Positions 1-36,815 of a stretch of DNA of 36,815 nt are shown here, piece after piece. Location of the stretch: positions 1 to 36,815 of the forward strand of contig JAEHDC010000015.1 in assembly GCA_016880595.1 (NCBI GenBank), read 5' to 3'. The position numbers and the translations under genes are program-made. This stretch comes from Candidatus Saccharimonadota bacterium. GTDB lineage: Bacteria > Patescibacteriota > Saccharimonadia > Saccharimonadales > EFPC-124. Numbering within the stretch: position 1 is the first letter of the stretch; each line of letters opens with the position of its first letter. Below the pieces are notes generated by a model. It worked only from the letters and a program-made list of their open reading frames with translations. It was not told the origin of the DNA and made no database searches.

Positions 1-1
1 C

Positions 2-1852
<1,851 letters not shown>

Positions 1853-1858
1853 AGGAGT

Positions 1859-2374
1859 TTGTTGATGGATCAAATGCAATCTGCGTTGGGAACTTATTTT
1901 GCGGCTTGGAACGCCTGGAAAGAGCAAAATAAAAGCTACGATTTTAATTGCTTTAAGCCAATGCATTTTGGCTGGAAGGTGCCAAATGAGAATGCAGTTT
2001 CTAGTGAATTTTCGCAGCTTTTGCCTTTTGCCGATCAGGGCCACATTGTAACTGTTAACAATCGTAAGATTATACTTTTGGTTCTTAAGCAGTCAGTAGA
2101 AAACGTGCCGCTCATGCAACTTATCCAGAGACGGCCAGGCGGTATGGAGAATGTCGGCTTGGATCATGTAGCATTTTATTGTAGTGATTTAGAAGCGCTG
2201 ATGGATGCTTTGCAAAATACGCAAATTGATTGGAAGCGCATGAACGGCCCGGCGCACCAGTGGATTTCTTTGCATTTTGGTGCTGACAATATGGAGGCAA
2301 AGATTTTTGACCGCACGTCGCCAGATATTGCTGGCAATGAGCTTTTGCAAGCTGGGTTTAAAATTATTAATTAG
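1859..2374 (+). CDS. hypothetical protein, VOC/glyoxalase-like
   Basis: 171 aa ORF directly after ligA; GLDHVAFYCSDLEALMDAL resembles the start of a VOC beta-alpha-beta module. The true start may be the ATG at 1865. Confidence 0.6.
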   Translation: MLMDQMQSALGTYFAAWNAWKEQNKSYDFNCFKPMHFGWKVPNENAVSSEFSQLLPFADQGHIVTVNNRKIILLVLKQSVENVPLMQLIQRRPGGMENVGLDHVAFYCSDLEALMDALQNTQIDWKRMNGPAHQWISLHFGADNMEAKIFDRTSPDIAGNELLQAGFKIIN

Positions 2375-2461
2375 TATTTGCTTGGCGCAAAGAATGTGAG
2401 AAAATAAGTAAGCTCTAGCTGCAAAGTATCGTGTTCATATTGTGATGATTCGGAGGCTTTT

Positions 2462-2908
2462 GTGCCAACAAATTATGCCACTGGTGATGGTATTGGTAGG
2501 TTTATTCGTGATCTCCGGCCAGATATGACGGTGCGTCAGCTAGCTAATAGGCTTGGACTGCATAGGTACTCGGTTATGCGTATGCTAAATAAAATGTCGT
2601 CTAGTCCACTTCAAAGATGGCAGACGTTTTCAACATACGCCGAGGCTGCTGGCATAGAACTGGTAATTTTATTTAGAAACAAGGAAAGTGGTTTGCATTA
2701 TCGGACATTTCGTAGCGCGCATATGGCTGCGGGGTTGAGCTGTGATGCTATTGCACAACTAACTAATCGGCATATCAGAATCGTCTACAAGTTTAGAGGA
2801 AACTGGGATTACGGACGAATAGTTAGACTTGAGACAGCCAGACTGTATGCCGACGCAATTGGCTGCGAACTTGTAATTTATGCTCGTCTTCAATCTAAGA
2901 ACAGCTAG
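2462..2908 (+). CDS. HTH (XRE-like) DNA-binding protein with internal duplication
   Basis: GTG start; two similar halves, each HTH-like followed by YAEAAGIELVILFR / YADAIGCELVIYAR. Confidence 0.65.
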   Translation: MPTNYATGDGIGRFIRDLRPDMTVRQLANRLGLHRYSVMRMLNKMSSSPLQRWQTFSTYAEAAGIELVILFRNKESGLHYRTFRSAHMAAGLSCDAIAQLTNRHIRIVYKFRGNWDYGRIVRLETARLYADAIGCELVIYARLQSKNS

Positions 2909-2914
2909 AGCTAT

Positions 2915-2947
2915 GCAGACTCCGCTTTCTTGTAAGGCGGAGTCTGC
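2915..2947. terminator. strong hairpin downstream of the HTH gene
   Basis: GCAGACTCCGC-N11-GCGGAGTCTGC, 11-bp perfect stem; no strong T tract. Confidence 0.6.
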
Positions 2948-2962
2948 GCAAACTTCTTAAAA

Positions 2963-3670
2963 ATGTATTATAATGGGTTGAATATGGACAAATACAAAAA
3001 ATTAAAGTTGTACTGCTTTTCGCCGCCTGTCATGCTTGCAACCTTTATTATAGAAATAGTTTTGGCGGTCTACACGGTTTTGCGGTATAAATTAAATCCT
3101 GTTGGCAGGTTGAGTGTAATTATTTTGGTTTGCTTGGCAGTTTTTCAGGTTGCCGAGTATAACGTTTGCGAAGCTGGCATGATGAACTCTTTGATGGCAT
3201 CGCGCCTTGGTTTTGTTGCAATTACGCTATTGCCGCCACTTGGTATCCATCTTATTTATGAGCTGTCCGAGACAAAAAAGAATCAGTTGGTTCTGCCAGC
3301 GTATTTTACCGGCGCGGCGTTCATTTTTTACTTTTTGTTTGCAACACAATCGCTTAGCGGCCATCAATGCTTTGGTAATTATGTTATTTTTCAGATGTCG
3401 GCAAACTGCGGCTGGCTTTACGGTCTTTATTATTATGGCTGGATGTTGACCGGAATTTGGCTTTGTCTGGATTTGGCTAAAGAAAAGACCAAGCCCACAA
3501 TGTATGGCGTGATGGTTGCATATGCTATGTTCATTTTGCCCACCGCCACTGTTAACTTGCTATCTCCGGCCACGACTATGGGCATCCCATCAATAATGTG
3601 CGGCTTTGCTGTTACGCTGGCTTTGGTGCTGGCGTTTTGGGTTTTGCCGAGAGCTGGATTAAGAAAATGA
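2963..3670 (+). CDS. polytopic membrane protein of unknown function
   Basis: 235 aa with several hydrophobic segments; alternative ATG at 2984. Confidence 0.65.
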   Translation: MYYNGLNMDKYKKLKLYCFSPPVMLATFIIEIVLAVYTVLRYKLNPVGRLSVIILVCLAVFQVAEYNVCEAGMMNSLMASRLGFVAITLLPPLGIHLIYELSETKKNQLVLPAYFTGAAFIFYFLFATQSLSGHQCFGNYVIFQMSANCGWLYGLYYYGWMLTGIWLCLDLAKEKTKPTMYGVMVAYAMFILPTATVNLLSPATTMGIPSIMCGFAVTLALVLAFWVLPRAGLRK

Positions 3671-4647
3671 TGCGTTATTTTGCAACATTTACGAGCGGCT
3701 GCCAAGAGATAATTGCATCACGGCTACAAAACTTCAGCAACAATCAACTTAAAGTCGAGGAGCTGCACGACGGTTTAGTGATTTTTAGCTCAGACTTGAC
3801 CGTTAACCAGCTTAGCGAACTGCGATTTTTTACCAACATTTTTGGCCTAACAAAAGATTGTGGCGAGCAAAAAAGTCTCGAGGATGCCGCAGGTATTATT
3901 AAAACATCAGATATAAACTGCCGGGATTTTAAAACTTTTGCTACATATCTGCGCCAAGGCAGCCAGCCAGCCAGCTCGGCAGCCTTGGGTAATTTACAAA
4001 ATGTAATTGCGGCTGCAACTGGCGCTCAGCCAACTTCTTTTAGGCCGGATTTAGAGTTTTTGCTTTGGTTACGCGATGACAAGCGCGCTTTGTTTGGCTG
4101 GCGGTTGCCTCTGGCTGGTTTCAAAAAAAGAAGTCTGGAAGCCGGCGAGCTCCGACCGGAAGTTGCGCATATCATGGGCTTGGTGGCTGCGCTTTCGTCA
4201 AAGCACGTGGTGCTTGATCCGTTTGCTGGTTACGGTGCAATAGTTCGCGAATGTTTGCAAGGATTCCATTGCCAAGAGGTAATTGCCGTTGAGCATAATG
4301 AGCATCTTTTGCCGCACCTCAAAAGCATCCCGCATCTTGTTGCTAAGCAAGGCGACGCAGCGCGTTTGCCGCACATTGTTTCGCGCAGCATTGATCGCGT
4401 TATAACAGATCCGCCGTGGGGACGCTTTGAGGCAAGCTCGCCAGAGAACTTGCGGCATTTGTATTTTGCTTCTCTCCAGCAGATGCATCGCGTCTTGCGC
4501 TCAAAAGGTTGCGCAGTGATTTTAACTGGGGTAGACTTCTTGCCAGAGCTGGCCCAGGAAACTGGTTTTATTCAAGAAAAACAGTACAATATTTTGGTCT
4601 CTGGCCAAAAAGCGACGTTGTATAAATTACGAAAACTTGCAACATAA
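3667..4647 (+). CDS. putative RNA N2-guanosine/UPF0020 (TRM11-like) methyltransferase
   Basis: SAM motif VLDPFAGYGAIVREC and catalytic TDPPWGRFE; ATGA overlap with the upstream stop favours start 3667 over the track start 3598. Confidence 0.75.
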   Translation: MMRYFATFTSGCQEIIASRLQNFSNNQLKVEELHDGLVIFSSDLTVNQLSELRFFTNIFGLTKDCGEQKSLEDAAGIIKTSDINCRDFKTFATYLRQGSQPASSAALGNLQNVIAAATGAQPTSFRPDLEFLLWLRDDKRALFGWRLPLAGFKKRSLEAGELRPEVAHIMGLVAALSSKHVVLDPFAGYGAIVRECLQGFHCQEVIAVEHNEHLLPHLKSIPHLVAKQGDAARLPHIVSRSIDRVITDPPWGRFEASSPENLRHLYFASLQQMHRVLRSKGCAVILTGVDFLPELAQETGFIQEKQYNILVSGQKATLYKLRKLAT

Positions 4648-4664
4648 GCACTTTAGAATATAAT
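4637..4664 (+). promoter_or_regulatory. sigma70-type promoter for the candidate ncRNA
   Basis: TTGCAA (4637-4642) - 16 bp - TATAAT (4659-4664). Confidence 0.6.
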
Positions 4665-4670
4665 AAAAGT

Positions 4671-4792
4671 AGCTAGTGCGCATGGCTCTTTGCGACCTGC
4701 AAAAAACAAAAATACCCGAAAAAGAGCCGGGTGGGCGCGCATTAGCCCAAGTATCATTGCCCGCGCGGCTGCACTTGCAGCTCTTTTTATTT
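4671..4792 (+). ncRNA. candidate structured small RNA, family unknown
   Basis: Promoter just upstream; GTGCGC/GCGCGC and GGCTCTTT/AAAGAGCC helices; terminal GCTGC-ACTT-GCAGC hairpin followed by TCTTTTTATTT; no ORF. Confidence 0.5.
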
Positions 4793-4845
4793 AAGAAATC
4801 ACGCTTTTTGTATTGGTCAATTTGTGATATAATTCCTCAAGACGC

Positions 4846-4922
4846 GGGGCATTAGCTCATTTGGCTAGAGCGCTTCCATGGCATGGAAGAGGTGATCGGT
4901 TCGAATCCGATATGCTCCACCA
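4846..4922 (+). tRNA. tRNA-Ala (anticodon GGC), CCA encoded
   Basis: Cloverleaf: GGGGCAT/ATGCTCC acceptor stem, anticodon arm CTTCC-ATGGCAT-GGAAG, GGTTCGAATCC T arm, ACCA end; upstream TGATATAAT. Confidence 0.95.
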
Positions 4923-4962
4923 TTACGATTTGTATAAATCGTAAATTAATTTATTCGCTTGT

Positions 4963-4990
4963 AGATCGACTGAAATGTCGATCTTTTTTA
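4963..4990 (+). terminator. rho-independent terminator
   Basis: AGATCGAC-TGAAAT-GTCGATCT followed by a T tract. Confidence 0.75.
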
Positions 4991-5022
4991 TTTTCCTGGT
5001 ATCATCGCTGATGTCAATGAAG

Positions 5023-5050
5023 AAAGACCGACAGATCACCGGTCTTTTTT
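5023..5050 (+). terminator. rho-independent terminator
   Basis: AAAGACCG-N9-CGGTCTTT followed by TTT. Confidence 0.65.
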
Positions 5051-5228
5051 GCTCACTAGGCGAGGCTGTCACTCCGGAAGATTGACACCTCACGCAGGTG
5101 ATCCAACGGGATCGCGAGTTTACTGACGACGCCACGAAATCAAAAATATAAGGCGATCATAACAGTAGACTCGGCATTTACAAAAAAGGTGAAGCAGCCA
5201 CCAACTTGACCACCGTTCTGCGGACGGC

Positions 5229-5783
5229 ATGCCGGTCGAGCTTAATCGGAGTTCGATTATTCGACGAAGATTGCTGCTTTATGCGATTGTGATAGTTCTA
5301 TCAATCGCGTTCGTACAGCCGTCGCATTTAGCGACGCAAACAGAGCTATCGAACTTTAACAAGCCAGAGCAACTGCAGGAGCAATCCGAAGTTCCTAGGT
5401 TGGTGTCAACAGAGACATCGGCTGTAGTTGCGGCATCGGAGTTACAGTCGCAAGCGAACGCAACTGTAACGGAAACACAGAATCCGGCATCGGCTGGAAC
5501 ATGTGAGGAAGCCATCATAGCAGTTTGGCCAGCAAACTTACAGGCAGGCGCACGAATTGTAGCCCAAAAAGAGAGCGGAATGCGATCTGACGCTGTAGGC
5601 GCGGTTAACTATGACGGCTCGCAAGATTATGGTTGTTTTCAGATAAACAACTTTGCACATCCAGCATTTTTTGCTGGTGGAAATTGGAGCGATCCGACTT
5701 ACAATGCGCAGTACGCCCTCGCAATTTATAACGGGCGCGGTAACTGGACAGCATGGTATGCGGTTCGCGGCATTCTATGGTAA
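5229..5783 (+). CDS. membrane-anchored/secreted lysozyme-like (SLT) muramidase
   Basis: N-terminal hydrophobic helix; C-terminal ARIVAQKESGMRSDAVGAVNYDGSQDYGCFQINNFAHP..GNWTAWYAVRG typical of SLT/lysozyme-like domains. Confidence 0.75.
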   Translation: MPVELNRSSIIRRRLLLYAIVIVLSIAFVQPSHLATQTELSNFNKPEQLQEQSEVPRLVSTETSAVVAASELQSQANATVTETQNPASAGTCEEAIIAVWPANLQAGARIVAQKESGMRSDAVGAVNYDGSQDYGCFQINNFAHPAFFAGGNWSDPTYNAQYALAIYNGRGNWTAWYAVRGILW

Positions 5784-5792
5784 GAAACTAAA

Positions 5793-5947
5793 CTCGACAG
5801 CTCCATTGGGCATTTGGCACCTGGGCCTCGTACATTATCTCCAAAATACCCCCTCACGCTTGCCTTCATGGCGGTGAGTTGTAAAAACAAACATGCAACG
5901 TGAATAGGGCAGCTAATAGAAATTGGCTGTCCAATGGAGCTGTCGAG
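5793..5947 (+). ncRNA. candidate structured RNA element 1 with long terminal helix
   Basis: CTCGACAGCTCCATTGG (5793-5809) pairs perfectly with CCAATGGAGCTGTCGAG (5931-5947); internal CTCACGC../GCGGTGAG hairpin. Confidence 0.5.
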
Positions 5948-5978
5948 CGAATACTAGAAAAAAGCGGAGGGTTTTATC

Positions 5979-6335
5979 ATGAGTGAAAGTAAAGAAGTAC
6001 CTGCGCTGCTTGTGGCTGACAATGTTGGCAGTAAACAGCGAAATAAAAATAAAAAGGATGAAAAAAATATGGAAAAGATTAACAAGGCAGTTTTTGGCGT
6101 AATATTTTTAATTTTAAAAATAAGCTTCGTGATCGCGGCGGTGGCGCTATGGCGAATGCCATATGTTGAGCTGATGATAAGCTTGCCGCTATATCAGATA
6201 GTCGGCAGTATAATCGTGGCATTCTTGGCGTACTTGGAGCTTTATGCGTATTTTGCGCAACCAGCCTCTAGGCCCGCTAAAAAAAGCGCATTGGATAAAT
6301 TTAAGCTCGGATACGAAGCGCAACCAATTAAATAA
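5979..6335 (+). CDS. small membrane protein, early prophage region
   Basis: 118 aa, two hydrophobic segments, good RBS (GGAGGG). Confidence 0.6.
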   Translation: MSESKEVPALLVADNVGSKQRNKNKKDEKNMEKINKAVFGVIFLILKISFVIAAVALWRMPYVELMISLPLYQIVGSIIVAFLAYLELYAYFAQPASRPAKKSALDKFKLGYEAQPIK

Positions 6336-6354
6336 TTATTAGAGGATTAAAACA

Positions 6355-7089
6355 ATGAACGAGAGCATTGGTTCGCAAGAAATTGAGGTGGTTACGTCAC
6401 GGCCATCACAGCCAGACGCATCAAAGAGCGTATTGACGGATGCGGATAAGAGAGAGCTCAATCTATCTGTGCTGACGCAAAATACAGCCGTCATGAACCC
6501 TACAGAATATGCACAGATGAAAAAAATGGCTGGCGAATTTTGGGCAAGTGGCGCACTGAACGATTCATTTGAAAACGTTGAGCAGGTCATAATGGCGCTT
6601 GCCGCTGGCCGCGAGATGGGTATGGGATTCATAGAGAGCATCAACGGCCTCTATTTTGTAAAAGGTAAGTTGAACATTTATGGCAAGGCTACTCCTTCTG
6701 CTTTACGTAGGCATGGCTGGCGAATTACTTACTCCGAGGAGACTCAAGAGAGCTGTACGGCTACGATTCGCAACATCGATACTGGCGAGGAAATCGTAGA
6801 TACGTATACCCTCGAGGAGGCTGAGCTATCTGGGTTCACAAAGGACAAGTATGGCTTAAAAGTTGGGTGGAAACTTGGCGCAAACCGCAAGCGCAAACTG
6901 CGTTACGGGGTCTTAAGTCTGATCATCCATACGTACATACCTGAAGTGATTGGAGCTGCATCTGGCATCGCTGAGTATAGCCGGGACTACGTGGACGTTG
7001 ATCTCACTAAAGATGCTGCCAAAACAGCCCAAAAAAAACTTGCGGATGCCGGCATCATATCAACAATTAATAAGAAAACTAGGCATTAG
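6355..7089 (+). CDS. RecT-like single-strand annealing protein
   Basis: KMAGEFWASGALNDSFENVEQVIMALAAGREMGMGFIESINGLYFVKGKLNIYGKATPSALRRHGW matches the RecT-family pattern. Confidence 0.65.
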   Translation: MNESIGSQEIEVVTSRPSQPDASKSVLTDADKRELNLSVLTQNTAVMNPTEYAQMKKMAGEFWASGALNDSFENVEQVIMALAAGREMGMGFIESINGLYFVKGKLNIYGKATPSALRRHGWRITYSEETQESCTATIRNIDTGEEIVDTYTLEEAELSGFTKDKYGLKVGWKLGANRKRKLRYGVLSLIIHTYIPEVIGAASGIAEYSRDYVDVDLTKDAAKTAQKKLADAGIISTINKKTRH

Positions 7090-9069
7090 ATGAGCGAAGC
7101 ACTAGTAACACATATGTCACCGTCTAGTCTGGTGTCGTATTTAACCAACCCGATGTATTTCAGAATGAGGTACATACTGGGGCGACGTGACACTCAGAGT
7201 TCAGTTACCGGCGTAATAGGTAAGGCTGGTCACAAGGCTCTTGAGCGTATCTATTCCGGCATGCCAGTCGATGAGGCCATCAGAGACGGCCAGCGCATGA
7301 TCGACAACATGTTGGACATGGAAATTAAGTACAACAGTACCATCAGCGACCGGGCCAAGCTGATTGCAGGCTATACTCGCGCAATCGGTTTTTATGTCGA
7401 TGAGTTGCCGCAGTATCACAAGATCATCAGCATAGAGGAAGCCATCCAAGAAGAAGCTGAAAGTATGCTGCACCAAGGCACCAATTTGCCCTCACCACTC
7501 AGCGTTCGCCTCGACATGCTTGTTGCTAACCAGCAAAAAGAGCTTGAGGTTATCGACCACAAGTTTGCCTACAATTACACCAACCCTGATGTAGACGACT
7601 TCAAACGCTGGATTCAGGCAATGTTCTACTATTACGCAGTCAAGGCCCGGTACGGCATTGCCCCAGCGCGTATACGATATGAGGAATGCAAGACCTCGAA
7701 GAATAAAGACGGCTCGCCGCAAATCAAAGAGTGGGTGTTTGAGTACGATGACCCTCAACACTTTGCAGTTTTTGAGCGTCTGTTTACCGACGTTATGCTG
7801 GACATGAATAACCCAGGCCGTTTGTTTTTGCCGAATCCTGGCGACATGTTTAACGGCCAAGATATGTTTGAGCTTTACCGACAAGACATTATGCCGATCG
7901 ATGCGCCGGTAGTGATAAAACACCGCACCGAGCAAAAAGAAATAGTTGAAAAACACTACACCGCTAGCGTAGGACAGTCGGCTGACACTTCAAACTACAC
8001 GCCCGAGGAAAAGATACGTGCCAAGCTGCAAGAGTTTGGAATACCTGTTGAGATGCAGGAGACTCACGTAGGCGCATCAGTTACGCAATACACACTCAAG
8101 CCCTCCAGGGGCGTTGCAATGTCAAAGATTGCCAAGGTTGGCAGTGACATAGCTATTGCGCTTGGAGCTAAGTCTGTACGCATTGAGGCGCCCATTCGCG
8201 GCACAACGCTTGTGGGCATCGAAATACCGAGCATTGAACGCAAACGCATTGGCCTTGAAGATAAGCATCTAAAGATGGGTTCACTCAGCGTACCAGTTGG
8301 AGTGAACGTTTACGGCGAATTGGTACGCAAAGACCTTACCGAGATGCCGCACTTGCTAATAGCAGGGGCTACTGGATCGGGTAAATCAGTCATGTTAAAC
8401 ACGCTTATTAAATCGCTTACTAAGCAGATGGCGTCAGACCAAATGCAGCTCGTATTGATTGACCCTAAGCGTGTCGAGTTGGCGGCATTTCGCAGCCTGC
8501 CGCATTTGATGTTTGACGTAATAAGTGAGCCGAGTGAGGCCATAGCAGCCCTCGACATGATGGTTGAGCTTATGGAAGAACGGTACGCACGGCTTGAAGC
8601 TACCGGTCACCGCAGCCTTGAAAGTTACAACGAAGAAGCTAGACAGCGCAAAGCGGCAGAGTTGCCGAAGACGGTCATTGTCATTGACGAGTTTGCAGAC
8701 CTGATGATGAACGGCGGCACTGAAAAGCGTATCACCAAAGTAATCGACGGCTATGGCCCTCGTGGCGGTGAAAAAAGTCACAAAGAGGAAAAGCCAAGCA
8801 TTGAGGCGCAGATTGTACGCATTGCCCAAAAGGCACGTGCGGTCGGTATTCATTTGGTGCTTGCAACGCAGCGGCCAAGTGCGGATGTAGTTACTGGGTT
8901 AATTAAAGCTAACATACCGACCAAGATATGCTTCATGACAACGTCAAAAACGAACAGTCAAATTGTACTGGATCGAGTGGGTGCTGAAGAGCTTACTGGT
9001 AAGGGTGACATGCTGTTTCTTGATCCATCTACTAACGGCATGCAGAGGCTACAAGGCCTTTACTGTTAA
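7090..9069 (+). CDS. PD-(D/E)XK nuclease fused to FtsK/SpoIIIE-type DNA translocase
   Basis: N-term: GKAGHKALE and LSVRLDML..KELEVIDHK (RecB/Cas4-like nuclease motifs). C-term: Walker A GATGSGKS, Walker B VIVIDEFADLM, AQKARAVGIHLVLATQRPSADVVTGLIKANIPTKICF (FtsK motor). Confidence 0.85.
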   Translation: MSEALVTHMSPSSLVSYLTNPMYFRMRYILGRRDTQSSVTGVIGKAGHKALERIYSGMPVDEAIRDGQRMIDNMLDMEIKYNSTISDRAKLIAGYTRAIGFYVDELPQYHKIISIEEAIQEEAESMLHQGTNLPSPLSVRLDMLVANQQKELEVIDHKFAYNYTNPDVDDFKRWIQAMFYYYAVKARYGIAPARIRYEECKTSKNKDGSPQIKEWVFEYDDPQHFAVFERLFTDVMLDMNNPGRLFLPNPGDMFNGQDMFELYRQDIMPIDAPVVIKHRTEQKEIVEKHYTASVGQSADTSNYTPEEKIRAKLQEFGIPVEMQETHVGASVTQYTLKPSRGVAMSKIAKVGSDIAIALGAKSVRIEAPIRGTTLVGIEIPSIERKRIGLEDKHLKMGSLSVPVGVNVYGELVRKDLTEMPHLLIAGATGSGKSVMLNTLIKSLTKQMASDQMQLVLIDPKRVELAAFRSLPHLMFDVISEPSEAIAALDMMVELMEERYARLEATGHRSLESYNEEARQRKAAELPKTVIVIDEFADLMMNGGTEKRITKVIDGYGPRGGEKSHKEEKPSIEAQIVRIAQKARAVGIHLVLATQRPSADVVTGLIKANIPTKICFMTTSKTNSQIVLDRVGAEELTGKGDMLFLDPSTNGMQRLQGLYC

Positions 9070-9097
9070 ATAACCTCAAGAAAGGAGTAGAGACACC

Positions 9098-9271
9098 ATG
9101 AGAAATAAACAAAAGCCTATAAAATACATTGTGGACGAGATAAATCGTAAACGATTTCCTGCGCCGCTTTTTACAACGATAGTGACACACATTGTCAATC
9201 AAGCGGCGGTTGATGAATTCCGACGCAAGAACGGTCGGTTGCCGAGACATGTGGCGGAGGAGAAGCAATGA
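9098..9271 (+). CDS. small hypothetical protein (57 aa; absent from ORF track)
   Basis: RBS AAAGGAG; MRNKQKPIKYIVDEINRKRFPAPLFTTIVTHIVNQAAVDEFRRKNGRLPRHVAEEKQ; stop overlaps the next ATG. Confidence 0.6.
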   Translation: MRNKQKPIKYIVDEINRKRFPAPLFTTIVTHIVNQAAVDEFRRKNGRLPRHVAEEKQ

Positions 9272-9573
9272 GACCAGAAGCGCAGCAAATTTTGCAGTTT
9301 ATTGACGAGCATGTGTTGACTGATTTGGCGTCGGATGAATTGCAAGAAATCATCAATAATCTACCGATAGATATAGAAGAGGCGGCCAGTAAATTCTGCG
9401 AGCACTTTGGGCTCGGCGATTGGTTTTACGAGGCGCTGATAGCAAGCAATGTAGATATCAGCGCAGAGCTGATTAACATTGGCTTGCGGAAGCAAAAGGA
9501 GGAGCATGAGGCACTGAATGACCAGGTAGAAATTGATCACGATCTGCGATTAGCGCAGGGTGCAATTGTATGA
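9268..9573 (+). CDS. hypothetical phage protein
   Basis: 101 aa, ATGA overlap with the upstream ORF, RBS GGAGGAGAAG. Confidence 0.6.
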   Translation: MRPEAQQILQFIDEHVLTDLASDELQEIINNLPIDIEEAASKFCEHFGLGDWFYEALIASNVDISAELINIGLRKQKEEHEALNDQVEIDHDLRLAQGAIV

Positions 9574-9575
9574 GC

Positions 9576-9717
9576 GCTTTGCCTCTTATCAGGAGGGCTA
9601 GTGGTGATCATGAAGTAGGCTGAGAAAATAAAAGGCACCTTGCACATTCTGTACCTTAGCCCTATCTGCACAGATAGATATGTTTTTTGTACCAGCCCTC
9701 CTGATAAGGGGCAAAGC
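9576..9717 (+). ncRNA. candidate structured RNA element 2 (24-bp terminal helix)
   Basis: GCTTTGCCTCTTATCAGGAGGGCT (9576-9599) pairs with AGCCCTCCTGATAAGGGGCAAAGC (9694-9717), one U.G; internal GGCTGAG/CTTAGCC and CTATCT-GCAC-AGATAG stems. Confidence 0.6.
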
Positions 9718-9756
9718 CATATTGCCAGTAGTTCAACATAAAAGAAAGGATAAAGA

Positions 9757-9897
9757 ATGAAAATTATACGGACAATACGTGCCTGGGTGTATAGCCTTCG
9801 TTCGAATTATGCAGAGCACAGAACAATTGAGCGAAGGCTTGATAGTTTAACTAACGATGATTTTTTGGAAAGAGTAAACAAGGGGAAGCTTGCCTAG
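9757..9897 (+). CDS. small hypothetical protein (46 aa; absent from ORF track)
   Basis: RBS AAAGGA; MKIIRTIRAWVYSLRSNYAEHRTIERRLDSLTNDDFLERVNKGKLA. Confidence 0.5.
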   Translation: MKIIRTIRAWVYSLRSNYAEHRTIERRLDSLTNDDFLERVNKGKLA

Positions 9898-9909
9898 CGA
9901 AGCGAGGGT

Positions 9910-10040
9910 ATCGGCCAGCCGAAGCTGACATGGAGGCGCGAAAATGTGATACTGCAATCCGGTCGCGCCGGACGCTGAGCAAGATCGCTAAGTAGCGTGT
10001 CAGGATCGCTACCTGCATGTTTTGGCTTCGGCTGGCCGAT
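9910..10040 (+). ncRNA. candidate structured RNA element 3 (16-bp terminal helix)
   Basis: ATCGGCCAGCCGAAGC (9910-9925) pairs with GCTTCGGCTGGCCGAT (10025-10040); inner ACATG/CATGT, GGCGCG/CGCGCC and CGCT-AAGT-AGCG stems. Confidence 0.6.
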
Positions 10041-10061
10041 TAGTAATAAAGAAAGAAAAAG

Positions 10062-10322
10062 ATGTTAGATAAGAGTATTAGCACTACAGATAAATACAAG
10101 CTAAACCACAGAGCGAGTCTTGTGGTGAGGAATGTAAAAATCGTGAGCGAGGGTGGCAGCACCCACTACCGCACTGACTTTACGCTAAAATATCGTGAAG
10201 TTAACGATAAGCCGTTTGTATTTAGCGACGTAGATGAGGTTGCTGATTTCCTTGGTAATCTCGATATTGAAGACAATCAAATGTCATTATTTGAGGAGAA
10301 TTCGAAAAAGGCTATCAGATAA
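10062..10322 (+). CDS. hypothetical phage protein
   Basis: 86 aa ORF in the early operon. Confidence 0.55.
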   Translation: MLDKSISTTDKYKLNHRASLVVRNVKIVSEGGSTHYRTDFTLKYREVNDKPFVFSDVDEVADFLGNLDIEDNQMSLFEENSKKAIR

Positions 10323-10365
10323 TCAAGCCAAAATGTAAATTGTCAATTCACAAAAACGATGAGAA

Positions 10366-10505
10366 TCGCTGGTGCCCGATGCTCTCTAGAAATAGTGTTT
10401 GCGCCGGTAAAATGAGTGGTTAAATGGCGTGGATAGCTCGAGGTTATCCCGACGCAGCAGCCAGTGGGCAATGAGTCGTGCTCCTTGCGAGGGAAGCACG
10501 ACTCA
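10366..10505 (+). ncRNA. candidate structured RNA element 4
   Basis: TGAGTCGTGCT (10472-10482)/AGCACGACTCA (10495-10505) with inner CCTT-GCG-AGGG; further GGATA/TATCC and GCGCC/GGCGT stems upstream; 5' boundary uncertain. Confidence 0.4.
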
Positions 10506-10550
10506 CAGACTTAATTTTCATGAAATTTTAAAAAATGGAGGAGAAATAAA

Positions 10551-10694
10551 ATGGATGAAGACTCAAAATTTTTCTTGATTTTTATTGCTGGATTCCTGGC
10601 GCTCGTGCTAGGCCTAACGGCAATAACATGCGCAGCGGCATTATTTATTATGAATTTTATCGATGTTTTAAGAAATCTAGGCGGTAAAAAATGA
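10551..10694 (+). CDS. small single-TM protein (47 aa; absent from ORF track)
   Basis: RBS GGAGGAG; MDEDSKFFLIFIAGFLALVLGLTAITCAAALFIMNFIDVLRNLGGKK; ATGA overlap with the next ORF. Confidence 0.6.
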   Translation: MDEDSKFFLIFIAGFLALVLGLTAITCAAALFIMNFIDVLRNLGGKK

Positions 10695-10969
10695 CAACCA
10701 AGATTGAATACTGTAATTGGTCATTTGATGAATGCTTGGTAAATAGTAATAAGTGGCTCGTAAAGCGAGATTGCGAAGATGAACCTATAATATTGACAAG
10801 GGGTAGTAGTAAAAATTGGTCATCTTATCAAAAATCACTCGAGCCTAGATACCAAGGTCAACCACAAAATGCGTTCTGCCCTAAGTGTTTTAGAGAAATA
10901 AACGGCGTCAATCCTTACGATGACGGCGAGACGTGGAGGAAATCATGGCAAAAAAAGATCCATTCGTAA
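10691..10969 (+). CDS. hypothetical phage protein with CxxC
   Basis: 92 aa; contains FCPKCF. Confidence 0.55.
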   Translation: MTTKIEYCNWSFDECLVNSNKWLVKRDCEDEPIILTRGSSKNWSSYQKSLEPRYQGQPQNAFCPKCFREINGVNPYDDGETWRKSWQKKIHS

Positions 10970-11112
10970 ATGTTCGCATTAATTACGCCACATACCAAGA
11001 ATTGCAGATTATCGCTGCAAACATGGACGTCTCAACTACTAAGCTCGTAAATAACCTGCTAGAGCAGGCGGTCAATTCTGCCAAGCTAGCATTGGATCGC
11101 GACGAGCTTTAG
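10945..11112 (+). CDS. ribbon-helix-helix-like small regulator (55 aa; absent from ORF track)
   Basis: MAKKDPFVNVRINYATYQELQIIAANMDVSTTKLVNNLLEQAVNSAKLALDRDEL resembles Arc/RHH proteins. Confidence 0.55.
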   Translation: MAKKDPFVNVRINYATYQELQIIAANMDVSTTKLVNNLLEQAVNSAKLALDRDEL

Positions 11113-11130
11113 CTTATGCTTAAGAAATAG

Positions 11131-11184
11131 GCTATAATAAAGATAACAGAAGCGATCACAATATGTGGTCGCTTTTTTTATTTG
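11131..11184 (+). promoter_or_regulatory. late leader cassette A (TATAAT + hairpin/T7) before terminase operon
   Basis: TATAAT 11133-11138; GCGATCACA-ATA-TGTGGTCGC (11152-11172) + T7; identical over 54 nt to 13289-13342. Confidence 0.75.
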
Positions 11185-11203
11185 CTTTGAAAGGAAGCGA
11201 GCG

Positions 11204-11746
11204 ATGACAGAAAAACACAATAGCCAGAAGCTCGTTCACTGTGGCGAGCGAGATTGCCAGTACGCAGCGAAGTCTAAAGGGGCAATTACGGCGCATTGGA
11301 ATAAAACGCATCGCAAGTCGCATGCTCAAAAGCGCGGTACGCGCAAAAAGAACCAAGACCAGGGCGCGCCGAGCGTTTTAACACCGCAGGTTGTCGCAAA
11401 GCTGGTTGCAGCGTTTCAGAACGGCCTCACCAAGACACAGGCGTTTCGGTATGCTGGCATTAGTAAAGATGCCTACTATGATGGCATGAAGCGCGACTCG
11501 GAGTTTGCCGACAAAATGAGAGCTGCGCAGGAACACCTTAATTTTAAATCGCGTGAGGTAATTGCCAAGGCCATAGAGTCGGGCAGTGATCTTAATGCGC
11601 GGTGGTGGCTTGAGCGTAAGGCTAAGGATGAGTTTAGCCCGCGGCGTGAGGTGACCGGCAACAAAGGCGGTCCAGTCAAAACAGATAACACAAACCGTGA
11701 GGTAGGGGCTACAGATGCCGAACTTGAAGAAGCCCTGTTTAGCTAG
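11204..11746 (+). CDS. terminase small subunit-like protein with N-terminal C2H2 zinc finger
   Basis: C-x4-C-x12-H-x4-H finger, then HTH (LTKTQAFRYAGISKDAYYDGMKRDSEFADKMRAA); immediately upstream of TerL. Start 11204 preferred over track start 11165. Confidence 0.7.
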   Translation: MTEKHNSQKLVHCGERDCQYAAKSKGAITAHWNKTHRKSHAQKRGTRKKNQDQGAPSVLTPQVVAKLVAAFQNGLTKTQAFRYAGISKDAYYDGMKRDSEFADKMRAAQEHLNFKSREVIAKAIESGSDLNARWWLERKAKDEFSPRREVTGNKGGPVKTDNTNREVGATDAELEEALFS

Positions 11747-13232
11747 TATCACACGCGATGATATTCGCAGGTTAAAACTTAAATATCGTGACGATAAGCC
11801 GCGCCTTCGTGTTTTGCTGCGTTCAATTTTTGCCAAGTCTGAGAATATCCATTTGTTTGGTTGGTTTATTAATAGCAAATATGTGGAGCTGGAGTCGCCC
11901 AAATTTCATAAGGAAATCTTAAAGCTTGCTGCTGACAAAACTATTCGTAGGCTGGCAGTGGTCGCGCCTCGCGGCCACGCCAAGAGTACGACTATTAACT
12001 TTACATTTGTGCTGTGGTCGGCATGCAACAAACAGCATCGTTTTTGTGTGATTGTTAGCGATACTTACACGCAATCAGAAGAGTTTGTGAATGCGCTTAA
12101 AGATGAGTTCGAGAACAATATAATTTTACGCTGGCTGTATGGTGATTTGGTGAGTGAAGACTGGCGCAGTGGCGAATTTGTGCTTAGTACCGGCATTAAG
12201 TTTATCGCAAAAGGCTCTGGCATGAAGATACGTGGTATCCGTCATCGAGCTACGCGACCTGATTTAATAGTGTTCGATGATATCGAAAACGACGAGAACG
12301 TAGAGAGCGCCGAGCAGCGCAAAAAGCTTTACAAATGGTTCACAAAGGCCGCACTGCAAGCGCTTAGCCGTGATGGCCGCGCGATACTTATTGGCACTAT
12401 TTTACATTTTGACAGCCTTGTAAATAAAGTGGCGCTCAAAAAAGATGTGTTCGTGTCTTGGGAGACGCGAATTTATTATGCTATCGTAACTGATTCCAGA
12501 GGTAGGCAGCATGCGCTCTGGCCGGAGCACATGGATCTGGCAAAGCTTATTTCGATTCGCGACAACCCTAAAGACCCTGAGTACATTGGCTCGATTACGT
12601 TTGCACAAGAGTATCAACACAAACCGTTTGACGAAGAAGATGCAATTATTCAACCTGACTGGATACGGTGGGCGGAGCGTGCGCCTGAGGACAGTCGCAT
12701 TGCAGCGTCCGTGCTGACCGTTGATCCGGCCGCAAGTGAAAAAAACAAGGCTGACCCCACCGGTAAGATTTTAGCTAAATTGACACTGGAAGGAGATTTG
12801 TACGTTTGTTATATTGGTAACCAACGCATGTCTCCTAAACGCAACGCAGAGGATGTTAAGCGCTTGTATGACATCTATGAGCCTAACGCCATTGGCATTG
12901 AGGGCGGAGTGCTGGAGCTGATCTTTCGTGATTTGTTGGCAGGGCTGCCGACGATGGAAGTTAAAGCTGACAAGGACAAGGTGCGACGTTTGCTTGCTGT
13001 TGCGCGGTTTTTTGAAGGCGGGCGTGTATATATTGTCAAAAACATCAAAAATGCACAGGCGCTATATGATCAGCTTATTGAGTTTCCGAGCGGCAGCCAC
13101 GACGACATGGTCGATGCATTAGTCTATGCTATCCGCTTGCTGCTTGTTGACGGCATGACTAGCGATACTGATGTAGAGACTGCGGGCGACTACGGACAGG
13201 GTGACCATAGTAGTGACGATGATGACTGGTAG
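11715..13232 (+). CDS. terminase large subunit
   Basis: Walker-A-like APRGHAKST, Walker B LIVFDDIEND, nuclease-domain LTVDPAASEKNKADPTG and SHDDMVDAL. Confidence 0.9.
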   Translation: MPNLKKPCLASITRDDIRRLKLKYRDDKPRLRVLLRSIFAKSENIHLFGWFINSKYVELESPKFHKEILKLAADKTIRRLAVVAPRGHAKSTTINFTFVLWSACNKQHRFCVIVSDTYTQSEEFVNALKDEFENNIILRWLYGDLVSEDWRSGEFVLSTGIKFIAKGSGMKIRGIRHRATRPDLIVFDDIENDENVESAEQRKKLYKWFTKAALQALSRDGRAILIGTILHFDSLVNKVALKKDVFVSWETRIYYAIVTDSRGRQHALWPEHMDLAKLISIRDNPKDPEYIGSITFAQEYQHKPFDEEDAIIQPDWIRWAERAPEDSRIAASVLTVDPAASEKNKADPTGKILAKLTLEGDLYVCYIGNQRMSPKRNAEDVKRLYDIYEPNAIGIEGGVLELIFRDLLAGLPTMEVKADKDKVRRLLAVARFFEGGRVYIVKNIKNAQALYDQLIEFPSGSHDDMVDALVYAIRLLLVDGMTSDTDVETAGDYGQGDHSSDDDDW

Positions 13233-13288
13233 ATTTACGCAAAAGTGCCAATCTTTAATATATGATATCGAAACGTGATTGTTATTGT

Positions 13289-13342
13289 GCTATAATAAAG
13301 ATAACAGAAGCGATCACAATATGTGGTCGCTTTTTTTATTTG
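13289..13342 (+). promoter_or_regulatory. late leader cassette B before portal gene
   Basis: TGCTATAAT extended -10 (13288-13296) then GCGATCACA-ATA-TGTGGTCGC + T7. Confidence 0.75.
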
Positions 13343-13359
13343 TAAAAGGAAAATGAATT

Positions 13360-15573
13360 TTGCACAATTTTTTTAAACATAGCACGGCTGAATTGCCCGA
13401 TTCAAGTAAGGCTCCAGCGGGTCTTTCGAGCGAAGTTGGCGTTGCCGGCGAGGTTGTGTTTACTGGCTTTAAAAACGAGGAGGCACGCACAGATAAGATC
13501 ACCATTGCTCAATATGCAAAGATGATTGACACTGACGGCACGGCGGAGTCGCTTTACAACATACTTACGCTGCCGATTATGGCCACTAGCTATCGCATTG
13601 TGGCCGATAAGGATGATGCTGGTGAGGTTCAGGCTGATTTTGTACGCAAAAATTTATTAACTCCGCCGCACAAGGGCGGCATGGAGACGCCGTTTAATTT
13701 GTTTCTGCGGCAAATGATGCGTGCATTTTATGAGGGTTTTCAGCTTTTTGAGCGCGTTTATACCGTTAAGGAAAGCAAGTTGGTGCTGAGGAAGTTGGCA
13801 CATCGTGACAGCACTGGAATTACGCTTAAGCGCGATGATAGCGGCGGTTTTGGCGGCGCTGTACAACGTGTTAATTATAATGGCGAGTGGAAAGAAGTCG
13901 AGATGTCGGCTCATAAATCATTCCTCTTTACTTACGGTAAGGAGCGTGATTTTTTATACGGTCGCAGCGCATTTAAGGCCGCTTATACTAATTACGATAA
14001 AAAGCGGCGTCTAGAATACTTGGATAGCATTGCATTGCAGGCAGATGCAATAAAGCCAAAATATTTGACGCGCATCGCGAAATCTGTGCTTGGGACGGAT
14101 GACAAGAATAAACTGACGAAAGCTCTAGCCGCTCTGGCAAGACTTGGCGAGCGCAATCCTGTTGCGTCTATCCCCTATGGGTATGAGCTGAACACTATAA
14201 ACTCAGAAGGGCGTGATCCTGGCCCGTCCATTGAGCGGCAGAATGCAGAGATGGCAAGAAGCGTGCTTGCGCAGTTTATTTTGCTTGGCACGCAGGGTTC
14301 GAGCAGCGTCGGTTCGTTTGCGCTGGCCGATAGCAGCGCAGACATATTTAAGATTGCCCTTAAAGGCACAATGCAGAATATTGAGGAACACATAAATTTT
14401 TATCTCATACCTGATTTGATTGATTTAAATTTTTCCAATCCGCATTATCCTGAATTTCATTTTGACGATTTGACTAGCGATGCGCAGAAGGTTATGTCTG
14501 ATGCATTCATGAAGCTAATAGAAAAAGATCGAATAAGCGAAGAAATGGTCAAGGGTATTGAAGACGCTACCGCCAGCAGGTTAGAAATCGACACTAGTAA
14601 AATTAAGAATGAGCTTGACCGCCAGGGGCGGAATGATGAAAATAATAAGCCGCCTACTCCACCAGTGATAGGTAACACTAACAACGATGGAAGTGCTGCC
14701 GGCGGCAGTGGCAAATTTCCAGATCAGCAGCTAAGCGACGATCAACAATGGTGGCGAGCGCTTACGCCTGCCGAACAGACTGTTAAACTATCCGACCTGA
14801 GTAAGCGTATGGATGGCATGGAGCGGCAATTTATTGATTCGGCTGCGCCAATTATTAAAACTGTTACGGCCGATATTATAAAGCGGGCGCAGAAAGACAA
14901 GCCGAATGAGTTCGACGTTATTCTACCTGCTGATTATAGCCGAGCTATTATGGCCTCAATTAAGACATCTTATAATTATGCGAAGACCGGTGCGGCTGAT
15001 GAGCTAAGAGTTAATGCTCCTGCAACCAGTAAGGACGCCTTAGCTGGTATGCAGCAGCTTACGGATTTTGTTGTTGGCAAGCAACAAGACGATTTAAAAA
15101 ATCTTGTGCGCGCCGAGCTATTGAGGGCTGGGCGTACAAAGCAGTTTTCCGACAGCGATCAGCAAGCGCAGGGCGAGGCAGAGACGCCGCCTGTTTTTGC
15201 TGACACCCTAGCGGCACTTCTAGGTGCTTGGTTTGTAGATAAGCTCAAAAAAACGGCCAGCTCGATTGTTGCGCAAGGAGTCAACAATGGGCGCAATGAC
15301 GTGTTTGAGGTTGTGGCAGAAGATGGTGACAGGTTTCAGTACTCGGCTATTCTTGATGGCAAGTGTACGAATGGCATGTGCCCGGCGCTGGACGGAAAAG
15401 TAGTTGACAAAGAGGAATATTTGCGCACAAAATGGAAGCCGCCAATGCACTTCCATTGCCGTTGTATTTGGGTGCTGATTCGTAAGATAGCGAAGGGCGC
15501 GATTGATACGGCAGTTCCGAAAATTACGGGCATGCCAGACACTGCAGGTGGTAAGGCTGGACCTTTATTGTAG
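13360..15573 (+). CDS. portal protein (Mu gp29/DUF935-like) fused to MuF-like head morphogenesis domain
   Basis: TTG start, RBS AAAGGA; N-term portal-like; low-complexity linker PPTPPVIGNTNNDGSAAGGSG; C-term NGMCPALDGKVVDKEEYLRTKWKPPMHFHCRCIWV as in Mu F. Confidence 0.8.
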   Translation: MHNFFKHSTAELPDSSKAPAGLSSEVGVAGEVVFTGFKNEEARTDKITIAQYAKMIDTDGTAESLYNILTLPIMATSYRIVADKDDAGEVQADFVRKNLLTPPHKGGMETPFNLFLRQMMRAFYEGFQLFERVYTVKESKLVLRKLAHRDSTGITLKRDDSGGFGGAVQRVNYNGEWKEVEMSAHKSFLFTYGKERDFLYGRSAFKAAYTNYDKKRRLEYLDSIALQADAIKPKYLTRIAKSVLGTDDKNKLTKALAALARLGERNPVASIPYGYELNTINSEGRDPGPSIERQNAEMARSVLAQFILLGTQGSSSVGSFALADSSADIFKIALKGTMQNIEEHINFYLIPDLIDLNFSNPHYPEFHFDDLTSDAQKVMSDAFMKLIEKDRISEEMVKGIEDATASRLEIDTSKIKNELDRQGRNDENNKPPTPPVIGNTNNDGSAAGGSGKFPDQQLSDDQQWWRALTPAEQTVKLSDLSKRMDGMERQFIDSAAPIIKTVTADIIKRAQKDKPNEFDVILPADYSRAIMASIKTSYNYAKTGAADELRVNAPATSKDALAGMQQLTDFVVGKQQDDLKNLVRAELLRAGRTKQFSDSDQQAQGEAETPPVFADTLAALLGAWFVDKLKKTASSIVAQGVNNGRNDVFEVVAEDGDRFQYSAILDGKCTNGMCPALDGKVVDKEEYLRTKWKPPMHFHCRCIWVLIRKIAKGAIDTAVPKITGMPDTAGGKAGPLL

Positions 15574-15819
15574 GTCTGTTTCCGCCTGGGCCTTGTTCCA
15601 AATTTTGTCAAGATATTCGTCGATTCTATCACTGTCACGCTCTGTTAAGCCGTCGTTACTTTGTAGCGAATCGCTATCAGTACACAGCTCTTTCATCCAA
15701 TCCGACCAGCCAAGCTCAAGCATGAATTCGTAAGAGTCCTTTTTGTCCGCCAAGAACGCTTTGGCCTTGGCTATTAGCTCTTTTGATAGTTCGTCATTAT
15801 AATTTATTATGTCAATCAT
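15565..15819 (-). CDS. small acidic protein, reverse-strand moron candidate
   Basis: RBS AGGAGG 5 nt before ATG (start 15819); upstream TTGACA and TATAAA-like elements; opposite to flanking late genes. Confidence 0.6.
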   Translation of the reverse strand: MIDIINYNDELSKELIAKAKAFLADKKDSYEFMLELGWSDWMKELCTDSDSLQSNDGLTERDSDRIDEYLDKIWNKAQAETDLQ

Positions 15820-15905
15820 TTGCACCTCCTCGTATTACTCTGCTTACGGTTTATAATAGAATGCCTATTTTGTCAATGACTTTTAATTTAAGCAGACGTA
15901 AAGTA

Positions 15906-16015
15906 TTTACAATTCTTTAGCTAATGGTTATAATATAAATAACGAACATGGTCGCATTACGGCCATGTTTTTCTCTTTATAGTGAAGCAAGCAGCGGTCG
16001 CATAATGCGACCTTT
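15906..16015 (+). promoter_or_regulatory. late leader cassette D before protease/capsid operon
   Basis: TTTACA-17-TATAAT (15929-15934); ACATGGTCG-CATTA-CGGCCATGT + T5 (15946-15972); second hairpin GGTCGCA-TAA-TGCGACC + TTTT. Confidence 0.75.
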
Positions 16016-16037
16016 TCGTTATGAAGGATTTAACGAA

Positions 16038-17222
16038 ATGACAGCTGCGCATAATACACATGGTTTTGTTTTAGTCACAACAAATGGCTCTATTGAACTT
16101 GCTGATAATTCTAGCGGCAGGTTTAGACGTTACTGGAAGCAAATTGCCGAGTACGGCAGCTTTGTTGATCCACATGGAGGCAGTGAGCCAATAAAGCTTG
16201 ATCGCCCTTGGGCAGATAAGATTGTTGAAAACTTTAAGGCTGGCGTGCGTGGGTTTGTGCCTGTTCCGCTTGGTCACCCAAAAACTGATTCTGAGCTTGC
16301 TGAGAAAAATCGTGGCGAACTGATCGATGTCGAAGCGCGTGATGATGGTCTGTATGGATTGCTAGAGATTCGTGATCCAAAAACTGTCGAGCAGATCGAC
16401 ACGAAGCAGATACCTGATGTGAGTGTGGCATTTGACGATGACTACCGTGATAAAAAAACTGGCAATTGGGTTGGCGCCACACTTAAGCATGTTGGCTTGG
16501 TTGTGAATCCATATCTTAAGGGCATGACACAATTTGAGCCGGTGCAGATGAGCGACAGCGCCAGTGCTGCCGTGCTATTCAGTGAAGGTGTTCAACAAAT
16601 TAATAATAGTGAGGAGAGAACAGTGGAGACGATAGACGTAAAAAACGACCGAGATTTTGATGTTGAGGTTAAATACACAAATGCAGACGGCGAGCAAATA
16701 AGCGCTGTCAAGGCTGGCGAAAGCATTACTGTGCCAAAAGACCAAGAAGAGGCTGTAAAAAAGCAGATTGTTGATGCTGTCGCACCAGCTACCGATGACG
16801 ACGAGCAGCTTTCTGATGAACAGAAAAAAGCAAAGGAGCTGGCAGAGCGCGAAGCTGCCATTACTGTGCGCGAGGCTAAATTGTCGGAGGCGCAGGCTAG
16901 CGCCGAGTTTGAGCGGCTGTTAAGCGAGGGTAAGATTGTGCCAGCACAGAAGGATCCATTTATTGCGTTGAGCGCCAAGGGTTCGGCTACGGTTGAACTG
17001 TCCGACGGCGCTAAGAAAACTGTTAGCGTTTTATTGTCTGAGTTGTTTAAGTCTGCTCCAAAGGGCAGATATTTGAGCGAGGATGGCGAGAACGATGATG
17101 ATAAGAATGGTGGCGATACAGAAGTTGAGCTGTCCGACGAGGAGAAGTCGTTGGCAAAAGACTTTGGCAATACACCAGAAGAAATCGCTGAGTTCAAGAA
17201 GAGCCAGCAGGTAAATAATTAA
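16038..17222 (+). CDS. Mu gpI-like prohead protease/scaffold
   Basis: FVPVPLGHPKTDSE..GELIDVEARDDGLYGLLEI; C-terminal coiled/acidic scaffold-like region. Start 16038 preferred over 15948. Confidence 0.8.
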   Translation: MTAAHNTHGFVLVTTNGSIELADNSSGRFRRYWKQIAEYGSFVDPHGGSEPIKLDRPWADKIVENFKAGVRGFVPVPLGHPKTDSELAEKNRGELIDVEARDDGLYGLLEIRDPKTVEQIDTKQIPDVSVAFDDDYRDKKTGNWVGATLKHVGLVVNPYLKGMTQFEPVQMSDSASAAVLFSEGVQQINNSEERTVETIDVKNDRDFDVEVKYTNADGEQISAVKAGESITVPKDQEEAVKKQIVDAVAPATDDDEQLSDEQKKAKELAEREAAITVREAKLSEAQASAEFERLLSEGKIVPAQKDPFIALSAKGSATVELSDGAKKTVSVLLSELFKSAPKGRYLSEDGENDDDKNGGDTEVELSDEEKSLAKDFGNTPEEIAEFKKSQQVNN

Positions 17223-17239
17223 AAAAAGGAAGAACGAAT

Positions 17240-17638
17240 ATGAGTGATACTACCGTAGCGTTAGACGATAAGCGTCAGATTGGCGATCTGCTCGCCATCT
17301 CTCTTGCCGCCGTTAAAGTGGTCAAGGGACAGCTTTTGAGTTTTAATACGTCAGGGTATGCAAAAAATGCATCTGACACTGCAAGTGAAGTGTTTGCTGG
17401 TGTTGCTATTGCCACCGTCGACAATAGTGCTGGTTCAGCTGGTGAGCTGACTGTGCGTGCTTGGCGTCGTGGCGTGTTTAGTATGGCGTGCGCTAGTGCT
17501 GCGCAGTCGTGGGTTGGTCAGAAGGTTTACGCCGTAGATAATCAGACGGTCGCCCTCGCCGCTACGACCACTAACGACGTTCTGGTTGGCACTGTCGTAC
17601 AGTTTGTTTCAACAACAGAAGTAAGGGTTCAGATCTAG
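17240..17638 (+). CDS. capsid decoration protein-like (DUF2190-like)
   Basis: QIGDLLAISLAAVKVVKGQLLSFNTSGY..VFAGVAIATVDN..GELTVRAWRRGVF; lies between protease and capsid. Confidence 0.65.
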   Translation: MSDTTVALDDKRQIGDLLAISLAAVKVVKGQLLSFNTSGYAKNASDTASEVFAGVAIATVDNSAGSAGELTVRAWRRGVFSMACASAAQSWVGQKVYAVDNQTVALAATTTNDVLVGTVVQFVSTTEVRVQI

Positions 17639-17667
17639 CTAGAAACTAGAAGAAAGGCAACATAGAG

Positions 17668-18555
17668 ATGGCTACTATTACCAACGAAGTCCTACAGGGG
17701 CTAAATACCAATATTAATGTCACGTGGCAGAAACGTTTTTCCACAGCTGTAAATGCTGACATCTGGGAAAAGATTGCAATGCCAATGAATAGCAAAAACG
17801 CTAGCGAGAAATACGCTTTCTTAGGTGCTATACCTGACCTGCGCGAGTTTAAGGACGAGCGCGTGCCTGGCACATTAAGTGGCTTTAGTTATGAGATTAA
17901 TAACAAGAAGTTTGAATCGACTATCGATGTCGACCGTGATCTTATTGAAGATGATCGCACGGGCCAGATTATGTTATGGGTCAACGGCTTATCCACAAAG
18001 GCTGGACAGGCCTACACAAAGCTCATTAGCCAGACGTTCAAGCTGGGCTTTTCGACTGCTATTTATGACGGTCAAAATTTTTTTAGTGCTAGCCATACAC
18101 TTGGCAGCAATTACCTTAGCGCCGGCAAAGACATAAATGGCACAAATGTCGACGCAGCAGAATTACTGCTCGCAGGGCAGGTTGATGATAAGGGCAGTCC
18201 TTGTGGATACAAGGGTACGCACTTGATTGTTGGGCCGTACAACCGTGCTGCCGCTAACGCGCTGGTGAATGTATCGACATTGAGTGGTGGTGCGGCTAAT
18301 CCGTACTACAAGCGCTATGAAATTGTGGAACTGCCTTATCTTGCGGTGGGTGATAAGCAGTGGGCTATTGCAGATTTGAGCCAGGGTGTCCTGCCGTTCA
18401 TTATGCAGATCCGCGTGGCTATAACTTTGATGAGCAAGACCGACCTTAACAGCGATCGCGCTTTCGATAAAGATGTGTTTACTTGGGGAACTCGCGGTCG
18501 GCACAATGCCGGCTTTGGTAACCACCAGCTTATTGTTGGTGCCGTTGCTAGCTAG
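17668..18555 (+). CDS. major capsid protein (Mu gpT-like)
   Basis: YAFLGAIPDLREFKDERVPGTLSGFSYEINNKKFESTIDVDRDLIEDDRTGQI. Confidence 0.85.
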   Translation: MATITNEVLQGLNTNINVTWQKRFSTAVNADIWEKIAMPMNSKNASEKYAFLGAIPDLREFKDERVPGTLSGFSYEINNKKFESTIDVDRDLIEDDRTGQIMLWVNGLSTKAGQAYTKLISQTFKLGFSTAIYDGQNFFSASHTLGSNYLSAGKDINGTNVDAAELLLAGQVDDKGSPCGYKGTHLIVGPYNRAAANALVNVSTLSGGAANPYYKRYEIVELPYLAVGDKQWAIADLSQGVLPFIMQIRVAITLMSKTDLNSDRAFDKDVFTWGTRGRHNAGFGNHQLIVGAVAS

Positions 18556-18560
18556 CAATG

Positions 18561-18600
18561 ATCAAACCATGCTGGGGGGACTTCCCCCAGAGGCTTGATT
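18561..18600 (+). terminator. hairpin after capsid gene (partial terminator/processing site)
   Basis: CTGGGGG-GACTT-CCCCCAG enclosed by ATCAA/TTGAT; no T tract. Confidence 0.55.
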
Positions 18601-18625
18601 ATTAAGCAATAAAAGGAGCACTAAT

Positions 18626-18916
18626 ATGAGTAAGGTATACAAGCTGTCGTTGAATCTACCAGGCGATCTTAACTGCGTTGGCCAACGCATACTTGAGGGC
18701 CATGGTGATGTCGTTGTTACTCGCCAAGGTGGTTACGTTGGTAAACTCACTCACGAGCAGTTAAAAATTGCAGAGGCTGATCCATACATCACTGTTGGAG
18801 AAGCCGGTAAGTTGTTTATAGAGGATGAAGATACAGATGTGCCAGAAGCTACCAAGCGCGTGGCGAGCAAACCCGAGGCTGCCGATAGTGACGTGAGTGA
18901 AGGAGGCGCGGCGTAG
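18626..18916 (+). CDS. hypothetical head-region protein
   Basis: 96 aa in the structural operon. Confidence 0.55.
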   Translation: MSKVYKLSLNLPGDLNCVGQRILEGHGDVVVTRQGGYVGKLTHEQLKIAEADPYITVGEAGKLFIEDEDTDVPEATKRVASKPEAADSDVSEGGAA

Positions 18917-18921
18917 CTTTT

Positions 18922-19614
18922 ATGACGAATTACGCATTGTTGCAATCAATCTTGGAAGAGGCTGGCTTTAGCCATCCTGTTTTTGGCGAGATTCCAAGCG
19001 GCGTGGTTGATGGCAATAACAAGATTTTTACTGTTTGCAGCAAGCCGCTGACTGACACTGATTATTCTGATGTTGTGGACGAGAGCGACGTACGAGTTTA
19101 TGTAAATGGTGTGCCTCTGGAGAATAGTGACATAGATGATATCGACGTGCAGTTTGGCATAATTACGCTGAAGGTTGCGCCTACAGCTAATGCGATTGTG
19201 ACTGTCGACTATAGGTACAGCGCGGTATCTATGCAATTTGCTGACGAGGTGCGACAAGAGGCTCAGGGCTGGATTAACATGAAGATGCGTAAGTATGATG
19301 TTGTGCCATACGGTCCAGCATATGAAGACGTGCCAGCGATCATTCGCAACATATGTAGGCTTTGGGCGGCATCATCATTGTTGTTGCGCGATTATGGATT
19401 TAATAATGACACTGAACTTACCAGTAAAGACGGCGCCGAAAAACTTAAGGCAGTCAAAACGCTAATCACTGAGCTGCAAGAAGATGGTGGTGCGGTGAGT
19501 AATGGTGGTGCGGTGAGTGAGGAAGCACAGGCTGTTGAGTCAATAAGCGACGGAAATCTGTTTGGCGCGTTTGAGCGCGGCGAGCGGCCTGATAGCGATG
19601 GTGAGCGCTGGTAA
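18922..19614 (+). CDS. head-tail connector-like protein
   Basis: Position after capsid; FADEVRQEAQGWINMKMRKYDVVPYG..VPAIIRNICRLWAASSLL resembles connector/DUF1320-like proteins. Confidence 0.55.
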   Translation: MTNYALLQSILEEAGFSHPVFGEIPSGVVDGNNKIFTVCSKPLTDTDYSDVVDESDVRVYVNGVPLENSDIDDIDVQFGIITLKVAPTANAIVTVDYRYSAVSMQFADEVRQEAQGWINMKMRKYDVVPYGPAYEDVPAIIRNICRLWAASSLLLRDYGFNNDTELTSKDGAEKLKAVKTLITELQEDGGAVSNGGAVSEEAQAVESISDGNLFGAFERGERPDSDGERW

Positions 19615-20033
19615 TGTCACTTATTGACGTTACATTTAACGTAGAGGGTGTAACTGAAGTTGCGGCGATGTTTGATACTGCCGGTAAACGCGCTGGCAAT
19701 ATGCGCGAGCCTATGCAAAATATCAGCCAAGTCATGCTCAAGACATTCGATATTAACTTTGCAGGTCATGGTAGCTTGTTTGGAAAGTGGCAGCGACGAC
19801 AGAAGGATCCAGGCCATCCGCTGCTTGAGGACACTGGCGCCATGCGCCATGGTTTTAAAGGCAAGATTGGCGAAAGCTATGTTACATTGTTCAATACGCA
19901 AGACTACTTCTGTTTTCATCAGAGCAACGCAGCGCGCAAGACAAAGCTACCGCGGCGCATCATGATGATGATTGACGAGGAACGCCGCCGCGAAGTTATT
20001 AAAATTTTACAGCAACACATAATAGAGGGCTAA
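19614..20033 (+). CDS. phage virion morphogenesis/tail completion protein (gpG-like)
   Basis: GKWQRRQKDPGHPLLEDTGAMRHGFK..YFCFHQSNAARKTKLPRR pattern. Confidence 0.7.
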   Translation: MSLIDVTFNVEGVTEVAAMFDTAGKRAGNMREPMQNISQVMLKTFDINFAGHGSLFGKWQRRQKDPGHPLLEDTGAMRHGFKGKIGESYVTLFNTQDYFCFHQSNAARKTKLPRRIMMMIDEERRREVIKILQQHIIEG

Positions 20034-20036
20034 AAC

Positions 20037-20546
20037 ATGGCGCGATACGAGGACCCAATCCTGATTAAAATTATAAAAGTTCTAAACGAGCACGGTCCAG
20101 TACAATTAAAGAACAAGTATGGGCTTGGGGATCCAATTGTCGTGAACCAGTCACAGCTGCCCATGGCTTTTATCAGCTACGACACTCTAACAGTTGGTGA
20201 CTACACGAATGCCGAGCTTGAGAGCAGATTGAATGTTGTCATTAACGTTGTTTATGACATTAAGCGTGATTTTATGCAAGGACTCAGTAACGTTGAGGGC
20301 CACATGAGTTTAGTTGAGCTGCTAAGCGGTCGTAATTCTGATTACTCGTTACGCGTCAATTCTATTATGGGAGCTTTACGCGCCCATCAAGACCTAGATA
20401 ATAAGCTTTGGATTGATGTGGGCACCCTGAGCGAGGTTGATTACGGTGTTGGCCTAGAAAAACGTGGATCAGGGATATATACAGCCGAGGGCGTATTGCG
20501 GTTTACTGTAATTAATCAACAGTTGAAGCCAGAATATCAAGTTTGA
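20037..20546 (+). CDS. tail terminator-like protein
   Basis: 169 aa between gpG-like and tail tube genes. Confidence 0.45.
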   Translation: MARYEDPILIKIIKVLNEHGPVQLKNKYGLGDPIVVNQSQLPMAFISYDTLTVGDYTNAELESRLNVVINVVYDIKRDFMQGLSNVEGHMSLVELLSGRNSDYSLRVNSIMGALRAHQDLDNKLWIDVGTLSEVDYGVGLEKRGSGIYTAEGVLRFTVINQQLKPEYQV

Positions 20547-20600
20547 TGCGGGTGCAATAAAAAAAGAAGATAAACGCCTCTAGCTTAATCAATTTGATGA

Positions 20601-20684
20601 TGCTATAATAAAATCATACGAACGTGGTCACAGTATTGGCTGCGTTTTTTTATTTACGGCCATTATGTGGCCGTTTTTTAATAT
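20601..20684 (+). promoter_or_regulatory. late leader cassette C before tail operon
   Basis: TGCTATAAT; ACGTGGTCA-N6-TGGCTGCGT + T7; ACGGCCA-N5-TGGCCGT + T6; 84 bp identical to the reverse complement of 35380-35463. Confidence 0.8.
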
Positions 20685-20698
20685 ATGGATCTAAGAAT

Positions 20699-20857
20699 AT
20701 GAGCGAAAAAACCGAAACAGCACCAAAGGTTACGGATAGCAAAGCAGAAGCGCCACTGCAATCTTTTTATTTTCCTGCACAAGATTTGCGCGTGCAGGCA
20801 ATTAGCATGAGCGAAGCGGAGAAAATAGTCAATCAACAGATTAAGGAGGGTAAATAA
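20699..20857 (+). CDS. small phage protein (52 aa)
   Basis: MSEKTETAPK... directly after leader C; ORF track start 20624 lies inside the leader. Confidence 0.55.
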   Translation: MSEKTETAPKVTDSKAEAPLQSFYFPAQDLRVQAISMSEAEKIVNQQIKEGK

Positions 20858-21837
20858 TGGCAGTTTTTAGTGGGCGACGCGTAAATGTTGGTATTGGGCT
20901 CGAGACAACTCGCGGCACGGCCGTCGCGCCGGCTTATTACATCCCAGAGTTAGATGTGAGCATGAGAGACAAGCCTACGTCACTATATGACGAATCCAGC
21001 TTTGGTAACGTCATGAAATCTAGTTCTAAAGCCACTACGCTTATCAACGGAGACGGTTCGATCTCGAGTAATCTTTGGGCAAGAGGTCTTTATTATTGGC
21101 TAGCCTTATTGTTTGGGCAGTTACCGACTACTACTGACGTTTCAGGAGATACGGCTGCAAAAAAACACGCCTTTGCCCTGTTAAACTCCAATGAGCACCT
21201 AAGTGCCACTCTGGCGCTTACGGACCCGAACCAAGATGTGAGGTATCCATTGGCTATGATCGACTCAGTTAAGATCACTTGGGCTGTAGGCGAATCTCCT
21301 AAAATTGAGGTACAAATAATAACTCAAAAGTCAGCTTCTGCCACTAACACAGTAGCCTACGCTGTCGACTCAAAGTTTGTTCCGACTCAGGCAAGCTTTA
21401 AGTTAGCTGATGCACTTAGCGGTTTAGCCGCTGCTAGCGTGCTGGCCGACATTAAGAGTTTTTCTATGGAATTCAAAAAGAACCTATCGCCGCAACAAAC
21501 AGCTGATAGTAGTGATACGTACAGCGGAATCTACAATACTGATTTTGAGGTAAGCGGTAGTATAGAAAAGCTCTATAGAGACACGACGTATAGAGGCTAC
21601 GCCCTGCAAGACACGATAAAGGCCATGGAATTTGCGCTATCTGACAGTCTCAACAAAGCGGGTACGACGACTCCTACGAGTCTTAAGTTCTCGCTAGCGA
21701 AGGTTGCCTTTGAAGATGCAGAGCCAAATTATGGGTTGAGCGACATTTCTACTGAGACGCTAAAGTGGGCAGGTTTAATGAGCTTAACTGAAGCGCCGAT
21801 TACTGCTGAGCTGATCAATAAATACACCTACGTTTAA
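20857..21837 (+). CDS. major tail tube protein
   Basis: 326 aa, position before chaperones/TMP; VNVGIGLETTRGTAVAP.YYIPE..SSNLWARGLYYWLALLFG. Confidence 0.7.
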   Translation: MAVFSGRRVNVGIGLETTRGTAVAPAYYIPELDVSMRDKPTSLYDESSFGNVMKSSSKATTLINGDGSISSNLWARGLYYWLALLFGQLPTTTDVSGDTAAKKHAFALLNSNEHLSATLALTDPNQDVRYPLAMIDSVKITWAVGESPKIEVQIITQKSASATNTVAYAVDSKFVPTQASFKLADALSGLAAASVLADIKSFSMEFKKNLSPQQTADSSDTYSGIYNTDFEVSGSIEKLYRDTTYRGYALQDTIKAMEFALSDSLNKAGTTTPTSLKFSLAKVAFEDAEPNYGLSDISTETLKWAGLMSLTEAPITAELINKYTYV

Positions 21838-21862
21838 AAGAATAATTTAGAAGGAGACTAAG

Positions 21863-22231
21863 ATGGCGCAAGAAAATATTACGGTGGAGTTACCTGGTTG
21901 TGGCGGTGAGGCTGTAATTAGGTCTTACATTAAAAATAAGGATCGCAAAGCTATTAGCCGCATGGTTTTTGCTGGTAAAGAATTTAAGCAATCTGAGCTA
22001 GTAGAAGCGAGTAAAAAAGGCGAGGATATTGAGCTAACAATTCCCGGAGTTAACTTAGGAAGCGTTACTAATGAACAAACTCGCCGCTTGCTGATCTCTT
22101 ACGACGGCAATACTAAAGAACCATATGAGGAGATGATGGAGTCGGAGTACAAAGAGGATATGGATGTTGTAGAAAACGTTGTAAGGGCTGTCTTCAGAGA
22201 TCATTCGGAGGATTCAGTTGCAAAAAAATAG
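21863..22231 (+). CDS. tail assembly chaperone (G-like)
   Basis: Between tail tube and TMP; ends at a slippery A7. Confidence 0.7.
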   Translation: MAQENITVELPGCGGEAVIRSYIKNKDRKAISRMVFAGKEFKQSELVEASKKGEDIELTIPGVNLGSVTNEQTRRLLISYDGNTKEPYEEMMESEYKEDMDVVENVVRAVFRDHSEDSVAKK

Positions 22232-22461
22232 ATGGGTGGCACGACCAGTATAAGCGCCACCTCGATGACAATATAGGTCAGGTGCCTACAATTATTGAGC
22301 AGGTGCTGATCATGAAGGAATACGGCTGGACTGACGAAGAATTCGACGACCAACCTGAGGATATAATTTTAGCCATTCGAGTCCGCCGTCAAGTTGAGGC
22401 GGAGCTACGCAAGAAGCAAAATGATGAAATGCAGAGGAGAATACATAGTGCTAAGCATTAA
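21863..22461 (+). CDS. tail assembly chaperone frameshift product (GT-like), -1 at 22222-22228
   Basis: A_AAA_AAA in phase; -1 frame then reads IDGWHDQYKRHLDDNIGQVPTIIEQVLIMKEYGWTDEEFDDQPEDIILAIRVRRQVEAELRKKQNDEMQRRIHSAKH*; stem GGGTGGC/GCCACCT 5 nt downstream. Confidence 0.85.
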
Positions 22462-22498
22462 TTTACAAGGCCGGATTTTAGCGAGGTATTTTAATGCT

Positions 22499-23041
22499 CT
22501 ACTGTAGACTGTCCTCGTCGCCCCCATATACTACGCTGCTGAGCGTAACATCTTTGATGTCGGTGCGAATTTTTGTCAGTATGCCATCATTTTGTAGCTG
22601 CTCGCCAATTTCATTATTAACAAGATTATCCCAATTGTATGCGTTGAATTTGTCCTTGTCGGTGTTAAAGACTAGGATTGGCTGCATAGCAACATCACCT
22701 GTACTATTTTTTACATCAATAGCAAGAGCATATTGGAATGTTGTACAGCTATCATTCTGGAATATTTGCCGCGCGATATTGATGAAATTGGTCGTACCGG
22801 TCTTAAGCACGCTAGCAGTGCTAAAATATTCTGTTTTTTCATCGCTATACGAACAAATACCGCCAATGTTGTTATTGGACTCAATTTGGGCAACGACCTC
22901 AGAGATGCTATTTGTATCTTGTGCGCCCTCTGCCGATGTTTCGTTGCCCTTGAACAAGCTTGATATTCCAAACCATGCAGCAAAGACAACAGTTGCAATC
23001 ACAACAAGACCGACGGCAGTATTTTTACCATTTTCTGACAT
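22499..23041 (-). CDS. single-TM exported protein, reverse-strand moron candidate
   Basis: RBS AGGAGG, upstream TGCTATAAT on the minus strand; N-terminal TM then polar extracytoplasmic domain; opposite to tail genes. Confidence 0.7.
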   Translation of the reverse strand: MSENGKNTAVGLVVIATVVFAAWFGISSLFKGNETSAEGAQDTNSISEVVAQIESNNNIGGICSYSDEKTEYFSTASVLKTGTTNFINIARQIFQNDSCTTFQYALAIDVKNSTGDVAMQPILVFNTDKDKFNAYNWDNLVNNEIGEQLQNDGILTKIRTDIKDVTLSSVVYGGDEDSLQ

Positions 23042-23092
23042 TGGCGTACCTCCTGAATATTCATTTAATTATAGCATAACGATTGCGATATC

Positions 23093-25582
23093 ATGAATGA
23101 CAAAGATATAACAATCACCATTAAGGCCAGCGCTAAAGAATTTGCTGCAGCAATGGCGGCCATGCAGTCGCAGGTAAAAAATGCGAGTCAATCAATTAAT
23201 GATAATCTCGAGAGTACTGATCAAGCGACTAGTAGAACTAGTGACCGCTTCTCTAGTATGGGGACCTATATTCAAAGTGCATTAGTAGCTGTGGCGTTAG
23301 CGGCTAGTACTGCCGGCTTAGCATCGATTACGATGGCCGGAAATTTTGAGCAGAGTATGAATGTGCTTAACAGCGTAACTGGAGCATCTGCCGAGCAGAT
23401 GGCTCAGCTTTCTGAGAGGGCGCGCGAGCTAGGTCAGGATATTTCGTTACCGGGAGTGAGCGCTACTGATGCTGCTAGTGCAATGACCGAATTAGCTAAG
23501 GCAAACCTGAGTGTTGATCAAGTGCTTGCTGCGAGCAAGGGTACTCTATCGTTGGCCAAGGCTGGTCAGGTTGACGTTGCATTTGCTGCGCAAACGACGG
23601 CTCAGGCGCTTAATGCATTTGGGCTAGCTGGAGAGGAGGCATCGAGAGTTGCCGATCTGTTGGCAGCAAGTGCCAACTCATCAACATCGGATGTTGAAGG
23701 TATGGCTTTGGGCTTATCGCAGGTTGGCGCTGGCGCAAAAAGTATGGGCGTTAATATACAGGACACGATTACCGCTCTGGCTATGTTCTCTAATGCCGGA
23801 ATAAACGGGTCTGATGCAGGCACATCGCTAAAGACCATGTTCCAGATGTTGGCAAGTCCAACAAAAGAATCGGCCAAGGCGATGAGCGAGCTTGGACTGG
23901 ACTTTTTTGACGCGCAGGGTAACTTTGTTGGCTTAGCGGACACCGCTGAGCAGCTGCAAAATAAACTCGGCAGCTTAACGGTGGAACAAAAGAATGCTGC
24001 TTTAGCTACGATATTTGGTAGTGATTCAAGCCGTGTTGCTGGTATACTCGCGGCACAGGGTGCTGAAGGCTTTGACCAGATGAGTGCTGCGGTCAATAAG
24101 TCTGGCGCTGCACAAGAGTTAGCTGCCGCACAAAATTCGGGCTTCAATGGTGCGCTAGACAACTTAATTAGTACGATAGAGACCGTTGGCACGGATCTTG
24201 GCATTAAGGTATTACCACCTCTTACTGAGTTTCTTAAATTAATGGCAGAACAGCTGCCACCAGCCGTCAACTGGGCTATTGATAATGGGCAAACGTTAGC
24301 GATTGCTGCTGCATCTATTGGCTCTGCTTTTGCCACAATACGTATAGCCGGCACCATTAGTGATTTTGCAAAGGCAAAGAAAACGCTAGACTTGTTTGTT
24401 GGCGAAAAAAATGCAGTGGGCATTAAGGCCATTGGCTCTGCTTTTATGCACGTGGCGAATGGTGCAAAATCAGCCGTAATCTGGATAGGCAAGGGGACGA
24501 TAGAGATTGCTAGTCATGGTGCAGCCGTTGCTGTATCGACCGCCAAGCTTGCCGTACACGCAGTTGCGCAGGGCGCTGTAAGAACGGCGACAGCAGCATG
24601 GACGGCAGCGCAATGGTTGCTGAACGCAGCATTGAACGCGAATCCGCTTACACTAATTATGGTTGGAGTCATGGCGCTAGTGGCAGGACTGGCGTTACTG
24701 TACGCAAACTGCGAGGGATTCCGCAATGCAGTAAATGCTGCGTTCAGCATGGCTTTGGGCGCAATCCAGGCCGTTTGGAATTGGGCGAGCCAAAACTGGC
24801 CTCTGCTGCTAGCGATACTTACCGGTCCAATTGGGCTGGCGGTATTAGCCATTATTCAAAATTGGGAGACCGTCAAAACGGCATTTGCGGCTGCACTACA
24901 GTTTGTTCAAGGAATTTGGGGCGGTGTTGTTGCGTGGTTTGGCAGCGTTTGGAATGGCATTGTTAGCGTGTTTAGCAGTGTAGCGGATTGGTTCGGTAAT
25001 ATTTTTACCAATGCATGGAATGCAGTTATGAATGTTTTTGCTAATATTGGTGAGTTCTTTGGAAGCGTATGGAATACAATTGTTAGTATTTTCTCCAGTG
25101 TCGGTACGGCCATTGGTGATGCTATAGGCGGCTCAGTGCGGGGTGTTGTTAACTCAATCCTAGGTTTTGCTGAAGACACGATTAATGGCTTCATAGGGGC
25201 AATAAATATAGCGGTAGATACGATTAACGACATTCCAGGAGTGACTATTGGGCGGCTTAGCTACTTGGACATTCCGCGACTAGCATCGGGTGGTATAGCT
25301 AATGCTACTAGTGGCGGTCAGTTGGTTACTGTGGCCGAGGGTGGGCAGGATGAGTGGATAATTCCAGAGAGCAAAATGGCATCTGTAGTGCAGCAACTTA
25401 CATCCAGCGCAAGCAAGAACACTAGCGGCAACACTATAACGCAAAATTTTACGGTCAACGTCACAGTAGAAAATGACGGCACTGACTTTACTCAAGAGCA
25501 GGCCGAAAGCATGGGCAGGACAATTGCAATGGTGCTAAGGGCACAGGGATTAGGAGTTAATGAGATGGGGGCGCTTAGATGA
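23093..25582 (+). CDS. tail tape measure protein
   Basis: 829 aa; N-terminal coiled region, long hydrophobic stretches, MSVNIQ-type TP901-like core (SLAKAGQVDVAFAAQTTAQALNAFGLAGEEASRVADLLAASANSS). Confidence 0.92.
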   Translation: MNDKDITITIKASAKEFAAAMAAMQSQVKNASQSINDNLESTDQATSRTSDRFSSMGTYIQSALVAVALAASTAGLASITMAGNFEQSMNVLNSVTGASAEQMAQLSERARELGQDISLPGVSATDAASAMTELAKANLSVDQVLAASKGTLSLAKAGQVDVAFAAQTTAQALNAFGLAGEEASRVADLLAASANSSTSDVEGMALGLSQVGAGAKSMGVNIQDTITALAMFSNAGINGSDAGTSLKTMFQMLASPTKESAKAMSELGLDFFDAQGNFVGLADTAEQLQNKLGSLTVEQKNAALATIFGSDSSRVAGILAAQGAEGFDQMSAAVNKSGAAQELAAAQNSGFNGALDNLISTIETVGTDLGIKVLPPLTEFLKLMAEQLPPAVNWAIDNGQTLAIAAASIGSAFATIRIAGTISDFAKAKKTLDLFVGEKNAVGIKAIGSAFMHVANGAKSAVIWIGKGTIEIASHGAAVAVSTAKLAVHAVAQGAVRTATAAWTAAQWLLNAALNANPLTLIMVGVMALVAGLALLYANCEGFRNAVNAAFSMALGAIQAVWNWASQNWPLLLAILTGPIGLAVLAIIQNWETVKTAFAAALQFVQGIWGGVVAWFGSVWNGIVSVFSSVADWFGNIFTNAWNAVMNVFANIGEFFGSVWNTIVSIFSSVGTAIGDAIGGSVRGVVNSILGFAEDTINGFIGAINIAVDTINDIPGVTIGRLSYLDIPRLASGGIANATSGGQLVTVAEGGQDEWIIPESKMASVVQQLTSSASKNTSGNTITQNFTVNVTVENDGTDFTQEQAESMGRTIAMVLRAQGLGVNEMGALR

Positions 25583-25923
25583 TCTATATAAGTAGTACAG
25601 CTTCGCCTCAACAGCCGAGCAGCGTATGCGAACAGCCGGAGCGCGTTAAGACGGATACATACTCTATGGATGGATCTGTTGAGCGCAATCAAAGCGCGAG
25701 CAAAAAGTGCTCCAAGTTTGTGATAAGTATGGCAAAACCGGAAACTTATCGATTCTACGAGGCACTGTACGAGGCGGCTGCACCAGTGACCTATCGAAAT
25801 GACTGTAGTAACGTGGTGGGTGGCGTGCTTGAATTTACGGGCATTATTGATGTTGAGGAGAGCGATTATATTCGTGGCGGATCGTTGATGACGGAATTAA
25901 CTGTAACCGTGAGGGAGCAGTAG
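25579..25923 (+). CDS. distal tail protein, hypothetical
   Basis: 114 aa immediately after TMP. Confidence 0.5.
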   Translation: MIYISSTASPQQPSSVCEQPERVKTDTYSMDGSVERNQSASKKCSKFVISMAKPETYRFYEALYEAAAPVTYRNDCSNVVGGVLEFTGIIDVEESDYIRGGSLMTELTVTVREQ

Positions 25924-25926
25924 GTA

Positions 25927-27522
25927 ATGCAAGCCGTTAGTTCTAAATTTACTGATGCGGTTAGTTCTAGCGCTAAGTCGCCTCGTTTGGGCTGCCTCGT
26001 ATCATGGAAGAAGAACTTAAATAGCGCTGTTAGCTTTTTTAGACTGGACAGTTCTCTTTTGGACGGTCCGGATGTGCTGAAAGGTGCCGGTGATGTCGTT
26101 ACGTTTTTTGACAAATACGATTATCATAATGAGAGATCTTATGTAAAAGGCTTTACTGTTACACGCAAGATTAGCAGTCGTCCGTGGGGGGTAATCATGG
26201 CGACGGCTGAACTAGAGCTAAGCAATGCCACGAAGCGCTTTTTACCAGGCTTTGACAGTGACATTGGAGACTACGTTGGCTTGCCTGAGCGACCAATAAA
26301 GTTGAACATTGGTTATAATGGTGAATCCATCAACTTATTTACTGGCTATACCAGTAGGCCGGATAATCAGTTGGGCGCGCGTACGACCAAGATTACTGCC
26401 TACGATGCTATGACATTCCTGAGTGGCAAAAAGAGCAGTCTTGAGGCATTCGTTAATGTAAAAATGGATGAGATTATTAAGGCGCTATTGTTAGAGCAAG
26501 GATTTAGCGAAAATCAATTCGTTATTGAAAAGAGTCTACAAAGAAGCATTGGTTACTACGCGTCAAGAGATAAGTACGTTACCAACATTTTTACCGAACT
26601 ATGCGAGGCCGAAGCCTACTTGCTATTTGCTGATGAAGATGGCATTATACACGGCTGGAATCGGCTGCATTTTTTGGGTACTAGTGACTCGGTATGGTCG
26701 TTTAGTTTCTCCAACATGACCGACATTAGATGGTCGACGGCTGCAATAATTAATAGTGCAAAGGCCATAGCTAAGCCATACAAAGTTGCTGATTGGAATA
26801 GCATCTGGAGCGTTACGCAAGCTTCAAGTGACACGCTTGTGCCCGCGAATGGCAGCAAAGAAATCTTCGCGGAGTTCAAAGATGACGAGAATAATGAATG
26901 CATGCTAGTTGAGGCTGACGCTCCGGTCTACATTGACAATACTATCGGCAGCTCAACATACAGCACTAACCGCGCGAGTGACGGCTCAGGAGAAGACGCC
27001 GCTAATTATATTACGCTTTCAAGCATATACAACTTCGGTAACAAGTACCTGATGACGTTTACGAATAGCGCAAACTTCCCTATTTATATCACTAATATTC
27101 AATTATTTGGTAAGCTAGCCAAAGTTGACACTATTACTGGAGTTACGCAAGAGAATGACGACAGCATACAAAAATATGGTATCAACCAGGACAACGGCAG
27201 AGTTACATATGAGATGACGAGCAGCGTTGTGCAGGATGCGGCTACGGCGAATACGATGGCGTGGCTGCTGGTGCACTCATTTGGCGACCCTCTGTCTAGG
27301 TTGGACATTGATAATTTTATAATACCTCATCTACAGATAGGTGACACTGTTGGCGTATCTGCAGAGAGCATGTCCAAGTCCTGCAATATTATGGGTATTA
27401 AACTAGCCTGGGGCGAAAATATGAAGCTTACACAATCGCTCTACTGCGAAGAACGATCACAGTTAAGCTATTTTGTGTTGGACAAATCTAAGCTTGATGG
27501 TACTGCGAGGTTAATGCTATGA
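25927..27522 (+). CDS. tail/baseplate hub-like protein
   Basis: 531 aa after TMP and the 114-aa ORF; PEFRPIK-type LPERPIKLNIGYNGESINLFTGYTSRPD. Confidence 0.55.
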   Translation: MQAVSSKFTDAVSSSAKSPRLGCLVSWKKNLNSAVSFFRLDSSLLDGPDVLKGAGDVVTFFDKYDYHNERSYVKGFTVTRKISSRPWGVIMATAELELSNATKRFLPGFDSDIGDYVGLPERPIKLNIGYNGESINLFTGYTSRPDNQLGARTTKITAYDAMTFLSGKKSSLEAFVNVKMDEIIKALLLEQGFSENQFVIEKSLQRSIGYYASRDKYVTNIFTELCEAEAYLLFADEDGIIHGWNRLHFLGTSDSVWSFSFSNMTDIRWSTAAIINSAKAIAKPYKVADWNSIWSVTQASSDTLVPANGSKEIFAEFKDDENNECMLVEADAPVYIDNTIGSSTYSTNRASDGSGEDAANYITLSSIYNFGNKYLMTFTNSANFPIYITNIQLFGKLAKVDTITGVTQENDDSIQKYGINQDNGRVTYEMTSSVVQDAATANTMAWLLVHSFGDPLSRLDIDNFIIPHLQIGDTVGVSAESMSKSCNIMGIKLAWGENMKLTQSLYCEERSQLSYFVLDKSKLDGTARLML

Positions 27523-27896
27523 GTAGTAGCATGCAAAGCAGCAAAAGCAATTTTATCCAATCGTTAACCGTAGCGTACAGCGACATTATAGAAGTAACTC
27601 GCAGCGCAGGAATCGATACTGGCACTGCGCAATTGGCCACAGGCATAATTGGGGCTCCAATTTTTCTTTGTAGCGTTAAACGACCTGGAGTGTCTCCAGA
27701 GCTGAGCTTCCAAACGCCAGATATCGGCTTCATGGTCTCTGGTTCCGACGCAGGTAAAATCATCGGTCAAAGGCGAGTAGCTTATGATCCAACTAGCGGC
27801 TATGTACGTTTTTATGTCGAGGCCACTGCTATTGCCTCGAACTTCAACCAGAGTGAGACCTGGGAATTCAGCTACTCGTTGGCATACAAAAACTAA
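27519..27896 (+). CDS. hypothetical tail protein
   Basis: 125 aa, ATGA overlap with the upstream gene. Confidence 0.5.
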   Translation: MSSSMQSSKSNFIQSLTVAYSDIIEVTRSAGIDTGTAQLATGIIGAPIFLCSVKRPGVSPELSFQTPDIGFMVSGSDAGKIIGQRRVAYDPTSGYVRFYVEATAIASNFNQSETWEFSYSLAYKN

Positions 27897-27904
27897 GATG
27901 CTTA

Positions 27905-27956
27905 TGATATAATAAAAACAGCAGAAACGATCACTTGGTGGTCATTTTTGTTTTTT
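27905..27956 (+). promoter_or_regulatory. late leader cassette E
   Basis: TGATATAAT (27905-27913); GATCAC-TTG-GTGGTC (27929-27943) then ATTTTTGTTTTTT. Confidence 0.7.
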
Positions 27957-27970
27957 AAGGAGAAGTAAAA

Positions 27971-28573
27971 ATGTCAGACGCTTTTGTAGCTATAGAATTT
28001 GATCCAAATCAGGTACTAACTAGTACTGAAATGAATCAAATGGCGGATAATCAAGCCAACTTACACAATGGCACTGCTCTTGCCGATGACTGTTTGGCAT
28101 CTAGGCATCTATCTGCCGCTTCTGTGACTCCTGCCAAACTCAGCGATCAGGATTGGCTTAAGAAGATACCAGCTTTTGCTATGAGTTCTGTCGTTGCCGG
28201 TTCGTGGACACAGGATGCTACAAGCGGGACTGGTTCTATTGCCGGCCACGTAGCCCAGCTTTCGGATGGCTCGCAGAATACCGAAGGCCAGTACAAGATA
28301 GTACTTGCGGCCGGCACATATAAGATGTATTTGCACCACGACCGCGACATAAATAGAGGTATTTACACAATTAGCGTGGATGGCACTGCTATCAATACGG
28401 TCGACGCTTACGCTGCTACTCGAGTTGTTGCTGTACTATCAACAGTAACAACAGCGTTGACCATATCGACTAGCAAACTCGTGACGGTCAACATAAAGAT
28501 GGCCTCTAAAAACGCTTCGAGTTCAGCATATTATGCTAACTTCTATGAGATTGTTTTTGCGAGGACGGCTTAA
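27971..28573 (+). CDS. minor tail/appendage protein, hypothetical
   Basis: 200 aa; headed by leader E. Confidence 0.5.
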   Translation: MSDAFVAIEFDPNQVLTSTEMNQMADNQANLHNGTALADDCLASRHLSAASVTPAKLSDQDWLKKIPAFAMSSVVAGSWTQDATSGTGSIAGHVAQLSDGSQNTEGQYKIVLAAGTYKMYLHHDRDINRGIYTISVDGTAINTVDAYAATRVVAVLSTVTTALTISTSKLVTVNIKMASKNASSSAYYANFYEIVFARTA

Positions 28574-28681
28574 TTGTGCGCGGGGTACGCTTATGTTTCT
28601 GCCAGTATTGCACAGCTGTGAGCCAATTAATCTCTTGTATTATATATTAGTTTTTTTGACTGTCTTTGGCGGATAAGAACG

Positions 28682-28720
28682 TTTAGTATGGCGAAAATAA
28701 TGAATTATCTATATACTAAA
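28682..28720. promoter_or_regulatory. candidate operator/promoter of the ImmA gene
   Basis: Inverted repeat TTTAGTAT (28682-28689)/ATACTAAA (28713-28720) overlapping TATACT -10-like sequence. Confidence 0.4.
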
Positions 28721-28743
28721 ATACAAGGGGTAAGAATAAACAA

Positions 28744-29235
28744 ATGGAAGCTGCAAGAGAAAAAGCGACAGAAGTACTTAATGAGAATTTTGTAACAGCT
28801 CCACCTGTACGTGTAACTGAGATAGCGAGTAACTATGGCTTGCAGGTAAGGATTGTTGATTTAGCTGATTATCAGAATAGAATTGCCGGCTTTATTGATC
28901 TCGAAAAACATCATATCTACGTCAACAAATCCGATGCGTCAACGCGTCAAGCTTTTACCGTTGCGCACGAGCTAGGCCATTGGTTTCTTCACCGAAAGGA
29001 GCTAAGATCAGAGCCGAACAAATATGCAATTCTTTACAGGACGCCTTTGGGTGACGCAAATGTCGATATGGTGGAGCGGCAAGCAAATGCTTTTGCTGCA
29101 ATGCTACTTGTACCGAAAGAATTGCTCGAAAAGTATAGAAACGAGTCTGACAACACGACAATTGCTGATATATTTGGCGTTTCGCCCGAGGTTATTGGCT
29201 ATAGGCTAAAAGATGAGTTCGGGCAGCAAGCTTAA
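28744..29235 (+). CDS. ImmA/IrrE-family metallopeptidase
   Basis: QAFTVAHELGHWFLHRKEL (HExxH) and VERQANAFAAMLLVPKELL. Confidence 0.9.
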   Translation: MEAAREKATEVLNENFVTAPPVRVTEIASNYGLQVRIVDLADYQNRIAGFIDLEKHHIYVNKSDASTRQAFTVAHELGHWFLHRKELRSEPNKYAILYRTPLGDANVDMVERQANAFAAMLLVPKELLEKYRNESDNTTIADIFGVSPEVIGYRLKDEFGQQA

Positions 29236-29632
29236 AAAAGACGAGACGGCTAAGGATAGCGATCAGCTCGAACTGAACGATTTGATTGGTGATGTTGGAG
29301 TAGCCCAAGGTGAGGTAACTGCTAAAAAATTAGATAGCGGAATTATCGACAGTGACCGACAAAGGCTTACTAATCAGAAGCTCAAGGAACGCGAGACGGA
29401 GAGAGAGGGATCTGAGAATTACTATAAATTACGCAATAAATGGTCGATTTACATCTGTCGCTTTATTGCAGCGATGCTTATATATCAGGCGGTCCTGACC
29501 TTGTGCATTGGTATGGGGTGGTTTGATTTTATAAACTATCAAACCTTCTTGAGCCTAGCTATTGGTGAAAACTTTGCTCAAATAGTTGGTATGGGCGTGA
29601 TAGTCGCAAAATTTCTGTTTCCTAAGAAGTAA
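29213..29632 (+). CDS. two-TM membrane protein overlapping the ImmA gene
   Basis: 139 aa; charged N-terminus, hydrophobic segments near C-terminus; 23-nt overlap. Confidence 0.6.
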   Translation: MSSGSKLKKDETAKDSDQLELNDLIGDVGVAQGEVTAKKLDSGIIDSDRQRLTNQKLKERETEREGSENYYKLRNKWSIYICRFIAAMLIYQAVLTLCIGMGWFDFINYQTFLSLAIGENFAQIVGMGVIVAKFLFPKK

Positions 29633-29642
29633 TTTGAATTTA

Positions 29643-29678
29643 AAAAACCATTTTACTTATACTAGCAAAATGGTTTTT
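29643..29678. terminator. bidirectional terminator between convergent operons
   Basis: AAAAACCATTTT-N12-AAAATGGTTTTT. Confidence 0.85.
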
Positions 29679-29697
29679 AACAGTTTACGGGTCTAGT

Positions 29698-29934
29698 CTA
29701 GGCGTCAGCGGCGTCTGCAACAGCTGACTCAGAAGCGGCGTCTACGGTAGTTGTCTCGGGCTCGGAAGAGTTGATCGCAGGAGTAGTTGCTGCGCTATTG
29801 AGCTCGGCCATTCTTTTGTTAATGACGTGCAAGTTGCTTTGAGCTTGCTCGGTGGCTACTATTTGGTCGTACGCTAGAGCTTTTAGTTGCGTAAGGTCTG
29901 TGATGACTGAGGTGTCGATAGTTGAATTATTCAT
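29698..29934 (-). CDS. small acidic protein downstream of tail spike
   Basis: 78 aa, RBS AGGAGA. Confidence 0.5.
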   Translation of the reverse strand: MNNSTIDTSVITDLTQLKALAYDQIVATEQAQSNLHVINKRMAELNSAATTPAINSSEPETTTVDAASESAVADAADA

Positions 29935-30055
29935 ATTTCTTCTCCTGGGTTTCTTAGTGTTCTTTTAGGTCTTAGTTGTGATAGTGCTTTTTATATATAG
30001 AGTTCTTGACCTCAATTCGTTGTTAGTTTTAGCATATCGGCTCGGCCTGTTGGGA

Positions 30056-31537
30056 TCATCCAGATCTAGATATCTCTAGCCAGCCAATAGTAGAATTAAC
30101 ATAAATCAGAGATAATACGGCAGTCGCGTTAGCACTTGTATTTGGCGACCAAGCGCCGCTAAGCAGTGTAATATTGGACGGTAGAGTAAACGTCCAGCCT
30201 CCAGTAGAATCTTGCCGCGTAATGATGATTAGCGTCTGGCCAGCAATAACATTGGTCTCCAGGGTGGATAATGTTGTATTTTGAATTAGTCCTAAATATT
30301 GAATGTCGCCATTCTTTAGCAGAATTGTTGGTGCCGCCGAAACATTGCCATTATTGTGGTAGCGCCGTGTATTATATCCGGTAAAGGATAGAGCAGTTGA
30401 ATTGCCACCTAATATGCTTGACTGCGACGACGAAATAGTATTGGAAACTCTTCCGCCAACAGCATTGACGTAATCTGTTGTACCAGAGGTGCTGAGCCCT
30501 CTATATTGACAAATAGTGCCGCCGTCGTCGTCGTAGATTGCCCCTATAATATCCAACCCAATACAATTGTTGGCTCGTATGCCTGCGTAGGTGCTAGTAC
30601 TATCGGTAGCGCGTACTTGATTGTTGCTCCACAGTTGCGCATTATTAATAGTTATGTTGTTACAGTCATCTAGCAATATGCCATCGTGTTGGTTGCCTCG
30701 GCAGTAAATGTTATTTAAGTTCAATTCATCACATCCGACAAGATTAATCCCTTTTAAGGTGGAATTATAAATTTGTACATTGCTTATATTAGCTCTTATT
30801 CCAGCTCTTGTAGTTGAGGTGTATACATTATTTATGGATAGGCCACAAGTACCTGCGTTAGACGCATAGATGTTGTTTAACGCAAAATTGTATACATCTG
30901 ACCCCAAAAACAACCCCTCAGCAAAACAACTAGTTGCCCTAATGTTGTCCAGGGTAAAATTATTGCAGCCAACCGTACAGATAACCGCACAGTCTGCTTC
31001 GTATGCCTCAATATTCTTGGCTGTAAATCCGTAGCAAGAGTCCCTAAAACGCAGCACTCCACTGGCTACTCTAGTGCCGTAAATATCTTTTACGGTAAAA
31101 TCATGGCTGCCATGACGGATGTAAATTGCATGATACTCTACACCATCTACACCTGTTTGCAACACCGTAAGCCCACCGTTAAAGCGTAGGCCGTAAATAG
31201 AGAAGTTGCTAATTTCTTCTGACGTTTCAAAAGCATGAAAGCCATCATTTGGAGATACTGGCACGCCATTAACATGGCCAGAGTTAAAGGTTATGACTAC
31301 TCCAGGCAAGCACGTAATGTGCACGTTAGACTTTGGGTTGACGCTGGCGGTGAGCGTGCATGAGGCGTTTATGACTATTGTTGCACCAATAGCTGTTGAC
31401 GCGTCTATCGCTGCCTGGATTGCGGCCTGGGGAGAAGCGTAATTAGAGAAGTTGTAGTGAGCGTCTGTGCCAACTGTAATGGCCGTTGATGCGTTTATGA
31501 ATTCTTGATTACTTACAACTTCACCTAGCCTAGTCAT
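30056..31537 (-). CDS. tail spike-like protein with right-handed beta-helix repeats
   Basis: Regular NFTLDNI/NFALNNIYASN/ELNLNNIYC/NITINNAQL repeats typical of parallel beta-helix. Confidence 0.75.
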   Translation of the reverse strand: MTRLGEVVSNQEFINASTAITVGTDAHYNFSNYASPQAAIQAAIDASTAIGATIVINASCTLTASVNPKSNVHITCLPGVVITFNSGHVNGVPVSPNDGFHAFETSEEISNFSIYGLRFNGGLTVLQTGVDGVEYHAIYIRHGSHDFTVKDIYGTRVASGVLRFRDSCYGFTAKNIEAYEADCAVICTVGCNNFTLDNIRATSCFAEGLFLGSDVYNFALNNIYASNAGTCGLSINNVYTSTTRAGIRANISNVQIYNSTLKGINLVGCDELNLNNIYCRGNQHDGILLDDCNNITINNAQLWSNNQVRATDSTSTYAGIRANNCIGLDIIGAIYDDDGGTICQYRGLSTSGTTDYVNAVGGRVSNTISSSQSSILGGNSTALSFTGYNTRRYHNNGNVSAAPTILLKNGDIQYLGLIQNTTLSTLETNVIAGQTLIIITRQDSTGGWTFTLPSNITLLSGAWSPNTSANATAVLSLIYVNSTIGWLEISRSG

Positions 31538-33705
31538 TACGCTAACAACCCTACGCTTTTTAATACTGCTTTGATGGCAACTAAATCTGTGGCTATGGTG
31601 CCGACTACATCGGCGATTTCATCAAGAGACGTAGCATTGGCATCATAAGCTCTATCTATGGTTAGATTAGAGACTGAATAGCTGAAATCCGTCGTAAGGG
31701 ATGGTTGTATGATAGGAGTGACGCCGTAAAAGGAAAGTTTTTGAGATGCAGCAGTCCCGAGCTTTGTTCCAGCCGATGCCCCGAAGATGATATTAGCAGC
31801 ATCTGCCAATGTTGTATTACCGCTATTGTCGACATTGAATTTACTAATACTTCCGACTTGCAAATCAAGTAATCTTTTTATGCCTGAGCCTGTTGTTGTC
31901 TCGGCTGCGTCAACTAAAATCGCCGAGTATCCAGCTGTACCTGATTGCGTAATGGTTGGACTAATCTTTAAAAGCGTCTGTGTGCCGCTAGACGCTGAGT
32001 ATGCGCCGTTGACCAACAGTGTTATGGCCGTGGCACTTGATGTTGAGCCGTACGCCTGCACGAACCCACTAGCACTGCTCGTATTCATTTGCAAATAACC
32101 AGTAGCCGCGGTGCCAAAAGCTGTAAGCTTTATCGGACGCGCTGTTCCAGTTCCAAGACTCTGAGTCATAATTACAAGAGCTGAGCCATTGTGATAAATC
32201 ACGCCACGCTCATAATTTGTGGTTTGATCTGCCGTGTTGTGAAATGCAACGCCGGTAGAACTAGCTGGCAATGTTACGGCGTGCGTGGCTACTGTAGTTG
32301 CATCGCCAATAGTGGCCATGCCGTTAACTGAGAGCGTCGACGCTGCATAGCTATTGCCACCTCCGATTAGCACACGAGCATTAACGACGTCGACTCCAAA
32401 GACCGTTGTCGTGTCAGCACTGTTTTTAACTCGAAAGGCTGTGAGTGTATTTGTTGTCGGCATAACGAGTACGTCACCAGCAACTTGCAGTTTTGTTGTC
32501 GGTGACGCGACGCCAATACCGATTCTATTTGTGCTTGCATCTGCATACAACAAATTTGCATCAGAAACGCCTTCAACGCGAGTGTCGGCATCGGTAGCGT
32601 CGTCATTTATTATAGCTGCGCTTTTCAAATTAAGCAGTCCAGCGCCAGAAATGCTAGCTTTTGTAGCCCAAGTTGAAACTCCATCGTAGTTGATAAAGTT
32701 TATGATTCCGGTGGTAGTACCTCCACCGTATACGAGTGATAGCTCACCGGCTCTAGTTGAATGCGAAAAGCCATATTGCTCAATCGCAGCACCGGCGTTA
32801 CTCGCGTAGCCGACGTTGAACTGATTGGTTGCGGGTGTAATCGTACGACTACCGCCAAAATCAATATAAGAACTGACTGTTATTGCTCCTGCGACGTCTA
32901 GCTTAGTCGTAGGCGTGGCCGTACCTACTCCGACACGATTATTGCTGGCGTCAACGTAGACCAGGCTACTATCTGTAGTCCCCTTTACGTTAACGTCAAG
33001 ATCGGTTGCATTGTCGTTGATGATGATTCCGGTGCTAGTAACCTTGAATGCTCCTGTCGGTGTATTTGCCTCAACAGTCAGCGGTTGAGTGTTGTGCGTA
33101 ACATCATAAACTCCACAACTTCCAGTGTTATTACAAAAAGTCTCAAAGATTTGGCCATTGTCATTATTATAAAAAACAGACGCTGATCCGCCAGTAGTAG
33201 CTGGCTTAATAGTTTTGGCGCCGGTGATTATTTCGGCGCCGGTGGCGTGGATTACTGCGGCGTCTGTGGCTTTAGTAGAGAGATCTGATACTAGGTTGGT
33301 TATTTTGCTTTCGGAGATGGCTGAGACATCAGCGTCTACGATGGCGAGGGGGGCTAGTTTAGATTTGGCTATGGCTGCGGTGTCGGATACTTTTGCATTC
33401 GTGATGGCGCCCGATGAGATGACTGGCGCTGCGGCTGTGGTGCCCGTGCCTCCGAGGTCTCCGGCGAGTTGGACGACGCCTTTGGTTGTGGTGGTGGCGT
33501 CTACCACTACGTCCTCTATTGATGATGCAATCCAGGCATCATTAGCGGCGTTGCGCTGGATTACGTAATTGGCCTGCGGGCTATTGGCGGTGACAATAGT
33601 GCCCTGCGGACCTGATGCTAACACACGAGGTCTCACGATGTATTGAGAGGTCGTTATTCTTATTTGTTGACCACTATAAATAGCCTTTGCTTTTATAGTG
33701 GTCAT
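31537..33705 (-). CDS. tail fibre with repeated NRxGxGxxxPTTKLxVAG modules
   Basis: 722 aa; NNRVGVGTATPTTKLDVAGAI and TNRIGIGVASPTTKLQVAGDV repeats; AKSKL/SKITNL fibre N-terminal pattern. Confidence 0.75.
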   Translation of the reverse strand: MTTIKAKAIYSGQQIRITTSQYIVRPRVLASGPQGTIVTANSPQANYVIQRNAANDAWIASSIEDVVVDATTTTKGVVQLAGDLGGTGTTAAAPVISSGAITNAKVSDTAAIAKSKLAPLAIVDADVSAISESKITNLVSDLSTKATDAAVIHATGAEIITGAKTIKPATTGGSASVFYNNDNGQIFETFCNNTGSCGVYDVTHNTQPLTVEANTPTGAFKVTSTGIIINDNATDLDVNVKGTTDSSLVYVDASNNRVGVGTATPTTKLDVAGAITVSSYIDFGGSRTITPATNQFNVGYASNAGAAIEQYGFSHSTRAGELSLVYGGGTTTGIINFINYDGVSTWATKASISGAGLLNLKSAAIINDDATDADTRVEGVSDANLLYADASTNRIGIGVASPTTKLQVAGDVLVMPTTNTLTAFRVKNSADTTTVFGVDVVNARVLIGGGNSYAASTLSVNGMATIGDATTVATHAVTLPASSTGVAFHNTADQTTNYERGVIYHNGSALVIMTQSLGTGTARPIKLTAFGTAATGYLQMNTSSASGFVQAYGSTSSATAITLLVNGAYSASSGTQTLLKISPTITQSGTAGYSAILVDAAETTTGSGIKRLLDLQVGSISKFNVDNSGNTTLADAANIIFGASAGTKLGTAASQKLSFYGVTPIIQPSLTTDFSYSVSNLTIDRAYDANATSLDEIADVVGTIATDLVAIKAVLKSVGLLA

Positions 33706-34073
33706 GTAGGAAGCCTACGGCTTTCTGTATATTTTATCTCTAATGGTTGGTTTGGTATAAGGACACAAGCTGTATTATCTGCATTGAATATCTTACAATC
33801 CCAGTAGTACGTGCCCTCCTCGCTCAAAGTCAGCATTTGTGAAGTAGTAAAAGCAATAATTAGCGCTTGACTATTGCTGCTGTCAAGATCAGTTGCACCT
33901 ACAACAAAGTCTTTAATAAGAACTGCATTTTCGTCAGGCAGCTTTCTATCTTTTTTGATCGAGCATATTACTTTTTTATCGACAAGATTAACGTCGGTTG
34001 CAATCACGTCCGAAAGATCGATAAGAAGCGTGAGGTCAAAGCCTATATATGCCGTATTTGGTTTTGGAGGCAT
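33702..34073 (-). CDS. hypothetical protein in fibre operon
   Basis: 123 aa; overlaps the fibre start. Confidence 0.5.
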   Translation of the reverse strand: MPPKPNTAYIGFDLTLLIDLSDVIATDVNLVDKKVICSIKKDRKLPDENAVLIKDFVVGATDLDSSNSQALIIAFTTSQMLTLSEEGTYYWDCKIFNADNTACVLIPNQPLEIKYTESRRLPT

Positions 34074-34109
34074 GTCTTTTTCTCTCGAGTTACGCGAAGG
34101 ATGGACGCA

Positions 34110-34508
34110 CTAAAACCCTACCAACCCACTCGCATCAATATTTACATTCTTCTTAAGCCACTTATCTAAAAACACGCCACCACCATAAATCCCCAAAGTC
34201 AGCATCTCCGTCAAGCTACCATCCGGAGTAAAAGTAACGTTAAAGTGCTGTAAAACCGAGCAAATAACGCCAATGATCGTCACGGCAATAGTAGATGCAA
34301 TAGATAGAATAATGGCATTGCGCCCAACGGTTTTACCCGCCTCAGTTACGGCAACACTTGAGGTTGTACTCATAGTTGCAGCTGTACTTGCCGTGGCCTC
34401 AGCAGCAATAGCCTCTATAGGCATTGCAGTCGCACTTGTGCCAGCCAATGCGTCCTCAGCGGTAATTACAGCTGTCGTCTCGTCACTAGTTATGTTTGTA
34501 GATTCCAT
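34110..34508 (-). CDS. holin-like membrane protein (candidate)
   Basis: 132 aa, hydrophobic NAIILSIASTIAVTIIGVICSVL and second weaker segment; next to the endolysin gene. Confidence 0.45.
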   Translation of the reverse strand: MESTNITSDETTAVITAEDALAGTSATAMPIEAIAAEATASTAATMSTTSSVAVTEAGKTVGRNAIILSIASTIAVTIIGVICSVLQHFNVTFTPDGSLTEMLTLGIYGGGVFLDKWLKKNVNIDASGLVGF

Positions 34509-34521
34509 TTTTTTACTCTCC

Positions 34522-35364
34522 CTAATTAGTTATTGACATCTTAGTATTAATCGTTTCTAATAATTTAATTACATCATCAAGCTTTGTAGTGTCGATCTGA
34601 GCAGTAGCAAGCTCTTCTTTAAGCGTTGTAATTAGCGGCCACGCCTCCTCATGCAAAACCTTAGTCACAAAATCGCGCTCATCGCGATGTAAAATCATAC
34701 GCTTCCTCAGAATCTCAATATTCTGATAAGTCAAATCACACCAGTTATGCGTTGTGTACGTGTCCAAATCGCCTTGAGCTGGGTCAACATCCTGGGTTTT
34801 ATTAAAAACCCAAGTAACGTCCTCCGCCTTAGGATGCGCAATGCCATCACCTTGTACTGCTGCCATATTTTCTTCTCCTTTTTTAATAAATTTATCAATT
34901 CGATATAGTACCGTTGCTGGATCACCATATACAGACAACATCTTTTCAGTGCCTGTCCACGGATCTAAAATAACTAAATCGCTACCAGTGGTGCCAACAA
35001 CAAGCACAAAGTGCGACTGCAAGCCAGATTGTGATTGCGTGCTGTCGATCAAAGCTATATATCTAGTGTTATCGTCGAGAGCGCAAGCCGATAAATTAGC
35101 TGCTCCTGACCATTCTGTAGATCCGCCCCACTCCAGTAGCTCCGGATAAAGCAAACTTGGAGCTTGTCGATTGTTAATTATATCGTCGGAAAAATAGCCA
35201 GCCGCCTTCAGCTTCTCATTAAGCTCAGGCGGATTGACAGCTCCGCCTGCCCAGGTTATTAACTCGGCCATTGATGTCAGATAGCATCCGTAGTTGCCTA
35301 TGGCGCTACTGCTACTATTGCCGAGCAGTGTGTTGGACCAGTTAGCGTCTCTTTGGCTGTACAT
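34522..35364 (-). CDS. C39-like cysteine peptidase/endolysin
   Basis: YSQRDANWSNTLLGNSSSSAIGNYGCYLTSMAELI (Cys) and SHFVLVVGTTGSDLVILDPWTG (His/Asp). Confidence 0.75.
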   Translation of the reverse strand: MYSQRDANWSNTLLGNSSSSAIGNYGCYLTSMAELITWAGGAVNPPELNEKLKAAGYFSDDIINNRQAPSLLYPELLEWGGSTEWSGAANLSACALDDNTRYIALIDSTQSQSGLQSHFVLVVGTTGSDLVILDPWTGTEKMLSVYGDPATVLYRIDKFIKKGEENMAAVQGDGIAHPKAEDVTWVFNKTQDVDPAQGDLDTYTTHNWCDLTYQNIEILRKRMILHRDERDFVTKVLHEEAWPLITTLKEELATAQIDTTKLDDVIKLLETINTKMSITN

Positions 35365-35379
35365 TATTGCTCCTTTTAA

Positions 35380-35463
35380 ATATTAAAAAACGGCCACATA
35401 ATGGCCGTAAATAAAAAAACGCAGCCAATACTGTGACCACGTTCGTATGATTTTATTATAGCA
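35380..35463 (-). promoter_or_regulatory. late leader cassette G before endolysin/fibre operon
   Basis: Reverse complement identical to 20601-20684 including TGCTATAAT and two terminator-like hairpins. Confidence 0.8.
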
Positions 35464-35486
35464 CATGCACGCTGATAATAAAAAAT

Positions 35487-35535
35487 GTGTATTCAACGGT
35501 GGGAGCACCTGATAACCCACCGTAAAACACACATT
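35487..35535. terminator. long hairpin in divergent intergenic region
   Basis: AATGTGT..ACGGTGGG-N12-CCCACCGT..ACACATT. Confidence 0.5.
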
Positions 35536-35582
35536 CGTTATTGTTATTATATCGCATATATACATAAGCGCAATAGGTTAAG

Positions 35583-35678
35583 TTGCGATTTTTCCTTACT
35601 CATGGTAGAATTAAGATAATTTCCGGAGTGATCACAACAGCCTCAATCCAAGGTATTGGACGGGGCTGTTTGCTTTTG
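35583..35678 (+). promoter_or_regulatory. leader cassette F before wHTH gene
   Basis: TTGCGA-17-TAGAAT with TGG extended -10; GATCACA; AACAGCC/GGCTGTT hairpin with inner TCCAA/TTGGA, then TTTGCTTTTG. Confidence 0.65.
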
Positions 35679-35706
35679 TGAATGGCTCCACTAAAGCGAG
35701 GGTAAC

Positions 35707-36018
35707 ATGGGCAGAGAACAGGTTAAGCTGCACTCTAAGCAGGCTGTACCAGTGTCACCCGAATTAGTGCGCCTACTTAATGGTAACGTCGCTTCAGCTT
35801 ATTTTTATCGTCAACTGCAATTTTATGCAAATTTGCAGGATGGTTGGTTCGAAAAAAGTTCGACTGACCTAGAGAGAGATTTGGGCATTAGCCGCTATCA
35901 ACAGCGCCGAATACGGGAGTCGCTAGAGAAAATGGGTATAATCGAGACGCAATCTATACGTGGCGGAACAAAACCGGCCATTAGATTTCGAATACTCATT
36001 AATTATTGCCGGCCTTAA
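35707..36018 (+). CDS. winged-helix DNA-binding protein (regulator or replication protein)
   Basis: STDLERDLGISRYQQRRIRESLEKMGIIETQSIRGGTKPAIRFRI. Confidence 0.65.
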   Translation: MGREQVKLHSKQAVPVSPELVRLLNGNVASAYFYRQLQFYANLQDGWFEKSSTDLERDLGISRYQQRRIRESLEKMGIIETQSIRGGTKPAIRFRILINYCRP

Positions 36019-36044
36019 CCCTCGCTAGCGCGTGAGTTCGTCGC

Positions 36045-36071
36045 CCCAGTCATCTGTTGACTGGGTTTTTA
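36045..36071 (+). terminator. rho-independent terminator
   Basis: CCCAGTCA-TCTGT-TGACTGGG + TTTTT. Confidence 0.85.
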
Positions 36072-36084
36072 TATGCGTATAGTT

Positions 36085-36147
36085 TGTGGATAATTTGGTT
36101 AAAACAGTGGATAACAAGCTGATTTTAGTGGATAAGTCTGTGTATAA
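36085..36147. promoter_or_regulatory. cluster of four DnaA-box-like 9-mers (possible origin)
   Basis: TGTGGATAA 36085, AGTGGATAA 36106, AGTGGATAA 36127, TGTGTATAA 36139; same orientation. Confidence 0.6.
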
Positions 36148-36156
36148 CACCAATAT

Positions 36157-36208
36157 CATAGTGCGATTTGGCACATTGAGCCACCTCTATACCATAGTGC
36201 GATTTGGC
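36157..36208. repeat. 16-bp direct repeats (iteron/operator-like)
   Basis: CATAGTGCGATTTGGC at 36157-36172 and 36193-36208. Confidence 0.75.
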
Positions 36209-36476
36209 GCGCGCATATATAAGGAATATAAGAATAATAAGATAATAGTAGTCAGACGTCTTGGTAGTTTACTTTAGCAAAAAAACTATCAAATACCATA
36301 ATTCTTAATTATATCAAGTAGCGCTGTAGTTGACCAGTCTTGTTATCGCCGAGATGATAGGACTATAGTCAAGATAACCAATTGGTTAGGAGGGCGAGAA
36401 ATAGCCTTTATAGCGTCGGGCGCTCGATAATTATTAGTGGTATAAGTCTGTGGGTGTGGAGGGGAAATGTTTTTTA

Positions 36477-36815
36477 ATGATGCCAATTGATTATCAGATC
36501 GATGAATATTTAACTTATTGCAGCAAGCGCATGACGCAGCAAACTATGCACAGCAAAGTGCACATATTAACAAAATTTAATGAATTTAAATTTATACATG
36601 ATATGTGTGAGTTTACAAACACGATATTCGAAAAATGGGTAGCTTGTCAGCTAGCGACAGGAGCATCTGGACGTACCGTTAATACAAGGATTGCTCATAT
36701 GCGCGCTTTTTGTCGATGGCTGCTTGACATGGGATACGAAATTCCGTTGAGATTTAGCCTGTTAGAAAAAATTGAGGAGAAGCCGCCGCGCAGGAATTAT
36801 TTTACGCGAGAACAA
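36477..36815 (+). CDS. tyrosine recombinase/integrase, N-terminal part (truncated by window)
   Basis: MMPIDYQIDEYLTYCSKRMTQQTMHSKVHILTKFNEFKFI...TGASGRTVNTRIAHMRAFCRWLLDMGYEI..PPRRNYFTREQ: SAM-like core-binding domain. Confidence 0.85.
   Translation, partial: MMPIDYQIDEYLTYCSKRMTQQTMHSKVHILTKFNEFKFIHDMCEFTNTIFEKWVACQLATGASGRTVNTRIAHMRAFCRWLLDMGYEIPLRFSLLEKIEEKPPRRNYFTREQ

Follow-up and report, generated by a model that had tools for sequence, protein, structure and literature searches.

A structured RNA element, here called E2, lies within the prophage part of the window, that is, of the whole 36,815-nt stretch of DNA that was analysed. We regard E2 as a real structured RNA because its fold recurs at the corresponding site of a related phage, preserved there by paired substitutions in the two strands of the helices. 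That E2 is a structured RNA is well supported, and it represents an uncatalogued family, so far of two phages.

Genomic setting

The window is a whole contig of a 955-kb draft genome and carries chromosomal genes, including ligA, followed by tRNA-Ala(GGC) at 4846-4922 and then the prophage, with genes for an SLT-type lysozyme, a RecT-like protein, a PD-(D/E)XK-FtsK/SpoIIIE fusion, the small and large terminase subunits, the portal and the tail. The protein at 7090-9069, in which a PD-(D/E)XK nuclease domain is unusually joined to an FtsK/SpoIIIE ATPase, is encoded next to RecT in a recombination module. A search of viral contigs with this 659-aa protein gave no match; a 600-aa protein of the related phage (L128:1431-3233) is apparently similar in make-up. 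Five cassettes in which an extended -10 box (TGCTATAATAAA or a similar sequence) directly precedes a terminator hairpin stand at operon heads (Table 1), two of them identical over 54 nt and two over 84 nt in opposite orientation. Their layout recalls that of lambda pR' and other promoters that are followed at once by a terminator and depend on antitermination. The host chromosome also contains palindromic repeats of about 100-117 nt (CTGAATCTCAAAACC...GGTTTTGAGATTCAGG; L052:5625-5721, L052:15122-15232 and L054:785-901), possibly a REP- or MITE-like family.

Location and fold of E2

An earlier note, made from the sequence alone, had described 9576-9717 as a 142-nt noncoding segment between small ORFs on the transcribed strand. 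This is borne out, as E2 is intergenic, lying between an ORF end at 9573 and an ORF start at 9757, and the neighbouring ORFs of 101 and 46 aa are both on the plus strand and each have an ortholog in the related phage. The terminal helix claimed there is also exact to the base, its 24 consecutive pairs, about two helical turns, including one T.G, 9584/9709. The two inner stems that the note listed are both present as hairpins of an inner domain: stem A of 7 bp with one wobble and stem B of 6 bp with the loop GCAC (Table 1). The sequence 3' of 9717 is CATATTGCC.

The minimum free energy of E2 is -64.4 kcal/mol, compared with -37.6 +/- 3.7 for shuffled sequences (z -7.2; none of 200 shuffles equals it). 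As expected of any inverted repeat, the complementary strand folds too (-62.5 kcal/mol). When the window was scanned for helices, E2 scored 24 and two further elements, E1 and E3, scored 21 and 19, respectively, while 30 windows randomised by a first-order Markov model gave no score above 21.

Table 1. Positions of E2, its neighbours and other elements in the window
Feature	Position	Strand	Remarks
E1, 155 nt, after SLT-type lysozyme ORF	5793-5947	+	ortholog L128:622-807; fold z -5.5
Upstream ORF, 101 aa, no assigned function	9268-9573	+	ortholog in related phage, 52% identical
E2 closing helix, 5' arm	9576-9599	+	24 nt; 24 pairs with 3' arm, one T.G
E2 stem A, 5' strand GGCTGAG	9618-9624	+	related phage: GGGTGGG
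E2 stem A loop, 30 nt	9625-9654	+	holds conserved GCACCTTGCAC (9635-9645), then NTTCT
E2 stem A, 3' strand CTTAGCC	9655-9661	+	related phage: CCCACCC
E2 stem B hairpin CTATCT-GCAC-AGATAG	9662-9677 (9662-9667/9672-9677)	+	related phage: CCATGT-GCAC-ACATGG
E2 closing helix, 3' arm	9694-9717	+	24 nt; pairs with 9576-9599
Downstream ORF, 46 aa, no assigned function	9757-9897	+	ortholog L128:4578-4718
E3, 131 nt, 19-bp closing helix	9910-10040	+	fold of 9893-10045, z -6.0
-10/terminator cassettes	11131-11184, 13289-13342, 20601-20684, 27906-27959, 35380-35463	minus (35380-35463)	

Covariation in a related phage

A search with the portal region led to one close relative, phage IMGVR_UViG_3300037470_001284 (loci L115, L128 and L129), which is 56% identical to the window in the portal region and 61% in the terminase. 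Its E2 (L115:478-611, equivalent to L128:4417-4550) is located between the orthologs of the 101-aa and 46-aa ORFs and has the same architecture, with a fold z of -6.6. In 0.98 Mb searched with a covariance model derived solely from E2, this element scores 71 bits (E 1e-14), against 14.6 bits for the runner-up, which is unrelated.

Between the two phages, 34 of 37 pairs are kept, 12 of them changed on both sides and 3 on one side, and 3 are broken. In the closing helix, 21 of 24 pairs are kept, 8 by two-sided change, with 3 mismatches, in an ungapped alignment for which TTTGCCTCTT of the 5' arm is the anchor and which, being model-fitted, leans to structure. All 7 pairs of stem A and all 6 of stem B are kept, in each case 2 by two-sided change. 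While the stems vary, the loops GCACCTTGCACNTTCT (stem A) and GCAC (stem B) are unchanged in the relative, including GCACCTTGCAC and the NTTCT that follows it. For E1, all 27 pairs compared with the relative are kept, 6 by two-sided change (loop GGCACCTGGGCCTYGTACMTT). When E1 and E2 are pooled, with two copies of each and so few sequences but many changes, the kept pairs number 61 of 64, whereas 20,000 permutations keep 41.7 +/- 2.5 and at most 52.

Homologous arms that diverge without compensatory changes had been named in the earlier note as grounds for giving up a functional RNA. The arms of the relative do diverge, and do so with the double compensations counted above; together with the conserved loops, this supports E2 as a functional structured RNA. 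The further argument that the wobbles favour RNA is weak when taken alone, and the case for RNA rests instead on covariation and on loops conserved in sequence. RNA is favoured over DNA by the strand-specific conserved loops, the intergenic location on the coding strand and the preference for G.U over A.C. On the mRNA strand, the helices contain 15 G.U and 2 A.C, an excess that is partly biased because the helix scan tolerated G.U. The strand argument is not uniform, since the minus strand of the relative's E2 folds better than its plus strand (-67.9 vs -54.8).

Comparison with known RNA families and classes

The earlier note recognised no family and proposed an Rfam search. Across the window, Rfam 15 detects tRNA only, with nothing above the gathering threshold at E2; a permissive search of 9300-10550 (E <= 5) returns two chance matches, both outside E2, and a search of the relative's locus L128 returns no match. 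Several classes were considered and rejected. There is no terminator-like site, with a short G+C-rich stem and a subsequent T run, at E2. According to ARAGORN and Rfam, the tRNA-Ala gene is the only tRNA in the window, which leaves no tRNA or tmRNA at E2. Regarding a bacterial Y RNA (YrlA) acting with Ro60, no match to PF05731 is found in the genome (86% complete) and none to E2 in Rfam.

T7-type RNase III sites are single, short, irregular hairpins in phage early mRNA. E2 shares with them the intergenic location in a phage polycistronic mRNA but is a 142-nt multibranch module. The put RNAs of HK022 are pairs of neighbouring stem-loops through which RNA polymerase becomes resistant to termination; E2, likened to them from their description, also has two adjacent stem-loops in a phage RNA upstream of terminators but differs in its 24-bp closing helix and conserved 30-nt loop. 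The intervening sequence in the 23S rRNA of Coxiella is bounded by a 28-bp stem that is cut by RNase III (PMC4990558). E2 likewise has complementary ends that form a long stem, an expected substrate for RNase III, and this stem is largely retained in the relative. In contrast to the rRNA element, E2 is placed between two phage protein genes, conserves its inner structure and loops, and is excised only as we infer.

A further phage-encoded RNA (L088:17535-17655 and kin) resembles E2 in its length of ~120 nt, closing helix of ~24 bp and phage context. It has its own promoter and terminator, an inner pseudoknot-like pairing and another sequence, and is not homologous to E2. A likeness seen in the E2 strand AAGTAGGC was dropped, as the relative has TTTTAGGG and the sequence is thus not conserved. 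This terminase-adjacent RNA is also found at L077:17413-17549 and in L078, L082, L083, L089 and L093-L101, in several prophages ~400 bp or less downstream of the large terminase gene. Its apparent inner pseudoknot shows a compensatory change from TCATGCC/GGCATGA to TGATGCC/GGCATCA, and against Rfam it reaches only a weak score for DUF805b, below threshold. A role in packaging is conceivable.

Sister elements and distribution

The three helix-closed elements of the window are all intergenic on the coding strand, and such elements start shortly 3' of a stop codon, with the following Shine-Dalgarno sequence beyond their 3' end. Beside the fold z values of E2 and its counterpart in the relative, E1 has -5.5 and a fourth fold -7.3. 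The conserved single-strand motif of E1 is TTGGCACCTGGGCCTYGTACMTT, an 18-mer at 5816-5833, and its ortholog in the relative is directly 3' of the lysozyme gene. E1 and E2 have GCACCU in common (GCACCT in the DNA); as the chance probability of this weak loop likeness is about 0.035, we take it as a hint only. No ortholog of E3 stands at the corresponding site in the relative. Conversely, a module of the relative closed by a 16-bp helix (L128:813-998), which directly follows the E1 ortholog and holds a tRNA-Met(CAT) gene (909-984) with encoded CCA, is absent from the window, suggesting that such modules come and go. Another intergenic region of the window, 10323-10530, has several hairpins (GAGTCGTGCTCCTTGCGAGGGAAGCACGACTC and others) and a fold z of only -2.0.

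Searched over 393 genomes of the order, the E2 covariance model (R1) finds its own genome only; a match in genome G340 (E 0.05) was judged to be due to chance. BLASTN searches of the phage collection with E2, the relative's E2 and the window's E1 gave no match. The E2 loop pattern has 12 matches in viral contigs (IMG/VR), of which only the known relative proved real on folding, and one further match to the E1 pattern (L133), being without the architecture, was ascribed to chance. A 136-nt element with a similar closing helix (L039:334-469), carried by another prophage whose RecT is 54-58% identical, has no loop in common with E2 and is regarded as analogous to it. Inverted repeats in L028 and L011 are different from E2. 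Around more distant terminase relatives, 13 of 16 regions contain no helix scoring at least 17.

Proposed release and function of E2

We hypothesize, giving the idea an even chance, that E2 is an RNA module in a phage polycistronic mRNA which is released by RNase III and acts via the conserved stem-A loop. As the operon is transcribed, the ends of E2 would pair and host RNase III would cut the closing helix. To judge from the sequence, release by the host enzyme is probable: an RNase III gene (rnc) is present in the same genome, and closing helices of 20-25 bp are RNase III substrates. The cut would free an RNA of ~100-140 nt and split the flanking messages, as for stem-bounded 23S rRNA intervening sequences. 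The freed RNA would then act through the stem-A loop, GCACCUUGCACMUU, in which a 3-bp mini-hairpin, GCA-CCU-UGC, may expose CCU and which most plausibly binds RNA, for example a Shine-Dalgarno-like AGGUG, or protein. Our first guess for the loop is pairing of CCU with a Shine-Dalgarno-like AGG and our second a protein partner, with antitermination as the main rival; within the phage, a search for the complement of the loop gave no target beyond chance. E1 would be a sister module with the related loop GGCACCU...GUACMUU, and the CCU in its GGCACCUGGGCC may likewise be exposed. A tRNA can function only once it has been freed, so the tRNA-holding module of the relative makes helix-guided release plausible for the group and would accord with its being a general device of these phages. 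More tentatively, and with doubts of our own, we suggest that E1, E2, E3 and the tRNA-bearing module are exchangeable early-operon cassettes of the phages of this lineage, each released by RNase III, and that E1 and E2, if no others, are trans-acting regulatory RNAs that use a GCACCU-type loop common to both.

It is conceivable, if rather unlikely, that the elements serve mRNA processing or stability only, the helix being an RNase III site or an exonuclease barrier, as in T7 early mRNA, and the inner RNA waste. The location between genes, the long perfect stem and the host RNase III gene would all suit this, as would the gain and loss of elements (E3 and the relative's tRNA module). However, the inner hairpins covary and the loops keep their sequence, which counts against a mere cut site, since that would not need them.

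We think it unlikely that E1, E2 and E3 act in cis in the nascent transcript, altering RNA polymerase in a put-like manner so that downstream terminators, such as that at 11148-11176, are read through. Such antitermination has some appeal because promoter-terminator cassettes (those at 11131, 13289, 20601 and 27906) lie downstream of the elements on the same strand, and stem-loops A and B of E2 are adjacent. Yet put RNAs are not known to have a long closing helix, every operon after 11131 seems to have its own promoter, and a single transcript would hardly need three different elements.

An element acting at the DNA level, either a MITE-like insertion or a cruciform or protein site, is improbable. 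The 24-bp inverted repeats would be expected of one, E3 and the tRNA module each occur in one of the two phages and are lacking at the corresponding site of the other, and the host chromosome has its own, unrelated palindromic repeat family of ~110 nt. Nevertheless, E2 has a single copy in the genome and the ends of E1, E2 and E3 are unrelated, so that a MITE or other transposable element was rejected; in addition, no target-site duplication is seen, the inner stems covary, and G.U exceeds A.C on one strand, by the partly biased count. Lastly, a chance inverted repeat without function, for which only the small number of homologs speaks, is refuted by the covariation at the same locus in the relative, the shuffles also counting against it, and has a negligible probability in our view.

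Implications

No catalogued structured RNA was found for phages of this tiny-genome bacterial lineage. Owing to the covariation, the structure of E2 can be tested directly, and the conserved loops are a definite target for probing. Should release occur in the proposed way, these phages would pack small RNAs and a tRNA between their genes without separate promoters, with the helix as the cutting signal.

Follow-up and report, generated by a model that had tools for sequence, protein, structure and literature searches.

This locus raises the question of whether seven consecutive A residues at the end of a small phage gene allow a second, longer protein to be made by a shift into the -1 frame, as in the G/GT tail assembly chaperone of phage lambda. 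The DNA analysed (the window, 36,815 nucleotides) is the whole of contig C63 of a 0.95-Mb assembly. We estimate a probability of roughly 0.88 that these two genes encode a tail assembly chaperone of the lambda G/GT type, with GT produced by a ribosomal -1 slip at A_AAA_AAA. This reading, already proposed in the initial annotation, is supported by the anatomy of the site, by the homology of G and T and the conservation of their frames, and by the selection acting on the frame of T in two related loci. The features that matter for the argument are listed here with their positions in the window.

20857-21837, + strand: major tail tube protein, 326 aa (PF18906, Phage_tube_2, E 1.4e-18; PHROG 290, E 3.3e-26)
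21863-22231, + strand: G, tail assembly chaperone, zero-frame product of 122 aa (profile of relatives' G proteins; fold matches)
22207-22212, + strand: internal Shine-Dalgarno (SD)-like GGAGGA, probable stimulator, 9 nt 5' of the slip site (anti-SD duplex)
22222-22228, + strand: slippery heptamer A_AAA_AAA, a run of exactly seven A immediately 5' of TAG
22228-22461, + strand: T domain, read in the -1 frame (77 aa and the TAA stop) and predicted to be made as a 199-aa GT fusion (profile match to the -1 products of relatives; four-helix prediction)
22234-22262, + strand: 3' stem-loop, probable stimulator (arms 22234-22240 and 22256-22262)
22499-23041, - strand: probable moron of 180 aa, membrane-anchored at its N terminus; it separates GT from the tape measure gene and lies outside the frameshift
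23093-25582, + strand: tape measure protein, 829 aa (PF10145, PhageMin_Tail, E 1.1e-51; PHROG 1272, E 2.9e-82)

The frameshift anatomy that had been described for positions 22222-22262 is correct at base resolution. Bases 22220-22231 (GCAAAAAAATAG) read GCA AAA AAA TAG relative to the ATG at 21863, and the heptamer is in the phase required for a -1 slip, abutting the TAG of this ORF. The -1 frame opens upstream at 22129, overlaps the G frame by 33 codons, and continues from 22228 (ATA) through 77 open codons to the TAA at 22459-22461; a second ORF therefore overlaps G in the -1 frame with a slippery site in phase. The statement that this ORF has no independent long start is nearly right, yet a GTG at 22282 would begin an ORF of 59 aa, a length that falls just below the 60-aa listing threshold.

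The heptamer by itself is weak evidence, as 3.9% of codon shuffles of G produce an in-phase A7 within the last 36 codons. The genes of the window (~7300 codons) contain 25 in-phase heptamers, and A_AAA_AAA at 22222-22228 is the only one of the 25 at which the -1 frame passes the stop of the gene. The strong evidence for a G/GT pair is the homology of the predicted -1 product.

Querying viral_contigs, the phage records and 382 genomes of the phylum directly with the G-GT fusion protein brought up no relatives. Scans with the tube protein or the tape measure protein alone were likewise unsuccessful, and a Pfam search of G and T gave no match. The family was reached through the tail tube neighbour, which led to a locus from the same host order (L007), then to 25 loci and then to 80 viral loci. 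The first loci were selected for a heptamer plus a -1 extension; the later survey instead searched the three frames of the plus strand with the T profile. Against a T profile from other loci, the -1 frame of the window scores E 2.3e-10 (best of 1000 shuffles, 0.46), and its G scores E 1.7e-6 against a profile of relatives' G proteins (best shuffle, 0.15).

Kinship with known chaperones is seen in the T of L007, which matches the PHROG 9001 tail assembly chaperone with E 3e-12, and in the fold matches of G. The T of another relative, L025, matches PHROG 9001 with E 3e-5, whereas the T of the window is too divergent to pass alone and gives a weak match (E 0.05, residues 141-194 of GT). AlphaFold predicts four helices for T (mean pLDDT 91.6) and a small alpha-beta fold for G (pLDDT 82). 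The predicted G fold retrieves tail assembly chaperones from the BFVD viral fold library, the best of them with E 1.8e-3 as the second-best match overall and others more weakly; a PDB fold search with T returned no useful match.

The T-profile survey detected T in 85 loci. Nineteen loci lack T, six of which end at most 50 bases from the tube gene, and six more contain T with no overlapping G by the criteria used. Once loci had been merged at 80% DNA identity, 57 independent clusters in which G and T overlap remained. T lies in the -1 frame relative to G in 56 of the 57, the -1 candidate having been taken in the handful of loci with two possible G ORFs. The one exception (+1/-2) is L041, which carries an A10 tract; L077 was rejected as a second instance, as the two are one sequence. 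The initial annotation had named homologues with a degraded -1 ORF as the observation that would speak against its proposal. The frame arrangement is conserved, and the substitution pattern in a close pair, L022 and L027 (87% DNA identity), indicates purifying selection on the T frame. Third positions of the -1 frame account for 20 of the 30 substitutions in the T region, and 15 codons differ synonymously versus eight nonsynonymously. With the PHROG 9001 matches of the relatives and the homology of the -1 product, these observations strongly support the G/GT chaperone reading.

Two putative stimulators flank the slip site. The upstream GGAGGA had been missed by the first analysis; when 20-nt stretches of the gene are compared, its anti-SD duplex (-9.5 kcal/mol) ranks in the strongest 3-4%. 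The 7-bp stem reported downstream (GGGTGGC/GCCACCT, 5 nt past the heptamer) is real, with seven pairs, one of them G-U. The stem-loop folds with -12.5 kcal/mol (z -2.15), and with 8 of 200 shuffles folding as well it is only moderately better than shuffled sequence. The window thus has an SD-like sequence about 10 nt upstream and a stem downstream, as in signals of the dnaX/IS911 type, the role of both as stimulators being putative. Across the family, the SD-like sequence is not conserved, and the 3' stem is not shared among relatives as sequence or as structure.

The slip sites of the 57 clusters fall into distinct classes. Canonical heptamers without long runs are found in 25 clusters, which supports a ribosomal step, and runs of A9 (15 clusters) or A10 (seven clusters) in 22; L022 and L025 are examples of A9 relatives. 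A7 occurs in only two clusters, the window and L091. In the remaining eight clusters (L043, L045, L062, L080, L081, L084, L106 and L108), T is again in the -1 frame, but the overlap lacks a canonical heptamer. Among the 24 A-tract clusters, 22 therefore have A9 or A10, and neither A8 nor a run longer than A10 was seen at any slip site of the 57 clusters. The term textbook, as applied to this frameshift by the initial annotation, is apt for the window; for most A-tract relatives, with their A9 or A10 runs, polymerase slippage is a live alternative.

Under this alternative, RNA polymerase would insert an extra A at the run, and normal translation would then read from G into T. As an explanation of the window we consider it improbable, and it is the rival that survives best. 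Runs as long as those at the A9/A10 sites are rare elsewhere in the same loci: only three of 207 off-site A/T runs of at least seven reach nine (Fisher p 2e-25 versus the slip sites). When codons were redrawn from the usage of each locus with the G peptide kept, about seven of 22 were expected to reach nine, a figure that is a guide and no clean test because the class is itself defined by run length. The 3' structure is also weaker at A9+ than at heptamer sites (mean z -0.35 versus -1.41, p 0.002; GC-matched p 0.003), while SD strength does not differ between the two classes. Slippage at nine A is efficient for a bacterial polymerase (PMC5009743), and the A10 tract of L041 accompanies a +1/-2 shift, although this case may be a run-length error given that L041 and L077 are one sequence. 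Together, the rarity of A9/A10 elsewhere and the weaker 3' structure suggest, short of proof, that the A9/A10 relatives slip by transcriptional slippage. The ancestral step, too, could be transcriptional, since most A-tract relatives have A9 or A10 and not A7.

Several observations argue against polymerase slippage, most directly for the window. Transcriptional slippage calls for about nine or more A/T, a length reached in the 22 related clusters, whereas the run of the window is A7 and is accompanied by an SD-like sequence and a stem; these point to the ribosome. Its 3' fold (mean z -1.7) and SD (top 4%) are features in common with the canonical-heptamer clusters. In nearly half of the family the site is a heptamer with no long run, and longer runs could simply raise slipping by the ribosome. 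The direction is -1 in 21 of the 22 A9+ clusters, and a conserved direction is read in PMC3711429 as a sign of ribosomal shifting; lengthening of a run in place would likewise preserve the direction. Counting against the main reading, A_AAA_AAA promotes shifting less strongly in E. coli than A_AAA_AAG does (PMC5009743). On balance, the window fits ribosomal frameshifting. For the family as a whole, we give somewhat less than even odds to the possibility that it alternates between ribosomal -1 slippage at short heptamers with 3' structure and polymerase slippage at A9/A10 without it, the window with its A7 belonging to the ribosomal group or falling in between. Literature searches, with incomplete coverage, brought up no tail chaperone whose expression depends on polymerase slippage, so that this absence does not establish novelty.

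It is very unlikely that T is a separate small protein with no fusion to G, whether translated after reinitiation or started at the internal GTG (22282; 59 aa). That GTG does lie in the -1 frame, and in L041 and in phage Sonali a start codon or a separately annotated gene is present in or near the T frame. However, no start codon of the -1 frame lies at a usable distance from GGAGGA, the region of homology begins upstream of the GTG (the alignment starts at T residue 6; the GTG is residue 19), and most relatives have slippery sites in the overlap. The break lies inside a homopolymer, which prompts the notion that a single gene has been split into two frames, either by mutation or by a sequencing error in the run. 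This has next to no probability and is refuted by the family-wide conservation of the frame change from G to T, which recurs in 57 independent clusters, many of them without long homopolymers, and by the selection on the T frame.

In the ribosomal G/GT reading, most ribosomes would terminate at the TAG at 22229 and release G (122 aa). A minority, with tRNA-Lys on the AAA AAA of the heptamer, would slip back by one base, helped by the upstream GGAGGA and the downstream stem-loop, and would produce GT (199 aa). By analogy with lambda, G would coat the tape measure protein and the T domain would recruit tail tube subunits, both G and GT departing before the tail is completed. We infer the slippage itself, its ribosomal nature and its efficiency, as well as these binding roles of G and T. 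The peptide AKKIDGWHDQYK, which had been proposed as a diagnostic, would be lost in a tryptic digest because trypsin cleaves K-K.

The claim that the pair is positioned between tube and tape measure as in lambda holds insofar as genes with PF18906 and PF10145 flank it, but a minus-strand gene precedes the tape measure gene. This unrelated membrane protein gene breaks the strict lambda order and counts against the main reading. Ahead of its ATG it has its own extended -10 (TGCTATAAT, 23076-23068) and an SD (AGGAGGT, 23054-23048), its product matches nothing in Pfam or PHROG, and it is probably a moron. HK97 gp15 is a predicted inner-membrane exclusion protein (PMC10883804). This superinfection exclusion moron and the product of 22499-23041 are both small membrane proteins of long-tailed phages, a likeness that is a lead only, no sequence similarity having been found between the two.

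Comparison of L027 (6479-7573) with L022 (6479-6729) reveals a natural insertion of ~0.85 kb between T and the tape measure gene, at the same position as the moron of the window. The insertion has a GC content of 34% versus 44%, and encodes a minus-strand membrane protein with weak similarity to a PHROG superinfection-exclusion family (E 5e-5) and another ORF. Reverse-strand genes for secreted or membrane proteins also lie beside the chaperone genes of two phages of the same host order (L007, 5889-6338; L008, 5741-6232; both - strand). An insertion hotspot beside the tail chaperone genes is possible. Elsewhere in the window, a 659-aa ORF (7090-9069, + strand) resembles, by eye only, a RecB/Cas4-type nuclease fused to an FtsK-like ATPase.

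The frameshift device is already well known from other phages, and the part worth following is the family-wide preference for A9/A10. On good homology evidence, the present analysis brings a poorly characterised prophage, from a bacterial lineage with reduced genomes, within the range of the G/GT device, and it retrieves a protein of 199 aa overlooked by ORF callers. The family comes largely from environmental phage contigs and from prophages of bacteria with reduced genomes. Its survey poses a testable question: does expression of the same chaperone depend on slipping ribosomes in some phages and on a slipping polymerase in their relatives?

The -1 signals of E. coli dnaX and IS911 consist of an internal SD, an A-rich heptamer and a downstream stem. 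With its GGAGGA, heptamer and stem, the window has the same three-part layout, but its heptamer ends in A and not G, the gene is unrelated, and the stem is simple and modest. Stimulators of -1 frameshift signals are discussed in PMC5009743. Transcriptional slippage in Thermus thermophilus dnaX works at nine A/T (PMC5009743), the length found in many of the relatives, whereas the run of the window is seven. In reporter cassettes of another gene, frameshifting was 10% at A7, 40% at A9 and 63% at A11 (PMC3711429). The closest parallel is lambda G/GT. The window differs from it in its site, an A_AAA_AAA directly before the stop with an SD-like sequence and a stem, in the absence of a Pfam match for G and T, and in the reverse-strand membrane protein gene before the tape measure gene. 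What the two systems have in common is the order of tube, G, -1-frame T and tape measure, a shift near the 3' end of G, and two products from one start (PMC5009743).
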